Position numbers and translations under genes: made by a program | The notes under the pieces: model-generated | Told to the model about the DNA's origin: nothing | Seen by the model: the letters and a program-made list of their open reading frames with translations, nothing else | Databases searched by the model: none | Origin: Leptospirillum sp. | Lineage (GTDB): Bacteria; Nitrospirota; Leptospirillia; Leptospirillales; Leptospirillaceae | Length of the DNA: 64,000 nucleotides | Direction of reading: 5' to 3' | NCBI GenBank assembly: GCA_027315205.1 | Contig: DAHUYM010000004.1 | Coordinates: 40,814-104,813, forward strand | Part shown: positions 1-64,000 of the stretch, one piece after another | How positions within the stretch are numbered: the first letter of the stretch is position 1 | Layout of the letters: each line of letters opens with the position of its first letter

Positions 1-1
1 C

Positions 2-133
2 TACTGCGTGTATCCCGAGGTTCACAAGGACGGTTCGACACACATGACCAAGCTGAAAAAACCCTCTTTCAAACAGATGGGTTTGCAGAACGGCCTGGCG
101 ATGGAACAGGGGACCAAAACCCCCGGAAATTGA
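2..133 (+). CDS. C-terminal end of an unidentified protein (5' truncated by window)
   Basis: An open frame runs from the window edge for 43 codons to a TGA, ending in the residues GTKTPGN. The visible part has one Cys near the edge (YCVYPEVHKDG) and is otherwise basic and polar. I do not recognise a family from this tail. It is read in the same direction as pyrR, which begins 70 bases after its stop, and no strong promoter is visible between them, so it may be cotranscribed with the pyr operon. The frame is credited as coding because the coordinated stop is followed directly by the pyrR leader hairpin. Confidence 0.5.
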   Translation, partial: YCVYPEVHKDGSTHMTKLKKPSFKQMGLQNGLAMEQGTKTPGN

Positions 134-167
134 TCCAGCAGTGACGTTTTATCCAAAAACCTTTTAA

Positions 168-193
168 TTCCAGGTCTGTGAGCCTGGGAAAGG
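168..193 (+). promoter_or_regulatory. PyrR-binding hairpin covering the pyrR ribosome binding site
   Basis: TTCC (168-171) and AGGT (172-175) pair with GCCT (182-185) and GGAA (187-190), leaving one bulged G (186) and a hexaloop CTGTGA (176-181). The known PyrR-binding loop is ARUCCNGNGAGGYU, whose hexaloop is CNGNGA on a four-pair stem. Here the hexaloop fits exactly, and the stem differs from the consensus by changes that keep pairing. The purine-rich Shine-Dalgarno (186-193) forms the 3' arm, ten bases before the GTG start of pyrR. Inference: PyrR plus UMP holds the hairpin closed and blocks translation, as described for mycobacterial pyrR, rather than acting through transcription attenuation. 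Confidence 0.62.
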
Positions 194-203
194 TTTCGCC
201 GCA

Positions 204-797
204 GTGCCGAACATCCATTCATCCGGACCTCCGGATCTTTCCCCCGCACATTCAGTCCCGCTCCTTCCAGACGGCCGCGTTTTGCTCGACGCTTCCCAGA
301 TCGACCGGATGATCCGGCGCATGGCCCATGAAATCCTGGAAAAAAACCAGGGGGTCAAGGATCTGTATCTCATCGGGATCTTGAAGGGAGGCGGGGTCCT
401 GGCCGAACGGCTCGTTCGTATCGTCCGCTCCATCGAATCTGTCGACGTTCCTTTCGGTACCGTGGATATCACCCTGTACCGAGACGACCTCTCCTCGAAA
501 TCGTCCCCCCCGTTCCTTAAAGAAAGCGCGTTGCCGGAGCCGGTGGACCGGAAGCGGATCGTTCTTGTCGACGATGTGCTCTTTACCGGGCGTTCGGTCC
601 GTTCGGCCCTGGATCTCCTGATGGACCTCGGGCGCCCTTCAAGGGTCCAGCTTGCCGTCCTGATCGACAGGGGACATCGCGAACTGCCGATCCGGGCCGA
701 TTTTGTCGGAAAGAACATCCCCACAGGACAAGACGAGACCGTGCAGGTCGTTCTCGACCCAGGCCGGGAATGCGTGGTCGTCACCCGAAAGGACTGA
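204..797 (+). CDS. pyrR: Bifunctional pyr operon regulator / uracil phosphoribosyltransferase PyrR
   Basis: The 197-residue product is slightly longer than usual (about 180) because of a 24-residue N-terminal extension. It carries the type I phosphoribosyltransferase PRPP loop VLVDDVLFTGRSVRSAL near residues 119-135, as in PyrR. Family role: UMP-dependent RNA binding that represses pyrimidine genes, with secondary UPRTase activity. The GTG start is preferred because a GGGAAAGG ribosome site lies ten bases upstream and is enclosed in the PyrR-type hairpin. It is the first recognisable gene of pyrR-pyrB-pyrC-carA-rSAM-carB, and pyrB begins three bases after its stop, so the genes are almost certainly cotranscribed. 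Confidence 0.93.
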   Translation: MPNIHSSGPPDLSPAHSVPLLPDGRVLLDASQIDRMIRRMAHEILEKNQGVKDLYLIGILKGGGVLAERLVRIVRSIESVDVPFGTVDITLYRDDLSSKSSPPFLKESALPEPVDRKRIVLVDDVLFTGRSVRSALDLLMDLGRPSRVQLAVLIDRGHRELPIRADFVGKNIPTGQDETVQVVLDPGRECVVVTRKD

Positions 798-800
798 CCG

Positions 801-1745
801 TTGGACGCTCTCAGAACACCGCATCTGCTGACCGTGTCGGACCTGACTCCCGGAGAGATGGAAGGGATTTTCCGGACGGCCGATTCCTTCCTGGACCTTT
901 CCTCCCGTACGGTCAAGAAAGTGCCATCCCTTCGGGGAAAGACCGTGGTCAACCTGTTCTACGAACCGTCGACGAGAACGCGGACTTCGTTCGAAATCGC
1001 GGCAAAACGACTGTCCGCGGACGTCATCAACATCACCACGTCCCAGAGCAGCGTGGTCAAGGGGGAAAGCCTGCTCGACACGGTCCGGACCATCGAAGCC
1101 CTCGGCGCCGACGGTGTCGTCATCCGCCACCCCGCTTCAGGAGTTCCCGAATGGATTTCCAGGAGGGTCGGATGCCACGTGATCAACGCGGGGGACGGCC
1201 TTCACGAACACCCCACCCAGGCCCTCCTTGACCTTTTCACCATCCAGAAGCGGAAGGGCCGCCTGAAAGGCCTCCGTGTGGCGATCGTGGGAGACATCCT
1301 CCACAGCCGAGTGGCCCGGTCGAACATTCGGGCCATGTCCCTGATGGGCATCTCGGTCCGTCTCGTTGGACCTCCCACCCTGATCCCGAAGGACAGGGGG
1401 GACTGGAACGCCGAGGTTTTTCACGATCTGAGGGAGGGCATCTCCGACTGCGACGTCGTGATGGCGCTCAGGCTCCAGCTCGAACGGGCGACGGCCAACT
1501 ACATACCTTCGCTGAAGGAATACGCGAAATTCTACGGAATTTCCCCCAGTGTCCTGCAATCGGCACGTCCGGATGTCCTTGTGCTGCATCCCGGACCCAT
1601 CAACCGGGGCATCGAGATCCAGGACGAGGAGGGGTTCCGGGAGCATTCCGGCATCCTGGACCAGGTCCATTTCGGCGTCGGGATCCGGATGGCTGTACTG
1701 TATCTTCTGATGGCGGGCGGCAACAAAGGAGAGGGAAATGCCTGA
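801..1745 (+). CDS. pyrB: Aspartate carbamoyltransferase catalytic chain
   Basis: PyrB condenses carbamoyl phosphate and aspartate to N-carbamoyl-aspartate, the committed step of UMP synthesis. The 314-residue protein has the carbamoyl-phosphate loop STRTRTSFE (about residues 57-65), HPTQALLDLF (about 137), the aspartate-binding RLQLER segment and HPGPINRGIEI near the C terminus, and the length is normal. The start is TTG with GAAAGGA seven bases upstream. It overlaps pyrC by eight bases. No pyrI regulatory subunit follows, so feedback control is more likely through PyrR. Confidence 0.96.
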   Translation: MDALRTPHLLTVSDLTPGEMEGIFRTADSFLDLSSRTVKKVPSLRGKTVVNLFYEPSTRTRTSFEIAAKRLSADVINITTSQSSVVKGESLLDTVRTIEALGADGVVIRHPASGVPEWISRRVGCHVINAGDGLHEHPTQALLDLFTIQKRKGRLKGLRVAIVGDILHSRVARSNIRAMSLMGISVRLVGPPTLIPKDRGDWNAEVFHDLREGISDCDVVMALRLQLERATANYIPSLKEYAKFYGISPSVLQSARPDVLVLHPGPINRGIEIQDEEGFREHSGILDQVHFGVGIRMAVLYLLMAGGNKGEGNA

Positions 1746-3051
1746 AAGGTCTTCGGACAATACCTATTTTCTGAAAGATGTCCGGTTGCTGGACCCTTCG
1801 CAGGGTCTGGACAGGGAGGGACACCTTCACATCCGGGACGGGAAGGTCGCGGGGATCGGAGATCTTGAGATCCCCCGCTCCGGCAAAGGTCCCGTCATCG
1901 CAGGAAACGGATGGGTCGTCGCCCCCGGGCTCGTGGACGTCCATGCGCACTTCCGTGAGCCTGGCTTCGAATACAAGGAAACGATCGCGACAGGTTCCCA
2001 ATCGGCCGTATCCGGAGGGTTCACGTCAGTGTGCGTCATGGCCAACACCGATCCCGTCAACGACCATCCGGGAGTCACCCTCGACATGATCCGGAAGGCC
2101 GACGACATCGGGTTGTGCCGGGTATTCCCGATCGGCGCCGTTTCCGTGGGATTGAAAGGGGAGACGTTGACGGAGATGGGCTCCCTTGCGCAGGCCGGCT
2201 GCGTCGGGTTCTCCGACGACGGCTACCCGGTCCGGACTTCACGGCTTCTGAAAAGGGCTCTCGAGTATTCGGCGATGTTTGGAAAGCCGGTGATAGACCA
2301 TTGCGAAGACCGGGACCTGTCCGACGGAGGGGTGATGAACGAGGGGTGGGTCGCGACTGAACTCGGACTCCGGGGAATCCCGAACGCCTCGGAAGAGGTG
2401 ATTGTGTCCCGGGACCTTGAGGTGCTCAAGACGACCAACGGGCACCTGCACATTGCCCATCTCTCCACGGCCGGAGCCGTCCGTCTCGTCAGGGAAGCGA
2501 AGAGACGACACCTGAACGTGACGGCCGAAACCTGCCCCCATTATTTCTCCCTTACCGACGAGGCTGTCCGTTGCCATCACGCCGATGCCAAGATGAATCC
2601 CCCCTTGAGGTCCGAAGAGGATCGCCTCGCGATCATCGAGGGTCTGAGGGACGGCACGATCGACATGATCGCGACGGACCACGCGCCACACGCCCCGTTC
2701 GAGAAGGAGAAGGAGTTCGATCAGGCCCCGTTCGGTATCATCGGTCTCGAAACCGCCCTGTCGCTGGGTATTGTCCTTGTCCGGGAGGGGATGCTGGACC
2801 TGACGTCCCTTTTGTACCTGATGTCGGTGCGACCTGCCCGGGCTTTCGGGCTTCCTCGGGGAGAAATCCGGGAGGGTGGTCGCGCGGACCTTGTGCTGTT
2901 CGATCCGGACGGAATGTGGGAAGCCGGGATCCCTTCATTCCTGTCGCGGAGCCGGAATTCGCCCTTCCGGGGACGGAAACTGCCGGGCCGGGTCATGATG
3001 ACCTTCGTCGACGGCCGCAAGGTCTTCGACCGCCGCGAGGGAGGATCATGA
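1738..3051 (+). CDS. pyrC: Dihydroorotase
   Basis: PyrC cyclises carbamoyl-aspartate to dihydroorotate in the cytoplasm. The 437-residue amidohydrolase has the metal-binding HAHFREPG motif near residue 68, a second histidine region HIAHLSTAGAV, and ATDHAPHA near residue 311 that supplies the conserved Asp. Length and motifs fit class I (PyrC-type) dihydroorotase, commonly found beside pyrB. It overlaps pyrB at its start, and its TGA overlaps the carA ATG as ATGA, so translation of all three genes is likely coupled. Confidence 0.95.
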   Translation: MPERSSDNTYFLKDVRLLDPSQGLDREGHLHIRDGKVAGIGDLEIPRSGKGPVIAGNGWVVAPGLVDVHAHFREPGFEYKETIATGSQSAVSGGFTSVCVMANTDPVNDHPGVTLDMIRKADDIGLCRVFPIGAVSVGLKGETLTEMGSLAQAGCVGFSDDGYPVRTSRLLKRALEYSAMFGKPVIDHCEDRDLSDGGVMNEGWVATELGLRGIPNASEEVIVSRDLEVLKTTNGHLHIAHLSTAGAVRLVREAKRRHLNVTAETCPHYFSLTDEAVRCHHADAKMNPPLRSEEDRLAIIEGLRDGTIDMIATDHAPHAPFEKEKEFDQAPFGIIGLETALSLGIVLVREGMLDLTSLLYLMSVRPARAFGLPRGEIREGGRADLVLFDPDGMWEAGIPSFLSRSRNSPFRGRKLPGRVMMTFVDGRKVFDRREGGS

Positions 3052-4148
3052 AGGGAGAAAACGCCTGGCTCGCATTGGAGGACGGCACGGTCTTCCGGGG
3101 GATCCGTGCGGGGTCCCCGGGAACGGTCCGCGGGGAAGTCGTCTTCAATACCGCGATGGCCGGCTACGAGGAAGTCCTGACCGATCCGTCCTATGCCGGT
3201 CAGATTGTCGTCATGACCGCACCGATGATCGGGAATACGGGGATCAATTTTTCGGACGGGGAATCGAGCCGGATCCGGGTGGCGGGTTTCGTAACGGGGG
3301 AAATGTGCTTTCATCCTTCCCATCACCAAAGCCGGGTCTCTCTTCCGGAGTATCTGGCAAGCCAGAACGCCGTCGCGGCAACCGGTATCGACACGCGTGC
3401 GCTCACCGTCCGCCTCAGGCGGTATGGTACCATGCGGGGCATTCTCACGACTGAGCCTCATGAAACCGACGATCTGAAGCGGATGGCTCAGGCCGTTCCG
3501 GCGATAGAATCCCTCGACCTGATTCCGGAGACCCCGGATTCCCTGGTCCGGGAGCGGGTTTCGGGAAAACCCGGGACACTCGATGTGGTCCTCTTCGATT
3601 TCGGTGCGAAGGGATCCATCGTCCGGCAGCTGGAAGAGGCCGGGGCCCAGGTTCGGGTCGTCGGCTCCGATACACGTGCCTCGTCCATCCTGGAGGACCA
3701 TCCGGCCGGTGTCGTCCTTTCGAACGGTCCCGGGGATCCCGCCCGGCTGACCGGAATCATCTCGGAAATCCGCGGGCTTCTCGGCCGGGTTCCCCTCCTG
3801 GGAATTTGCCTGGGACACCAGCTCCTTTGCCAGGCGGCAGGGGCCAAGACCTACAAGCTTCCCTTCGGACACCACGGTGTCAACCACCCCGTCGTCAATG
3901 CAGAGAACCGGCGTGTATGGATCACCTCCCAGAACCACAATTACGCCGTGGACGAAAGGACCCTTCCCGAAGGCTGCCAGCCCTGGTTCAGGAGTCTATA
4001 TGATGGATCCCTCGAGGGGGTCCGGTTCTCCAATGCCCCCATCCTTTCGGTCCAGTTTCACCCTGAAGCGGCCCCGGGGCCGGCCGATGCCCACCCCATA
4101 TTTGGGGATTTCGTGCGCCTGATGTCCCGGAGGCCTCATGGGGACTGA
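3048..4148 (+). CDS. carA: Carbamoyl-phosphate synthase small chain (glutaminase)
   Basis: CarA hydrolyses glutamine and passes ammonia to CarB. The frame stays open upstream to 2571, but the true start is the ATG at 3048 that overlaps the pyrC stop (ATGA), preceded by GAGGGAGG. This gives 366 residues, as expected. The N-terminal CPSase small-chain domain is followed by a class I glutamine amidotransferase with nucleophile Cys in LGICLGHQ (about residue 253) and a His/Glu pair in VQFHPEA near residue 336. It ends 11 bases inside the downstream radical SAM gene. Confidence 0.95.
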   Translation: MKGENAWLALEDGTVFRGIRAGSPGTVRGEVVFNTAMAGYEEVLTDPSYAGQIVVMTAPMIGNTGINFSDGESSRIRVAGFVTGEMCFHPSHHQSRVSLPEYLASQNAVAATGIDTRALTVRLRRYGTMRGILTTEPHETDDLKRMAQAVPAIESLDLIPETPDSLVRERVSGKPGTLDVVLFDFGAKGSIVRQLEEAGAQVRVVGSDTRASSILEDHPAGVVLSNGPGDPARLTGIISEIRGLLGRVPLLGICLGHQLLCQAAGAKTYKLPFGHHGVNHPVVNAENRRVWITSQNHNYAVDERTLPEGCQPWFRSLYDGSLEGVRFSNAPILSVQFHPEAAPGPADAHPIFGDFVRLMSRRPHGD

Positions 4149-5133
4149 CCGGATGCCCAATCTCGGCGAGATCGGGGATGCGTTACAACGGGAGACGGTG
4201 CGGAAGGCCTACGAAGCCTATTTTTCCTGTTCGGTCTGCCCGAGAAACTGCGGTGTCAACCGTTACGGGAAGGAGTTGGGGACCTGCCGGACCGGTGTTT
4301 TCCCGATCCTTTCGGCCTACAACATCCATTTCGGGGAAGAACCGCCGCTGGTTGGCACTGGGGGCTCGGGGGCGGTCTTTTTCGGAGCCTGCAACCTGAG
4401 CTGCGATTTTTGCCAGAATTTCCCGATCAGCCAGAAGGATTACGGAAAAACGGTCACGCCCTCCCGCCTGGCGGAGATCTATCTTGAGCTCGAAAGGAGG
4501 GGCGCCCACAACATCAACCTTGTGACGCCAAGCCATATCGTTCCACCGGTCCTGCACAGCCTCGTCCTGGCCCGGCAACTGGGGCTCGGCATTCCCGTCG
4601 TCTACAATTCGAACGGGTACGATTCCATCGAAATGCTCCGCCTTCTCGAGGGATGGATCGATATTTACCTCCCGGACATGAAATATTCGGACGACCGGGA
4701 GGCCCGAAGGATTTCGAAGGCATCCGGGTATGTCCTGGCCAACCGCCGTGCCGTCAGGGAAATGTACCGCCAGGTCGGGCCTCTTGTACTCGACGATCGC
4801 GGGATCGCCACTCGCGGCCTTATCGTTCGCCACCTGATCATGCCGAACGATCTCGGTGGGTGGGGAGACACGGCGGGATTTTTGAAGGACGAATTGGGGA
4901 CCGGTGTCCCCGTATCCCTCATGTCCCAGTACTTTCCGGTCAACCGCGCTCTCAGGAAACCCCACCTCTCGCGCCCCATCTCAGAAGAAGAATACGATCG
5001 CGCTCTCGAGATCCTGTTCGGAAACGACCTTCTGGAAGGCTATGTCCAGGAGTTCGAACCCGACTGGCGGGATACGTCCGCGCCGGAGCCGGCCTTAACC
5101 GAACAGCCGAAATCAAGGAGACAGAGTGCCTAA
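4138..5133 (+). CDS. Radical SAM protein of the PflX / COG1313 type
   Basis: The 331-residue protein has the radical SAM cluster motif as Cys85, Cys89 and Cys92 (ACNLSCDFC). Ahead of it is a second Cys group, Cys31, Cys34, Cys38 and Cys50 (CSVCPRNCG ... GTC), which could bind another cluster or zinc. The order of the Cys group, [15 protein letters not shown] and [10 protein letters not shown] is typical of COG1313, relatives of pyruvate-formate-lyase activating enzymes whose substrate is unknown. It overlaps carA by 11 bases and carB by 8, so it is embedded in the pyrimidine operon. A GGAGG site precedes the ATG. No glycyl-radical enzyme is visible nearby, so the target is unknown. Confidence 0.85.
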
Positions 5134-8100
5134 ACGGACCGATCTCGAACGGATCATGATCATCGGATCCGGGCCGATCGTGATTGGCCAGGCCGGAGAG
5201 TTCGACTATTCCGGGACACAGGCCGTGCGGGCCCTGAAGGAAGAAGGGTACCGGGTGTCCCTGGTGAACTCCAACCCTGCGACCATCATGACCGATCCGG
5301 ACCTGGCGGATGCCACCTATATGGTCCCCCTGACCGTCGAATCGCTGCAAATGGTCCTGGAGCGGGACCGTCCCGACGCCATCCTGCCGACCATGGGGGG
5401 GCAGACCGCCCTCAACCTTGCGGTAGCGCTGTCGGATGCCGGTATCCTGGGCCGGCTCGGGATCGAACTGATCGGGACGTCGGTGGAAACGATCCGGAAA
5501 GCGGAAGATCGTGGCCTTTTCAAGAAAGCCATGGAATCGATCGGACTGGCCTGTCCCCGAAGTTTCGTCGTCCGCTCTGTGGAAGACACGAAAAAAATCC
5601 ATTCCGAGCTGACGTTCCCGATCATGATCCGTCCATCTTTCACCCTGGGAGGATCTGGGGGTGGGGTAGTCTTCAACCGGGAGGAGTTCGAACAGCGCCT
5701 TCAGGTCGGTCTCGAGATGAGTCCCGTCCACGAAGTCCTGGTGGAGGAATCCCTCTTGGGGTGGAAGGAGTTCGAACTCGAGGTCGTCCGCGACCGGGCC
5801 GACAACGCCATCATTGTCTGTTCGATCGAGAACCTCGACCCGATGGGAGTCCATACCGGGGACAGCATCACGGTGGCCCCGGCGATGACGTTGACCGACC
5901 GGGAATACCAGTACCTGAGGAACGCCTCGATCGCAATCCTCCGGGAGGTGGGCGTGGAGACCGGGGGTTCGAACGTCCAGTTCGCCGTCCAGCCGGAAAC
6001 CGGCCGCGTCGTCGTGATCGAAATGAACCCGAGGGTTTCGCGAAGTTCGGCCCTGGCGTCCAAGGCCACCGGTTTCCCGATCGCACGGGTGGCCACGAAA
6101 GTGGCGATCGGATACACCCTAGACGAGATCACGAACGACATCACACGCACCACCCCGGCCTCATTCGAACCCGCGATCGACTACGTGGTCGTCAAGGTTC
6201 CCCGTTTCCATTTTGAGAAATTTCCGCAGGCCTCGCGGGTGCTCGGTCCACAGATGCAGTCGGTGGGGGAGGTCATGGGTATCGGCCACAATTTCAGGGA
6301 AGCGTTCCTGAAGGCTCTCCGGTCGCTGGAAAACAACACGTCGGGGCTCCTAGCCATGGCTCTTCCCGACGATCCCGAAGACGTGGCCCAGGTGTTGAAG
6401 ACCCCGACGGATACCCGGATCCACGCCGTCGCCGAAGCCTTTCGGAGAGGGTTTTCCGAAGAGGAGATCAGCAGCTGGACGGGAATCGACCCCTGGTTTT
6501 TGAGGGAGATCGAAGCGCTCGTGGATCTGGAACGGGAGATCGTGCGCCACGAAGGTGATCCTATGGCCCTCTTTCCCGACGACCTGCTCAGGAGGGTCAA
6601 GGAGGATGGGTTCTCCGACCGGAGAATCGCCGAACTCTTGGGGCAGGACGAAGGCGCGGTCCGGGAGATGCGCATGCGGCGCGGACTATTGCTGAACCAT
6701 CGTCGGGTCGATACCTGTGCGGCCGAGTTCGAGGCGATGACTCCCTATATGTATGGCACCTACGGTGGGAGCGACGAAACGCCTCCTCCGCCCGTTCCGT
6801 CCCGAACGGTCGTCATCCTTGGATCGGGTCCCAACCGGATCGGTCAGGGGGTCGAGTTCGACTACTGTTGCGTGCACGGAGTCATGGCGCTCCGACAGAT
6901 GGGGTTTGAGGCGGTCATGATCAACTGCAACCCGGAAACCGTTTCGACCGATTTCGACATATCCGACCGGCTCTACTTCGATCCCCTGACCCTGGAAGAC
7001 GTCCTGGCTGTCCTTGAAAAGGAAAAACCGTTGGGAATCGTGGTCCAGTTCGGGGGACAGACGCCGCTCAGACTCTCGAGGAAATTGGCCGAATGCGGGG
7101 TTCCCATCCTGGGGACGCAACCGGACATGACCGACCTCGCCGAAGACCGGGAGCACTTCCGGGGGGTGATCGAGGACATAGGGCTCAGGCAACCCGAAAG
7201 TGGCTTGGCCCAGACGCTCTCAGAAGCGACCGAGGTCGCCCGAAAGATCGGGTTTCCTCTCCTGATCCGGCCTTCCTATGTTCTGGGCGGGGAAGCTATG
7301 GAGATCCTCTATGACGAGGAAGGCCTGGCCGAATACGTGAAACGGGTCGCATCGCTCGATTTCCGTTTTCCCCTCCTGATCGATTCCTTCATTGGCCAGG
7401 CCACGGAGGTCGATGTGGACGCGTTGTGCGACGGAACGGACGTCTTCGTCGCCGGGATCCTGGAACACATCGAGGAAGCCGGGATCCATTCTGGTGATTC
7501 GGCCTGTTTCCTGCCGCCTCTGAACCTCTCGCCGGCCATCCTGTCCGAGATCCGGGACCAGACGATCCGGCTTGGTCGCAGGCTTAGAGTCAAGGGTTTG
7601 ATGAACATCCAGTTCGCTGTTCAAAATGAAACACTTTTCGTCCTGGAGGTGAACCCGAGGGCTTCACGGACAGTGCCGTTCGTCAGCAAGGCGATCGGAA
7701 TCCCCCTGGCGAAAATGGCCATGCGGGTTCTCATGGGGGAAACCATTGGCGATCTCGGCCTCAAGGATCGATCCGTCGAATCTCTTCCCTACGTGTCGGT
7801 CAAGGAGGCCGTCTTCCCGTTCCGGAAATTCTCGGGAGTGGACACTCTCCTCGGTCCGGAGATGAAATCCACCGGTGAGGTCATGGGGATCGGCCGTGAA
7901 TTCGGACGGGCCTTCCTCGATGCCCAGGAAGCCGCAGGGATGCGTCTCCCGCGCGAAGGGACGGTCTTCATCAGCGTGAGCGACAAGGACAAGCCTTCGA
8001 TCGTGGGCGTCGCGAGGAGCCTGGCCGGGATCGGACTCAGGGTCGTCGCGACCCGCGGAACCCGGGAGTACCTTACGGAACGGGGCATTCCCGTGGAAGA

Positions 8101-8380
8101 GGTGAAAAAAGTCAAGGAAGGACGGCCACACATCGTCGACAGTATCAAAAACGGAGAGATCCAGCTGGTGATCAACACGGTTTCGGGGAGAACGGCCCAA
8201 AGGGATTCGCTCTCGATCCGAAGGGAGGCGCTTCTCCGCAATATCCCTTATTACACGACTGTCGCAGGTGCCAAGGCCGCTGCACTGGCCTGCTCGGAAA
8301 ACCGGCCCGAACCGGAAGCCGCACGCCCAATGAGTCTTCAGGAGATGTTTCGCGACGGGGTTCCCTTTCTCCTTGAGTGA
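5126..8380 (+). CDS. carB: Carbamoyl-phosphate synthase large chain
   Basis: CarB makes carbamoyl phosphate from bicarbonate, two ATP and CarA-derived ammonia, for pyrimidine and arginine synthesis. The 1084 residues match the family. There are two homologous ATP-grasp halves: [20 protein letters not shown] opens the first, and [20 protein letters not shown] the second at about residue 556. A C-terminal MGS-like allosteric domain (about 945-1084) contains TRGTREYL. The start is GTG with AAGGAGA upstream and overlaps the radical SAM gene by eight bases. This is the last gene of the pyr operon, since a promoter for greA overlaps its 3' end. Confidence 0.96.
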
Positions 8381-8402
8381 TCTTTCTTTTATCGGGTATA
8401 AT
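8373..8402 (+). promoter_or_regulatory. Putative sigma-70-type promoter for greA
   Basis: A perfect TATAAT (8397-8402) lies 18 bases after TTGAGT (8373-8378), whose first four bases match the -35 consensus. It sits at the end of carB, 51 bases before the greA ATG. Seen in sequence only; activity is inferred. Confidence 0.5.
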
Positions 8403-8452
8403 TGACGCTTGTAGTCGATGTACCACTGGATTCCGACCGGTATGGGGGACGA

Positions 8453-8935
8453 ATGACACAGGTTCCGATGACGAAGGCCGGGCATGAAAAGCTGACGGAA
8501 GAACTCGAACGGCTGAAGCATGTGGAGCGCCCGAAGAATATCCAGGATATCGCAGAGGCCAGGGCTCACGGGGACCTCTCCGAGAATGCGGAATACCATG
8601 CTGCGAAAGAGCGACAGGGTTTCATAAATTCCCGGATCAAGGAGCTCGAAGCCAAGCTGGCATCCGCGATCATCGTTTCCTCCGCACACCAGGATCCGTC
8701 GAAAATCACGTTCGGTGCGACGGTCCGGCTTGTGCCCCTTGATTCGAAGGACGAGCGGCGATATACGCTTGTGGGCCAAGAGGAAGTCGACCTCAAGGAG
8801 GGCAGGATTTCCGTTCATTCTCCCGTCGGGAAGGCCCTGATCGGTCGCTCGCAGGGAGAGACCGTCCGGATCCGGATTCCGTCGGGAGAGGTCCAGTACA
8901 CCATTGCCGAGATCAGGTATATCGGAATCGAATGA
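8453..8935 (+). CDS. greA: Transcription elongation factor GreA
   Basis: GreA enters the RNA polymerase secondary channel and stimulates cleavage of backtracked RNA. From the ATG at 8453 the product has 160 residues, equal to typical GreA. The upstream in-frame GTG at 8402 lies in the promoter and is unlikely. An N-terminal coiled coil includes the tip motif [14 protein letters not shown], where acidic residues coordinate catalytic Mg. The C-terminal FKBP-like domain includes [14 protein letters not shown]. It follows carB closely but appears to have its own promoter. Confidence 0.93.
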
Positions 8936-8976
8936 CCGTAGGTTGATTTCGCTCTTGTCTGACTTTGGGGGGGCGG

Positions 8977-9102
8977 GTGGATATCAAGAAAAAGGTGACG
9001 ATCGTTGTTGTCATTGTGGTCATTCTCGTTCCGACCCTCGTCATTTTGCTGAATGCCTACTTCGGTTTCACCCTCTATGACCGGATCGTCGGGGGACATT
9101 AG
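8977..9102 (+). CDS. Small single-span membrane peptide (41 residues)
   Basis: A GTG-started frame preceded by a G-rich stretch encodes 41 residues. The start is basic (MDIKKK), then comes a hydrophobic stretch of about 20 residues rich in Val, Ile and Leu, and a short tail ending in RIVGGH. The pattern is a single transmembrane helix, probably N-in. It is too short for family assignment. It lies 41 bases after greA in the same direction and ends just before two inverted repeats. Confidence is limited because coding statistics over 41 codons are weak. Confidence 0.5.
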   Translation: MDIKKKVTIVVVIVVILVPTLVILLNAYFGFTLYDRIVGGH

Positions 9103-9130
9103 CGAACCTGTTTCATTCGGAACAGGTTCG
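9103..9130 (+). repeat. 10-bp perfect inverted repeat after the small membrane ORF
   Basis: CGAACCTGTT (9103-9112) and AACAGGTTCG (9121-9130) pair perfectly around an eight-base loop, directly after the stop of the 41-residue ORF. There is no T-tract, so it is at best a weak or factor-dependent terminator, and it could instead be a protein site. Confidence 0.55.
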
Positions 9131-9131
9131 G

Positions 9132-9164
9132 CCACATTATGTGTCAAAATGACACATAATGTGG
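9132..9164 (+). promoter_or_regulatory. Perfect 15-bp palindrome, candidate activator site
   Basis: CCACATTATGTGTCA (9132-9146) is followed by AAA and its exact reverse complement (9150-9164). There is no T-tract and the arms are AT-rich, so a DNA-binding-protein site is likelier than a terminator. Its centre is about 100 bases upstream of the start predicted from the sigma-54 promoter at 9221, the usual place for an enhancer-binding-protein site. The inner GTC...GAC matches a loose GT-N7-AC core like that reported for NorR, but that core is too short to assign a regulator. Confidence 0.65.
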
Positions 9165-9220
9165 GGTCGTGAAACGTTAGATTCAGGAGGAAAGGTTGCA
9201 ATACCAGATCTTGTAATTCT

Positions 9221-9236
9221 TGGCATAAATATTGCA
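9221..9236 (+). promoter_or_regulatory. Sigma-54 (RpoN) promoter for zinc-ribbon/erpA operon
   Basis: TGGCAT-N5-TTGCA has the invariant GG (9222-9223) and GC (9234-9235) separated by exactly ten bases, as in -24/-12 promoters. The predicted transcription start is near 9247, 46 bases before the ATG of the zinc-ribbon gene. A sigma-54 activator gene elsewhere in the window (54113) shows the system exists in this genome. Confidence 0.7.
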
Positions 9237-9292
9237 TTATAACTGTGGCAAGAGGGATCCCAAGAGATCTCGACAAGGACAAGGAGGAGAGA

Positions 9293-9490
9293 ATGGACTG
9301 TCCGAGATGCCACAGTGAAATGATCGAAGAAGAATTCAGCGATTTAAAAGACGATACGGGTTTTTTGAATTTCAGGGGGTGGCGGTGCATTCTGTGCGGT
9401 GAGATCGTCGATTCGGTGATCTTGTCCAACCGAAAGAACCGTCCAGCTCCGCTCGTGGGCCGCAACAGGAAGATCATGGCCTATAGTTAA
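9293..9490 (+). CDS. Small zinc-ribbon protein, function unknown
   Basis: The 65-residue product has two CxxC pairs, CPRC near the N terminus and CILC about 30 residues later, separated by a segment with FRGWRC. This is a classic one-zinc ribbon. The ATG at 9293 has a perfect AAGGAGG site. A GTG at 9245 in the same frame lies ahead of the predicted transcript start and is rejected. I recall multicopy relatives of this type in Nitrospirota and deltaproteobacteria, none with a known role. It is 14 bases from erpA and shares its sigma-54 promoter, which suggests a link to iron-sulfur or metal homeostasis. Confidence 0.8.
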   Translation: MDCPRCHSEMIEEEFSDLKDDTGFLNFRGWRCILCGEIVDSVILSNRKNRPAPLVGRNRKIMAYS

Positions 9491-9504
9491 CAGGAGGGAA
9501 TCTA

Positions 9505-9828
9505 ATGATCACACTTTCGGAAAAAGCCATCGAGAAGGTGTCGGAATATCTGAAAGCCGAAAACAAGCCCGGCTACGGACTCCGCGTCTACGTCTCGGGT
9601 GGTGGGTGTCATGGTTTCCAGTACGGTATGGCCTTTGAGGAAGCTCCAGGCGATATGGATCAGGTGGTCGAGGAAGGTGGCGTCAAACTGTTTATCGACG
9701 CCCAGAGCTATCCACTTCTGGAAGGTGCCGAAGTCGACTACGTCGAGAATCTTTACGGATCCGGATTTGCCATCAAGAACCCCAATGCGAAGTCCAGCTG
9801 CGGGTGTGGAAGCTCTTTCTCCACCTAA
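9505..9828 (+). CDS. erpA: A-type iron-sulfur carrier (ErpA/IscA family)
   Basis: The 107-residue A-type carrier receives Fe-S clusters from a scaffold and delivers them to apoproteins. The three conserved cysteines are present, one in GGGCHGFQYG (about residue 35) and two in SSCGCGSSF near the C terminus. The sequence LRVYVSGGGCHGFQYGM is closer to ErpA than to IscA, but the subfamily is not certain. AGGAGGG precedes the ATG. It lies downstream of the zinc-ribbon gene under the sigma-54 promoter, so cluster insertion may be induced under a specific stress or nitrogen state. A terminator follows. Confidence 0.85.
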   Translation: MITLSEKAIEKVSEYLKAENKPGYGLRVYVSGGGCHGFQYGMAFEEAPGDMDQVVEEGGVKLFIDAQSYPLLEGAEVDYVENLYGSGFAIKNPNAKSSCGCGSSFST

Positions 9829-9840
9829 GGGTTTGGTCGC

Positions 9841-10521
9841 ATGCAGTCCTGCTGTCGGAGATTTTTGCAAGACCGGATGTTGAAAGGCCCCGTGCAAACG
9901 GGGCCTTTTTCTTTGCGGGGTTCCGGTATCGGGATTTTCCTTGGTCTGGTTCTCGCGCTTCTGCCCGCCGGCGGACAGGCCGCCATGTACGGCGATACGT
10001 CCGAACGCCGTTCGTTCCTCCTTTCGATCTACATCGGGAAAAATGCCCTGCCGGGGGTTTCCTCCTATGAACGCTGGGAGATGGCCCGCCGGATCGTCAT
10101 CGAATCGGACAGGCAAGGAATTCCGCTCTACCTCGCAGTCGCGATCGCCCAGCAGGAGTCCAGGTTCAATCCGCGGGCCATCAACCGGGACTCCCGCGAT
10201 TATGGCCTCTACCAGATCCATTTCGCATTCTGGAAGAGCTATTTTGCGCGTCGGGAGCCGGGAGGCCTTAAACCGTTGTCCCCGGATGACCTCCTGTCCA
10301 TCCCCGTGAATGTCCGGGTCGGTCTTCTGATTCTGGGGCATGATTACGAACTGGAAAGAGGGAATCTCGTCCGGACGATTGGACTTTATTGCGGTCGAAA
10401 GGGTGAAGAGCGCCAAGTCTATGTCGGGCATGTCCTGAAAAACAGCTTTGCGTTCCTATCTTTCATGACGCGGCATCGACCCGAGAGGAGTCCGGGGGAT
10501 TCCGTCACTCGAGAGCGGTGA
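9841..10521 (+). CDS. Secreted lytic transglycosylase (SLT/lysozyme fold)
   Basis: The product cleaves peptidoglycan glycan strands in the periplasm. The SLT core is YLAVAIAQQESRFNPRAIN, with catalytic Glu in QQES, followed by DYGLYQIHFAFW. A hydrophobic segment (IGIFLGLVLALLPAGG) followed by QAA makes a signal peptide. The start is unresolved. ATG 9841 has AAGGG upstream but would place the erpA terminator inside the gene; ATG 9877 and a TTG at 9913, just after the terminator, are alternatives that keep the signal peptide. The 3' end overlaps the convergent diguanylate cyclase gene by 17 bases. Confidence 0.85.
   Translation: MQSCCRRFLQDRMLKGPVQTGPFSLRGSGIGIFLGLVLALLPAGGQAAMYGDTSERRSFLLSIYIGKNALPGVSSYERWEMARRIVIESDRQGIPLYLAVAIAQQESRFNPRAINRDSRDYGLYQIHFAFWKSYFARREPGGLKPLSPDDLLSIPVNVRVGLLILGHDYELERGNLVRTIGLYCGRKGEERQVYVGHVLKNSFAFLSFMTRHRPERSPGDSVTRER
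9883..9910 (+). terminator. Intrinsic terminator after erpA
   Basis: AAAGGCCCCGT (9883-9893) pairs perfectly with ACGGGGCCTTT (9898-9908) around GCAA and runs into TTTTT. It ends the erpA transcript. It lies inside the open frame of the following transglycosylase if that gene starts at its first ATG. Confidence 0.88.
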
Positions 10522-11872
10522 TCCGGTTTCTCCCATCGTTCTTGGACCGGTAGAGCATCTGATCTGCGTGTTTGAGCAATCCTTCCGGGTCTCTCGCGTC
10601 TTCGGGGTAAGCTGCGATACCGATACTGACCGTGATCTTGAGATCCGGAGTGGAAGGGAACGTGAGGCGTTCAGTGATGGTCCGGATCCTTTCCCCTACG
10701 TTCTTGGCGATCGCTTTCGGCGTTTTCGGCAAAAGAATGAGAAATTCCTCCCCCCCGAATCTCCCGAACCTGTCCCCACCCCTCAGCGTTTGTACGACCG
10801 CCTGGGCAAATGTCAAGAGAGTCTCGTCCCCGATCTGGTGTCCGTACGTGTCGTTGATCTCCTTGAAATGATCGAGATCGAGCATGAGGACCGAGAAGGA
10901 TTTCTGCTCCTCCACCGCTTTTTCCCATTCGAGCTGCAGGATCTTTTCGATGGAATCCCGGTTCAATATCCGGGTCAGCTGGTCGATCTCCGCCTTGAAC
11001 CGGAGAAGTTCCCAGTGGCGGAACAGGCGGGAACTCGTGTTCAGGACCGGAGCGCACAATTCGGCCGCATTCAGGAATTCGAACGCGATGCGGGTATTGG
11101 TGTCTACGAGCGTATCCGGTATCACCATCAGGAAGTCGTCGATATTGCCTGCGGTTTTTTCGATCGGGAGAAGGAAGACGTGGCAAGAACCGAGGATCTT
11201 GCCAAAGGGTGTTGCGTCGGGGAACGGGTCGAACTCCTGAATCGTGAGCGTCGGCTCACCGATGATGTCGCACAGTGCTTGGGGCAATTCGTAGGTTTCC
11301 TGGGATGTCAGAAGGTGCTGGGGGGCAAAGCCCTTGATGCACAGTGTTTTTCGGAAGGTATCCGATTCGCAATAGAACACTCGCCTGGCGTGCAGGAAGT
11401 TTTTCACGGCGAGAGCGATTTCAAACGCGTAGGGAACGGTAAAATTGTCGAACCGGGTGATTGACTGGATAAAGGTGTGGAACCGGGTGAGAATCGACAG
11501 GAGAGAGTTCTTTGTCGTCGTCTGGAGGAAGACCGATTCGAGCAGGTGAAAGGGGATCCATTTTCCCGCAAGAATCGAGGGCTTGAAGACTGGGGAGTTC
11601 TCTTCGACCGCCACATGGGTGAACCGGAACGAATCCCCCGTGGGCAATAAGTCCATGACCGGGATTTCCTCGAAGTTCATGAGAAGCTGAAGGTCGAGGG
11701 GTGGGTGAGGGTCGATGATGCCGACGATCCGGAAATGGCAGTCCTTCACCTGAGTGAGTGTCTGGATCAGGGAGGTCCATTCTGCTTCCTGGATGGACAC
11801 GGGACGGGCGACGACGATGAGAAGAGGCTCTGGAAACTCAGGGTCCGTGACCGGCGTTTTTTGTGCGTTCAT
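10505..11872 (-). CDS. Diguanylate cyclase (GGDEF domain)
   Basis: The 455-residue protein has about 290 N-terminal residues without a clear catalytic motif (possibly GAF-like sensory modules, including one Cys-containing stretch near FYCESDTFRK). A C-terminal GGDEF domain follows, with signature GGEEF near residue 370 and metal-binding DLDHFKEINDTYGH. An inhibitory I-site RxxD (RGGD) lies exactly five residues before GGEEF, so c-di-GMP feedback is likely. No transmembrane segment is evident. It lies 28 bases downstream of the flavin oxidoreductase and is probably cotranscribed with it. Confidence 0.9.
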   Translation of the reverse strand: MNAQKTPVTDPEFPEPLLIVVARPVSIQEAEWTSLIQTLTQVKDCHFRIVGIIDPHPPLDLQLLMNFEEIPVMDLLPTGDSFRFTHVAVEENSPVFKPSILAGKWIPFHLLESVFLQTTTKNSLLSILTRFHTFIQSITRFDNFTVPYAFEIALAVKNFLHARRVFYCESDTFRKTLCIKGFAPQHLLTSQETYELPQALCDIIGEPTLTIQEFDPFPDATPFGKILGSCHVFLLPIEKTAGNIDDFLMVIPDTLVDTNTRIAFEFLNAAELCAPVLNTSSRLFRHWELLRFKAEIDQLTRILNRDSIEKILQLEWEKAVEEQKSFSVLMLDLDHFKEINDTYGHQIGDETLLTFAQAVVQTLRGGDRFGRFGGEEFLILLPKTPKAIAKNVGERIRTITERLTFPSTPDLKITVSIGIAAYPEDARDPEGLLKHADQMLYRSKNDGRNRITALE

Positions 11873-11900
11873 GCATGCACCCCGATGTTCTCCCCGATCC

Positions 11901-13283
11901 TCACAAGGAATCCGTCATTTCGTCGATGAGGTACTTGAAAGTTTCCGAAAGTGTCGGATGAATATGCAAGATTTCATGGTACTGATCGATCGTGGCGCGG
12001 AAATGGAGTGCCACGGTCATAATGTGGATCAGTTCGGACGCCCCTTCCCCATACATCTCCGCCCCGAGGATTTCCCGGGTTCGTGCGTTGGCGACGATCT
12101 TCAAGCCTCCTTCGGTCTGGCGGTTCACGATTGCCTTTCCCACGTCCCCGAAAGCGATCCTGCCGGCCATGACAGGAATGTTCCGGTCTCGGGCCTGGGA
12201 TTCGGTAAGTCCCACCCGTGCGTATTCGGGATCGGTAAAAATGGCGATCGGAACCGGCCGTTCCGGAACGGGGACGGGAACCGTCAATACCGTGTTCCGG
12301 CCGGCGTGCTCTCCATGGTACGTGGCGAGGTTCAAGACCGGGAGAATCCCTGTGACATCCCCCGCGGCAAAGATATGGGGATTGGTTGTCCTGAGGCACG
12401 CATCGACATGGACATGTCCGTGCCGGTCGACATCGACCCTGGCCGCGTGAAGGTTCAGGCTTTCCGTCTCGGGACGCCTCCCCGTGGCGACGAAAATCTT
12501 CTCAAACGGGATGGTATGCGTTTTTCCCTCGATTCCGACGATAAAGCGGCGAACCGGGCCGTCCGTCTCGAACCGTTCGTCCCGGGCGCCGAGAAGAATC
12601 TGCATTCCCTGACTCGAGAGGGAATTGATATAACTGAGGCCGAGTTCGCGGTCCACGTGGGGGTGCCAGTGGAGCTTCGTGTCGACGACGGTCACGGAGG
12701 ATCCCAGGTGGAACAGGTATTGGCCCAGTTCCAGGCCGACCGGTCCCGCTCCGAGAACCAGAACCGATTTCGGGAGGGATTCAAGTTCGAGAATGTCGTC
12801 GGATGTCAGGATCCAGTCCCGGTCGAGTCCTGGAATGGCGGGGATGCGGATCCGGGAGCCGGTCGCGATCACGGCCTTTTCGAACGACACCGGCTGCCCG
12901 TCCAGATGTCCGCTTTGAGGTCCCGAAAAGGTGAAAGGACCGTTGGCAATTCGGATTCGGTCGTTTTTTTGGATGCTTTGCAACGCATCATCGGCCATTT
13001 CCCCGATCATGGAATTCTTTATCCGGACGATGGCAGAGATATCGGCCTTGACCTCTCCGTTAAGGACGAGCCCCAGCTCGGCAAGACGATGGGAGAGGAG
13101 ATGGAAGACGTGGGCTGGGCGGAGCAGGGCTTTTGAAGGCATGCATCCTTTCAGGATGCAAAGTCCCCCGAACGGACCGGATTCGACGAGGGTGACGTTT
13201 TTCCCCATGGAGGAGGCGGCCCGGGCGGCGTACCGGCCTGCGGATCCGGCTCCGAGGACCAGGATATCGGTGTGATTCTGCAA
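11901..13283 (-). CDS. Class I pyridine nucleotide-disulfide oxidoreductase (Lpd/MerA-like)
   Basis: FAD-dependent NAD(P)H:disulfide reductase of the dihydrolipoamide dehydrogenase/mercuric reductase group. It has the FAD motif ILVLGAGSAG at the N terminus, the redox pair in GGLCILKGCMPSK, a second Rossmann motif VLVLGAGPVGLELG, ATGRRPETE, the FAD motif FAAGDV, and a C-terminal dimerisation domain with HPTLSE. The redox motif differs from the usual GGTCLNVGC, so the substrate is uncertain. No lipoyl domain or pyruvate dehydrogenase genes adjoin. I chose the TTG at 13283 (GGGGGA five bases upstream), giving 460 residues and a start next to the FAD motif; the frame stays open to an ATG at 13388. 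Confidence 0.85.
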   Translation of the reverse strand: MQNHTDILVLGAGSAGRYAARAASSMGKNVTLVESGPFGGLCILKGCMPSKALLRPAHVFHLLSHRLAELGLVLNGEVKADISAIVRIKNSMIGEMADDALQSIQKNDRIRIANGPFTFSGPQSGHLDGQPVSFEKAVIATGSRIRIPAIPGLDRDWILTSDDILELESLPKSVLVLGAGPVGLELGQYLFHLGSSVTVVDTKLHWHPHVDRELGLSYINSLSSQGMQILLGARDERFETDGPVRRFIVGIEGKTHTIPFEKIFVATGRRPETESLNLHAARVDVDRHGHVHVDACLRTTNPHIFAAGDVTGILPVLNLATYHGEHAGRNTVLTVPVPVPERPVPIAIFTDPEYARVGLTESQARDRNIPVMAGRIAFGDVGKAIVNRQTEGGLKIVANARTREILGAEMYGEGASELIHIMTVALHFRATIDQYHEILHIHPTLSETFKYLIDEMTDSL

Positions 13284-13737
13284 TGCGGTCCCCCGGTGCG
13301 TTCTGGAAAGGCTAAAGCCGGGCGGAGTCTGGTGCCCGACGGGAATTCCCCGATGTACGCGCGAAGTCGATTTCATGCTACTCAGCATGCTTCACGAATG
13401 CAAGCTGATGGATCGAAGGATTTACCTTTTAAATATCGATACTTGGATCGAAGGTCAATAATCAAATTTGATTGGGGTATCGGTTTTTCCTTAAGGTATT
13501 TATCTTGTTTTATCATGTTTTATCATGAATGCGGTTTGTTTTATTGTATATAACTTCTATGTTCATAATGGATTGACTCTAATTAGATGTTTTTGTTGCC
13601 GCGGATTAAATCGGACGAGAGGGAATAAATGGGTCGACAGAGGGGTTGGCCGCCACTCGGGAGGGGAATTTAAGTGATTTTTGGGTCGCACGGAATCGAT
13701 CTGCATGTTATTTTCATGAAAATCGGATTTCCGGGGC
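13284..13737. other. AT-rich intergenic control region with repeats and palindrome
   Basis: About 450 bases between the divergent flavoprotein and glnA genes are much more AT-rich than their surroundings and hold no convincing gene. Visible elements are the 11-base direct repeat TGGATCGAAGG at 13409-13419 and 13444-13454, a perfect 14-base palindrome AATCAAATTTGATT at 13460-13473, and tandem TGTTTTATCA at 13506-13515 and 13516-13525 with a near copy at 13537-13546. These look like operators for one or both flanking genes. Confidence 0.55.
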
Positions 13738-13766
13738 TTGACAGTCACGAAGGTTGCCCCTAGAAT
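13738..13766 (+). promoter_or_regulatory. Strong sigma-70 promoter for glnA
   Basis: Perfect -35 TTGACA (13738-13743), 17-base spacer, and -10 TAGAAT (13761-13766). The predicted start is near 13773, about 157 bases ahead of the glnA ATG. Confidence 0.75.
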
Positions 13767-13801
13767 CATCCCCCAGCAGACTTCGGGCTCCCATTTCATT
13801 C

Positions 13802-13843
13802 AGAAGACAAAGGCGTCTTTTTGAGAAGGACGCCTTTTTTTTT
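13802..13843 (+). terminator. Terminator hairpin in the glnA leader (putative attenuator)
   Basis: AAAGGCGTC (13809-13817) pairs with GACGCCTTT (13829-13837), followed by nine T (13835-13843). It lies about 36 bases after the predicted transcript start and 86 bases before glnA. AGAAGAC (13802-13808) can instead pair with GTCTTTT (13815-13821), which would break the 5' arm, so a terminator/antiterminator switch is possible. It could otherwise yield a short RNA. Confidence 0.6.
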
Positions 13844-13929
13844 GCCTTTGGAACCGAAGGAATTCACGGCAACCGATTTATGTCGTGAACAACGTAGATT
13901 CCTCCACCCCGGAAAGGAGCAGATTTTTT

Positions 13930-15339
13930 ATGACGCCCAAAGAGGTTTTGGAGTTTGCCAAGAAAAACAACGTACAGATCATCGATATCCGTTTTGCGGA
14001 CCTTTTTGGTACCTGGCAGCATTTTTCGACGTCCGTGCATGAATTGACAGAGGACCTTTTCAAGGAAGGCCTCGGGTTCGACGGGTCAAGCATCCGGGGT
14101 TTTCAGGCGATCAACGAGTCCGACATGCTCCTGATTCCGGATCCTCAGTCCGCTTTCCTCGATCCCTTCACCCAGGTTCCGACCCTGGTCCTGATCTCGA
14201 ACATAAAGGACCCGATCACCGGAGAGTCTTACACCCGTGATCCCCGTTACATCGCCGCGAAAGCGGAAAACTATCTGAAGAAAGTGGCCGATGTCTCGTA
14301 TTGGGGCCCCGAGTGCGAGTTCTTCGTCTTCGACGAAGTCCGCTACGGAAGCGGAGCCCATTATTCCCACTATTCGGTCGATTCTTCAGAAGGGATCTGG
14401 AACTCCGACAGGGACGAAGGGCCCAATCTCGGCTACAAGATCCGGCACAAGGAAGGGTATTTCCCCGTTCCCCCGAATGATTCCCTCCAGGACCTCCGCT
14501 CCGAAATGATCCTTACGATGGAACGGATCGGTATACGGACCGAAGTCCACCATCACGAAGTTGCGACGGCCGGACAGTGCGAAATCGACATGCGCTACGA
14601 CACGCTCGTCAAGATGGCCGACAATGTCATGAAATACAAGTATGTGGTCAGGAACACGGCCTTGAAGTACGGCAAGTCGGCAACCTTCATGCCCAAGCCC
14701 CTGTTCGGCGACAACGGATCGGGGATGCATGTTCACCAAAGCCTCTGGAAGGGTGGAAAGAACCTTTTCTTCCAAAAGGGGGGGTATGCGGATCTTTCCC
14801 AAACCGCGATCCATTACATCGGCGGCCTGATCCATCACGCGCCGGCCCTCTTGGCCCTCATTGCCCCTACGACCAACTCCTACAAGAGACTGGTCCCCGG
14901 ATACGAAGCTCCGATCAACCTCGTTTACTCCCGTCGTAACCGATCTGCGTGCATCCGTATCCCGATGTACTCCAAGAGCGAAAAAGCCAAGCGACTTGAA
15001 TTCCGGACGCCGGATCCGAGTTCCAATCCGTATATCGTGTTTTCAGCGTTACTTATGGCCGGGCTCGACGGTATCGAACGAAAACTTACACCTCCGGATC
15101 CCATGGACAAGGATCTTTACGATCTGACCGATCGGGAACGGAAAAAGATCAAGCAGATGCCCGGAAGTCTTGAGGCGGCCCTCAATGCCTTGGAGAAGGA
15201 CAACGACTTCCTGATGAAGGGCGGAGTGTTCACGCCGGATTTGGTGGAAACATGGATCCACGAAAAACACAAGAGGGAAGTGGATCCTGTTCGTCTTCGC
15301 CCCCATCCCCACGAGTTTTTCCTGTATTACGACATCTAG
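13930..15339 (+). CDS. glnA: Glutamine synthetase type I
   Basis: GlnA makes glutamine from glutamate, ammonia and ATP. The ATG at 13930 with AAAGGAG upstream gives 469 residues, the same as E. coli GlnA. The frame extends to 13885 but without a better site. GS motifs are seen: GFDGSSIRGF, the metal-binding helix EVHHHEVATAGQCEID, NGSGMHVHQSLW and KRLEFRTPDPSSNPY. The adenylylation tyrosine context DKDLYDL is present near residue 396, so GlnE-type control is likely (GSI-beta). It has its own promoter, a leader hairpin and a downstream terminator, so it is monocistronic. Confidence 0.96.
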   Translation: MTPKEVLEFAKKNNVQIIDIRFADLFGTWQHFSTSVHELTEDLFKEGLGFDGSSIRGFQAINESDMLLIPDPQSAFLDPFTQVPTLVLISNIKDPITGESYTRDPRYIAAKAENYLKKVADVSYWGPECEFFVFDEVRYGSGAHYSHYSVDSSEGIWNSDRDEGPNLGYKIRHKEGYFPVPPNDSLQDLRSEMILTMERIGIRTEVHHHEVATAGQCEIDMRYDTLVKMADNVMKYKYVVRNTALKYGKSATFMPKPLFGDNGSGMHVHQSLWKGGKNLFFQKGGYADLSQTAIHYIGGLIHHAPALLALIAPTTNSYKRLVPGYEAPINLVYSRRNRSACIRIPMYSKSEKAKRLEFRTPDPSSNPYIVFSALLMAGLDGIERKLTPPDPMDKDLYDLTDRERKKIKQMPGSLEAALNALEKDNDFLMKGGVFTPDLVETWIHEKHKREVDPVRLRPHPHEFFLYYDI

Positions 15340-15370
15340 TTTTCCGCCGTAATCCAAGCGGGACGATTTG

Positions 15371-15405
15371 GCCCGGGAAGGGGACACCTTCCCGGGCTTT
15401 TTTTT
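15371..15405 (+). terminator. Intrinsic terminator of glnA
   Basis: GCCCGGGAAGG (15371-15381) pairs perfectly with CCTTCCCGGGC (15387-15397) and is followed by eight T. It ends the glnA transcript ahead of the convergent aspS. Confidence 0.92.
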
Positions 15406-15450
15406 GCACGAAGACGGCAGGAAAAGCGGTGGGTGCTGGGAAACCCGGGA

Positions 15451-17205
15451 CTAGGAGAGCCGGATTCCGAGATCCCTGAGCTGAACGGGGTCGACCGGGG
15501 CCGGGGCCTGGGTCAGGAGGCATGTTCCCTTCTGGGTCTTTGGGAACGCGATGACGTCCCGGATGGAATCGAGGCCCGCGAGCAACATCGCAAATCGGTC
15601 CAGGCCAAAAGCCATTCCAAGATGGGGAGGGGCTCCGTAGCCCAAAGCGTCGAGAAGGAATCCAAACCGTTCTCGGGCTTTTTCCGGGGAGATGCCGATC
15701 TTCTGGAACAGTTTTTCCTGGATGCGGGGATCGAAATTGCGGACGCTTCCTCCGCCCAGTTCGGTTCCGTTCAAGACAAGGTCGTAGGCTTGGGAACGGA
15801 CCGAAAGGGGATCCGATTCGAGGAGGGGTAGATCTTCCGGTTTCGGGGCCGTGAAGGGGTGATGGAGGGCCTCGAGCCGGTTTTCGTCTTCGTTCCATTC
15901 GAAAAGGGGAAAATCGACAACCCACAGGAGAGCGTGCGAGCCGTGGGGTCGAAGTCCGAGTGCGTCACCGATCTTGAGCCTGAGCTGTCCGGTCACCTTA
16001 CGGGCGAGGTCGGTCTTGTCGGCCACGAACAGGAGCAAATCTCCCGGGATGGGTTCCAGGGCTTCGCGTATGCCGACCTGGGCTTCTTCGGGAATGAATT
16101 TAAGGATAGGGCTCTGGAACGTGTTACCTTCGACCTTGATCCAGGCCAGGCCCTTTGCGCCCTGATCGATCGCCCATTGGGTCAACTCATCAATTTCTTT
16201 CCGGCTTTTGAGGGCACCGTCGGGATACCGGATGCCAAGGACTTTTCCTCCCTGCGACACGACGTCCAGGAATACACGGAACTGGGTTCTGCCCGCGGTT
16301 TCTGTGATATCCCGGATGGGAAGCCCGAATCGAAGATCCGGCTTGTCGCTGCCGTATTTTTCCATGGACTCTTTGTGGGAGAGGCGCATGAAGGGTCGGC
16401 AGATCGCGACACCGGAAATGCGCTCGAAAACGGCCTGGATGATTCCTTCCATCAGGTAGAGGAACTGATCCATCGTGAGGAAAGAGGCTTCGATGTCGAC
16501 CTGGGTAAACTCCGGCTGTCGATCGGCACGGAGATCCTCGTCCCGGAAACACCGGGCGATCTGGTAGTACCGTTCCATCCCCCCCACCATCAAAAGCTGT
16601 TTGAAGAGCTGGGGAGATTGGGGAAGAGCGTAGAAGGATCCCCGGTCGAGCCTGGAAGGGACCAGGAAATCCCGTGCCCCTTCGGGGGTTGAACGGGTCA
16701 GGATGGGTGTTTCGATTTCCCAGAATCCCAGGTCATGAAGCAGGTTCCTGAGGACATGGGTCAGTTCGGTGCGGAGTTGCAGAGCCTCTTTAAGGGGAGA
16801 CCGGCGCATGTCCAGGTATCGATAGGTGAGGCGAAGCGTCTCGGAGACCTCTACGCGGTCATCTACCGGAAACGGAGGCGTGATGGAGGCGTTCAGGACC
16901 CGGATGTCCGATGCGCGGATTTCGATGGCACCGGTCGGCAGGTTCGGGTTCGCGGTGCCTTCGGGACGTTTCGAGATCATGCCGTGAAGCGATACGACCC
17001 ATTCGTCCCTGAGGGTTTTTGCAAGATCGGTCAGAATTGGGGTCGCTTCGGGATTCACGACGATCTGAACGATGCCTGAACGATCCCGGAGATCGAAGAA
17101 GAGAAGACCCCCGTGATCCCTTATAGATTGAACCCAGCCGGCAAGTGTGACGGGGGTGTCGACAGTCATCGTCGGAAGCTCCGAAATGGGATGGGAACGG
17201 TACAT
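15451..17205 (-). CDS. aspS: Aspartate--tRNA ligase
   Basis: Charges tRNA-Asp. The 584-residue class II synthetase has an N-terminal OB anticodon-binding fold (VTLAGWVQSIRDHGG), motif 2 RCFRDEDLRADRQPEF, a bacterial GAD insertion, GTELGGGSVR and motif 3 GLDRFAMLL. The ATG at 17205 has GGAG eight bases upstream within the rluB stop region; a GTG at 17214 overlaps the rluB stop. It is the last gene of guaB-guaA-rluB-aspS. Whether it is discriminating, or also makes Asp-tRNA-Asn, cannot be read from the sequence here. Confidence 0.95.
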   Translation of the reverse strand: MYRSHPISELPTMTVDTPVTLAGWVQSIRDHGGLLFFDLRDRSGIVQIVVNPEATPILTDLAKTLRDEWVVSLHGMISKRPEGTANPNLPTGAIEIRASDIRVLNASITPPFPVDDRVEVSETLRLTYRYLDMRRSPLKEALQLRTELTHVLRNLLHDLGFWEIETPILTRSTPEGARDFLVPSRLDRGSFYALPQSPQLFKQLLMVGGMERYYQIARCFRDEDLRADRQPEFTQVDIEASFLTMDQFLYLMEGIIQAVFERISGVAICRPFMRLSHKESMEKYGSDKPDLRFGLPIRDITETAGRTQFRVFLDVVSQGGKVLGIRYPDGALKSRKEIDELTQWAIDQGAKGLAWIKVEGNTFQSPILKFIPEEAQVGIREALEPIPGDLLLFVADKTDLARKVTGQLRLKIGDALGLRPHGSHALLWVVDFPLFEWNEDENRLEALHHPFTAPKPEDLPLLESDPLSVRSQAYDLVLNGTELGGGSVRNFDPRIQEKLFQKIGISPEKARERFGFLLDALGYGAPPHLGMAFGLDRFAMLLAGLDSIRDVIAFPKTQKGTCLLTQAPAPVDPVQLRDLGIRLS

Positions 17206-17210
17206 TGGGA

Positions 17211-18854
17211 TCACTCCGTGGGCTTTTTTCTGGACGGTCCTTTGGGACGGTTGGATCCAGAAGGTTTACGACCAACGGACCCGGTGCGGGACTTTTCGTT
17301 GGATCGGGGGGGGCGTTCGGTTTGTTGTGAAAAGGACCGTGAACGTCTTTGGCCGGTGGGATCGGAACGTTTTTCTTTGTCACGGGACGGGACCGAATCG
17401 TGGTCCCGGCGGAAGGGTTTTTCTTCGGGGGAGGCGTTGTCCCTTCGTAACCCGGAACGGGCACCGGGAGCCCTTTCCCGGAACCGGGGCGCGGAGCCGG
17501 AATCGGGTCGTCTTTCCCTGTCGCGGGACGGGACCGAATCGCGGTCCCGATGGAACGCTTTCTCTTCCGCGGAAGCCCTTCGAGGGGCGGAACGGGGACC
17601 GGAAGCCCTTTCCCGGAACCGGGGTGCGGAGTTGGAATCGGGTCGTCTTTCCCTGTCGCGGGGCGGGGCCGAATCGCGGTCCCGTCGGAAGGGTTTTTCT
17701 TCGGGGGAGGCGTTGTCCCTTCGTAACCCGGAACGGGGACCGGGAGCCCTTTCCCGGAACCGGGGTGCGGAGTTGGAATCGGGTCGCCGTTCCCTGTCGC
17801 GGGACGGGACCGGATCGCGGTCCCGATGAAACGCTTTCTCATCTGGGGAAGCCCTTCGAGGGGCGGAACGGGCACCGGGAGCCCTTTCCCGGAACCGGGG
17901 CGCGGAGTCGGAATTGGGTCGCCGTTCCCTGTCGCGGGACGGGACCGAATCGCGGGCGGGTATTGGGGGCACACGGTTTCGTCTTGGATATTCCCGGCTC
18001 TCACCGGAATCGGATCTCGGGGTTCTCGTGGTGGTTTGGCCTGTTCTTTCACGGGAAGAGGAAGGCCGTTTTCGGGGTTCAGAAGGTCGCCCTGAAAGTA
18101 GCGTATCGATTTCCGCGGAGGTTACCAGACGGTACTCGCCGGGTTCCAGACCCGAAAGGTCGAGACTCCCGAAAGCGATCCGGGTCAGTTTCAGGACGAA
18201 ATACCCCAGGGCTTCGAAAAGCCGCCGTACTTCACGGTTCCGTCCTTCCGTGAGAGTGATCCTGTACCAGGTGTTGGTCTGAGTCACCCGTTCGAGTTCC
18301 AGTTCGACGGGTTCCACGGCCCTTCCTTCCAGCCGGACCTTTCCCGTCCGGAATCGTTCGAGGTGGTTTTCGGTCACGACTCCCTGGATCTTGGCGAGGT
18401 AGGTTCTCCGGATCGCAAAGCGCGGGTGAAGGATGCGTTGGGCTAAATCGCCATTGTTGGTCAATAGGAGAACGCCCTCGGACTGGAAATCCAAACGTCC
18501 GACATGGATAAGGGGAGATATGGCGGGAAAGAATTCCCGGAGGGTCGGTTTTCCGTCCGGATCGTGCAAGGTGGAAACGATGCCGCGCGGTTTGTAGAAG
18601 AGAAAGAGGAACGGTTCGGGCTCATGAGGAAGAGTGCGCCCTTCCACGGAAACGGTATCTTTTTCCGGGTCGACCTTTGTGCCCGGTGTGGTCACCACGT
18701 CTCCGTTGACGCGGACAAGACCCCCTTGGATCATGAGTTCCGCATTGCGCCGGGACGCGAGTCCCCTGTGGGCGATAAGCTTCTGAAGTCGGACTCCGGT
18801 GTCGGTTTCCCCGGCATTGTCGGGAGGTGTCTCGGGCGGTAACGAAGTGGACAT
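17211..18854 (-). CDS. rluB: 23S rRNA pseudouridine synthase RluB family with long repetitive Arg-rich tail
   Basis: An S4 domain (VRLQKLIAHRGLASRRNAE) is followed by an RsuA/RluB catalytic domain with HVGRLDFQSEGVLLLTNNG, containing catalytic Asp, and GRNREVRRLFEALG. From about residue 260 to the end at 547 the protein is low complexity, rich in Arg, Ser, Pro, Asp and Glu, and built of tandem repeats. Start is the ATG at 18854 with GGGAG upstream, three bases after the guaA stop. Enzyme role: pseudouridylation of 23S rRNA (U2605 in E. coli RluB). The tail is probably disordered and may bind RNA or ribosomes; it may also be dispensable. Confidence 0.9.
   Translation of the reverse strand: MSTSLPPETPPDNAGETDTGVRLQKLIAHRGLASRRNAELMIQGGLVRVNGDVVTTPGTKVDPEKDTVSVEGRTLPHEPEPFLFLFYKPRGIVSTLHDPDGKPTLREFFPAISPLIHVGRLDFQSEGVLLLTNNGDLAQRILHPRFAIRRTYLAKIQGVVTENHLERFRTGKVRLEGRAVEPVELELERVTQTNTWYRITLTEGRNREVRRLFEALGYFVLKLTRIAFGSLDLSGLEPGEYRLVTSAEIDTLLSGRPSEPRKRPSSSRERTGQTTTRTPRSDSGESREYPRRNRVPPIPARDSVPSRDRERRPNSDSAPRFRERAPGARSAPRRASPDEKAFHRDRDPVPSRDRERRPDSNSAPRFRERAPGPRSGLRRDNASPEEKPFRRDRDSAPPRDRERRPDSNSAPRFRERASGPRSAPRRASAEEKAFHRDRDSVPSRDRERRPDSGSAPRFRERAPGARSGLRRDNASPEEKPFRRDHDSVPSRDKEKRSDPTGQRRSRSFSQQTERPPRSNEKSRTGSVGRKPSGSNRPKGPSRKKPTE
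17440..17990 (-). repeat. Tandem protein-coding repeats in the RluB tail
   Basis: The anchor CCCTTTCCCGGAACCGGGG (plus strand) recurs at 17471, 17606, 17747 and 17882, spaced 135, 141 and 135 bases. Units therefore alternate between 45 and 47 codons, and two neighbours form a 276-base higher-order unit present about twice. Each unit encodes RDRERRPDS, SAPRFRERA and an EEK(A/P)F(H/R)RDRD linker. All spacings are multiples of three, so copy-number change keeps the frame. Confidence 0.85.
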
Positions 18855-18856
18855 GT

Positions 18857-20464
18857 TTACTCCCATTCGATTGTGCTGGGGGGTTTCGGAGAAATGTCGT
18901 ATACGACGCGATTGACGCCACGCACTTCCGAAATGATCCGATGTGAAAGACGGCTCATGACGGTGTAAGGGATTTCCCCGACATCCGCTGTCATGCCGTC
19001 CTGACTCATGACCGTCCGTATGGCGACGACATTTTCATAAGTTCTCTGGTCCCCCATGACGCCGACGGACTGGATCGGGAGGAGAACGGCGAAGTATTGC
19101 CACAGGAGGGACGCAAGGGGTGTGCCGTCCAATTCTTCCCGGACGATCCGGTCGGCGTCCCGGACGATCCGGAGTCGTTCCGGAGTGACGGCTCCGATAA
19201 CCCTGATCGCGAGTCCCGGCCCTGGGAATGGCTGTTTCCGGATGAAGGAGTCGGGGAGACCGAGTTCTTTTCCAAGACGCCGGACTTCGTCCTTGAAGAG
19301 TTCCCTCAAAGGTTCGACGAGGGTGAACGGAAGGTTCTTGGGAAGTCCCCCGACGTTATGGTGGGACTTGATGACACTCGATGGACCCTTGTGGGACACA
19401 CTTTCGATCACATCCGGGTACAGTGTGCCCTGCGCCAGGAATCCCGACTTTTTCTTCCGTCGGGTCGCTTCTTTTCGAAAGATGTCGATGAATGTTTTCC
19501 CTATGATTTTTCTTTTGCGTTCCGGATCCCGCACTCCCTTGAGACGGTCGAGAAAAATCTTGCCCGCGTCGACGGGAAGGAGTGGAAGCGAAAGGGTCTT
19601 GAGATCCCGGACGATCTGCTCGGACTCTCCCGCACGCATAAGTCCGTTGTCGACGAAGATGGCCTGGAATCGTTTTCCCACCGCACGATGGCAAAGAAGA
19701 GCGGTGACTGTCGAATCGATTCCGCCCGAGAGGGCGCAGATCAAGTGATCCGAGCCGACGGTCGCGGCGATTTCTTCGACATGGCGATCGATATACCCCC
19801 CGAGTGTCCAGTTCGGACGGATCTGTGCGATTTCGGAGAGGAACGATCGAAGAAACTCCATCCCCTGAACCGTCTGGGTCACTTCCGGGTGGAACTGGAC
19901 GCCATATAGTCGGGATTTTTGGGATTCCATCGCGGCAAACGGGGTAGTGCGCGTGCTTCCGGTCACCCGGAAACCCGAAGGAAGCTTCAGGATCGTGTCT
20001 CCATGGCTCATGAGAACCGGACTCGAGTCGGGGAAGGCCTTCCAAGGGGTTCCCATACCTTTTTCGGGATGGAATCCTGTGACCCCGTATTCGCGGACGG
20101 CGGCGGCCTCGACCGATCCTCCCAGAGCATGAGCCATGATCTGCATTCCGTAACAGATGCCCAGGACGGGGACCCCGAGTTTCAGGACATCGGGATCGAG
20201 GGCGGGAGCGTCGTGTTCAAAGACCGACGCCGGTCCTCCGGAAAGGATCAGGGCCCTGGGGCGACGTTTCTTGATTTCGGAGAGTTTCACGTCGTGAGGG
20301 ACGATTTCGGAATAGATTTCGAGTTCTCTGACGCGCCGGGCGATATTTTGGGTCAGTTGGGAACCGAAGTCCAGGATGAGGACCGGATCGGGCATCTGAT
20401 GGGGCATGGCTGGGCCGTTCGCCTGATGAGAGTCGTGTGGTTGTTGTCGGGAATGTGCCGTCAC
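18857..20464 (-). CDS. guaA: GMP synthase (glutamine-hydrolysing)
   Basis: Converts XMP to GMP using glutamine and ATP. The 535-residue protein has an N-terminal glutaminase with Cys in GICYGMQ near residue 104, an ATP-pyrophosphatase P-loop ALSGGIDSTVTALL, and the C-terminal dimerisation domain ending in KPPSTIEWE, typical of GuaA. The GTG start at 20464, 13 bases after the guaB stop, adds about 25 residues ahead of the conserved VLILDFGSQ; a later ATG near 20407 is possible but has no good ribosome site. Confidence 0.95.
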   Translation of the reverse strand: MTAHSRQQPHDSHQANGPAMPHQMPDPVLILDFGSQLTQNIARRVRELEIYSEIVPHDVKLSEIKKRRPRALILSGGPASVFEHDAPALDPDVLKLGVPVLGICYGMQIMAHALGGSVEAAAVREYGVTGFHPEKGMGTPWKAFPDSSPVLMSHGDTILKLPSGFRVTGSTRTTPFAAMESQKSRLYGVQFHPEVTQTVQGMEFLRSFLSEIAQIRPNWTLGGYIDRHVEEIAATVGSDHLICALSGGIDSTVTALLCHRAVGKRFQAIFVDNGLMRAGESEQIVRDLKTLSLPLLPVDAGKIFLDRLKGVRDPERKRKIIGKTFIDIFRKEATRRKKKSGFLAQGTLYPDVIESVSHKGPSSVIKSHHNVGGLPKNLPFTLVEPLRELFKDEVRRLGKELGLPDSFIRKQPFPGPGLAIRVIGAVTPERLRIVRDADRIVREELDGTPLASLLWQYFAVLLPIQSVGVMGDQRTYENVVAIRTVMSQDGMTADVGEIPYTVMSRLSHRIISEVRGVNRVVYDISPKPPSTIEWE

Positions 20465-20477
20465 CGGCGACGAGCGG

Positions 20478-21965
<1,488 letters not shown>

Positions 21966-21983
21966 TCAAGATTGAATCTTCCC

Positions 21984-22013
21984 ATGATATCGGATGAGAT
22001 GCCGTGTGGTCAA
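21984..22013 (-). promoter_or_regulatory. Putative promoter of the guaB-guaA-rluB-aspS operon
   Basis: On the minus strand TTGACC (22008-22013) and TATCAT (21984-21989) are 18 bases apart, each matching five of six consensus positions. Transcription would begin near 21977, about 33 bases before the guaB ATG. Confidence 0.55.
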
Positions 22014-22048
22014 ACGATGAAAAACCGGGGCGTGGATCAGTCAAATGA

Positions 22049-22338
22049 CTACGAGCCAAAGAAATCGGCGATAAGAACTTTGGCTTCCGATGGGCCTGTG
22101 ACGTCAAGGCAGATTGATTGATTTCCGGCCTCGACAGAAATTCTGAACGACAGGAACGGACAGCACTGACGTTCTAGTTCGACAAGGTGGACGCGCCGGG
22201 CCAGAAGTTCGGAAGAGGGCTGAAAACGATACGCATAGCCCTGCAAAAGGATGTCACATTAACAACGGCCTCACGAAACGAATTCAAAATCGTTCGGCGG
22301 CGCTCTCGCATCGTGTCGGGGAGGTCGAAGACTTGCAA
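22049..22338 (-). pseudogene. Small Cys-pair protein gene split by a frameshift
   Basis: The downstream frame encodes QGYAYRFQPSSELL, then LVELERQCCPFLSF and a C terminus, which I recall as the C-terminal two thirds of a small conserved family often seen near metal-resistance loci. Its only start is a TTG (22246) with a stop a few codons upstream. A different frame directly upstream (from TTG 22338 or ATG 22311) encodes MRERRRTILNSFREAVVNVTS, which resembles the missing N terminus. The two would join by a one-base shift near the four-base run at 22245-22248. Either the gene is decayed, or the base call is wrong, or recoding occurs. Family function is unknown. Confidence 0.55.
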
Positions 22339-22375
22339 ACTGGCAGACCGGATCCGGGGTTAAGCCGGGAGGGAA

Positions 22376-22891
22376 TCAGAGGCGCATGAGAGGGGAAATC
22401 CTGTCCAGGACCGCCGGGGCGAGATCCCGCAAAACGGGGTGGTTCGGGGTCAAAAACTCGAGGTCCTGGAAGGAAAATCCCGGGGTTACGATGCACATGA
22501 CGAGAGAGAACGGGGATTCGGGACGGGCCGCCTGCCAGAACTCCGGTGGGATCGAATGCACCAGGAGGGTTCCCGGTTCTTCGGGAGGACCCAGATGGAC
22601 CCGTCCAATGGACTGGAAGTCCGGAGAGGCCCAATCGAGGACGAGAGGCGATCCGGCAAGGTGGACCCAGATCTCTTCCGGCCGGATCCTGTGCCACGCG
22701 CTCCATTCTCCTTCCCTGAGCAGGTAGTAAATGAGGGTGGAGGCCGGACGATCCCCTAGGGACGGGTGACAGACCCTGTCCACGGACCGGTGGATCTCCC
22801 GGTAGGAACCTCCTTCGGGATGCGGGACGAGCCCCAGTTTTTCGATCCAGAAACCGCCCGGGTCCCCTGCGTTGCCGGGTGCCTGTGTCAT
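22376..22891 (-). CDS. DUF985 cupin-fold protein
   Basis: The 171-residue product has family landmarks LGLVPHPEGGSYREIHRS, STLIYYLLREGEWSAWHRI, EIWVHLAGSPL and an end near VLRDLAPAVLDRISPLMRL. DUF985 proteins are single-domain cupins, probably sugar or nucleotide binding, with no firmly established reaction. The start is the ATG at 22891 that overlaps the DUF815 stop as ATGA; the frame extends to 22942 without need. It is the last of three closely spaced minus-strand genes. Confidence 0.85.
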   Translation of the reverse strand: MTQAPGNAGDPGGFWIEKLGLVPHPEGGSYREIHRSVDRVCHPSLGDRPASTLIYYLLREGEWSAWHRIRPEEIWVHLAGSPLVLDWASPDFQSIGRVHLGPPEEPGTLLVHSIPPEFWQAARPESPFSLVMCIVTPGFSFQDLEFLTPNHPVLRDLAPAVLDRISPLMRL

Positions 22892-23790
22892 GACCCGGGA
22901 GCGCCGTCGATGAGCCCGCGTTCGTAAAGATCGGCGAACCACTGTGCCGTCCGTCCCGATCGGGACGCGCGGGTCCGGGAGAAAAGGAGGGCCCGCTGAA
23001 CGATTCCCTCCAGGGAATCGGCCGGTGGGAGGGGCTTGGATGGACCCAGTGGATCGGTTTCTTCCCCGTCCTGAGAAGATGGAAGGATGGTGCCGGGGGG
23101 GAGAAGGCCTTTCCCGATCAATTTGGCGAGTACGAAGTCGAGGTACGTGTCGCGCCCGGGCTCGGAAAACAGGAGTGCGAGCCCGAAGCGGTCCCAGAGT
23201 GCCAGGGAATCGTCCATGGTTTCACCCGGGTGCAGGGCGTCATCCCGACGGGCGAAGGATTCCGACACGAGATGACGGTGGTTCGAGGTAACGGCGAGCC
23301 CGACATTCGGGGGAAGGGCGGCGATGCCTCCGTCCAAAAACGCCCGGAAGAGATGGAACAGAGGATCGTCCGGGGGAAAATACAGGTCGTCGAAGACGAT
23401 GAGCGCGCACTCGGGGCGATCGCTGAGCTGGTCGATCAGGGGAAGGAGATGGGGAATGCCTTCCCTTTCGACCTGGATCAGGCGGCAAGGGGACAGGCCG
23501 GCCTCTTGCCGTCTCCGGGACGTTTCTTCCCAGGCGGCAAGGATAAGGGATGTTTTTCCCGTTCCCCGGAATCCATATAAAAGCATGGATACGGGAGAGG
23601 CTCCGCGGTTAAAGCTGGCCAGGTTTATCAGGAGTTTCCGGAAAGGATCGCCCAGGCCGATGAGTCCTTCGCTGGGCAGGGTGCGGACCAGGCGAACCGG
23701 ATGGAGGACGGGGACGGGCTGGCCCACGGACAGGAGGCGGAAAGCGTTTTCCGGCCCGGAGAGACTTTCTTTAAACAGGGCAAGGTTCAT
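22888..23790 (-). CDS. DUF815 AAA-type ATPase
   Basis: The 300-residue protein has a Walker A GFRGTGKTSLI (about residues 73-83), Walker B CALIVFDDLYFP, and a sensor region VGLAVTSNHRHLV, characteristic of DUF815 (COG2607) predicted ATPases. Cellular role is unknown. A C-terminal segment includes SRSGRTAQWFADLY. It overlaps the DUF985 gene by four bases and lies 19 bases after the Lon-N-domain gene, so all three are probably one operon. Confidence 0.85.
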   Translation of the reverse strand: MNLALFKESLSGPENAFRLLSVGQPVPVLHPVRLVRTLPSEGLIGLGDPFRKLLINLASFNRGASPVSMLLYGFRGTGKTSLILAAWEETSRRRQEAGLSPCRLIQVEREGIPHLLPLIDQLSDRPECALIVFDDLYFPPDDPLFHLFRAFLDGGIAALPPNVGLAVTSNHRHLVSESFARRDDALHPGETMDDSLALWDRFGLALLFSEPGRDTYLDFVLAKLIGKGLLPPGTILPSSQDGEETDPLGPSKPLPPADSLEGIVQRALLFSRTRASRSGRTAQWFADLYERGLIDGAPGS

Positions 23791-23809
23791 AAGGTCCGGG
23801 GCCTGGAAT

Positions 23810-24466
23810 CTAGAGATAGGGTTCGAACGTGTTGGATTCCGGGTCTTCCGGCTGAAAATCCGGGGCCGATTCCATTTTCTTGAACAGGAGCAGGTCGAAG
23901 AGGCGGCCGGCTTGCGATTTCAAGGTTGGAGATTCCAGGAGGAACTGTCGCTCTTCCGGGGAGAATGGCAGGAATGCAGACCAGTGGTGGACCAGGGCTT
24001 CGGGTTCGAGAGTCGAGTCCCGTATCCAGGACAGTTCCCTGTTCAGGTCGAGGGTTTTCAGTGCGTCTTCGACGGCCTGGGACAACCGGTCGAACTCTCC
24101 GGGCGAGACTCCCTCGGAGGAGAAGGTGTCGTTCACGTCGATCTCCCCTTTGCGGAAGCTGTCCGAAGGGATTTCTTCCCGGACCGAGAAGGTGTTCAGA
24201 CCCAGAAGGGTAATATAATACCGGCCGTCGGACAACCGGTTGCTCTGGATGATGCGTCCCAAACAGCCGACCCGTTCTATGGGGGGGGACTGGTCGTACT
24301 GTTCTTCCCAGCCCTCCTTCAGGAGGGCCATGCCGATCAGGTTGTCCGTCCGGATCGCCTCGGCCACGAGAGCCCGGTACCGGGGTTCGAAGATGTGGAG
24401 GGGGCGCAAGGTCTTCGGAAACAAGACGACGTTGGGCAGGGGAAAAAGCGGAACCGTCAGCGCCAT
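23810..24466 (-). CDS. Lon N-terminal substrate-binding-domain protein (COG2802)
   Basis: The 218-residue protein starts VPLFPLPNVVLFPKTLRPLH and continues FEPRYRALVAEA, the hallmark of the LON/PUA-like N domain, but lacks the AAA and protease domains. Such stand-alone proteins are thought to bind peptides or act as adaptors; none is well defined. A separate full Lon is encoded at 32022. It is the first gene of a probable operon with the DUF815 and DUF985 genes. Confidence 0.85.
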   Translation of the reverse strand: MALTVPLFPLPNVVLFPKTLRPLHIFEPRYRALVAEAIRTDNLIGMALLKEGWEEQYDQSPPIERVGCLGRIIQSNRLSDGRYYITLLGLNTFSVREEIPSDSFRKGEIDVNDTFSSEGVSPGEFDRLSQAVEDALKTLDLNRELSWIRDSTLEPEALVHHWSAFLPFSPEERQFLLESPTLKSQAGRLFDLLLFKKMESAPDFQPEDPESNTFEPYL

Positions 24467-24561
24467 GGCAACCCTCTCGCTTTTTTAGGCCCGGAACCCG
24501 ACTCTCGGCTCCGGGAACGTGTGTTTATGACCCTTGGAAACCTCTCGGAGGAGGAAGGCTC

Positions 24562-24936
24562 CTAATCTTCTTCGTACAGGACAAAGTTTCCGGATTCGTT
24601 CCGGATAATCCCTTTCGAATCCGGGAACGCCACTCCGAACAGGGCCAGATGACCATACCAGATCGTGACATCGGGCGAATAGGGATAGGTCTTGAGCGTC
24701 CCCGACACCCGTTCGGACAGATGGGTCATGGCGTCCTGGAAAGACGGATAGGTGCCGACTTTCAGGAGATGATGGCTTTCGACAACCTTTTTCTGGAAGT
24801 CGCGGGATTTCAGGTGGTCCTTGCCCCAGAAAGTGAAGAACACGAGGAGGACCACCAGAAGCACGACCATTAGCTTGATCTGGGTGAAGATGCTCCTGAG
24901 CGCGTGCGACCAGGAACTTTGTGCATCGTCCCCCAT
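24562..24936 (-). CDS. Small single-span membrane protein, unknown
   Basis: The 124-residue product has one hydrophobic helix (KLMVVLLVVLLVFFTFWG, about residues 21-38) after a short N terminus, then a soluble domain with no recognised motif. The likely topology is N-in, with the C-terminal domain outside. It is 95 bases upstream of the Lon-N-domain gene on the same strand and may share its transcript. I do not recognise the family. Confidence 0.72.
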   Translation of the reverse strand: MGDDAQSSWSHALRSIFTQIKLMVVLLVVLLVFFTFWGKDHLKSRDFQKKVVESHHLLKVGTYPSFQDAMTHLSERVSGTLKTYPYSPDVTIWYGHLALFGVAFPDSKGIIRNESGNFVLYEED

Positions 24937-25076
24937 CGGCCCCGATCCCCTCCCGTATTATTCGGACGCGAGCCCGATCGTCTTGAATGTTATTCCAGCC
25001 TTGTACCGATAATGATAGACTTTCCCACCGGCGATGGACAAGACCCGGGGTTCGGGCAGCGTCGAAAGGAGTCAAG

Positions 25077-25574
25077 GTGACGGAAAAAGATGAGGCGCCA
25101 GGGGTCCGTTATGTCAGGGCATTGCCTTCCATGGCGCCTTTGCTGGCCGGAATGTGGAAACGTCTGATCGACGAGGAGACCCCTCCCCTGATCGAGGCGG
25201 GGGCCACGGGGGAAGAGGACTCCCGTCTCGCTTTTTCTCAAATGCTGGCTGATCCGGACCGATGCACTGGTTTCGTCGCTTTCGTGGACGGCGCGCCTGC
25301 CGGTTTTATTATGGGATACGTCTATTCGCGCCCGTACGGAGTTCCGACACGGGCCGGACAGATCCTCCATTGGTATGTCGCTCCCCCCAGCCGGGGGGGC
25401 GGGATCGGCCGGGCGCTTTACGGTCTCCTGACCGACTGGTTCGAAAAGGAGAAGGTCGAGATCGTCGAGGTGCTGGCGAGGGACGAACCGGACCGGGATG
25501 CCCAATGGCGCCGGAAGGGCTTCGTCGTGACGCTCAGGATGTACGGCAGGCGCACCGGGAAACCCGGTCCCTAG
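25077..25574 (+). CDS. GNAT-family N-acetyltransferase
   Basis: Transfers an acetyl group from acetyl-CoA; substrate unknown. The acetyl-CoA loop region ILHWYVAPPSRGGGIGRALYGLL is the typical motif A (R/Q-x-x-G-x-G/A), followed by WRRKGFVVTLRMYGR. GTG 25077 with AAAGGA upstream gives 165 residues; the frame stays open to 24987 but reads low complexity there. It converges on prfB and shares the palindromic stop CTAG with it. Confidence 0.82.
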   Translation: MTEKDEAPGVRYVRALPSMAPLLAGMWKRLIDEETPPLIEAGATGEEDSRLAFSQMLADPDRCTGFVAFVDGAPAGFIMGYVYSRPYGVPTRAGQILHWYVAPPSRGGGIGRALYGLLTDWFEKEKVEIVEVLARDEPDRDAQWRRKGFVVTLRMYGRRTGKPGP

Positions 25575-26726
25575 GCTTCTTCCGGAAGGGAATCCCCGTC
25601 CGGGGAATGGGAGAGTTTTCCTTCCCATCGGGCCAGGAGAAATCCCCTGATAAACGTGTCGAGATCCCCGTCGAGGACCTCGCCGACCTTGCCTGTTTCG
25701 ATTCCTGTACGATGGTCCTTGATCAGCTGGTAGGGCTGCAGGACATAGGACCGGATCTGGTGACCCCAGCCGATCTCCTTCTTGTTCTGGGCGCCCGAGA
25801 TCTGGTCGAGTTCCTCCTTCTGGCGTTTCTGGTCCAGTTCGTAAAGCTTGGCGCGCAGGACTTTGAACGCCGTCTCCCGGTTCTGGATCTGGGACCGTTC
25901 GTTCTGGCTCGAAATGACGATGCCGGTCGGGAGATGGGTCAGCCGGACCGCCGAGGATGTCTTGTTCACGTGTTGTCCTCCGGCAGAGGAAGCCCGGAAC
26001 GTGTCGATCCGGATATCCTCGTCCCGAATTTCGACCGGGACCTGTTCGTCGAGTTCGGGGTAGGCGAAGACCGAAGCGAACGATGTGTGACGCCGCTTGT
26101 TGGCGTCGAAGGGAGAGATGCGGACAAGGCGGTGGATTCCCGACTCCGAACCCAGGTACCCGAATGCGTACTCTCCCCGGATCAGGACCGTGGCGCTTTT
26201 GATCCCCGCCTCGTCCCCGGGCTGGATGTCGATCGTCTCGATCTCCATCCCGTGGCGTTCCGCCCATCGAAGATACATGCGAAGGAGCATCTGGGCCCAG
26301 TCCTGGGACTCGGTACCGCCTGCCCCGGGATGGATTTCAAGGATGGCCGGCCGATCGGACTTTTCCTCGGAAAGGATCTCCTGGAGTTCGAAGCTCTGCA
26401 CCGATTGCGCGAAAACCGGAATGCGCCGGGCCAGTTCGTTTAGGAGGTCGGGATCCTCCGCGAACTCGATCAGGGTCCGGATTTCTCCTTCCTCGCGATC
26501 CAGGCTCCGGATCAGTTCCAGTCTTTTTTCAAGCCGGCTCTTTTCCCGCAAAAGGCGTTTCGCGCGATCGCTGTTCTTCCAGAAGTCCGGAGACTGAGTC
26601 TGGACGTCGATCTGTTCGAGCTGTGATCTCAGGCGATCCGCGTCAAAGATGCCTCCGGATCTGCCCTATGCGTTCCTCTTCTTCCTGGAACTTTTCCCGT
26701 ATCGCTTCCAAAGAAATGAAAGTCAT
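25571..26726 (-). CDS. prfB: Peptide chain release factor 2 with programmed +1 frameshift
   Basis: RF2 releases peptides at UGA and UAA. The first frame starts at ATG 26726 (overlapping the lnt stop as ATGA) and encodes 27 residues ending RRHL, then an in-frame TGA at 26643-26645. The context CGGAGG-CAT-CTT-TGA-C is the classic slippery site with a Shine-Dalgarno-like GGAGG just upstream. After a +1 shift on CTT the frame continues DADRLRSQLEQID and runs 357 residues to 25571. Domain landmarks: SPF anticodon tripeptide in VRISPFDAN and catalytic GGQ in SSAGGQHVNK. RF2 autoregulates by this frameshift. Total about 384 residues. Confidence 0.95.
26643..26655 (-). promoter_or_regulatory. prfB +1 frameshift site
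   Basis: On the minus strand GGAGG, three spacer bases, CTT and TGA C match the conserved RF2 recoding signal. The shift occurs at CTT when RF2 is scarce. Confidence 0.93.
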
Positions 26727-28354
26727 GCAGTGTTTCCTTTCCTGAATTGGATTTCCTCCGACATGCCCCGGAATGCGGACAGCACGACCAGGAACAGGAG
26801 AGACGAGCGGAAGACCCATTCTCCATGCCGACGGTAAAATGTGGTTTTTCGCCCGATGGGGACGCGGACGACGGTGGCGCGTGGCTCGAAGAGGGGTGTC
26901 TCTCCCATGAGGGTTCCGTTCGGTTCCATGACCCCCGATACCCCGGTGTTCGCGACCCGGATCATTGGCACGCCGTTCTCTACGGCCCTGATAAGGGATT
27001 GCCGGAAAAGCTGGTAAGGCGCTTCCGTGCGTCCGAACCACGCGTCGTCGGAAAGGACCACGAAAACGTCGGGGTTCCTTCGGGCAATCGTTCTCATGAG
27101 AGACGGGTAAAGGGCTTCATAGCAGATGGCAGGACCTACCGTCAAGAATCCTTCGCCGTAAGGGACCCGGAACGTCCGGGTTTCCGTTCCGGAGACGAGA
27201 TCGCCCGTGATGCCCGTGATCGGTCTCAGCCATCCGAACAGAGCCGGTATGGGAATGTATTCTCCGAACGGTACGAGATGCCGTTTCCGATAGACGTCAC
27301 GCCCGGACTGGCCGGGAATGAGTGCCGTGGCGTCGTTCGAAAACCGGAGAGGATTCCGTCCCGCCACCCCGAGGGTTCCGGTGATGATCGGGACTGGAAG
27401 AGCCCGGATTTGCCGGAGCGTGTCGGCGAGATCCGGTCCCTGATATTCCGGCGGAACCGGAAGGGCAGTTTCGGGCCAGACCAGAAGGCGCGCCCCGTCC
27501 CGGACTGCTGAACGGCTGAGTGCAAGGTAGATTTCGAGGATATGGCGAAGAAAGGGCCGGGTCCATTTTTGATCCTGCGGGATGTTTCCCTGGATCATGC
27601 CGACCGAAACGGTGGGGTTGCCCATTGCTTCAGGACGGTCGAGGTGCCCGCCGACGCCCCAGAGGACCAGTTCCAGGACCAGACACAAAGGAGCCCACAA
27701 ACGGGGAGAGGACCATCCCCCTGGGGCTTTTTCCGCTCCCGACCCTGTCCGGCGACCGATGGCGAGAACCACCCAACCGTTTGCGAGCACCACAAGAAAT
27801 GTAAGCCCGGTCGTTCCAACCGTCGCTGAAAAAGTCAGGAACGGCGAATGTCCGAAGAGGAGCGACCCGACCGGGTTCCAGGGAAATCCCGTGAAAAGAA
27901 TCCCTTTCAACGTTTCGGCGACGGTCCACAGGGCGGCACCGGCCCAGGGAACGAGGAAAAAAGGAAGCTTCCGTTCGATGCGGGAAAGAAGCATCCAGAA
28001 GAAGGCCGGATAGAGCGCCATGTAAGACGCCAGGAGAGCTAGCCCCAGGAACGCGAGAGGGGGAGACAGGTGTCCATAGCGGACCATGGTTCGGTCCAGC
28101 CAGAAAAGTCCCGTCAGGTTGAAGGCAAGGCCGAACAGGAGTCCCGAGACGAACTCCTGCCGCATAGGTCGGGGCGGCAGGAGCCAGTAAGGAACGAAAA
28201 CGACGAAAGACAGCCACCAAAGACGGTCCGTGAGGGTGCCGTGGTTAAAGAGGGATCCCAGGACCAGTCCGCTCGCAAGGCCGACGGCCGATTTGCCGGT
28301 CCATGTGCCGGGCCCTATTTTTGTGCTCAGTTTCTTGACTATCCCCAGAGGCAT
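26723..28354 (-). CDS. lnt: Apolipoprotein N-acyltransferase
   Basis: Adds the third acyl chain to lipoproteins at the periplasmic face of the inner membrane. About seven hydrophobic helices precede a nitrilase-like domain whose triad is visible: Glu in LLVWPETALP, Lys in YRKRHLVPFGEYIP, and Cys in AICYEALYPSL. The start is taken at ATG 28354 after AGGAGA, giving 543 residues; the frame extends to 28492. It overlaps prfB by four bases. Fits an organism with lipoproteins, several of which are in this window. Confidence 0.93.
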   Translation of the reverse strand: MPLGIVKKLSTKIGPGTWTGKSAVGLASGLVLGSLFNHGTLTDRLWWLSFVVFVPYWLLPPRPMRQEFVSGLLFGLAFNLTGLFWLDRTMVRYGHLSPPLAFLGLALLASYMALYPAFFWMLLSRIERKLPFFLVPWAGAALWTVAETLKGILFTGFPWNPVGSLLFGHSPFLTFSATVGTTGLTFLVVLANGWVVLAIGRRTGSGAEKAPGGWSSPRLWAPLCLVLELVLWGVGGHLDRPEAMGNPTVSVGMIQGNIPQDQKWTRPFLRHILEIYLALSRSAVRDGARLLVWPETALPVPPEYQGPDLADTLRQIRALPVPIITGTLGVAGRNPLRFSNDATALIPGQSGRDVYRKRHLVPFGEYIPIPALFGWLRPITGITGDLVSGTETRTFRVPYGEGFLTVGPAICYEALYPSLMRTIARRNPDVFVVLSDDAWFGRTEAPYQLFRQSLIRAVENGVPMIRVANTGVSGVMEPNGTLMGETPLFEPRATVVRVPIGRKTTFYRRHGEWVFRSSLLFLVVLSAFRGMSEEIQFRKGNTA

Positions 28355-28530
28355 TCTCTCCTGTGACGGCGGGTAGCCCCGTTGGGAGGATCCCTCGCCG
28401 GATACCCGGTGATTTTCAGCCGAAGCGTGTGTATCATAACGGGAATCGGGGCGAAAGAGAAAGAACCTTCTGCGAGTTTTCGAGCCGTGCATTAAGGGTC
28501 ATGGCCTGTCTGGACAGATCGGGGGGACTG

Positions 28531-29064
28531 ATGAGGCAAACGACGTGCGAGAGGGGTTGGGGCCGGTTCGGGACGAGGGTCCTGGCGGGGGTGACGGTCT
28601 TCGTGTTTTTGGTCTCCTTCGTCGTTTCCGGTCCGGGGAGAGTCCGCGCCTCTGAGATCGAGACACTCCAGAGCAGCGTGATTTCGACCGACCTGTTCCT
28701 GAACTGGCTTCCGTCGCAGAAGTCGTCCCTCAAGCTTTCGTCGGACCAGGTCAAGGAGCTTCGGGATATCCAGGTCGATTTCCGGTTGCGAAGCCAGGAC
28801 CTGGGAAAGGAGATCGGGGTACTCGCGACCCGGCTTGCAACCTGGGTCAGCAAGTATCCCATCCCCCTCGAAAAGGTGCGTCCGAAAATCCGCCGGCTGT
28901 CGGAACTCCGGAGCGAACTGACGTACAGTGCGATACGCTCCCTGGCCCGGGTTCAGGGAACGCTCAACCGGGATCAATGGGATGCGGCGCGCAGAATTTG
29001 GTCGACCCTCATCGCGGAACACGCCGTTCCAGGTGCGTCCCGGGGATCCGGTTCGGCACACTGA
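28531..29064 (+). CDS. Spy/CpxP-like periplasmic protein
   Basis: The 177-residue product starts with a signal peptide (VLAGVTVFVFLVSFVVSG, cleavage near VRAS) followed by an all-helical, charged domain. The segment LSSDQVKELRDIQVDFRLRSQDL resembles the LTxxQ region of Spy/CpxP envelope-stress chaperones, and LNRDQWDAARRIW could be the second such motif. The assignment is by pattern only. ATG 28531 has GGGGGA upstream. It is divergent from lnt and convergent with the next gene. Confidence 0.7.
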   Translation: MRQTTCERGWGRFGTRVLAGVTVFVFLVSFVVSGPGRVRASEIETLQSSVISTDLFLNWLPSQKSSLKLSSDQVKELRDIQVDFRLRSQDLGKEIGVLATRLATWVSKYPIPLEKVRPKIRRLSELRSELTYSAIRSLARVQGTLNRDQWDAARRIWSTLIAEHAVPGASRGSGSAH

Positions 29065-29087
29065 TCCCGGCCTTCCTCCCTCTCGGA

Positions 29088-29552
29088 TCAGGGAAGGTGC
29101 GTCAGGTTGTATCCGCCTCCTTGTCCCTGAATCCACCAGTTTCCTGGCCAAAGCCCTCCCGGGACGCCTCCCGCCGTCGTTGTACTGAAAGCCGGCTGTG
29201 GGACGTTTGCCCGGGAAAGATGACCGTTCGTCCCTCCAAAGAGATGGTCGAGCAAGTACCCAAGCGTTCCTTCGGACATCAGCTGGGAAGCCGGGCTGGC
29301 CGGTCCCCCAAGAGGCTCAAGGCCAAGGGGTCCCCGGGACATGTCCACGTCAGCCTTAGGTGACGCAGTGGGCGAAAGGGGTTTCTGGAAGTCGGGACTG
29401 TTCTGCGTGTCCTGGGATGGGGCGGCGAGTGTCGAGGACGGGGTGTTCTGTCCGCCTCCAAAATTGAACGAGCAGTCCCCGAGAGCCAGGAGGCCTGCCA
29501 TCCCTGTCAGGACCACGAATGATCGGAGCGAACGTCGGTTCCAAGGGTTCAC
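29088..29552 (-). CDS. Secreted low-complexity protein, possible lipoprotein
   Basis: The 154-residue protein has a signal peptide with GMAGLLALGDC; the Asp before Cys is unusual for a lipobox, so lipidation is doubtful. The mature part is rich in Gly, Pro, Ser and Thr, with FNFGGGQNTPSS and a Gly/Trp-rich C terminus. No family is recognised. GTG start with AAAGGG eight bases upstream. It lies head to head with the DNA ligase gene. Confidence 0.62.
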   Translation of the reverse strand: MNPWNRRSLRSFVVLTGMAGLLALGDCSFNFGGGQNTPSSTLAAPSQDTQNSPDFQKPLSPTASPKADVDMSRGPLGLEPLGGPASPASQLMSEGTLGYLLDHLFGGTNGHLSRANVPQPAFSTTTAGGVPGGLWPGNWWIQGQGGGYNLTHLP

Positions 29553-29619
29553 GGAAAGACCCTTTCTTCGGTTGAGAGGCCGGACTTTCCGGCAACGGAA
29601 GGCGCGTTAGATGAAGGGA

Positions 29620-29650
29620 GGGAAAGCGGCTTTAGCCGTTCCCCTTTTTT
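29620..29650 (+). terminator. Terminator-like hairpin between the secreted protein and ligase genes
   Basis: GGGAA and CGGCT pair with AGCCG and TTCCC around a small loop with a two-base bulge, followed by CC and six T. No plus-strand gene ends just upstream, so its role (attenuator of the ligase transcript, or chance) is unclear. Confidence 0.35.
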
Positions 29651-29733
29651 CCGTAGTCCCTCTATTCTATACCCTTTTTGTCGGGAACAAAACGTATTGA
29701 CGAGTGCGTCTCTTGCGCGGAGGAGCAAAGACC

Positions 29734-31566
29734 TTGCCGGTATCGATCGATCGGGTTTCGGAGTATTTAGATCGACTTGAAGCCACGGCCGGAAGGCTGG
29801 AGATGGCTCGGATCCTGGGGGAACTCCTGGCCGAGCTGGATTCGGACGAGATCGAACCCGCCGTCTATATGGTCCAGGGCCAACTCGCCCCTCCTTTTCG
29901 GGGAGGCGAAATGGGCATGTCCACCAAGCTCGTCCTGCGCGCGATCGAACGCGCCCTCGAAGGGACGCGGGAAAAACCCGATACGCCGCTGCCCGAGCTC
30001 CTGGCCCGTGAGGGAGACCCAGGAACGCTCGCAGAACGTGTCTTCTCCCACCACAAGACATCCCACATCGATTTTGCGACCGTTTTTTCCGGTCTCAGGG
30101 CTCTCTCGGAGCTCGAAGGTCAGGGATCCCAAGACGACAAGATAGAAGCTCTTGCCGACCTATTCCGTTCTCTGTCCCCGCTTTCGTCCCGATTCGTGGC
30201 CCGATTCGTCGTCGGGCGCCTTCGCCTGGGGGTCGGTGACGCCACCCTGGTCGATGCAATGTCACGGCTGATCGGTACGAAAATCGCCAAGACAGAAATC
30301 GAAAAAGCCTACAATCTCTGTTCGGATCTCGGTCTTGTGGCGCGGATCCTGAAACAAGACGGGGTCGAAGGTCTTTCCGGACTCAAGCCCCGCCCCGGGT
30401 TCCCGATCCGGATGGCCTTGTGCGAACGACTGTCGTCCGGCGGAGAAATCTTCGAAAAAATCGGCCGTTGCGCGGTCGAAAGCAAATACGACGGATTCCG
30501 TTGCCAGGTTCATTGCTCGGAAGGAAAAATCCAGGTTTTTTCACGAAACCTCGAAGAGACGACGGCGATGTTTCCCGAAATCGTCGAGGCGGCAGGATCT
30601 CTCTTCGGGAACCGTTCCGCCATCTTCGAAGGGGAAGCCCTTGGGTATAATGCGAAGACCGGAGGATTTTTCCCGTTCCAGGTGACTATCACCCGGAAGC
30701 GCAAGCACAACGTTCTCGAAAAATCCCAAGAAATCCCGCTGAAGGCGCTGATTTTCGATCTCCTGTACCTGGACGGGGAGAGTTGGTTGTCCCGGCCCTT
30801 CGAAGAAAGGCGGAAGAAGCTCGAGTCCCTTTTTCCCTCGCATCATTTCGCCGTTGAAGAGCGCGAGAACGCGCCGCGCGGCGTGTTCGGGACGTCCCGT
30901 CTTATAATGGCCGATCATCCGTCCGTTATCGACGAGTTTTTCGACGAGGTTGTCGAGGAGGGCTTCGAAGGCATCATCGCCAAGCGTCTTCCGGGGGTCT
31001 ATACAGCCGGTTCCAGGAACTTCAACTGGATCAAGCTCAAGAGAAGTTACCGGGAGGGGTTGTCCGACACGCTCGACCTCGCCCTGATCGGGTATTATCG
31101 TGGTAAGGGGCAAAGGACACGACTGGGAATCGGTGCGGTTCTGGCCGCGGCGTACGATGCGGAGCGGGATGTGTTCGTTTCCATCGCCCGGATCGGTTCC
31201 GGGCTGACCGAGGAAAACTGGGTGGCCCTCCGGGAGATGCTCGAAGAAATCCGGGCGGACGCACCTCCCCCCAATGTGTCGAGCGGAGTCGAACCGGATT
31301 TCTGGGTTCTTCCGCGTTTCGTCGTGACGGTGCGTGCGGACGAGATCACCCGATCTCCGACCCATGCGTGCGGAAAAACCGAAACCGAGGAAGGATACGC
31401 TCTCAGGTTCCCCCGGATGGTCTCCATGGTCCGCGCCGACAAGAGGCCCGCAGATGCGACGACTGTCGCGGAGATCCGGGGCCTTTACAAGCAGCAGAGG
31501 GAAGCCACTTCGGGTGGAGGGAAAACCCTTAAATCGAAACGGACATCGGACAGGCCGGAGGAATGA
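29734..31566 (+). CDS. ATP-dependent DNA ligase, archaeal/eukaryal-type architecture
   Basis: Seals DNA nicks via a ligase-AMP intermediate. The 610-residue protein has an N-terminal DNA-binding domain (about 1-220), an adenylation domain with motif I ESKYDGFR (nucleophile Lys251), motif EGEAL, GFEGIIAKR, WIKLKRSY, and an OB-fold C domain. Length and lysine position match archaeal Lig1 rather than bacterial LigC/LigD. TTG 29734 preceded by GGAGGAG is preferred to GTG 29704. First gene of ligase-hsp20-lon-nth. Bacteria normally use NAD-dependent LigA for replication, so this is probably a repair enzyme. Confidence 0.9.
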   Translation: MPVSIDRVSEYLDRLEATAGRLEMARILGELLAELDSDEIEPAVYMVQGQLAPPFRGGEMGMSTKLVLRAIERALEGTREKPDTPLPELLAREGDPGTLAERVFSHHKTSHIDFATVFSGLRALSELEGQGSQDDKIEALADLFRSLSPLSSRFVARFVVGRLRLGVGDATLVDAMSRLIGTKIAKTEIEKAYNLCSDLGLVARILKQDGVEGLSGLKPRPGFPIRMALCERLSSGGEIFEKIGRCAVESKYDGFRCQVHCSEGKIQVFSRNLEETTAMFPEIVEAAGSLFGNRSAIFEGEALGYNAKTGGFFPFQVTITRKRKHNVLEKSQEIPLKALIFDLLYLDGESWLSRPFEERRKKLESLFPSHHFAVEERENAPRGVFGTSRLIMADHPSVIDEFFDEVVEEGFEGIIAKRLPGVYTAGSRNFNWIKLKRSYREGLSDTLDLALIGYYRGKGQRTRLGIGAVLAAAYDAERDVFVSIARIGSGLTEENWVALREMLEEIRADAPPPNVSSGVEPDFWVLPRFVVTVRADEITRSPTHACGKTETEEGYALRFPRMVSMVRADKRPADATTVAEIRGLYKQQREATSGGGKTLKSKRTSDRPEE

Positions 31567-31569
31567 TTT

Positions 31570-32019
31570 GTGAAACCCCATGACATCGATCATCTTTTTC
31601 TCCAGTTGGTAGGCGCCCTTTCCAAGGGAGTCCCCCCCGAAATCATCTTCCGGGCGTCGGGAGACGCACACTGGCAACCCATGACCGACATCTTCGAGAC
31701 CGAAACGGAACTGGTCATCAAGGTCGAACTGGCTGGCATGCGCAAGGAAGACATCTCCATCGGGGTCGACGGAAACCGGCTGTTCGTCCGGGGTCACCGG
31801 AAAGACGAGTGCAACACCTTCGAATCCCAGAAAAAGAGGAATTATATCCAGATGGAGATCAATTACGGCGAGTTCGAACGGGGCTTCATCCTTCCTGACG
31901 GCCTCGACACCCAGACAGTCCGGGCGGAGTTCCAGACGGGGTTCCTCCAGGTCTCGATCGGCAAACGGCCCGAGAAGCCGGTCATCAAAGTGCCGGTCAC
32001 CGAAGGGGGGAGACGGTAA
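31570..32019 (+). CDS. Hsp20 / alpha-crystallin small heat shock protein
   Basis: Holdase chaperone of 149 residues. The alpha-crystallin domain spans about residues 35-140 with VIKVELAGMRKEDISI, RLFVRGHRK, and FERGFILPDGLD. The C-terminal IxI-like anchor appears as VIKVPV. GTG start three bases after the ligase stop; lon starts two bases after its stop. Cytoplasmic, probably stress induced. Confidence 0.9.
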   Translation: MKPHDIDHLFLQLVGALSKGVPPEIIFRASGDAHWQPMTDIFETETELVIKVELAGMRKEDISIGVDGNRLFVRGHRKDECNTFESQKKRNYIQMEINYGEFERGFILPDGLDTQTVRAEFQTGFLQVSIGKRPEKPVIKVPVTEGGRR

Positions 32020-32021
32020 TC

Positions 32022-34475
32022 ATGGCCGACAACTCCATTCCGACTCCGGAGGAAGCGCCGATCGTCATTTTGCCCGAGGCGGTGGTCTTTCCCCACATTC
32101 TTACGTCTCTGGCGTTTCACGATGCGAAGGCCCTGGCGGCGATCGACGAAGCGATGAACCGGGATCCCAAGACTCTGGTGTGCGTCGCCGTTCGTCCGCA
32201 GGAGGTCTCTGAGAACGGGGAAGGGCTCCCGGTTCCCGAGGGGCCCCCGATGTCCGGGAGGATCTACAGGACCGGAACAATGGTTGTGATTCACAAGCTC
32301 CTCCGGATTCCGGCCGGCGGAGTGGCCATTATGGTCCAGGGGTACCGCCGGGTGAAGATCAAGGACATCCTGTCCGAGGACCCGATGTTCCGTGCACGGA
32401 TAGAGGCCGATCCCGAGAAGGAGGAAAAGAGCGAGACGGTCGAGGCCCTGATGAGAACCATCCTTGGGCAGGTGAAGAAACTCTCTTCCATGGCCCCCTA
32501 CCTTCCAGACGAATTCGAGACGATGGCGTTGAATATCGACAATCCCCATCATCTGACCTATCTGGTCGTGACGTTCTTGAAGGTGTCCATCCAAGAGCGG
32601 CAAAAACTCCTCGAGACCGACTCCGCCGAAGAAAAGCTGATGTCTCTGGCAAGCCTCCTCGAGCGGGAGATCGAGCTTCTCGAACTGGGCGGCAAGATCA
32701 AATCGAAGATCCAGGACGAGGTCCAGAAGAGCCAGCGGGATTTCTTCCTCCGGGAGCAGGTGAAGGCGATCCAGAAGGAGTTAGGTGCCGGGGCCGAAGG
32801 CGAGGAAGACATCGTCTTGTACCGTGAAAAAATCGCGGAAGCGGGATTCCCCCCGGACGTGCTCCGGGACGTGAACCGGGAACTGGACCGGCTTGTACGG
32901 CTCGGGAGCGGACAGTCCCAGGAGGCCGGGGTCATCCGGAGCTATCTCGACGTCGTGCTCGATCTTCCCTGGAACAAGGAGTCACCTGACCATTTCGACC
33001 TTGCACGGGCCAAACGGATCCTCGACGAAGACCATTACGACCTGGAGAAGATCAAGGAGCGCATCCTGGATGAACTGGCCATTCATTCCCGGGTCAAGGA
33101 CGGCGTCTACCGGGGCCCCGTCCTCTGTTTCATCGGCCCGCCGGGGGTCGGAAAAACCACTCTGGGGCAGTCCATCGCCCGAGCGATGGGCCGTGAGTTC
33201 ATCCGGGTCTCGCTGGGAGGCGTCCGGGACGAGGCAGAGATCCGCGGCCATCGCCGGACGTACGTCGGGGCCATGCCGGGCCGCATCATCCAGGGGATGC
33301 GCAAGGCCGGTACGAAGAATCCGGTGTTCATGCTCGACGAAATCGATAAAGTTGGGGGAGACTTCCGGGGGGATCCGGCATCGGCCCTTCTGGAAGTTCT
33401 GGATTTGGCGCAGAACAAAGATTACCGGGATCACTACCTCGATTTGCCTTTCGACCTGTCGAAGGTGCTTTTCATTACGACGGCCAACGTCTTCCAGACG
33501 ATCCCCCCGCCGCTCCTGGACCGGATGGAACTTATCCGGCTGGCGGGATACACGTGGGAGGAAAAGCGTCACATCGCCCGGCAGTACCTGATCCCTCGGG
33601 TGATGAAGGAACTCAGGCTCGAACCCGGGGAGTTCGAACTTACCGAAGGAGCGCTCTTCCGGCTGATACGTGAATTTACCCGGGAAGCGGGCGTCAGAAG
33701 CCTGGACCGGAAAATCGCGACCCTCCTCCGGAAGATCGTCCGAGCCCGGATCGACCAGAAGCGTTCCCGGAAAATCGTTGTTCACGACAAGGATCTCGAA
33801 CGCTACCTCGGGAACGAGTTCATGGAGCCGGAGAAGAGTCTGGAAGGTGCGGCACCCGGTGTCGTGACGGGTCTCGCCTGGACGCCGAACGGAGGCGACG
33901 TCCTCTTTATCGAGTCCGTCGCAATCCCTGGAAACAAGGGGTTCATCCTCACCGGCCAGCTGGGCGACGTCATGAAGGAATCGGCCCGTACCGCCCTTTC
34001 GTTCGTGCAGTCTCGCATCGACAGGCTGGGGATCCCGAAGGATTTCTTCGCCAGGAACGAGCTCCACATCCACGTTCCGGGTGGGGCGATCCCAAAGGAC
34101 GGACCGTCCGCAGGAATCACGATGACGACCGCGATCGCGTCGCTTGCGACCGCCCGGACCGTTCTCCCGTCGATTGCCATGACGGGAGAGATCGCGCTGT
34201 CCGGCCGAATCCTTCCGGTGGGAGGAATCAAGGAAAAGCTGATCGGGGCCCGGGAAGCCGGAATACGGGAAGTCTATATTCCCACGAAGAACGAGAAGGA
34301 TCTGGAAGAGATTCCCGCCGAGGTCCGAAAGGACCTCAAGGTCCATCTCGTCGACCACATGGACACGCTTCTCGAAACGTTCTTCCCGGCGGTCTCGCCG
34401 GCTCCGGTTTCGCGCGGTCGCTCGAAAGCGGGCAAAGGGTCTTCCCGCCGCGGGAAATCGTCGCGCAAGCCATGA
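32022..34475 (+). CDS. lon: ATP-dependent protease Lon
   Basis: Degrades misfolded and regulatory proteins. The 817 residues comprise an N-terminal LON domain (ILPEAVVFPHILTSL), coiled region, AAA module with Walker A GPPGVGKTTLG and Walker B VFMLDEIDK, and C-terminal serine protease with Ser in KDGPSAGITM (about 696) and Lys in VGGIKEKL (about 738). A Lys/Arg/Ser-rich tail ends the protein. Overlaps nth as ATGA. Directly follows hsp20, giving a proteostasis pair. Confidence 0.95.
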   Translation: MADNSIPTPEEAPIVILPEAVVFPHILTSLAFHDAKALAAIDEAMNRDPKTLVCVAVRPQEVSENGEGLPVPEGPPMSGRIYRTGTMVVIHKLLRIPAGGVAIMVQGYRRVKIKDILSEDPMFRARIEADPEKEEKSETVEALMRTILGQVKKLSSMAPYLPDEFETMALNIDNPHHLTYLVVTFLKVSIQERQKLLETDSAEEKLMSLASLLEREIELLELGGKIKSKIQDEVQKSQRDFFLREQVKAIQKELGAGAEGEEDIVLYREKIAEAGFPPDVLRDVNRELDRLVRLGSGQSQEAGVIRSYLDVVLDLPWNKESPDHFDLARAKRILDEDHYDLEKIKERILDELAIHSRVKDGVYRGPVLCFIGPPGVGKTTLGQSIARAMGREFIRVSLGGVRDEAEIRGHRRTYVGAMPGRIIQGMRKAGTKNPVFMLDEIDKVGGDFRGDPASALLEVLDLAQNKDYRDHYLDLPFDLSKVLFITTANVFQTIPPPLLDRMELIRLAGYTWEEKRHIARQYLIPRVMKELRLEPGEFELTEGALFRLIREFTREAGVRSLDRKIATLLRKIVRARIDQKRSRKIVVHDKDLERYLGNEFMEPEKSLEGAAPGVVTGLAWTPNGGDVLFIESVAIPGNKGFILTGQLGDVMKESARTALSFVQSRIDRLGIPKDFFARNELHIHVPGGAIPKDGPSAGITMTTAIASLATARTVLPSIAMTGEIALSGRILPVGGIKEKLIGAREAGIREVYIPTKNEKDLEEIPAEVRKDLKVHLVDHMDTLLETFFPAVSPAPVSRGRSKAGKGSSRRGKSSRKP

Positions 34476-35140
34476 TGAAGGGAATGCCACCCGGGCGGAA
34501 GCGGAACGTCTCTCCTCCCCGCTTGAAAGAGATCCTGTCGAGGCTTGCCAGTTCCATCCCCGTGCCCCGGATGGAACTCGATTTCCGAAACCCATTCGAG
34601 CTTCTTGTCGCGACCGTTCTGTCCGCCCAGTCGACCGACAGGACTGTGAATTCCGTCACGCCCGCCCTGTTCGGAGCGTTTCCGGATGTGCCCGCCCTGT
34701 CCAGGGCCCCGGTTTCCAAGATCGAGGAACTCATCCGCCCGACGGGATTTTTCCGGAGGAAGGCGGAACACCTGATCCGGCTTTCGGAGGCGATCCGGAC
34801 CCGGTTCGGAGGCGCTGTCCCCGACCGGATGGAGGACCTCGTCACCCTTCCGGGCGTCGGGAGAAAGACCGCGAGCGTCGTTCTGGCCCACGGTTTCGGT
34901 ATCCCGGCCATCCCGGTCGATACCCACGTGATTCGCGTGAGTCGCCGGCTCAATCTGACCCAGTCCGAGGATCCGGTCGTCATTGAAGACGACCTGAAAG
35001 CGGAGATGTCCCGGTCGTCCTGGATCGCGGGTTCGAGCCGGCTCCTCCTTCACGGGCGTTATGTCTGCCTTGCCCGGAAACCCCTCTGTCCAACCTGCGT
35101 TCTCGAAGACATATGCCCGTCGCGGTCGATTTTCCCCTGA
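34472..35140 (+). CDS. nth: Endonuclease III (DNA glycosylase/AP lyase)
   Basis: Removes oxidised pyrimidines and cuts AP sites. The 222-residue protein has helix-hairpin-helix LPGVGRKTA with catalytic Lys, catalytic Asp in IPVDTHVIRV, and a 4Fe-4S cluster motif C-x6-C-x2-C-x5-C (CLARKPLCPTCVLEDIC). It overlaps lon by four bases, so this repair enzyme is translationally coupled to the protease. Confidence 0.95.
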   Translation: MMKGMPPGRKRNVSPPRLKEILSRLASSIPVPRMELDFRNPFELLVATVLSAQSTDRTVNSVTPALFGAFPDVPALSRAPVSKIEELIRPTGFFRRKAEHLIRLSEAIRTRFGGAVPDRMEDLVTLPGVGRKTASVVLAHGFGIPAIPVDTHVIRVSRRLNLTQSEDPVVIEDDLKAEMSRSSWIAGSSRLLLHGRYVCLARKPLCPTCVLEDICPSRSIFP

Positions 35141-35197
35141 AGGGGTTTATAATGGAACGTGAAGGGGCGCGCGGGGATTCATTTCAAGGAGGTTCAC

Positions 35198-35404
35198 ATG
35201 CTGGTGACGAATGAAGGAAATCTGGACCGGGTGATCCGTGTGATTGTGGGATTGGCGCTGATCTCTCTTGTCTTCGTCGGACCGAAGACGGTGTGGGGAT
35301 GGATCGGCCTGTTGCCCCTCGTGACGGGTTTGTCCGGATGGTGCGGCCTTTACGCCATCCTGGGCTGGAGAACCTGTCCCCTGGAAAAAAGGGGGAGTGT
35401 CTGA
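35198..35404 (+). CDS. DUF2892 (YgaP-type) small membrane protein
   Basis: The 68-residue protein begins NEGNLDRVIRVIVG and ends with GLSGWCGLYAILGWRTCPL, the DUF2892 signature with two cysteines and two hydrophobic helices. The family is often associated with sulfur transfer or rhodanese domains, but function is unknown. AAGGAGG lies ahead of the ATG; a TATAAT at 35148 could be a -10 element, though its -35 is poor. Confidence 0.85.
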   Translation: MLVTNEGNLDRVIRVIVGLALISLVFVGPKTVWGWIGLLPLVTGLSGWCGLYAILGWRTCPLEKRGSV

Positions 35405-35473
35405 CAGACCTCGAAATCCCTTGACGTTCGGCTTTACGAACAAAACCCCGTGGGTCGCATCGAGCTGTCCGGA

Positions 35474-37564
35474 CTACTCCGAACGGGTGGGGGCGGGCGG
35501 ATGGTCCGGATCTTCCGTTCGGGCGCGGAGCCGATTCCGTGCGTAGGCGTGCAGGGCGTTGATGAAGCCTGAATGGCTCCACGCCAATGGGGCGACGGAG
35601 AGCGGAGTTCCATCGATCGGGTCGAGCTGCTCGGGCATGACTCCGGAGGGGGCGCAATGCTTCATTCCCCAACGCAGGTGTTCCAGCCCCTTTTCGGTGG
35701 ATTCCTTCGTGTTCAGAGAAAAATAGCCTTGGGCCATCCAAAAAGTTCCGATGAACCAGGGGTTCCCCGGGATCTCTTCCTTTCCGGCCTTCTCGGACCG
35801 GTAGTAGAGGTCTCCCCCGTACCGGGCGTATCCCCCGACGGGAGTGGGAACCCTGAGCGTTTCCTCGAACCGGTTCAGCATGGACACGATAAGATGTCGC
35901 TCCTCCGGCTCTCCGGGGTCCAGAAAGCCGGTTTCGACAAGCGCCAGGGCACTGATGTCCGGCGTCTCGTCTCGTTCGACGATCTTTCCGTCCTCGATCC
36001 GTACCCCCCGGTAGAACAAGGCCCTGTCCGCATCCCACATCATTGTGAGGACCCCTTCCTTGATCTCGCTTGCCGCCTTGAGAAAGGACCGGCATAGCGC
36101 CGATTCCCCGAACGATCCAGAGAAGTACGCCGCGGCCAGGAGCCCCGCCCAGACGATGCCCGAGGTGTGAAGGAAGGTCCCGTGCCGTTCCTCCCAGAGG
36201 TCGTACGACGGGAGGGGCAGCCCCGTCGACAAGTCCCTGAAATCCCGGAGGAAGATGCCGGCGGGCTTGATGACTTTTTTGTAGAGCGGGGTGATGAACT
36301 CGAAGTCGCGGTCGACCTGGAAATGTTCCTTCAGGGTCCAAAGGACATATCCCGTCTCGTCTTCCTGGATCGGGAGCTGGAAAGTGCGGTTCAGGATCCA
36401 GGGGTGCCACGACGAGGCGAGGGACCCATCCAGGTTGAATTTGTGGAGGAAGTAGCCCCCGGGGCTGATGATCTCATAGCAGAACTTGAAGAAATCCCTG
36501 GAAACGGAATGGTACCCTCCCTGGGAGAAGGACAGTGCAATGTTGGCGCCGTCCCGTGGCCAGAGGTACGCGTACGTGTCGCGCGCGAGAAAGAGACTGT
36601 CGGAGTCGATGCTGGCCACGCTGGCTCCGTTCTTGGAGACGTGGGTCCTGAGGATCAGAAGGCTCCGGTCGTATGCTTTGCGGAATTCGTCTGGAATGTG
36701 GTAGCGCAACAGGTGGGCGCTGTCTTTTCTGGTGTCCTGGGTCAGGCTCGGTATGGGCGTCGTTCCCATGATCCGGTGGAAACATTCCTGGTCGACCCAG
36801 AATTTCCAGAAATTGTGGGTCCGCTCGAGGAAGCTGGCCGGATGGCGTTCGGTGACGACCCGGATCAGGGTTTCCGTCTGGGGCCACGAATTTCCCACGG
36901 CCATCCAGACGTATACCGTCTGGGATTCTCCCGGGCCCAGGTTGAGGATCGTCCCGAAGGCTGAATCGACCGACCCCTGGGCGATGGGATTCTTCGACAG
37001 AACGCCGTCTTCAGCGTCCTTCCAGGTCCCTTCGTTTCCGGGAAGTTCTTTTCGTCCCGTGGCGTACATGTCTATCCCCGGGCCGTCTTCCGGATGGAGA
37101 AGGCTGAAGCTGAAATAAAAATTCTTCTTGTAGTGGGTCAGAGTTTTTTGGGTCGGATTGTAGGCGGCCGTGTCCCCGACTTCCGTTTCGCTGATGTGGA
37201 AGTCGAAACAGAAGAATATCCGTACCTCCCGCGGCGCGTCGGATTCGTTGGTGACGGTCAGTTCGCGGAGCCAGAGATTTTCGTAGAAATCGATCCCGTC
37301 CCGGGACACGAAAGAGAGTTTGAAGGCGTCCGAACGGCCCTTCACATTCGTGAGACTTGAATCGTCCTGGTATCTGAGGTCCAGCTTCCAGTTCCTTGTG
37401 TTGACCCAGGAGAGAACGCCGTCGACAAAGATCCCGAAACGGCAGGGATGTCCGATGGTGTGGTTTTCGGACCCGGCGTAAGGGTAGGTGATTTCGCGGA
37501 TCTGGTAGTGTTCGTCGAAACACAGGTAGAGGGAACCGTTTCCGATGGGCAGGTCCCGAGGCAT
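35474..37564 (-). CDS. GH15 glycoside hydrolase (glucoamylase-type), paralogue 1
   Basis: The 696-residue intracellular enzyme lacks a signal peptide. An N-terminal beta-sandwich domain (about 1-270) precedes an (alpha/alpha)6 barrel. The GH15 acid Glu is in SYDLWEERHG (about residue 456) and the base Glu in MPEQLDP (about 645); TYAYLWPRDGANIA is the substrate-binding RD motif. Likely removes glucose from starch, glycogen or related glucans; trehalase-like specificity cannot be excluded. It lies 22 bases downstream of hisS on the same strand and is paralogous to the gene at 39089. Confidence 0.88.
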   Translation of the reverse strand: MPRDLPIGNGSLYLCFDEHYQIREITYPYAGSENHTIGHPCRFGIFVDGVLSWVNTRNWKLDLRYQDDSSLTNVKGRSDAFKLSFVSRDGIDFYENLWLRELTVTNESDAPREVRIFFCFDFHISETEVGDTAAYNPTQKTLTHYKKNFYFSFSLLHPEDGPGIDMYATGRKELPGNEGTWKDAEDGVLSKNPIAQGSVDSAFGTILNLGPGESQTVYVWMAVGNSWPQTETLIRVVTERHPASFLERTHNFWKFWVDQECFHRIMGTTPIPSLTQDTRKDSAHLLRYHIPDEFRKAYDRSLLILRTHVSKNGASVASIDSDSLFLARDTYAYLWPRDGANIALSFSQGGYHSVSRDFFKFCYEIISPGGYFLHKFNLDGSLASSWHPWILNRTFQLPIQEDETGYVLWTLKEHFQVDRDFEFITPLYKKVIKPAGIFLRDFRDLSTGLPLPSYDLWEERHGTFLHTSGIVWAGLLAAAYFSGSFGESALCRSFLKAASEIKEGVLTMMWDADRALFYRGVRIEDGKIVERDETPDISALALVETGFLDPGEPEERHLIVSMLNRFEETLRVPTPVGGYARYGGDLYYRSEKAGKEEIPGNPWFIGTFWMAQGYFSLNTKESTEKGLEHLRWGMKHCAPSGVMPEQLDPIDGTPLSVAPLAWSHSGFINALHAYARNRLRARTEDPDHPPAPTRSE

Positions 37565-37586
37565 GCGGGTTCTCCGGGAAGGAGGG

Positions 37587-38897
37587 TCAAACGCTTCCGG
37601 AGTGTTCTTTCTCCTCCGGGAGAAGGGACATCCGGATGCGCCTGGCTATTTCCAAGGTGTCGCCAAGGGGAACGGAAACCTGCTCCCCTTTCACGAGGTC
37701 CTTGAGCTGTACGGTGTCCGATTCTACCTCGTCTTCACCGATAAAGGCGAGAAACCGGGAACGGTCGTGCTCCGCCTGACGGAACGCGGCCTTGATTTTC
37801 TGGTCGGTAAAGAGGCCGACCGCCGGGATTCCGGCCTCCCTGAGGGCCGTGACGAGACGCAGAGCCTTGGGACGGGCGAGAGGTGCGAGGGGGAACACGG
37901 TCACCCATATCGGTGGAAGACCCGCCCCGGGCAGCGTCCTCGCTGCCTCCCTGAGGAGCCAGAGCCGCTCGATCCCGGCCGCGAAGCCAACTCCCGGCAT
38001 GTCCGGTCCGCCCAGGTCCTTTGAAAGACCGTCGTATCGGCCTCCGGCGGCCCATGTGGATTGGGCGCCGAGAGCCCCGGAAGTGAATTCGAAGGTCGTT
38101 TCCGTATAGTAGTCGAGCCCCCTGACCAGGCGGGGCTCAGGGCGGTAGGGGATTTCCAGAACGTCGAGTTCCTCCCGGACCCGGTCGTAGTGTGCGCGTG
38201 ACCGGTCGCAGAGATAATCGGTGATCCGGGGGGCCTTTTCAAGGACGGGCTGGCACGCAGGGACCTTGCAATCGAGGACGCGAAACGGGTTCGTGCCCAT
38301 CCTCCGCTGGCAGGTCGGGCACAGCTCCCCGAAATGGTCCTTCAGGTAGCCGACGAGCGCCGTCCGGTAAGCGGGGCGGCACCGGGGACAGCCCATGTTG
38401 TTCAGGAGAAGCGTCCACTCCGGGATCCGAAACTGGACCGCCATCCGGTGGATGATCGCGATCAGGTCCACATCGTCGGACGGAGTGAGCGGCCCCAGGA
38501 TCTCCGCCCCGACCTGGTAGAACTGGCGAAGTCTGCCGGCCTGCGGACGTTCGTGCCGGAACATCGGTCCGCTGTAGAACAGGCGGGAGACCCGCGAGAT
38601 GTCCGCCAGTCGATGCTCGATCGCGGCGCGGAGAAGGGACGCCGTCCCTTCGGGCCGCAGGGCGAACGTTTCGCCCCCCTTGTCCTGGAAAGTGTACATC
38701 TCCTTTTCGACGATATCCGTCTCGCCCCCGATGGAACGGGTGAAAAGTGAGGCCGATTCGAAAAGGGGCAACAGAACTTTCTGGAACCCTCCCAGGAGAA
38801 GGATCTCTTCGGTTTCCCGGAGGATGCCCTCGAACCTCATTGCATCCGGAGGGATAATGTCCTTGACGCCCCGGGGGGCGCGAATCGGCTGGTTCAC
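37587..38897 (-). CDS. hisS: Histidine--tRNA ligase
   Basis: Charges tRNA-His. The 436-residue class II enzyme has motif 1 around IIPPDAMRFEGI, motif 2 FYSGPMFRHERPQAGR, histidine motif LVRGLDYYTETTFE and AAGGRYDGL, and an anticodon-binding C domain. An insertion has CPRC and CPTC pairs (residues about 170-215) that may bind zinc, as in some bacterial HisRS. It is followed directly by a GH15 gene. Confidence 0.95.
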   Translation of the reverse strand: MNQPIRAPRGVKDIIPPDAMRFEGILRETEEILLLGGFQKVLLPLFESASLFTRSIGGETDIVEKEMYTFQDKGGETFALRPEGTASLLRAAIEHRLADISRVSRLFYSGPMFRHERPQAGRLRQFYQVGAEILGPLTPSDDVDLIAIIHRMAVQFRIPEWTLLLNNMGCPRCRPAYRTALVGYLKDHFGELCPTCQRRMGTNPFRVLDCKVPACQPVLEKAPRITDYLCDRSRAHYDRVREELDVLEIPYRPEPRLVRGLDYYTETTFEFTSGALGAQSTWAAGGRYDGLSKDLGGPDMPGVGFAAGIERLWLLREAARTLPGAGLPPIWVTVFPLAPLARPKALRLVTALREAGIPAVGLFTDQKIKAAFRQAEHDRSRFLAFIGEDEVESDTVQLKDLVKGEQVSVPLGDTLEIARRIRMSLLPEEKEHSGSV

Positions 38898-39088
38898 GAC
38901 AATCCTTTCAGTCGGGGACGAAGGTGCGGGGGTCGGGCGCCCCTGTTCCGAATTTTTCCTTGTGAATCCCCGTGCGTTATATTAACGTCACGGCGGGAAC
39001 TCCGGCAACCGTCATCCCCATAATCCCCTCCACCGGACGTCCGCCTTCATCGGGCGCCCCGGTCGGGAAAGCCCTAACCAGGAGTCCC

Positions 39089-41065
39089 ATGGCCCGGTTC
39101 CTTCCGGTCACGAACGGCCGCCTTTTTGTCGGGTTCGACGAACATCACAGGATCCGCGAACTGACCTATCCCCATGTGGGCAAGGACAACCATGCGGGAT
39201 CCGCGGGATTCCGGATCGGCGCCCTTGTCGGGGGGAAGTTTCTCTGGGTGGGGGAATCTGACCAGGTTTCCCACAAATACCGGGACCGCACGATGACAGG
39301 GCAGGTCCGTTTCGAGTGGGAAGTCCCCATTTCCTGGTTGCTCGGTTTCGAGGATTGGGTCGACCTCGATCTGGATGTCTTTCTCCGGCGGGTCACGGTC
39401 ACGAACCGGATGAGCGCGCCTTCGGAAATCACCCTCTTTTTCCACCAGGACTTCACCATCCAGTATTCTGACATCGGAGATACCGCGCTCCACCTCCCGG
39501 AACCCGACGTCCTCGTCCATTACAAGGACAAACGGTATTTTCTGGCCGGGATCCTGGATTCCGGCCACGGCCAGGGACGAATCCGGGAGTTCGCATGCGG
39601 AAAAAAGCACGGGAGCCAGGAAGGGACCTGGAAAGATGCCGAAGACGGGCAGTTGAGCGGAAACCCGATCGCCCAGGGCGCGGTCGACTCGGTGTTCTCG
39701 GTTTCGCTCGGTCTGGCACCGGGGGAGTCGAAGTCGTTCACGTATGTCCTGGTATGCGGGGATTCGGAAAAGCGCGTGATCGACACGTTCAGGGAAATGG
39801 GGGAAAAGGGGGTCGAGCGATCGCTGACCCAGTCGGAAGGGTTTTGGAACTTCTGGATCGACTCCCATGTCCTTCCACTGGACCCACTTCCCGATTCCGC
39901 CCGCAAACTCTACGAACTGAGCCTCATCCTCCTCAGGACCCACTGGGATTCGCGGGGGGCGGTTGTGGCGGCCGTGGACTCGGAATCCCTGAACTACTCG
40001 CGTGACACCTATTCGTATCTCTGGCCGAGGGATGCCGCCATCGTCGCGCACGCCCTCGACCTGGCGGGGTTCGGAGACTTGACCCGGGACTTCTATTCCC
40101 TTCTCCCGTCGCTCCTTTCCGATCAGGGGTTTCTCCACCACAAGTACCACCCCAATCTTTCGATCGGTTCGTCCTGGCATCCCTTCGGACGTCCGGGCAC
40201 CCCACCGTATCCGATCCAGGCGGACGAGACAGCGATCCCGATCTGGGCTCTCTACCAGCACTTCGAACAGTACCGGGACCTGGACACGATCCGGCCCATC
40301 TATCACCATTTCGTGCTCCCGGCTGCCCGGTTCCTGTCGTCGTTTCGCGATAGGGGCACGGGCCTGCCGCTCCCCTCCTACGACCTCTGGGAAGAGAGGG
40401 GAGGTGTTGGAACCCACACCGCGGCCAGCGTTTTCGCGGGTCTTTCCGCTGCCGCGGCGTTTGCGGACGGTTTCGGAGACAGGACCGAACGGGACCTTTT
40501 CCGGACGGCCGCCGCGGAGGTCAGGCAAGGCATTCTGTCCCACCTGTACGACACGGAGTCCGGGGTGTTCCTGAGGGGGCTCGTCCTCGATAGCTCGGGA
40601 GATCTTTTCGGAGATGCGACCCCGGATGCCGCGGTATCTTCCCTTTTTCTCTTCCATGTGCTTCCCGAACAGGATATCAGGCTGACCCGAACGATGGACT
40701 GGCTCGAAAGGGAACTATGGGTGCCGGGTCCGATCGGGGGGATGGCCCGCTACCGGAACGACTCGTATTACCAGCAGGATTCCTCCGTCCCGGGAAACCC
40801 CTGGGTCATTGCCACCCTCTGGCTTCTCCAATGGAAGATCGCGACGACACCCTCTCCCCACTCGAATTCCCAGATCCGGTCGCTCGTCGACTGGGTCCTG
40901 GATCGCGCCGGAGAGAGCGGAATGCTTCCCGAGCAGGTCCATCCGGAGACCGGTGCCCGACTTTCCGTTTCCCCGCTCGCATGGAGCCATGCAGAATGGG
41001 TCATCGCCGTGTCGCATCTGGCACTCCACCGGGCTCCCCGGCCCCACCCCTGGGACGAGCCCTAG
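39089..41065 (+). CDS. GH15 glycoside hydrolase (glucoamylase-type), paralogue 2
   Basis: From ATG 39089 (AGGAG upstream) the product has 658 residues, and its start ARFLPVTNGRLFVGFDEHH aligns with residues 2-20 of paralogue 1; the frame extends to 38972 but that N terminus has no counterpart. Catalytic Glu residues lie in SYDLWEERGG (about 433) and LPEQVHPE (about 614), with YSYLWPRDAAIVA as the RD motif. Probably an intracellular glucan hydrolase. It is divergent from hisS, so the two paralogues face outward around it. Confidence 0.88.
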   Translation: MARFLPVTNGRLFVGFDEHHRIRELTYPHVGKDNHAGSAGFRIGALVGGKFLWVGESDQVSHKYRDRTMTGQVRFEWEVPISWLLGFEDWVDLDLDVFLRRVTVTNRMSAPSEITLFFHQDFTIQYSDIGDTALHLPEPDVLVHYKDKRYFLAGILDSGHGQGRIREFACGKKHGSQEGTWKDAEDGQLSGNPIAQGAVDSVFSVSLGLAPGESKSFTYVLVCGDSEKRVIDTFREMGEKGVERSLTQSEGFWNFWIDSHVLPLDPLPDSARKLYELSLILLRTHWDSRGAVVAAVDSESLNYSRDTYSYLWPRDAAIVAHALDLAGFGDLTRDFYSLLPSLLSDQGFLHHKYHPNLSIGSSWHPFGRPGTPPYPIQADETAIPIWALYQHFEQYRDLDTIRPIYHHFVLPAARFLSSFRDRGTGLPLPSYDLWEERGGVGTHTAASVFAGLSAAAAFADGFGDRTERDLFRTAAAEVRQGILSHLYDTESGVFLRGLVLDSSGDLFGDATPDAAVSSLFLFHVLPEQDIRLTRTMDWLERELWVPGPIGGMARYRNDSYYQQDSSVPGNPWVIATLWLLQWKIATTPSPHSNSQIRSLVDWVLDRAGESGMLPEQVHPETGARLSVSPLAWSHAEWVIAVSHLALHRAPRPHPWDEP

Positions 41066-41110
41066 GATCCGGACGACCCCCTCCACCGGCACTGGATAAT
41101 AGCGCCTGAA

Positions 41111-41139
41111 TTGAACCGGAGAGGCCCGTTTGATATGAT
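41111..41139 (+). promoter_or_regulatory. Putative promoter of the lepA-plsY gene run
   Basis: TTGAAC (41111-41116), 17-base spacer, TATGAT (41134-41139), 31 bases before the lepA start. Four and five of six consensus positions match. Confidence 0.55.
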
Positions 41140-41169
41140 TGAGCGATATTTATTGGAAGGGGAGGATTT

Positions 41170-42999
41170 TTGAGTTTTCCGATCGAAAGGATTCGAAATT
41201 TCTGCATCATTGCCCATATCGATCATGGCAAATCGACGCTGGCAGACCGGCTTCTCGAGAGGACAGGTTCGGTTACGGAGCGCGAATCCCGCGACCAGCT
41301 CCTGGATGCCATGGACCTTGAACGGGAACGGGGCATCACGATCAAGGCCCACACCGTCCGTCTTGTTTACAAGGCGAAGGACGGTCTCGAGTACCTTCTG
41401 AACCTGATCGACACCCCGGGACACGTCGATTTCACATACGAGGTTTCCAGGAGCCTCGCCGCCTGCGAGGGCGCACTCCTCGTGGTGGACGCATCCCAGG
41501 GTGTCGAGGCCCAGACCATCGCCAACGCTTACCTGGCTCTCGAGAACAACGTCCACATGATCCCGGTGATCAACAAGATCGATTTGCCCGGTGCCGATAT
41601 CGAAAAAACCCGGGAGCAGATCGAAGATGCCGTCGGACTGAACAGCGCGGAAGCCCTCCTGATTTCTGCCAAGGAAGGCATCGGGGTCGAGGACGTCCTT
41701 GAGGCGATCGTCCATCGGGTTCCACCTCCCAAGGGGGCGGCCGCGAAACCGTTGAAAGGCCTTCTTTTCGATTCCTGGTTCGATCCGTTCCAGGGAGCAG
41801 TTATCCTGGTACGCGTGTTCGATGGGACACTCTCGCTCGGAATGCGGTTTAGACTGTTTTCGACCGGAAAGGGGCACGAAATCCTCGAGATCGGGGCGCA
41901 TACGCCGAAAAAGGTCCTCCTGCAATCGCTCGGTCCCGGGGAAGTCGGCTATGTCGTTTCGGGAATCAAGTCGGTCCGGGAAACCCGGATCGGCGACACG
42001 CTCGTCCTCGAAAACGATCCCGATCCCAAGCCGTTCCCGGGTTTTCACGAAGCCAAGCCGATGGTGTTCTGCGGGCTGTTTCCCACGGAAACCGAACAGT
42101 ACGACGACATGAAGGAAGCGCTCGAAAAGCTCCGGTTGAACGATGCGTCGTTCACGTTCGAGATGGAAACTTCGCTGGCCCTTGGATTCGGGTTCCGGTG
42201 CGGATTCCTCGGTCTTCTCCACATGGAGATCATCCAGGAACGCCTCGAGCGGGAATTCCAGCTGAGCCTGATCAGTACGGCCCCCACTGTGGTTTACAAG
42301 ATTCTTCTCCTGGGCGGGGACGGGCGCGAAATCCAGGTGGTCAATCCCGCCGAGCTTCCTCCTCCCAACAAGATCGACGAGATGTTCGAGCCGTTCATTC
42401 TGGGAACGCTTCTCCTGCCCGCCGAATACCTGGGGTCGGTCATGGCATTGTGCCAGGAAAAACGGGCGATCCAGAAGGATCTTCATTACCTGGATTCCCG
42501 GAGGATCTCGATCCAGTACGAAATGCCCCTGAACGAAATCGTCCTGGATTTTTACGATCGCCTGAAGTCCCTTACCAGGGGTTATGCCTCTTTTGATTAC
42601 GAATGGATGGGATACCGCCCGTCCTCCCTCGTCAAGGTCGACATCCTCGTCAACGGGGAACAGGTGGATGCCCTGTCCTTCATCGTGCATTCCGACAAAG
42701 CCTACAACCGTGCAAGGCTCCTGGTGGAAAAGCTGAAGGAAGTGATTCCCCGGCAGATGTTCGAGGTCGCCCTCCAGGCGGCGATCGGATCGAAAGTGAT
42801 CGCCCGCGAGACGATCGGGGCGATGCGTAAAAACGTACTGGCAAAATGCTACGGTGGAGACATCACCCGCAAGAGGAAGCTCCTCGAGAAACAGAAGGAA
42901 GGCAAGAAGCGCATGAAGCAGATCGGCCGCGTGGAGGTTCCTCAGGAAGCGTTCATGGCCGTTCTGAAGGTCTCGGATACGGGTCGGGACAGCGGATGA
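41170..42999 (+). CDS. lepA: Elongation factor 4 (LepA)
   Basis: A translation GTPase that remodels stalled or misassembled ribosomes. The 609 residues are typical. G motifs: [24 protein letters not shown] and NKIDLP; the C-terminal domain contains [20 protein letters not shown], diagnostic of LepA. The start is TTG with GGAGG upstream. First gene of the downstream series, and the common companion of lepB, as here. Confidence 0.96.
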
Positions 43000-43037
43000 T
43001 ACCGAAGACCTGATCCGAAAAGGGGAAAGAGAATTGT

Positions 43038-43685
43038 TTGAGAACGCCTAATGAAGTCGACAAACTGAAAGCGGAAGAAATCCCGTCTCCGAAGAGCCTC
43101 GTGAGAGAATTGGCGGAAGGGCTGGTCACCGCCGTTCTTGTCGCCTTCGTGCTCAAGCTCTTCATCATCCAGGCGTTCCGGATCCCTTCCGGCTCCATGA
43201 TCCCGACCCTGGACGTGGGGGACCAGATACTCGTATACAAACTGGCGTTCGGTATCAGGAGCCCGCTCGGGGACCATTACTGGATCCGCTTTCACGATCC
43301 GTCCCGGGGGGACGTGGTGGTTTTCCGGTACCCCAAGGACGAGACCAAGGATTTCATCAAGCGGGTGATCGGGCTTCCCGGGGACCATGTCGCCGTCAGG
43401 AACAAGATCGTGTATATAAACGGGAAGCCCCTGACGGAACATTACGTCCAATATATCCAGCCGCTCGACTTCGACCAGGGAGTTCGGGACAACATGCCGG
43501 ACACGGTCGTTCCCCCGGGCCAGTTCTTTGTGATGGGGGACAACCGGGACGACAGCTACGATTCCCGGTTCTGGGGGTTCGTCGACCGGCGAAAGATCCT
43601 GGGAAAAGCTATGCTGGTCTACTGGTCATGGAACACAGTCGGAAAATCTATACGGTTCGACCGGATCGGAAAGAGAATCCACTGA
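43038..43685 (+). CDS. lepB: Signal peptidase I
   Basis: Cleaves signal peptides at the outer face of the inner membrane. The 215-residue protein has one N-terminal transmembrane helix (about 27-47), catalytic Ser52 in PSGSMIPTL and Lys near 108 in FIKRVIGLPGD, and FFVMGDNRDDSYDSR. The start is TTG preceded by AGGGGA. It follows lepA and precedes LPS genes, so envelope assembly genes are grouped. Confidence 0.94.
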   Translation: MRTPNEVDKLKAEEIPSPKSLVRELAEGLVTAVLVAFVLKLFIIQAFRIPSGSMIPTLDVGDQILVYKLAFGIRSPLGDHYWIRFHDPSRGDVVVFRYPKDETKDFIKRVIGLPGDHVAVRNKIVYINGKPLTEHYVQYIQPLDFDQGVRDNMPDTVVPPGQFFVMGDNRDDSYDSRFWGFVDRRKILGKAMLVYWSWNTVGKSIRFDRIGKRIH

Positions 43686-43704
43686 TCGCTGGGGGGAAAA
43701 GTCT

Positions 43705-44759
43705 ATGAGCCAGGTGACCCTTGATCGGCTGCTCGAAGTTCTGGAAAGGATGGCCGGAAACCGTGTCGTCGTGGTCGGCGATTCCATCCTCGATCGGTAT
43801 ATCTGGGGCAAAGTGAGCCGCGTGTCGCCCGAAGCGCCCGTGCCCGTGGTCAACGTGACCCACGAATCCGCCCGACTGGGAGGAGCCTGCAACGTCGTCC
43901 ACAATGTCCAGCGCCTGGGTGGGCGGGCATCTATCGTGAGCGTCGTGGGAGAGGACTCTCAGGGAGAATGCCTTCTCCGGGAACTGAAGCAGGAAGGCGT
44001 GGACGTGTCCGGGATGGTCGTCCACGGGGGTCGCCCGACCACGACAAAGTCGCGGGTCGTCGCCCACAGCCAGCAACTCCTGCGTTTCGACCAGGAGGAG
44101 AGGGGGGCGTTGCCCGCCGACGTCCAGGAAACGCTTCTCGGCAAGCTCGAAGGGCTGCTTGGCGGGGGAGGTGTTCTCCTGTTCTCCGATTATGCGAAGG
44201 GGGTGCTCTCTCCGGGGTTTGTTTCCGAAGCTTACCGGATGGCCAAGAAAGCCGGCATCCCCATTTTTGTGGATCCGAAAGTGGCATCGATCGAGAGCTT
44301 CCGGGGGGCGACCATCCTGACACCCAACAACCTCGAAGCATCGCAGGCCTCGGGCCTCGAAATCTCGGACGAAGCGTCCCTTATCGAGGCGGGGCAGCGA
44401 TTGATCTCCCGGTTGTCCTCGGAGTCCCTTCTGATCACCCGGGGGGAGGCGGGGATGACCCTGTTCGAAGCGGGGAATCCCCTGCATGTTTCCCACATTC
44501 CGGCAGTTGCCCAGGATGTATACGACGTGACCGGCGCGGGCGACACCGTCATCGCGACCATGTCTCTCTCCTATGCTTCAGGCGCCTCTTTCCTGGAAGC
44601 CGCGGTTCTCTCGAACCTCGCGGCCAGCGTTGTCGTCGGCATTGTCGGAACGGCAGCAATTTCCCGGGAAGACCTGCAGACCGTGCTCTGCAACTCGCCT
44701 TTCTTCGACCCTGCGAATGGTCGCTTCATTCCGGACGGTTTCAGGGCAAGGATGCGCCT

Positions 44760-44763
<4 letters not shown>
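43705..44763 (+). CDS. hldA: D-glycero-beta-D-manno-heptose-7-phosphate kinase
   Basis: The 352-residue PfkB-family kinase makes heptose-1,7-bisphosphate for the LPS inner core. It has VVVVGDSILDRYIWG at the N terminus, SPEAPVPVVN, and DVYDVTGAGDTVIATM with catalytic Asp. It is the stand-alone kinase domain (RfaE1) without the adenylyltransferase half found in HldE. It overlaps kdsB as ATGA. Confidence 0.9.
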
Positions 44764-48102
<3,339 letters not shown>

Positions 48103-48104
48103 AC

Positions 48105-49094
48105 ATGGATGCCTCCTGGCGGCTGGAGCAAGCCGGAAAAGTCCTCCGGGAAGAGGCTCAGGCGATACTCGGACTTCTGGAAACGCTGGGTTCCGATTTT
48201 TCCGATACGGTCGGGACGATTCTGGCCCGCCCGGGTAAGGTCGCCGTTACAGGGATGGGAAAATCGGGACATGTGGCGGGAAAAATCGCGGCGACCCTCG
48301 CCTCGACCGGGACCCCGGCGTTTTTCCTGCATCCCGGTGAGGCGATCCACGGCGACCTTGGCGTTTTGGACGACGGGGATACCATGCTGGCCCTTTCGAA
48401 GTCGGGGGAAACCCAGGAGATCCTGGATCTCATCCCGCTTCTTCGTCGGCTGGGGATACCGATCCTCGCGATGGTCTGTGACCGGGAGTCAACGCTGGCC
48501 AAGGAAGCCGACCACGTCTTGTGCCTCAACGTCGATCGGGAGACGGGACCCCTGGGATTGGCCCCCACATCCAGCACTACGGCGATGCTGGCGATGGGAG
48601 ACGCCCTCGCGATGGTTCTCCTGGAAGAGCGGGAGTTCGACGTACCCGATTTTGCCCAGCTTCACCCCGGTGGAATGCTCGGCCGCCGTTTCTACCTAAG
48701 GGTCCGGGAACTCATGCACGTCGGGGATGCATTGCCGGTCGTCGGTCCGGAAACGTCGCTCAGGCAGGCGATCATGGTGATGACGGCGAAAAAACTCGGT
48801 ATCGCGACCGTCTGCTCCGAAAACGGCGACCTCATGGGGATCCTCACCGACGGGGATTTGCGGCGCATTCTGGAACAGGTGGCCGATACGGGGGCGGCCG
48901 AAGCCGCCTTCCTCGGAACTCCCGTTTCCCGGTACATGACGACCCATCCCGTCGTCGTGTCAGGGGACATGCTGGCTTCCGAAGCCGTGGCCATCATGGA
49001 AACCCGGAAGATTTCCCATCTCGTCGTATCGAGCGGCGTACGACTCGAGGGGGTTCTCCATTTCCACGATTGCCTTAGGGCCAAGGTCGTGTAA
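48105..49094 (+). CDS. kdsD: Arabinose-5-phosphate isomerase
   Basis: Converts ribulose-5-phosphate to arabinose-5-phosphate for KdsA. The 329-residue protein has an SIS domain with TGMGKSGHVAGKIAATL and LSKSGETQEIL, then two CBS domains (about 205-329). Start is ATG 48105 after a G-rich site; the upstream frame to 47589 is antisense-like noise within kdsA. Its TAA overlaps the kdsC ATG. Confidence 0.93.
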   Translation: MDASWRLEQAGKVLREEAQAILGLLETLGSDFSDTVGTILARPGKVAVTGMGKSGHVAGKIAATLASTGTPAFFLHPGEAIHGDLGVLDDGDTMLALSKSGETQEILDLIPLLRRLGIPILAMVCDRESTLAKEADHVLCLNVDRETGPLGLAPTSSTTAMLAMGDALAMVLLEEREFDVPDFAQLHPGGMLGRRFYLRVRELMHVGDALPVVGPETSLRQAIMVMTAKKLGIATVCSENGDLMGILTDGDLRRILEQVADTGAAEAAFLGTPVSRYMTTHPVVVSGDMLASEAVAIMETRKISHLVVSSGVRLEGVLHFHDCLRAKVV

Positions 49095-49645
49095 TGGGAA
49101 GCGGACCGTCCGGGCGGATTCTGAGGCGTCTCAGGGGCATCGAAGGGGTCGTCCTGGATGTCGACGGGATCCTGACGAATGGGCTTTTGTGGTACGGTTC
49201 CGGCTCCGAAGAGTGGAAGGGGTTTCATATCCGGGACGGGCACGGGATCGTTCTCATGAGTCGTCTCGGGATAAAGCTCGGAGTGATTTCCGGCCGGGAC
49301 TCGGAGGGTGTCAGGAGGCGATGCGGCGAACTCGGTATCCAGGACCAATTTCTGGGGGTGCGTGACAAGGAAATGATTTTTCTCCAGCTTTCCGGACGTT
49401 GGAAGATCGCGCCGGACCGGATCGCCTATCTGGGCGACGATATCGTGGATCTCCATGCGATGAACCTGGCGGGCTTGACCGTGACCGTTCCCGAAGCGCC
49501 ATTTTTCATGAGGAAGTCGGCCGACTGGGTTACACGTGCCCCGGGTGGGGGGGGAGCCGTTAGGGAATTCGCGAATTGGCTGTGTTTTGCAAAGACAAGC
49601 GATCCGACCTTTCACTTTCGCAAGCTCTCCCGGAGACCCGAATGA
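49094..49645 (+). CDS. kdsC: 3-deoxy-manno-octulosonate-8-phosphatase
   Basis: Dephosphorylates KDO-8-phosphate. The 183-residue HAD protein has VVLDVDGILTNG with nucleophile Asp, VISGRDSEGV, and YLGDDIVDLHAM. It lacks a cap domain, as in KdsC. Overlaps kdsD (TAATG) and pgsA (ATGA). Confidence 0.92.
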   Translation: MGSGPSGRILRRLRGIEGVVLDVDGILTNGLLWYGSGSEEWKGFHIRDGHGIVLMSRLGIKLGVISGRDSEGVRRRCGELGIQDQFLGVRDKEMIFLQLSGRWKIAPDRIAYLGDDIVDLHAMNLAGLTVTVPEAPFFMRKSADWVTRAPGGGGAVREFANWLCFAKTSDPTFHFRKLSRRPE

Positions 49646-50205
49646 ACTGGGCCAACGTGATTACCATTGGAAGGATCTTCCTGATACCGGTCGTGATCGT
49701 TCTTTACCATTATGAGAGCAAAAAACCCGCATTGTTGGCGGCGCTCATCTATGCGGTCGCGTCTTTTACGGATCTCCTGGACGGTTACATCGCCCGCCGG
49801 TACAACATGGTGACGACGCTTGGAAAGCTCCTGGATCCCATTGCGGACAAGATCCTCGTGACGACAGCCCTGTTTCTTCTGGTCGACCGCCATCTCCTCC
49901 TGGCGTGGCCCGCGATTCTCATGGTCGCCCGGGAAATCGGAGTGTCGGGCTTGAGGGCGATCGCCGCGTCCGACGGCATCATCATTCCCTCCGAAAGCCT
50001 GGGAAAGGTGAAGATGGTGTTTCAGACCCTCGCCCTGACCTTTCTTTTGTATGACAACCGGCATTTCCAGCTCCATCTCTCGTCAATGGTTTTCAATTTT
50101 CATTGGTTCGGCCTCCTTCTTTTCTGGTTCGCCCTGTTTTTGACCCTGATATCCGGCGTCCAGTACTTCTTCTGGTATGCCTGGATCACCTCCCGCGACC
50201 AATGA
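49642..50205 (+). CDS. pgsA: CDP-diacylglycerol--glycerol-3-phosphate 3-phosphatidyltransferase
   Basis: Membrane enzyme for phosphatidylglycerol synthesis. The 187-residue protein has the CDP-alcohol transferase motif DLLDGYIARRYN...GKLLDPIADK, with its conserved D-x2-DG-x2-AR and G-x3-D-x3-D, and about five hydrophobic helices. ATG 49642 overlaps the kdsC stop. Confidence 0.92.
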   Translation: MNWANVITIGRIFLIPVVIVLYHYESKKPALLAALIYAVASFTDLLDGYIARRYNMVTTLGKLLDPIADKILVTTALFLLVDRHLLLAWPAILMVAREIGVSGLRAIAASDGIIIPSESLGKVKMVFQTLALTFLLYDNRHFQLHLSSMVFNFHWFGLLLFWFALFLTLISGVQYFFWYAWITSRDQ

Positions 50206-50221
50206 TGAGGACGTGTGCGTC

Positions 50222-50824
50222 ATGCTGATATCCGCCCTGCTCATGGGTTACCTATTGGGTTCGATCCCGGCCGGTTATGTCGTGTCGCGCCTTAAGGGGA
50301 TCGATCTCCGGAAGGAAGGGAGCGGCAATATCGGCTTCACGAACGTGTTCCGGGTGATCGGGCAGGGGCGGTCGGGAAAAATTCTTAGTGCCCTCGTGCT
50401 CGCCTGGGACATGGGTAAGGGATACCTTGCCGTCTGGTTTGCCCCCCATCTTTCGTCCTTCCCGATGGCATCGATCGGGGCGGGATTTGCGGCGTTCCTG
50501 GGACACCTGTTTCCTGTCTGGTTGCGATTCAAGGGGGGGAAAGGCGTCGCGGTTGGGCTCGGGGTTTCGCTGGGCGTATCACTGGTAGTCGGAACCGCCG
50601 TGACGGCGATCTGGGTCATCGTATTCGCGGTCACGCGAATTTCCTCCGTGGCGGCCTTGACAGCCTTTTTTTTCCTCCCTCTCCTGACGGCGTTCTGGAT
50701 GCAAAACAATCCATTGCCCTCGCTCGATCTTCTGTACCTGGCGGTGATGTCGATCCTTGTCTGGTTACGCCATCACGAAAATCTTCTCCGCCTGATACGG
50801 GGGGAAGAACACCCGATCCGGTAA
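50222..50824 (+). CDS. plsY: Glycerol-3-phosphate acyltransferase PlsY
   Basis: Makes lysophosphatidic acid from acyl-phosphate. The 200-residue membrane protein has GSIPAGYVV, GSGNIGFTNVFR, and GHLFPVWLRFKGGKGVA, all characteristic of PlsY. Start ATG 50222, with GAGGA ten bases upstream. Overlap of the frame with pgsA up to 50177 is not needed. It ends the ten-gene run. Confidence 0.92.
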   Translation: MLISALLMGYLLGSIPAGYVVSRLKGIDLRKEGSGNIGFTNVFRVIGQGRSGKILSALVLAWDMGKGYLAVWFAPHLSSFPMASIGAGFAAFLGHLFPVWLRFKGGKGVAVGLGVSLGVSLVVGTAVTAIWVIVFAVTRISSVAALTAFFFLPLLTAFWMQNNPLPSLDLLYLAVMSILVWLRHHENLLRLIRGEEHPIR

Positions 50825-50915
50825 TCGACTGCAAGGGGAACGATACGACTTTCCGCCTCGTTCCCAAGGGATCTTGGAGTTTTTTCGGTGCCGGATCCTG
50901 TGTGACGGGACAATC

Positions 50916-50944
50916 TTGACTCTTTTTTTCGAAATCTGGAGAAT
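50916..50944 (+). promoter_or_regulatory. Putative promoter of the M23 peptidase gene
   Basis: TTGACT (50916-50921), 17-base spacer, GAGAAT (50939-50944), 73 bases before the ATG. The -10 matches four of six. Confidence 0.4.
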
Positions 50945-51016
50945 GGGCAAGGGTAAAGTAATGATTTTCCTTCGTGAAATGGCTTTTGGCCGAAATTTGG
51001 GAGTCGAAAGAACAGG

Positions 51017-51952
51017 ATGAGCCCTAGGAACGACAAGAAAGACAGGACGTATACGATTCTTTTTATCCCGGCGGCACGGGAACGGATGAAAAAACTCGAT
51101 GTCTCCCACCGCTGGATGATGGGCGCCTGGATTTCAGGAAGTTCCTTCCTTGCACTGTTCTTTGTTTTTACGGGAGTTGCCCTTTACCTCCTTCACAAGG
51201 AAAACCGGATGGTCGAGCTGGCCCACAGCAGCCAGCACCAGAAAGAAGAGATCGTCCAGATCTATGGACGGCTCCAGGAAATCCATTCCCGCCTTCTCCA
51301 GCTTGCTCACCAGGAAAAAAAAATTCGCATGATCCTGAATTCCTCCGCCGGCACCGATTCGGACGCGCTTCGCGGTCTCGGGGGACCGGATGCCCTTATG
51401 GCTCCGTCGGTCCTGATCCAGAAGGGACCGAACGGCATGTCCGAACTGATGGAAGAGATGGATCACCAGCTGGACAGCTTGAGGCATGGCATCTCCGACC
51501 AGGAGGTCAGCCTTGTGTCCCTCCGGAATTCGATCGTGAGGCAGAGGATCCGCTGGGCCTATACCCCGAGCATCTGGCCGGTGAAAGGCGTTCTGACCTC
51601 CGGATTCGGATGGAGGAGTTCTCCGTTCGGGGTCGGGAGGGACTTCCATCCGGGAATTGACATCGCGGGGCCGGTCGGCGTTCCCGTTGTCGCGACCGCT
51701 CAGGGGACGGTCACCTTTGCCGGATGGGACCAGGGGTATGGAAAGTCGGTCCGGATCAACAACGGAAACGGGTTTGAAACCCTCTTCGGCCACCTCGACC
51801 AGTTTGTCGTCTACTCGGGGGAAAAAGTCAACCGTGGCGAGGTAATCGGGTATCTCGGAAATACCGGTCTCTCCACGGGACCCCACCTACATTACGAGAT
51901 CTTTCGGGACAATGTCCCGATCAATCCCACGCGCTATATCATCGACTACTGA
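51017..51952 (+). CDS. Membrane-anchored M23 family metallopeptidase
   Basis: The 311-residue protein has an N-terminal signal anchor (about 34-57, MMGAWISGSSFLALFFVFTG), a coiled-coil region (about 60-185), and an M23 (LytM) domain with HPGIDIAGP and HLHYEIFRD, so the zinc ligands are intact and it is probably active on peptidoglycan cross-links. Resembles septal or growth-linked endopeptidases of the NlpD/ShyA sort. It lies between plsY and a two-component set with its own promoter. Confidence 0.9.
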   Translation: MSPRNDKKDRTYTILFIPAARERMKKLDVSHRWMMGAWISGSSFLALFFVFTGVALYLLHKENRMVELAHSSQHQKEEIVQIYGRLQEIHSRLLQLAHQEKKIRMILNSSAGTDSDALRGLGGPDALMAPSVLIQKGPNGMSELMEEMDHQLDSLRHGISDQEVSLVSLRNSIVRQRIRWAYTPSIWPVKGVLTSGFGWRSSPFGVGRDFHPGIDIAGPVGVPVVATAQGTVTFAGWDQGYGKSVRINNGNGFETLFGHLDQFVVYSGEKVNRGEVIGYLGNTGLSTGPHLHYEIFRDNVPINPTRYIIDY

Positions 51953-51993
51953 TATGCCGGAGTGTATTCCCCCCGTCCGGTTGTTCCCGAGGT

Positions 51994-52021
51994 TTGCCTG
52001 TTACCTCTGATACGATACAAT
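51994..52021 (+). promoter_or_regulatory. Putative promoter of the sensor kinase operon
   Basis: TTGCCT (51994-51999), 16-base spacer, TACAAT (52016-52021), 67 bases before the kinase ATG. Confidence 0.45.
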
Positions 52022-52087
52022 GTCATGTGATGCGGGCCGGATGCGGTCGGAAAACCGGCAGCCCGGAGATCACCGTGAGGGGCTGGA

Positions 52088-53584
52088 ATGAAACTGTCCG
52101 GAACCATACGACTGAGGGGTAAGGCCTTCCTTTTCTCGGCCGCCCTCCTGGCCGTTATTTTTTCTTCGAACCTCTATTCGATCCTGAGCCTGTACCACCT
52201 CCATCGCGTGTTTGTCGGACTCAAGGATCGGACTGTCAAGGGACTTCTCTCGGTTTCGAGCCTTCAGCACGATATCTCCAGGGCCCTCCCGGACGAGAAA
52301 CAGTTTCTGTTCTTCACTCCGATTCCCCCTGTCCTGCAACCGCAGGTTTTCCGAGACCTGAACCAGATCCGTCAGGTGATCGTCGAACTGCCGGCGCCGA
52401 CGTCGCAGGCTGGCTTCCTGATCCGGGCCTGTTTGACGGACCTTCTCGAGTATCAGAAAATAGTTCAGCTAGAGCTTGATTTTCTCAAGTCCGGGAAGAG
52501 GGAGCAGGCGATTCATCTTTCCCAGACGCGATCCTCGGCTCTTCTGATCCATTTCGCTTCGCTCCTGCAGGAACTCAGATTCGAATTTAACCGGGATCTT
52601 GCGAGAACCGTTACGGGAACCGCGCAGGAACAGGAACGGATGACGACGGTGAGCGTCGAACTGACCGCCGTCGGCATTCTTCTCGTCCTTCTCCTTCTCT
52701 GGGCTTTCTCCAACATGGTTCTTACGCCCATCATGGGTCTGATCGCGGGGACGAAGCGGATCGCCGGAGGGGTGTTCGTTAACCCCGTGACGGTGACCGG
52801 CGCCGATGAATTGGGGGATCTGGCCAGGGCCCTTAACGAGATGGCCCTGAAGCTCGGGGAGTTGAACCGGATGAAGTCGGAGTTCGTCACGATTGCCTCC
52901 CATGAACTTCGTACTCCGCTCACCAGCATCCGAGGATTCCTTTCCATGCTGCAGAGAGGAAAACTGGGGTCCCTGACGCCCGAACAGGAAAAGAGCCTGT
53001 CAATCGTCCGGGAAGAAGTGGATCATCTGGTGGAACTGGTCAACGGGCTCCTGGATCTGGGCCGTATCGAATCCGGACAGATGCCCCTCGAAATACAGGA
53101 TGTGGATCTTAAGGCCCTGATCGAACGCATATCGGAGCGCCACCACCTCACGGCCGAGCAGTCGGGAACCCGCTTCCAGGTCGTCGTCGACCCCGAGCTT
53201 CCCCGCCATGTCAGGACTGATCCGGGGAAGGTCACCCAGGTTCTGGAAAATCTGCTGGCGAATGCGTTCAAGTTCACTTCGGCGGGTGAAGACGTGGAAC
53301 TCCGGGTCTTCCGGTTTGACAACCACCTCGAGATCGAAGTCAAGGATACCGGCATCGGTATCCCTCCCGAGAATATCCCGTTCCTGTTCGAAAAATTCTA
53401 CCAGGTCGCTCCATTCAACAACCGGACCCGGGAAGGGCTCGGATTGGGACTCGCTATTACGCGGGGGATCGTCCTCACGATGGGAGGCCATATCTCGGTC
53501 CGCCAAAATCAGCCCCGAGGCACGGCCTTTTTGGTGACAATCCCGTTCGAACCGTTGACTCAGGATTTTCCGGGGAGGGACTGA
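52088..53584 (+). CDS. Sensor histidine kinase, GlrK/QseE-like
   Basis: The 498-residue protein has two membrane helices (about 11-33 and 200-222) around a 165-residue periplasmic sensor region, a HAMP domain (LTPIMGLIAGTKRIAGG), HisKA with His272 in SHELRTPLTSIRG, and a HATPase with N-box NLLANAFKF and G boxes DTGIGIPPENI and GLGLGLAI. It starts a three-gene set with a lipoprotein-like gene and a sigma-54 regulator, the order of E. coli glrK-qseG-glrR, so that assignment is from context plus architecture. Confidence 0.88.
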   Translation: MKLSGTIRLRGKAFLFSAALLAVIFSSNLYSILSLYHLHRVFVGLKDRTVKGLLSVSSLQHDISRALPDEKQFLFFTPIPPVLQPQVFRDLNQIRQVIVELPAPTSQAGFLIRACLTDLLEYQKIVQLELDFLKSGKREQAIHLSQTRSSALLIHFASLLQELRFEFNRDLARTVTGTAQEQERMTTVSVELTAVGILLVLLLLWAFSNMVLTPIMGLIAGTKRIAGGVFVNPVTVTGADELGDLARALNEMALKLGELNRMKSEFVTIASHELRTPLTSIRGFLSMLQRGKLGSLTPEQEKSLSIVREEVDHLVELVNGLLDLGRIESGQMPLEIQDVDLKALIERISERHHLTAEQSGTRFQVVVDPELPRHVRTDPGKVTQVLENLLANAFKFTSAGEDVELRVFRFDNHLEIEVKDTGIGIPPENIPFLFEKFYQVAPFNNRTREGLGLGLAITRGIVLTMGGHISVRQNQPRGTAFLVTIPFEPLTQDFPGRD

Positions 53585-53588
53585 ACGC

Positions 53589-54116
53589 ATGACGCACTGT
53601 TTCCGGTATCTGATCGCCTGTATGGTTGTTGTCCTCTTTTCGGACGGGTGTGCCGTTACCCGCCGTCCGCCTCAAGCTCCGGTCAGTTCGTCTCCTCCGG
53701 TCATCATTCTTCCTCCCATCGTGACGATTCCTCTCACCGAACGGGACAGTCCGATCTTCCGGGGGATCCCCGTTCTCTTCGCGGATGGGAGCTGGGTGGG
53801 TCTCAGGGCGATACTTAAGGCACGAAAATCACTCCCGGGCCTGGCTCCTGAAGTCCTGGACCGTCTGGACTACGACCTGGCGCTCGTCGATCTCAGGCTT
53901 CAGGATCCGGAGGCGGTACGGGAAGCCAGAGTCCTTCTCACCCGCCTTGACGCGTTCGGAAAGCCCTATGAGATTCGGGAATCGGCCGGCCTTTTCCTGA
54001 AACTCATGAACGAGGTCCACCAAGTCCGGGTTTCGAACATGGATTTGAGGAAGAAGCTCGACCAGGTCCGGAAAACGTTCCGGGATCTCTCCACGCTGGA
54101 AAATTCACTCAAATGA
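53589..54116 (+). CDS. QseG-like putative lipoprotein
   Basis: The 175-residue product has a short signal sequence ending FSDGC, with an unusual lipobox (Asp at -2), then a Pro-rich stretch and an all-helical C-terminal domain ending in LSTLENSLK. QseG in E. coli is an outer-membrane lipoprotein that works with QseE/QseF. Function here is inferred from order: it begins four bases after the kinase and overlaps the regulator by four. Confidence 0.62.
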   Translation: MTHCFRYLIACMVVVLFSDGCAVTRRPPQAPVSSSPPVIILPPIVTIPLTERDSPIFRGIPVLFADGSWVGLRAILKARKSLPGLAPEVLDRLDYDLALVDLRLQDPEAVREARVLLTRLDAFGKPYEIRESAGLFLKLMNEVHQVRVSNMDLRKKLDQVRKTFRDLSTLENSLK

Positions 54117-55483
54117 CCCCTCCGATCCTTCTTGTCGTCGACGACCACGCCAATACCCGCGCATATCTCCGTACACTCCTGGAGCACGAGGGATATGAGA
54201 TCCGGGAGGCCGCAACCGGCGAAACAGCTCTGGAGCTTCTCCGGTCGAACGAGGGAAAAAACGTCCGGGGCGTCCTCCTCGACCTCAAGCTCCCCAATAT
54301 ATCCGGCATCGACCTGATTCAGCCGATCAAGGAAAAGCGCCCAAGTCTCCCGATCATTATCATGACTGCCCACGCGACGGTACCCACGGCGGTTTCGGCC
54401 ATACAGAAGGGGGCCTTCCATTATCTCGAGAAGCCCCTGTCCGAGGAAGCCCTTCTCGGAACACTGAAGGCGGCTCTTTCCGAAGACAGGGGATTCGCGT
54501 TGTCCGAGCCTTCGAACATCGAAAACCGGTGGGCACCGATGGGCCCGTACATGGCCCGTCTGAAGGACCGCGTACTGAAGGCCGCCCACCACAGTTTCCC
54601 GGTCCTGATCACGGGAGAGAGCGGAACGGGAAAAGAATTGATCGCGCGGACGATCCACACTCTTTCGTCCCATTCGGGGGGCCCGTTCCTGGCCGTCAAT
54701 ACAGGAGCGATACCCAGGGAACTCGTGAACTCGGAACTTTTCGGTTACGAGAAAGGTTCTTTCACGGGTGCCATGGAGAGAAAAGCAGGGTGGTTCGAAT
54801 CGGCCGGACGGGGGACCCTCTTTCTGGACGAGATCGGCACAATGGAGATTTCGACCCAGATCGCCATTTTGAGGGTCATCGAGAACCGGAGTTTCTCCAG
54901 GGTGGGGGGAACCGCCGAAGTCCCGTTTTCGGCGAGGATCATCTGTGCGACGAACGACGACCTTCCCTCTTTGATCCGGGAGGGACGGTTCCGGGAAGAC
55001 CTTTATTACCGCCTGAATGTCCACGCCATTCGGCTTCCCCCCTTGAGGGAAAGGAGAGAGGACGTCCTTCCCCTGGCGGGACATTTCCTGGCCCAGTCCC
55101 TGGGCCGCGACGAATCGGAGATCGGTTTCGAACCGGAGGCCCGGTCGGTCCTAGAACGCTACTTCTGGCCTGGAAACATCCGCGAGCTGAAGAACGTCAT
55201 GATCTCGCTCGCGATCGAAAAGGGATCGGATTTGCCAAAAGATCGTCCGGTCCAGGCGGGGGCGTCCTGGCTCCCGGATTTTCTAAGGCAAGGCCATGAT
55301 GCCGGGTCCGGAACAGAAAGTGAAGGGGTCCCGCCCCGGACTCTTCGCGAGGGAGAGAAGGAACAGATCCGGAAAGTCCTGAGGGAAACGGGCGGGAACA
55401 AGGCCCTTTCTTCCAGGATCCTTGGTATCAGCCGGAAAGCCTTGTATTCGAAGCTCCGGGAATACGGGCTCAAGGACGAGTGA
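54113..55483 (+). CDS. Sigma-54-dependent response regulator, GlrR/QseF-like
   Basis: The 456-residue protein has a receiver domain (phosphorylation Asp57 in LLDLKLP), an AAA sigma-54 interaction domain with GESGTGKELIAR, LVNSELFGYEKGSFTGA and GTLFLDEIGTM, and a Fis-type HTH near the C terminus (ALSSRILGISRKALYSKL). The sigma-54-contact loop reads GSFTGA instead of GAFTGA, a known natural variant. Activates sigma-54 RNA polymerase on phosphorylation. It could act on the promoter at 9221, but nothing here proves it. Confidence 0.9.
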   Translation: MTPPILLVVDDHANTRAYLRTLLEHEGYEIREAATGETALELLRSNEGKNVRGVLLDLKLPNISGIDLIQPIKEKRPSLPIIIMTAHATVPTAVSAIQKGAFHYLEKPLSEEALLGTLKAALSEDRGFALSEPSNIENRWAPMGPYMARLKDRVLKAAHHSFPVLITGESGTGKELIARTIHTLSSHSGGPFLAVNTGAIPRELVNSELFGYEKGSFTGAMERKAGWFESAGRGTLFLDEIGTMEISTQIAILRVIENRSFSRVGGTAEVPFSARIICATNDDLPSLIREGRFREDLYYRLNVHAIRLPPLRERREDVLPLAGHFLAQSLGRDESEIGFEPEARSVLERYFWPGNIRELKNVMISLAIEKGSDLPKDRPVQAGASWLPDFLRQGHDAGSGTESEGVPPRTLREGEKEQIRKVLRETGGNKALSSRILGISRKALYSKLREYGLKDE

Positions 55484-55978
55484 TCCTTAGATGGAAAGAG
55501 CTCTTTTTTCGCTTTCCCCACCCAAACTGTTGGCTCGGTACTCCAATGTGGTATATATTACATATTGAATGAATAAAAAACGGATTCTTAAGGCAACGGA
55601 TTCGTCTGGCGGGAGAATTGTCACCCGAAACTCCCAAATAAGGTCCAGCCCTTCAAAAAGATGGACCTCTCCCACAATCCGACGCATATATTTTCATTAT
55701 TGTACATGACGGAAAGTCCCCTCCGAATCACGGGTACCCTTTCGAAGGGTTTGCGAAGGGATCGCTTCTTTAAGTCTTGAGTCTTGTGATGTTTCCGGAT
55801 CACAACGGTCTTGAAGATCAAGGCCCGACAGTGGTTGAAGATGCAGGGCTTTTGTCATCGGACCGGTCCGTGAGTCCTGATGTCCGTTCGTCAATCTTTT
55901 CCGTCCGGATTCCCGGAAGGGATGATTGCTTCGGCATTCGGGATTGCGACTGAAGCTCCTTCAGGGGAGGCTGGCCCG
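55484..55978. other. Non-coding stretch ahead of the HD-GYP gene
   Basis: About 495 bases with no convincing gene. An AT-rich area (TTGGCT at 55530, TATATA at 55552) could be a promoter, which would make a leader of some 400 bases. The interval 55611-55678 can form alternative helices. An inverted GTGAT/ATCAC pair lies near 55785-55805. I saw no c-di-GMP riboswitch signature. Confidence 0.5.
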
Positions 55979-57208
55979 ATGAAGAAAACCCTTCCGGTCG
56001 ACATGCTTTTGATCGGGATGAAAGTCGTGGGACTGGACAAAAGCTGGATAGAAACAAGCTTTCTCTCGCATACTTTTACGATCCGTTCGGAAAAAGACAT
56101 CGAGAAGCTCCAGCGGAACGGCGTTCGCACCGTCACTGTCGAAATCGAAGACCCGCCTGCCGCCGTTCCGAAAAAAACCGATGACGCGTCTTTGGATCCG
56201 TCCCCCGGGAGCCGTCCTATCGTCCTGGCGGAACTGCCGGAGACAGCTCCGGGGAAAATCCGTCACATTCAGTCCCTGCGGGAAGAGACGATCCGTCTTC
56301 TCACAAGGTCGTTCCAACAGGCGCGGATTCAAAGTATCATTCCTTCCCAGGAAATACGGTCCCATGTCCGCGAAACCGTAACGTTCCTCCTACAGAACCC
56401 AAGTGCAATCAATCTCCTTTCCGATATCCATGATAACGATGACGAAACGTATGTCCACTCGGCCAACACAATGTTGCTGGCCGCAGGTTTTGCGATCCGG
56501 CATCAGATGCAGGAATCGGAATGTGTTCAGTGGGGACTGGCCGCGCTTCTCCACGATATCGGGAAGATAAAAATCCCTGACAGCATTCTCAAAAAACCCG
56601 GTCCGCTCGATCTTGCCGAATGGGAGATCATGCGTCAGCACCCCGTTTTCGGGTTCCAGATCCTGAGAAAAAATCCGGATTCCGATATCCATGGTCTTCC
56701 GGCCCAGGTGGCGGTTGAACACCATGAACGACAGAATGGAACGGGATACCCTCATCGCATAGGTCTCGACCTCGTCCACCCGGTGTCACGTTCCCTCATG
56801 GTCCTGGACATTTTCGAGGCCCTGACCGCGAACAGGGTCTACAGGAGTCGGGTCTCGCACCAAAAGGTCATCCATTACCTGATCAATGAATACGCTGACA
56901 GGGTTTCCGTTCCGGTCATCCTGGAACTTGCGTCCATGGTCGGAATTTTTCCGGTCGGGACATTCCTGGAAACGGAAGACGGGGAAATATGGATGATCCT
57001 CGGATACGAAGACATCGAAAAATACGAGGGAAAGGTTACGATCTTGGATCTTTTTGGCCCGGGCCGAAAACTCCGGGACCGTCCCAAAAAACGAACTCTC
57101 CCGCGCATCAATCCGGAATCGATTGCGAGAACGCATGATTACCGGAGCCTGGGCCTGAATCAGGAGCATTGGGAGTCTCTCTTGAAAGGAACACGGGAAA
57201 GCCCCTGA
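55979..57208 (+). CDS. HD-GYP domain protein, predicted c-di-GMP phosphodiesterase
   Basis: From ATG 55979 (GGGGAGG eight bases upstream) the 409-residue protein has an N-terminal DUF3391-type region (LPVDMLLIGMKVVGLDKSW, then residues to about 150) and an HD-GYP domain with LLHDIGKIKIP and HHERQNGTGYP, which differs from HHE-x-x-DG-x-GYP by Asn for Asp. Metal ligands appear intact, so activity is likely. The frame extends to 55880 but lacks a site there. It faces the c-di-GMP synthase at 10505 functionally, not by operon. Confidence 0.88.
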   Translation: MKKTLPVDMLLIGMKVVGLDKSWIETSFLSHTFTIRSEKDIEKLQRNGVRTVTVEIEDPPAAVPKKTDDASLDPSPGSRPIVLAELPETAPGKIRHIQSLREETIRLLTRSFQQARIQSIIPSQEIRSHVRETVTFLLQNPSAINLLSDIHDNDDETYVHSANTMLLAAGFAIRHQMQESECVQWGLAALLHDIGKIKIPDSILKKPGPLDLAEWEIMRQHPVFGFQILRKNPDSDIHGLPAQVAVEHHERQNGTGYPHRIGLDLVHPVSRSLMVLDIFEALTANRVYRSRVSHQKVIHYLINEYADRVSVPVILELASMVGIFPVGTFLETEDGEIWMILGYEDIEKYEGKVTILDLFGPGRKLRDRPKKRTLPRINPESIARTHDYRSLGLNQEHWESLLKGTRESP

Positions 57209-57275
57209 CAATGCAACCCTGGCATACAAGTTCCTTAGGCGCCGGTGCCACCATGCCGGGGATAGAACACGAGGC

Positions 57276-58043
57276 CTAAAGAAGGGACAAGAAAATGCGG
57301 GCGAACGTCGCGGCCAGGAGCAGTCCCTGTCCCCATCGGACCATGCGGGGCGAGAGTCTGTGATGCAGGCGGGCGCCGAGCGTTGCCCCGATCAGCGCTC
57401 CCCCAACGACAGGCCAGGTGGCGGATGGTATGTGTCCCGAGGCGGCCGTCTTTCCGACCACTCCCGCGAACGCCATCGGGATCATGATGCCCAACCCCGA
57501 TCCGACCGCGATAGTCGAAGCGTACCCCAGAATCCCCGTCATGACGGGATAGTACAAAAATCCCCCGCCGATCCCCAGTAAACCACTGATTCCCCCGATG
57601 AGACCCATGAAAATCGGTCCCAGCACCTTCCTGCGGGACGTGAAATCGATCCCTTCCCTGTGTTTCGGTGGACGGACGAGGAGGAAGGCCGCAAGGAGGA
57701 TTTCACCGAGATAGACTTCGAGAATCGTCCTCCCCGGCATCGCGTGGGAATAATACCCTCCGAGAGAACTCCCGATCAGGGCAATACCGCCCCAGAATAA
57801 GAGAGTCCGTCCCGGAAGGAGTGTGGACGGCCGATGGGAGATATATCCGGACAGGGACGCCGCCAGGACCTGGTAGATCGCGATCTGGGTCGCTTCGAAC
57901 GGGGTGAAGGACGGGCCACCGAAAAGCGGTTCGATCGTGAGCAGGTACGGGATCAGTATCACCGCTCCCCCGATACCCAGTATGGCCGAAGCGAAACCGG
58001 CCACGCTCCCTCCCAAAAACAGGACAAGGACGGTCAGGCTCAT
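57276..58043 (-). CDS. TauE/SafE family membrane permease
   Basis: The 255-residue polytopic protein has two homologous halves with GFASAILGIGGAVILIPYL and GGISGLLGIGGGFLYYPVM, the TauE/SafE hallmark. Family members export sulfite, sulfoacetate or similar anions, or take up other solutes. ATG 58043 overlaps the lipoprotein gene stop as ATGA. Confidence 0.88.
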   Translation of the reverse strand: MSLTVLVLFLGGSVAGFASAILGIGGAVILIPYLLTIEPLFGGPSFTPFEATQIAIYQVLAASLSGYISHRPSTLLPGRTLLFWGGIALIGSSLGGYYSHAMPGRTILEVYLGEILLAAFLLVRPPKHREGIDFTSRRKVLGPIFMGLIGGISGLLGIGGGFLYYPVMTGILGYASTIAVGSGLGIMIPMAFAGVVGKTAASGHIPSATWPVVGGALIGATLGARLHHRLSPRMVRWGQGLLLAATFARIFLSLL

Positions 58044-59104
58044 CCGGAGCTCGACACGATCACGACCAGCCCGGAAGGAGTGAGCGAAAGTCCCGAACCA
58101 GTCTGTGCCGTGGGCATGGCCGTGGATCCGTTCTGGACGTCGTTCAGTCCGAATGAGGTGATGGACGATACGCTCCCGTTCGCCTGGGCGGTATAAAGGT
58201 AGGTTCCGAAATTATCGAGGGTTAGTAGAGTCGGAATCATGGGGAGCGAGATGGGGGAGGCATAGTTGGGGCTAATGGTCTGTCCATCGTTCGACGTGTT
58301 GATCAGGGTGGTGACGAGATAGAAGTCGACGCCCGGGGTCGAAGGATTCGGAAGAAGCAAAACGACGTTTCCGGATTCGGCCCCCCCTTCGAGGGCCGTG
58401 ATGGTCGAGGGGTAGGACGTACTGGCGTACATTGTGGCGACAAGGGTGTACGTCGAAGTGGAATACGTCTGGATGACCGTCTCCTGGGTCCCGCCCGATG
58501 TCTGGTAGATCTCTTCGACGAACAGGTCGCTCCCGTCGGACGAGAGCTGGACCGTCCCCGTCCGGAAACTCGAAGCTCCTGCCGGCAGGGCGATGGGAGT
58601 TGAGCTGCACGAATTGGTGGGTGCGAGGGTCTCTCCATTGCCCGTGTTCAAAAGATCTGAAAGATTGTAGGCTTCGAGACATGCCGTATTGCTTGCAGTG
58701 TTTTTTTCGAGAAAAACCACGATGCTCCCTCCGGCCAGTGGAGTAGCCCCGACCGGTATTCCACCAAGGCCCCCGAGGGTGGCCGGGGCCGGAGAGGTGG
58801 AAAGAGGGAGGGAATACCGCCAGAGGGTCGGGGCGTTCACAGCGCCTTCCCCGAACACGAAAAGAGTGATTCCGTCGGAAAACCCTCCCAGGTAGGTTCC
58901 CTGGGACGGAAGGGTCGTGAACGGAGCCTGGCCGGATACGAGGGGAAGGGTGTACTCGACGAGGCCGGCACCTGTGGCATTGTCGTTGACGACAATCAGG
59001 AACTCAGGGAGCGATACCAAGGGAGGAGCGGCACCGCATCCGGACTGGAGCACGAGCGCCGAAAGGATCGCCGCACGAAGGAAAAAAACGAACCTAGAGG
59101 GCAT
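58040..59104 (-). CDS. Secreted lipoprotein, probable beta-propeller-like
   Basis: The 354-residue protein starts with a signal peptide and good lipobox LQSGC. The mature part is Ser/Thr/Gly rich with recurrent motifs such as LFVFGEG, LFVEEIYQTSGG and TYLYTAQANGSVSSI that look like beta-propeller blades; this is impression, not a domain hit. Translationally coupled to the TauE/SafE gene, so the two may work together at the envelope. Confidence 0.7.
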   Translation of the reverse strand: MPSRFVFFLRAAILSALVLQSGCGAAPPLVSLPEFLIVVNDNATGAGLVEYTLPLVSGQAPFTTLPSQGTYLGGFSDGITLFVFGEGAVNAPTLWRYSLPLSTSPAPATLGGLGGIPVGATPLAGGSIVVFLEKNTASNTACLEAYNLSDLLNTGNGETLAPTNSCSSTPIALPAGASSFRTGTVQLSSDGSDLFVEEIYQTSGGTQETVIQTYSTSTYTLVATMYASTSYPSTITALEGGAESGNVVLLLPNPSTPGVDFYLVTTLINTSNDGQTISPNYASPISLPMIPTLLTLDNFGTYLYTAQANGSVSSITSFGLNDVQNGSTAMPTAQTGSGLSLTPSGLVVIVSSSG

Positions 59105-59206
59105 TGAGAAACTTTCGAAAAAAGATCAGACCCCGATCCGGGTCCCGGTCGAGGAAGCGCGGGAATCCTGCTTGAGGATAGGGAAAGAAAAGGTCTCCCG
59201 AGCGCG

Positions 59207-60157
59207 TCATGGCGCGTCCGTGGAAGGAGTGGGGTTGTCCCTGCCCGCCGTCGAAGAAAGGACTTCACGGAGAATGCGATCGCGGGCTTCCGGCTCCGTC
59301 CACGGCTCATCCTGAAGGGTGATGCCGACCACGTACGAATCGCTTCCGACATCCGTAAGTCTGATGACGAAAGAGGGTTTCAGGTCCACTCCGGCACCGG
59401 AAAGTGCTTTTTCGATGCATTCCTCGGCTCTTTCGAAGGGAAAAGAAGCGGGGAACTCGATTGAAAAGGAGAGGACGCCGGGGGGCGTTCCGCGCGCGAA
59501 AACCATCGCCTGGAGGATGATCCCGTTCGGCACCAGAAAATGTCGGCCGTCGCTTGCCTCGAGTTTCGTGTGGATCATTCCGATGTCGAGAACGGTTCCC
59601 TGGTATTCCGGAGCGAGGGTATCGTGACGGTAGGTCGTCGCAAGACGACCAAACTGCCACGTCACCAGGGAAATCGCGTCTCCGACCCTGAAGGGCTGGA
59701 CGATCGCCAGTATGAATCCCGAGAAGATATTGGACAGCGAATTTTGTGCCGCGATCCCGAAGACGGCGGAAAGGACTGTGCCCCCGATCGCGAGGTTCTG
59801 GAACCCTTGCCCCAGAAGGGTCAGGACGGCCAGCATCATGATGACGATGAAGAAGAAATCCAGGAAGTACCGGGCGGAACGGACCCTGGCGGTACCGAGA
59901 CGTTCGGAAAGGAGGGGCAGCACGGCGGATAGGAGCGTCCGGTAGACCCCGAAAACCATGGTGAGAACGGCGACGATCTGGACCAGGGTCAGGAGTTCGG
60001 GATCGTCCGGGAAGTTCTTCTTGAGGGCATGGATCCCGAAGAGAAGGACCGGTATCACGAGAAGAACCAAGAGGAACTTCACCGAAATCAGGAACCCTGG
60101 CAATCGGATATGGTTTTTGTGTTCCGGGGTCGGGAGCCCGGGAGTCGGTCCGTTCAC
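59207..60157 (-). CDS. MscS-family mechanosensitive channel
   Basis: The 316-residue protein has about four hydrophobic helices, with the pore helix region LAIGGTVLSAVFGIAAQNSLSNIFSG, followed by the MscS beta domain (FRVGDAISL, LVPNG) and a C-terminal domain. Opens on membrane tension to release solutes. GTG start at 60157. It is 102 bases upstream of the lipoprotein gene on the same strand. Confidence 0.88.
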   Translation of the reverse strand: MNGPTPGLPTPEHKNHIRLPGFLISVKFLLVLLVIPVLLFGIHALKKNFPDDPELLTLVQIVAVLTMVFGVYRTLLSAVLPLLSERLGTARVRSARYFLDFFFIVIMMLAVLTLLGQGFQNLAIGGTVLSAVFGIAAQNSLSNIFSGFILAIVQPFRVGDAISLVTWQFGRLATTYRHDTLAPEYQGTVLDIGMIHTKLEASDGRHFLVPNGIILQAMVFARGTPPGVLSFSIEFPASFPFERAEECIEKALSGAGVDLKPSFVIRLTDVGSDSYVVGITLQDEPWTEPEARDRILREVLSSTAGRDNPTPSTDAP

Positions 60158-60258
60158 GATTTTACCGGTCCAAAGGAAGACGCCTGGCCGACGAACGTGT
60201 TATACTGCCGGGGCGTTGTTGGGGTTGATGTTTTCAGTTCCAAGACGAAGGGAATCCG

Positions 60259-60552
60259 ATGCATGTTTATGAGTTGGTATCCCGGGACAAGACGCATCCG
60301 GTCCGGATCTTTCTTCTCCATAAAGAGTATTTGAACGAGGATGAGTTTTACAACCTCGTTCTCGAAAGTTTCCAGCGTTCGAGCCCCGATGACTGGCATC
60401 TTCAGATTCTGGAAACCGCCGAATACCTGATGACGGCACACGGCTTCGTTGAGGCCGGCGGACTTGTCGAGGTGGGTTTTCCCGGAGAACTGTCCAAAGA
60501 CAAGGTCCGAAGCCGGATCGAGGCTTTCATCGGCAAAGACAGAAGCGATTGA
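60259..60552 (+). CDS. Small conserved-looking protein, unknown
   Basis: The 97-residue soluble protein starts MHVYELVSRDKTHPVR and has a pattern of alternating hydrophobic and charged segments without cysteines or membrane helices. No domain is recognised. It is divergent from mscS and lies ahead of the PAP2 gene by 57 bases. Confidence 0.68.
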   Translation: MHVYELVSRDKTHPVRIFLLHKEYLNEDEFYNLVLESFQRSSPDDWHLQILETAEYLMTAHGFVEAGGLVEVGFPGELSKDKVRSRIEAFIGKDRSD

Positions 60553-60609
60553 CGTAGGTTTCCGTCGCTGCCATGCGAACCGGACTGATATCCGAAAGGG
60601 ATTCAAAGA

Positions 60610-61206
60610 GTGCTCCACCAAGCCTTGATCTGGGATGCTTCGCTTTTTCTCTGGCTGAACGGAGACATGGCCAGCCTCCTTCTCGACCCTTTCATGACCG
60701 CCGCCACGGACTTGGGGAACGGGTTCTACCTCTACCCGATCGGGATCGTCCTGATGCTTCTTCTTGCCCGGGAAAATTTCCTGCGGGATGCCGTTTTGTG
60801 GACAACGACCTCGCTAATCGCCTTTGCCCTTGGCGAGGCCCTGAAACACGCCTTCGTCCGCCCGAGACCTCTCGCCTATTTCTCGGACGCGATCTCCCGG
60901 AACGCGGTCCACGTCCATGTCGTGGGACCTCATCTGTACGCTTTTTCATTTCCGTCGGGACATTCCTATACGATCTTTTCCGCCGCGTCCCTTTTCGGAT
61001 TCCTCTATCCCCGGATTGCCGTCCCCCTGTACTTGGTCGCCTGTATGACAGGCCTTTCCAGGGTCTATGTCGGAGCACATTTTCCCGGAGACGTACTTGG
61101 AGGAGCGGCCGTCGGCCTGGTATCGACGTTATTGACGCTCAGGCTGATCTGGCCACGGATCCCGGAACGATGGCTCGGCTCACGTTCCCTGGCCGCCCCG
61201 GATTAA
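60610..61206 (+). CDS. PAP2-family membrane phosphatase
   Basis: The 198-residue membrane protein has the three phosphatase motifs: KHAFVRPRP, FPSGHSY, and SRVYVGAHFPGDVLGG, on about five helices. Likely undecaprenyl-pyrophosphate or phosphatidylglycerophosphate phosphatase; the substrate is not determined. GTG start. It is followed after four bases by rlmN. Confidence 0.9.
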   Translation: MLHQALIWDASLFLWLNGDMASLLLDPFMTAATDLGNGFYLYPIGIVLMLLLARENFLRDAVLWTTTSLIAFALGEALKHAFVRPRPLAYFSDAISRNAVHVHVVGPHLYAFSFPSGHSYTIFSAASLFGFLYPRIAVPLYLVACMTGLSRVYVGAHFPGDVLGGAAVGLVSTLLTLRLIWPRIPERWLGSRSLAAPD

Positions 61207-61210
61207 GCCC

Positions 61211-62347
61211 GTGAGTTCCTTGTCCCTCCTCGACGTTCCTCCGGAACTCTGGAAAGAACGACTGACCACTTCCGAACCCGTTCCTTCGTATCGGGTTCGC
61301 CAGATCGCCCGCTGGGTCTTCCAGCGCGACGAAACCGACTGGCGAGCCATGAGCGATCTTCCTCTGGACATGCGTGAGCGTTGGTCCCGCTCCTTCCCGT
61401 TCGACCTCCCCGCCGTGGATGTCCTCCACAAGGCGAAGGACGGAACGCGGAAGATTGTCTTCCGCCTGGGCGATGGGATACGGATCGAATCGGTCGTGAT
61501 CCCCCGGGACGACCGGGCAACGCTGTGCATTTCATCCCAGGCAGGGTGCGCCATCGGATGCCGGTTTTGCCGAACGGCCGAGATGGGGTTGATCCGGAAC
61601 CTGACTCCGGGCGAAATGATCGGCCAGATCCTGCAGGCCAACCGGATACTCAAGGAAGAGCCGATACGCGATCTTTCGATGGCAGCGCACATCGGAAAGG
61701 ACATGAACCGGATCAATCACATCGTCTTCATGGGAATGGGAGAGCCCCTCGCGAACTTCGACGCCCTTGTCCAGACCCTCCGGATCCTGACCTCCCCGGG
61801 AGGTTTCGCTCTTTCCCCCCGGCGGATCACGGTCTCGACATCCGGTCTGGCAAATAAAATCCGGGAACTTGGAACCGTCGGAATCCCGGTCAACCTGGCT
61901 GTCTCGCTTTCGGCCCCGACCGATATCCTTAGGGAACGGTTGATGCCGATCAATTCCCGCTATCCTATCAGGGCGATCCTGAAAGCCTGCCGGGAGTATC
62001 CCCTGAAGCAGAGACAGCGGATCACGTTCGAATACGTTCTGATCGGAAGCGTGAATGACGGTCCTGTCGAAGCCCAGGCCTTGGCAAGACTCCTGGCTCC
62101 GTTTAAAAGCAAGGTCAATCTGATCCCGTTCAACCCCTATCCGGGGTCCCCGTTCGGTAGGCCTTCCGACGATGCGGTCCGAGGATTTCAGGACATTCTC
62201 CTCAAGCGGGGTACGATGGCCACGGTGCGGAAAACCCGCGGCGAGGAGATGCTGGGCGCCTGCGGTCAGCTGGCATGGGAAAATGGCCCGAAGAAGGCAA
62301 AGGAGAATTCGTCTTGGGATCCAATCGTCTTGTCTTCGCCCGTCTAA
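61211..62347 (+). CDS. rlmN: 23S rRNA/tRNA adenine-C2 methyltransferase RlmN
   Basis: A radical SAM enzyme that methylates A2503 of 23S rRNA. The 378 residues include CAIGCRFCRTAEMG (CX3CX2C cluster), FMGMGEPLANFDAL, RRITVSTSGL, and the methyl-accepting Cys in LGACGQL near the C terminus. GTG start. The 3' end overlaps the next gene by 34 bases. Confidence 0.94.
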   Translation: MSSLSLLDVPPELWKERLTTSEPVPSYRVRQIARWVFQRDETDWRAMSDLPLDMRERWSRSFPFDLPAVDVLHKAKDGTRKIVFRLGDGIRIESVVIPRDDRATLCISSQAGCAIGCRFCRTAEMGLIRNLTPGEMIGQILQANRILKEEPIRDLSMAAHIGKDMNRINHIVFMGMGEPLANFDALVQTLRILTSPGGFALSPRRITVSTSGLANKIRELGTVGIPVNLAVSLSAPTDILRERLMPINSRYPIRAILKACREYPLKQRQRITFEYVLIGSVNDGPVEAQALARLLAPFKSKVNLIPFNPYPGSPFGRPSDDAVRGFQDILLKRGTMATVRKTRGEEMLGACGQLAWENGPKKAKENSSWDPIVLSSPV

Positions 62348-62631
62348 TCCTCTATCTGGGCATCGAACTCCTGGCGATCCAGTCGGGAATGCTCTTGAAC
62401 CGGTATTCTCTTCTCTCGGGCGTGGGATGGGTTGGCATGCTCTCATGGTTCATGATCGGTGGAGCCCTGGCGGGGGGGATCGGTTTTGGCGCTTTGTTGT
62501 CCGAAATCCGTCCCGAAGCGACCCCCGGACAAGACCCCGGGTTCTTGTGGCGGGCGATTCCTCACATCCCCTGGTTCTGGGCTCTGGTCGTCACCGCCGT
62601 CGACAGCTATTTCTTTTTTCCCAGGATTTAG
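62314..62631 (+). CDS. Small multi-span membrane protein, unknown
   Basis: With TTG 62314 (AAAGGAG eight bases upstream) the product has 105 residues and about three hydrophobic segments (LILYLGIELLAI, MLSWFMIGGALAGGIGFGALL, WFWALVVTAVDSYFFF). It overlaps the rlmN 3' end. No family is recognised. It is convergent with the LigB-like gene. Confidence 0.62.
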   Translation: MGSNRLVFARLILYLGIELLAIQSGMLLNRYSLLSGVGWVGMLSWFMIGGALAGGIGFGALLSEIRPEATPGQDPGFLWRAIPHIPWFWALVVTAVDSYFFFPRI

Positions 62632-62677
62632 CGAAGGTCCGGATGTCCGGCGAGCCGATCGACCGGCCCGGGTTCTT

Positions 62678-63472
62678 TTACGGAAGGACCCCCATGTCGA
62701 TTGGGCCGAAGCTGACCAGATACTGAGCCAACCCCAAGGCCCTTTCTTTTCCCCACAGTCGTCCCCCGGAAACACCCAATCCGTTCAGAAGATGAAGTTC
62801 CCTCAACCGCCCAGGCGGATCGGCACGATCGATCATTTCCCGTGAAACCGGGAGATGATCGGGCACGGGCCCGTCCCCTAAAATCCTTTCCAGTGTCTCG
62901 AGGTACGGGTCCAGTAGGGGATCATCGATTCCACGGGCCATGATTTTTTCATTCTGGGAAAAAACCCCTGACATGAGAACCAGGACCCTTCCGTGTCCTT
63001 TGGGAGCCAGATGACGGAGGACGCGTCCAAGAATCCTTACATAGCGCGTCTGGTTCAATGGCTGCGATATGGGTACGACCGGTACCGACCCTTCGGGCGT
63101 CAGAAAAAAAAGGGGGACGGATATGGCATGGTCGATTCCATGGATGCCGGGGGCGATGGGGATCTTTTCCGCCTTGACCGCATCGATGATCCCGGCCGAA
63201 AGTTCTGGGTCGCCGGGGGGATCGAATCTCAGTTCAACGCCGAATCCGGAAAAATCGACAGAAGATTCAAGGTTTTTCCGGTTGTCGACCAGCATGATGT
63301 TCCGGGTTTGCCATCCCGGAGTGAACGCGATGACCGCCCGAAGAGGGGTGCGATCTTTGAAGAGCCACGCGTGAAGCGACCTGTACCCTTCAAGGAGAGG
63401 GCGGTCGATACCGGCACGGTAAGAAGACAGGAGGTCGGGTGTGTGGGGAGCGAGAAGGGCGACTAGGTCCAT
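62678..63472 (-). CDS. LigB-type dioxygenase-fold protein
   Basis: The 264-residue protein begins MDLVALLAPHTPDLLSSY and has GIHGIDHAISVPLFFL and LVLMSGVFSQNEK, which resemble LigB/MEMO-family extradiol-dioxygenase folds (with the HA/GIDH and metal-binding positions). Substrate and activity are unknown. The long frame upstream to 63940 is mostly noise from the next gene. ATG 63472 overlaps the 3' end of the Rsm22-like gene. Confidence 0.7.
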   Translation of the reverse strand: MDLVALLAPHTPDLLSSYRAGIDRPLLEGYRSLHAWLFKDRTPLRAVIAFTPGWQTRNIMLVDNRKNLESSVDFSGFGVELRFDPPGDPELSAGIIDAVKAEKIPIAPGIHGIDHAISVPLFFLTPEGSVPVVPISQPLNQTRYVRILGRVLRHLAPKGHGRVLVLMSGVFSQNEKIMARGIDDPLLDPYLETLERILGDGPVPDHLPVSREMIDRADPPGRLRELHLLNGLGVSGGRLWGKERALGLAQYLVSFGPIDMGVLP

Positions 63473-63999
63473 GGACGGTCTTGTCCTTGTTCCGGCATGG
63501 CCGATCCGGCACCGTTTTCGGAAGATCCGGGGACGAGCCGGATTTCGGCCTGGGGTGAAAGATCCCAAAATCCGCTGCGGGCATTCATCTGGTCTTCCGG
63601 TGGAGGAAGGATCGTGTCCCCCCGGCCGAGTTTCCAAAAGGTCTTGTTCCCCTCGTTTTTGTAGCGTTTTAGAATCCTGATGCGCCGTCGCTCGGCTCCG
63701 TCGCAGAAAATCCCCCATGCCAGCCCCGTTTCTTCCCGAAGCTCGGAGACGAGCCGCCAGACGGGCATCGTCGATGTTCGAAAGGGGAAATCGTCGTGGC
63801 GTTTCATGGCGATTATATAGGTCATTTTTAGGGAGTCCTTTATATGGCCGACTGTTTTGGCCAAACGCCGGACATCTTCGGAAAACGCGTAGGGGCGGTC
63901 CTCGTGGCACCAGTCCTTGTCGGTCTTCAGGGCGGGGCATGACGCGTTCCGAAGGTTCGGGCAGGGGGCCAGGACGATAAACTCAGGGTAGAGTTTGAT
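63463..63999 (-). CDS. C-terminal part of an Rsm22-like methyltransferase (5' end outside window)
   Basis: The frame is open from the window edge for 178 codons. It contains APCPNLRNASCPAL, then DWCHEDRPYAF and HIKDSLKMTYIIAMKR, the C-terminal pattern of the Rsm22 family (CP...CP...DWCH and a conserved tail). The cysteines may bind an Fe-S cluster. Family role: ribosome small-subunit-associated methyltransferase-like protein. It overlaps the LigB-like gene by ten bases. Confidence 0.78.
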   Translation of the reverse strand: MKLYPEFIVLAPCPNLRNASCPALKTDKDWCHEDRPYAFSEDVRRLAKTVGHIKDSLKMTYIIAMKRHDDFPFRTSTMPVWRLVSELREETGLAWGIFCDGAERRRIRILKRYKNEGNKTFWKLGRGDTILPPPEDQMNARSGFWDLSPQAEIRLVPGSSENGAGSAMPEQGQDRPWT

Positions 64000-64000
64000 C

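Follow-up and report, generated by a model that had tools for sequence, protein, structure and literature searches.

In model bacteria, Fe-S biogenesis is for the most part under regulators of the IscR or SufR type, small winged-helix proteins that act on sigma-70 promoters. NifA is a bEBP with a Fis HTH that uses TGT/ACA half-sites, with two sites preceding a sigma-54 promoter, and DVU2106 (OrpR) is, reportedly from a 2021 paper, an Fe-S redox sensor. Judged from its published description, the closest known system to the locus described here appears to be the set of orp operons of Desulfovibrio vulgaris, which, in the available parts of the reports, are driven by DVU2106 with sigma-54 and palindromic sites (PMC3897727) and include the Mrp-type Fe-S protein MrpORP (PMC6345978). 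The available part of a regulome study describes bEBP motifs with TGT and ACA half-sites 9, 11 or 12 bp apart, with which the TGT-N11-ACA dyad of this locus can be compared (PMC4641369). A 2025 survey of sigma-54 regulons includes NifU among sigma-54-linked genes in Proteobacteria, and the main text, as available, contains no match to "Nitrospir-" or "Leptospirillum" (PMC12316311).

As far as the available description of the orp system extends, it has in common with the module described here a sigma-54 bEBP of the one-component kind, palindromic sites that precede -24/-12 promoters, and an Mrp/NBP35-type Fe-S protein among the targets; the module here differs in having a small zinc ribbon as its constant partner, with ErpA, IscU or Mrp as carriers. 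The proposed matching of Fe-S biogenesis to need is shared with IscR and SufR, whereas the regulator here would be an ATP-dependent sigma-54 activator. The architecture is of a kind already known, while its zinc-ribbon/ErpA/IscU version and the phylum-wide spread look new; no report of a zinc-ribbon/erpA sigma-54 module with its bEBP was found in the literature searched. The lineages concerned are iron-oxidizing and nitrite-oxidizing and depend heavily on Fe-S enzymes.

The following features were assigned in the window, which is the whole 64-kb stretch of DNA analyzed:

9109–9124, + strand: operator dyad 1, TGTTTCATTCGGAACA, 16 bp, centered near -130 from the predicted start
9132–9164, no strand assigned: interrupted palindrome, 33 nt, with 15-bp perfect arms and an AAA center
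9140–9156, + strand: operator dyad 2, TGTGTCAAAATGACACA, the core of the palindrome, 17 bp, centered near -99
9220–9236, + strand: sigma-54 (-24/-12) promoter, TTGGCATAAATATTGCA, with the GG-N10-GC arrangement
9293–9490, + strand: zinc-ribbon gene, 65 aa, CPRC...WRCILCGE
9505–9828, + strand: erpA, A-type Fe-S carrier, 107 aa, NF010147 and PF01521

The pairing of a zinc-ribbon gene with erpA, put forward in the original prediction from the DNA letters, is borne out at these positions, with ErpA passing the NCBIfam equivalog NF010147 (129 bits; cut-off 117). The zinc-ribbon ATG is directly preceded by a Shine-Dalgarno-like sequence (AAGGAGGAG). The zinc ribbon itself reaches no Pfam or NCBIfam cut-off, its structure model has a mean pLDDT of 66.5 with no PDB structure match better than E 0.18, and a PDB sequence search with the zinc ribbon and the PAS domain discussed below returned nothing useful. 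The -24/-12 promoter of the original prediction also stands: the element at 9220–9236 is near consensus, and all 18 family loci keep TGGCAY-N5-TTGC at -70 to -79 relative to the zinc-ribbon ATG. The family set comprised 21 genomes including the own genome, of which 20 gave a region match (G017 gave none) and 18 had enough upstream DNA; L018 and L019 were left out of the 18 since a contig end cuts their upstream region. The pattern YTGGCAY-N5-TTGCW has five exact matches in the 2.0-Mb genome, compared with two for a reversed control pattern, and RpoN is encoded in the same genome (206.6 bits).

The palindrome had been described as a perfect 33-base inverted repeat about 100 bases upstream of the promoter. 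The length and the 15-bp perfect arms (9132–9146 and 9150–9164) hold, with the 3-nt AAA center making the repeat an interrupted one; the distance holds for the center measured against the predicted start at ~9247, which is derived from the -12 position, whereas 57 bp separate the edge from the -24 GG. Among the perfect inverted repeats of the window with loops of 0–12, this one is the longest, and of 400 simulated 64-kb sequences (order-1 Markov) one reached a 15-bp arm (1/30 in an earlier run). The original prediction had proposed a search of relatives for the palindrome near the promoter and had named its absence there as evidence against the idea. The exact 33-mer is present in the own genome only and in none of the 17 family relatives with enough upstream DNA; what is kept is a shorter dyad of 16–17 bp in two copies, and the palindrome core recurs as a dyad in 18/18 family loci. 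The symmetric flanks of the 33-mer are particular to the own genome, and the function most likely resides in the core.

The dyads are of the type TGTTTCA-N3-TGAAACA, and the two in the window are 31 bp apart. All 18 family loci carry two, some of them weak; the second dyad in L009, L011 and L013 was matched by 12 to 26 of 100 shuffles. Twenty-five regions, all from other families, served to build a matrix, which started from a consensus read from relatives and was then refined. With this outside-family matrix, the two best sites are 29–31 bp apart in 18/18 family regions, compared with 74 of 3600 shuffles. Dyad 2 ranks second in the window, and dyad 1 ranks second with the 16-bp form of the matrix; rank 1 for both forms is a position inside carB. 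Dyad 1 reads TGT-N10-ACA, while dyad 2 and most sites of relatives read TGT-N11-ACA. A strict pattern had two matches in the own genome, one at this locus and the other within a dxs-like ORF, and so revealed no second target, a point against the activation proposed below. The paired position ~80–150 bp upstream, together with linkage to a bEBP gene in other families, marks the dyads as probable upstream activating sites. Dyad 1 had gone unmentioned in the original prediction; in the own genome it also has extended arms (9104–9130, CGAACCTGTT / AACAGGTTCG), as does dyad 2.

The own genome encodes ten strong sigma-54 activator domains and two weak matches. Some zinc-ribbon loci are preceded by a bEBP gene in the same orientation, and these led to the candidate, L035 (G000:C37:8398-9981), which lies outside the window, ~41 kb from the operon, flanked by a NUDIX-like gene and trpE. 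Of the own bEBPs examined, this PAS-AAA+-Fis protein matched the zinc-ribbon-linked bEBP best, with ~51% identity across 450 aa. Of 20 family relatives, 18 have an orthologue of L035, and the genomes of the remaining two are 81% and 66% complete. In one tree, a clade of 47 rows (support 100/99) unites the own bEBP with all correctly extracted zinc-ribbon-linked bEBPs, and the own paralogues that could be placed are outside it; L248 and L285 are also outside, because a neighboring response-regulator bEBP was picked by mistake. L242, L264 and L270, which had no neighbor scoring, and L272 were left out of the tree. The PAS domain, of which a structure model confirmed the PAS fold only, contains three cysteines that are invariant in 34/34 aligned rows, three of these being duplicate records.

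In other families, the bEBP gene mostly lies directly upstream of the zinc-ribbon gene, and the intergenic regions mostly show dyads or half-sites and a -24/-12 element, although in several of them the regexes used detected no dyad or promoter. Among the 38 clade rows from outside the family, the zinc ribbon is next in 26, ~3 kb on in 3 and absent in 9, two of these nine being contig ends. An alignment scan of named genomes located zinc-ribbon relatives at 80 loci, 74 of which entered the dyad/promoter survey; many Nitrospira homologues have neither dyads nor the promoter. Across 49 named genomes, the bEBP is present in 11 of 13 with dyads, where it scores at least 503 bits, and in 3 of 36 without; the contigs of the two dyad-bearing exceptions, L095 and L098, were seen by direct reading to start inside the bEBP 3' end. 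Counts such as these are not independent, owing to the relatedness of the genomes. L115, recorded as Nitrospinota, was rejected as evidence for a second phylum: it has the same place and score as G428 of the same phylum (family f18), in a scoring of the best four candidates per genome, and was counted within the phylum.

The identity of the genes carried along varies by lineage, but a predicted Fe-S theme mostly stays. In 29 zinc-ribbon-linked loci, ErpA was found in 11 (six also with IscU), Mrp together with Rieske (Mrp/ApbC type) in five, a 2-oxoacid:ferredoxin oxidoreductase in six and NuoF in three; the remainder comprised an uncharacterized cysteine-rich protein (2/29), another bEBP (1/29) and a contig end (1/29). 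Pfam searches on representatives confirmed Mrp (NUBPL type), Rieske, NifU_N (IscU), NuoF and 2Fe-2S ferredoxin. In Nitrospira family f10, a short gene and IscU lie between the bEBP and the zinc ribbon. Behind a deltaproteobacterial orthologue (G085) come three TGTTTCA boxes, then a -24/-12 promoter (TTGGCACCTATTTTGCT) and two genes, one of the dinitrogenase-cofactor type and the other Mrp. Departures are also seen: the genes downstream in L251 and L255 are a methyltransferase and others outside the Fe-S theme, those in L281 and L282 have no recognized function, and second bEBP copies in family f9 (L252–L254) lack the zinc ribbon.

Taken on this sequence evidence, the dyads at 9109–9124 and 9140–9156 are probably tandem upstream activating sites through which L035 drives the zinc ribbon and erpA. 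L035 would sit as dimers on the two dyads, which are spaced by three helical turns; the bound protein would then loop to the sigma-54 holoenzyme at 9220–9236 and remodel it, and promoter opening would lead to transcription of the two genes. Since the bEBP gene is ~41 kb from the operon in Leptospirillaceae, the link in this family rests on motif and orthology. The sigma-54 control of the two genes suggested in the original prediction is supported by conservation and by a specific candidate regulator, and the dedicated activator it had anticipated is probably L035, which is connected by orthology to linkage of dyads, promoter and zinc ribbon elsewhere. Its suggestion of a nitric oxide signal fares less well: L035 scores 347 bits against NorR NF003451 (cut-off 476), which excludes it from the NorR family and removes NO sensing by NorR, and it carries a cysteine PAS domain. 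Nitric oxide reaching a putative Fe-S centre of L035 is possible. Because of the PAS cysteines and the Fe-S cargo, Fe-S or redox status is the favored input, and its sensing by the three-cysteine PAS domain is plausible. The operon is best read as a sigma-54-dependent module for Fe-S/redox homeostasis that would match Fe-S carrier supply to demand. An A-type carrier (elsewhere IscU or Mrp) is tied by sequence to a sigma-54 promoter, a defined operator and a candidate activator, the uncharacterized zinc-ribbon family gains a regulatory context, and the operator and protein form a directly testable pair. More speculatively, and here we remain doubtful, the system might be a phylum-wide Nitrospirota switch, in which a cysteine-PAS bEBP bears a metal or Fe-S center, the zinc ribbon is the constant target and feeds back as anti-activator or metal donor, and the carriers (ErpA, IscU, Mrp) are swapped between lineages.

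The regulator that resembles this arrangement in its Fis-HTH bEBP, TGT/ACA half-sites and paired sites before a sigma-54 promoter is NifA, and the dyads might be bound by the GAF-type NifA homologue encoded on G000:C11. Dyad 1 fits TGT-N10-ACA, the NifA site, and NifA-like proteins occur in 13/13 family genomes searched, ~7 kb from the operon in several. Binding by NifA is nevertheless unlikely, as dyad 2 and most sites of relatives have the N11 spacing, other families have the motif adjacent to the PAS bEBP, the surroundings of the own nifA gene show no conspicuous dyads, and a full-length nifH-type match is absent from the own genome (best 31 bits over 39 positions). On the spacing, the missing nifH-type match and the lack of dyads near nifA, NifA was rejected as the main regulator. 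L035 differs from NifA in its N-terminal cysteine PAS domain in place of GAF, in the TGTTTCA-N3-TGAAACA core, in its score against TIGR01817 (401 bits, below the cut-off of 528.85) and in residing in a genome without a nitrogenase match. The NifA homologue itself (L033, G000:C11:89840-91399, outside the window) passes TIGR01817 with 561 bits, so that a NifA equivalog is present in a 99.93% complete genome without a full-length nifH-type match.

A palindromic operator by itself names no protein, and the site could instead belong to a common type of dimeric transcription factor, repressing or activating, FNR/CRP-like or of another kind, that has nothing to do with sigma-54; in G003 and G007, no sigma-54 promoter was found near a dyad that follows slt. 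We consider this improbable, given that dyads at about -99 and -130, three turns apart behind a conserved -24/-12 element and linked to bEBP genes, fit a bEBP enhancer. Strong dyads just 3' of slt were observed at L007:2718-2734 (TGTTTCATTTTGGAACA) and L009:822-838 (TGTTTCACAATGAAACA). An RNA hairpin, for example one that terminates transcription of the upstream greA, or a chance repeat would suit a palindrome that sits between the upstream genes and the operon and whose exact form is confined to one of the genomes searched, but is very improbable, because no T-run follows on either strand, on which ground the terminator was rejected, random sequences as long rarely match the arm, and the core is conserved as a dyad.

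Apart from the proposed L035 module, several minor observations were made. The interval between greA and the palindrome contains a GTG-started 41-aa ORF (8977–9102) whose product has a single hydrophobic helix (VDIKKKVTIVVVIVVILVPTLVILLNAYFGF...), and a related small ORF is present in 18/18 family loci. A deltaproteobacterial zinc-ribbon locus (L141) was rejected as an orthologous module since its adjoining bEBP is of the response-regulator type. In L197 and L198, a bEBP paralogue that lacks the PAS cysteines precedes a -24/-12 promoter with a rhodanese-like gene and another kind of small zinc ribbon behind it; this is a second predicted module of a bEBP with a zinc ribbon.

Follow-up and report, generated by a model that had tools for sequence, protein, structure and literature searches.

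Results

Organization of the rluB locus

An rluB-type pseudouridine synthase gene occupies the reverse strand of the window (the whole 64,000-nucleotide stretch of Leptospirillum DNA that was analyzed), and its product joins a two-domain enzyme core to a long C-terminal tail (Table 1). The gene order is operon-like, guaB-guaA-rluB-aspS, and was kept in L119, the relative whose sequence extends far enough to show it; the flanking parts found in other relatives were consistent with it. The second ATG of rluB, with GGGAG 5 nt upstream, is the more likely start. At the other end of the gene, a Shine-Dalgarno-like GGAG of aspS (17214-17217, reverse strand) falls inside the last two rluB codons, where it is placed as the aspS ribosome-binding site and might limit changes to the tail's end. 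Because the rluB stop and this GGAG lie just before the aspS ATG, frameshifts in the repeat array described below would be expected to disturb aspS translation as well.

Table 1. Features of the rluB locus, in window coordinates.
Feature	Position	Strand	Remarks
aspS	15451..17214	-	Downstream neighbor of rluB; ATG at 17205 is the probable start, 5 nt past rluB stop
rluB-type 23S rRNA pseudouridine synthase gene	17211..18866	-	551 aa from first ATG; ATG at 18854, the probable start, gives 547 aa
Nearly acid-free basic C-terminal cap, last 25 residues	17214..17288	-	Final codons carry aspS GGAG
In-frame tandem array, arginine-enriched mixed-charge	17357..17955	-	45/47-residue units; 92-residue (276-bp) higher-order unit
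Unique linker, core to repeats	17958..18098	-	
Pseudouridine synthase catalytic domain, residues 88-219	18210..18605	-	GRLD with catalytic Asp; PF00849 E 6.8e-17; TIGR00093 E 1.9e-48
S4 RNA-binding domain, residues 25-68	18663..18794	-	Pfam PF01479 E 3.6e-12, 46.2 bits; AlphaFold2 pLDDT ~90 or more
guaA	18857..20464	-	Upstream neighbor of rluB in operon-like order

The core places the protein in the RluB/RsuA family: an S4 domain and the GRLD catalytic motif, which is invariant in the alignment, are both present, and TIGR00093 scored 164.3 bits against a curated cut-off of 109.3. RluB was the best-scoring of four named enzymes (PRK10700, 134 bits), below the cut-off of 290 of that equivalog model, which is tuned to enterobacterial RluB. 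The identification as RluB made in an earlier, sequence-only reading of this DNA is thus upheld, in the sense of an RluB-type enzyme. The closest solved structure is that of E. coli RluB (PDB 4LAB/4LGT, 9CL9; phmmer E 5.1e-35), which uses its S4 and catalytic domains on the U2605 stem-loop close to the peptidyl-transferase center (PMC3919597). U2605 is the putative target site of the Leptospirillum enzyme. The second, RsuA-type paralog found in the family has open frames of 256-326 aa and, as judged by those frames, no such tail.

Anatomy of the tail

The non-catalytic part starts near residue 257 (~18098) and continues for ~295 residues, roughly matching the enzyme proper in length. A tail of 285 residues had been described previously; it is real and forms about half of the protein, and its beginning has to be moved slightly upstream. 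It is a three-part structure of linker, mixed-charge body, and basic cap. The tandem repeats, which had been credited with about half of RluB, are restricted to ~200 residues (36% of the protein) between the unique linker and the unique basic C-terminus, and it is the tail as a whole that accounts for half. Tandem Repeats Finder identified one array in the gene with periods of 135 and 276, the latter having 2.2 copies, a 90% match, and no indels, and the spacing of direct repeats alternates between 141 and 135 (47 and 45 residues), in agreement with the in-frame 45- and 47-residue repeats and 276-base higher-order unit originally proposed. At a lag of 92 residues the identity of the tail with itself was 0.50, so far above that of shuffled sequences (mean 0.14, maximum 0.20, n = 1000) that chance is excluded as an explanation for the repeats. 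Elsewhere in the window, short low-score tandem repeats with periods of 10-12 nt occur at 13499-13527, 30925-30961, and 32855-32881.

A charge-hydropathy plot put the tail on the disordered side. AlphaFold2, supplied with aligned relatives of which none aligned to the tail itself, returned a core with pLDDT mostly 85-97 and a tail with pLDDT 37-53, all of it coil. With its low hydropathy and lack of predicted structure the tail has the properties of an intrinsically disordered region, and the disorder prediction suggested in the sequence-only reading thus gave the same result by composition and by AlphaFold2.

Mixed charge rather than RS chemistry

The RFRER, RDRER, and SRDRE runs that had led to the tail being called RS-like are present, but the dipeptide counts do not bear the name out. 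In plants, the definition of an RS domain asks for 50 residues or more in which consecutive RS or SR dipeptides bring the RS content above 20% (PMC8583155). RS/SR dipeptides cover 12% of the whole tail, which is the expectation from composition; the best 50-aa window reaches 24%, which is not above the composition expectation and is not made up of consecutive dipeptides, and an RSRS run occurs only once. Within a single 92-residue unit there were fewer RS/SR dipeptides than expected (3 versus 5.5), whereas RD/DR/RE/ER dipeptides numbered 19 versus 9.2 expected, a count reached in none of 1000 shuffles. Over the whole tail, RD/RE coverage was 21% against 14% expected (z 3.2), with a net charge per residue of +0.13. 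Moreover, no Pkinase (PF00069) match was found in the source genome, which is 99.9% complete, while 11 of 14 control genomes gave one. On the dipeptide counts and the absence of a Pkinase match we dropped the RS-domain label. The tail is instead a low-complexity, arginine-dominated sequence with interspersed aspartate and glutamate and a slightly positive net charge, which are the characteristics of arginine-enriched mixed-charge domains.

This chemistry recurs through the family (R 21%, S 16%, P 12%). The charged fraction of the family tails is 0.41 +/- 0.04 in the coding frame versus 0.16-0.33 in the five other frames, and only the coding frame is open in every member. A frame artifact or antisense gene was considered, there being long ORFs in other frames of the window, and was rejected, as those frames contain stops in some family members and the coding frame is never interrupted. 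In 16 of 17 family tails, charge mixing exceeded the average of the shuffles; in single short units from several relatives, it was not individually significant. Aromatic residues are few (3% in the Leptospirillum tail). In all 13 complete tails the last 25 residues contrast with the remainder: D/E make up 0.9% of the cap versus 17% of the mid-tail, and the net charge per residue is +0.29 versus +0.09.

Distribution and evolution of the tail

The taxon of the window comprises 21 genomes in five genera, a whole class in the collection used. The tail was present in 18 of 18 relatives with a readable orthologue, spanning five genera including the Leptospirillum source; one of these (L065) was counted as tailed on its first 33 tail residues, where the contig ends, and two incomplete drafts without an orthologue match (G009 and G015) fall outside the 18. 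The absence or dispensability of the tail in orthologues, which the sequence-only reading had named as grounds for refutation, is therefore not observed at sequence level. The 13 complete tails, that of the window included, are 163-621 aa long and rich in R, S, D, E, and P. Six of 19 family contigs (L058, L062, L065, L066, L071, and L072) stop inside the rluB tail, making the lengths there lower bounds; the repeats probably break short-read assemblies at this point.

Array periods in the family were 120, 123, 126, 135, 159, 165, 201, and 276 bp, all divisible by three, with one exception, a 16-mer scoring 53; by lineage, the units are 40, 41, 42, 53, 55, 67, and 92 residues long. Most units were no more similar between genera than shuffled controls. 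In the three genomes of genus g5 (L073-L075) Tandem Repeats Finder detected no array, and the tails are nevertheless of like composition, which suggests that the repeats are a way to grow the tail and not its essence. In ten species pairs pN/pS was 0.00-0.05 for the core and 0.35-0.56 for the tail, the latter being biased upward in the more distant pairs, where pS computed from uncorrected p-distances nears saturation. For the pair of 276-bp copies found in the window the ratio was ~0.8, close to neutral. These values fit weak purifying selection on the tail, with a constraint that appears to bear on composition more than on sequence.

We found no second protein with a related tail by sequence search of the source genome, and a DNA pattern search of that genome for consecutive RD/RE codons gave no match. 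Mixed-charge tails on other RNA enzymes were also considered and rejected: the DEAD-box helicase of the source genome (L127:1429-2775, G000:C11) has an RGG-type C-terminal tail, and its RNase E/G (L135) lacks a long tail.

Discussion

A disordered RluB tail is already known in kind, since E. coli RluB ends in a 40-residue stretch that was predicted to be disordered, was deleted for crystallization, and is poorly conserved between species (PMC3919597). The Leptospirillum protein resembles it in having the S4 and GRLD-containing catalytic domains followed by a predicted-disordered C-terminus, but has ~295 residues with tandem repeats and mixed charge in place of 40; what is new is the length, the composition, and the turnover. 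The titles, abstracts, and passages of the literature searched contained no report of long RluB tails.

We propose, with a probability of roughly 55%, that the tail is an expandable, flexible tether which holds the enzyme electrostatically to rRNA or pre-50S particles and whose cap is the main RNA contact. A short basic RluB C-terminus would have grown through successive in-frame tandem duplications into a disordered mixed-charge region, with an acid-free basic cap retained at its end, as an extended form of the E. coli-type C-terminal piece. Contacts of the cap, and transient ones of the repeat arginines, with rRNA in a polysome or in a 50S particle under assembly would increase the local concentration or residence of the enzyme there. 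Well-mixed acidic residues would keep so long a tail soluble and prevent irreversible sticking, leaving the body to serve as an adjustable and soluble spacer whose arginines make weak contacts; the near absence of acidic residues favors the cap as the likelier RNA contact. Tail length would be loosely set, allowing the repeats to expand and contract in frame. The proposal is supported by the presence of the tail in every readable orthologue, its coding-frame charge, array periods that remain in frame despite the turnover of units, and the between-species pN/pS, as well as by the universal basic cap, the coil prediction, the confinement of the tail to one paralog, and the E. coli precedent. It is weakened because E. 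coli RluB needs no more than its S4 and catalytic domains to act on a stem-loop (PMC3919597), mutual neutralization deprived alternating R/D peptides of affinity for neighboring molecules in vitro (PMC9324279), most RluB proteins of Nitrospirota and others have little or no tail, and the paired 276-bp copies of the window's array diverge nearly neutrally.

The last two of these points also suit the most credible alternative, to which we give a distinctly smaller though appreciable chance: that the tail is a tolerated passenger, an unconstrained C-terminus lengthened by recombination or slippage whose charge and frame are kept by codon bias and solubility alone, and which does nothing specific. 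A nearly four-fold variation in tail length between species is consistent with this, and retention of the frame has the further effect of safeguarding aspS translation. However, a mere passenger would be at odds with the tail's occurrence throughout the family and on only one of two paralogs, with the constraint seen between species, with a charge-specific composition that the other frames lack, and with an acid-free cap in all complete tails.

It is less likely that the tail is a condensate-forming domain driving RluB and rRNA into bacterial ribonucleoprotein droplets. In human cells, arginine-enriched mixed-charge domains accumulate in nuclear speckles or go to nucleoli according to their patterning (PMC9324279), and in Bacteroides, Rho forms condensates with RNA by way of a disordered, charged region (PMC13269538). 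In vitro, however, phase separation was seen with blocky R/D peptides, which also took up RNA, and not with alternating ones (PMC9324279); the family tails are nearly all well mixed, and the Leptospirillum tail is poor in aromatics. Condensation may occur, but the well-mixed body does not of itself predict strong self-driven coacervation.

In chemistry the tail resembles the mixed-charge domains of eukaryotic speckle proteins such as SNRNP70 and NELFE: in the bacterial tails, too, arginine is the main basic residue (R/(R+K) 0.70-0.91), RD/RE pairs are enriched, and the net charge per residue is slightly positive (+0.03 to +0.16). Unlike them, the tail is bacterial, sits on an rRNA-modifying enzyme, has a lower charged fraction (~0.41), contains many serines and prolines, and carries a separate basic cap. 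The likeness implies no homology. A bolder idea, which we regard as unlikely, is that an arginine mixed-charge domain like those of speckle proteins arose independently in a bacterial lineage, attached to an rRNA-modifying enzyme. Selection would have acted on its composition and on the patterning of its charges, not on its sequence, and it would organize late 50S assembly as a nucleolus-like concentrating device.

We think it very improbable that the tail is a protein-protein adaptor recruiting a ribosomal protein or the RGG-tailed DEAD-box helicase, the existence of which in this genome would at least provide a candidate partner; a conserved short motif across genera was not seen, and for the most part the repeat units align no better than shuffles. 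RGG-type tails of bacterial helicases are themselves disordered basic C-terminal extensions of RNA enzymes, but they are glycine-rich and not of mixed charge. Control by serine phosphorylation, as in an RS-domain analog, is scarcely tenable, for the tail shares with SR proteins a high R and S content and short SRDRE-type runs, but its RS/SR dipeptides are at or below chance, it is accompanied by no RRM, and no kinase match was found in the genome.

Since every readable relative keeps a tail while the repeats change completely, it seems to be the overall chemistry of the tail that matters rather than its exact sequence. The ~19 orthologues form a natural series in which the core is near-invariant and the tails vary in length and repeats while keeping their composition and basic end, and this series offers a ready test of how disordered tails evolve in RNA enzymes and of whether composition alone functions in bacteria.

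In most RluB proteins across the phylum Nitrospirota little follows the core, and long tails of other composition occur in family f6 (L097-L101 and L103-L107), in genus g20 of family f10 (L108-L110, L124, and L125), and in family f17 (L112, L113, and L116). These resemble the Leptospirillum tail in being of low complexity, with repeats in some and an acid-free basic end in most (14 of 15 show the contrast), but they are G/P/R-rich or K/E/D-rich and built of different repeats, including K/E/D-rich repeats of the FDKTDKP type; by this comparison they are probably independent expansions. One draft genome (G091; 74% complete, 5% contaminated) carries both a tailed RluB in C134 (L107) and an untailed one in C101:1288-1986, reflecting either duplication or contamination.
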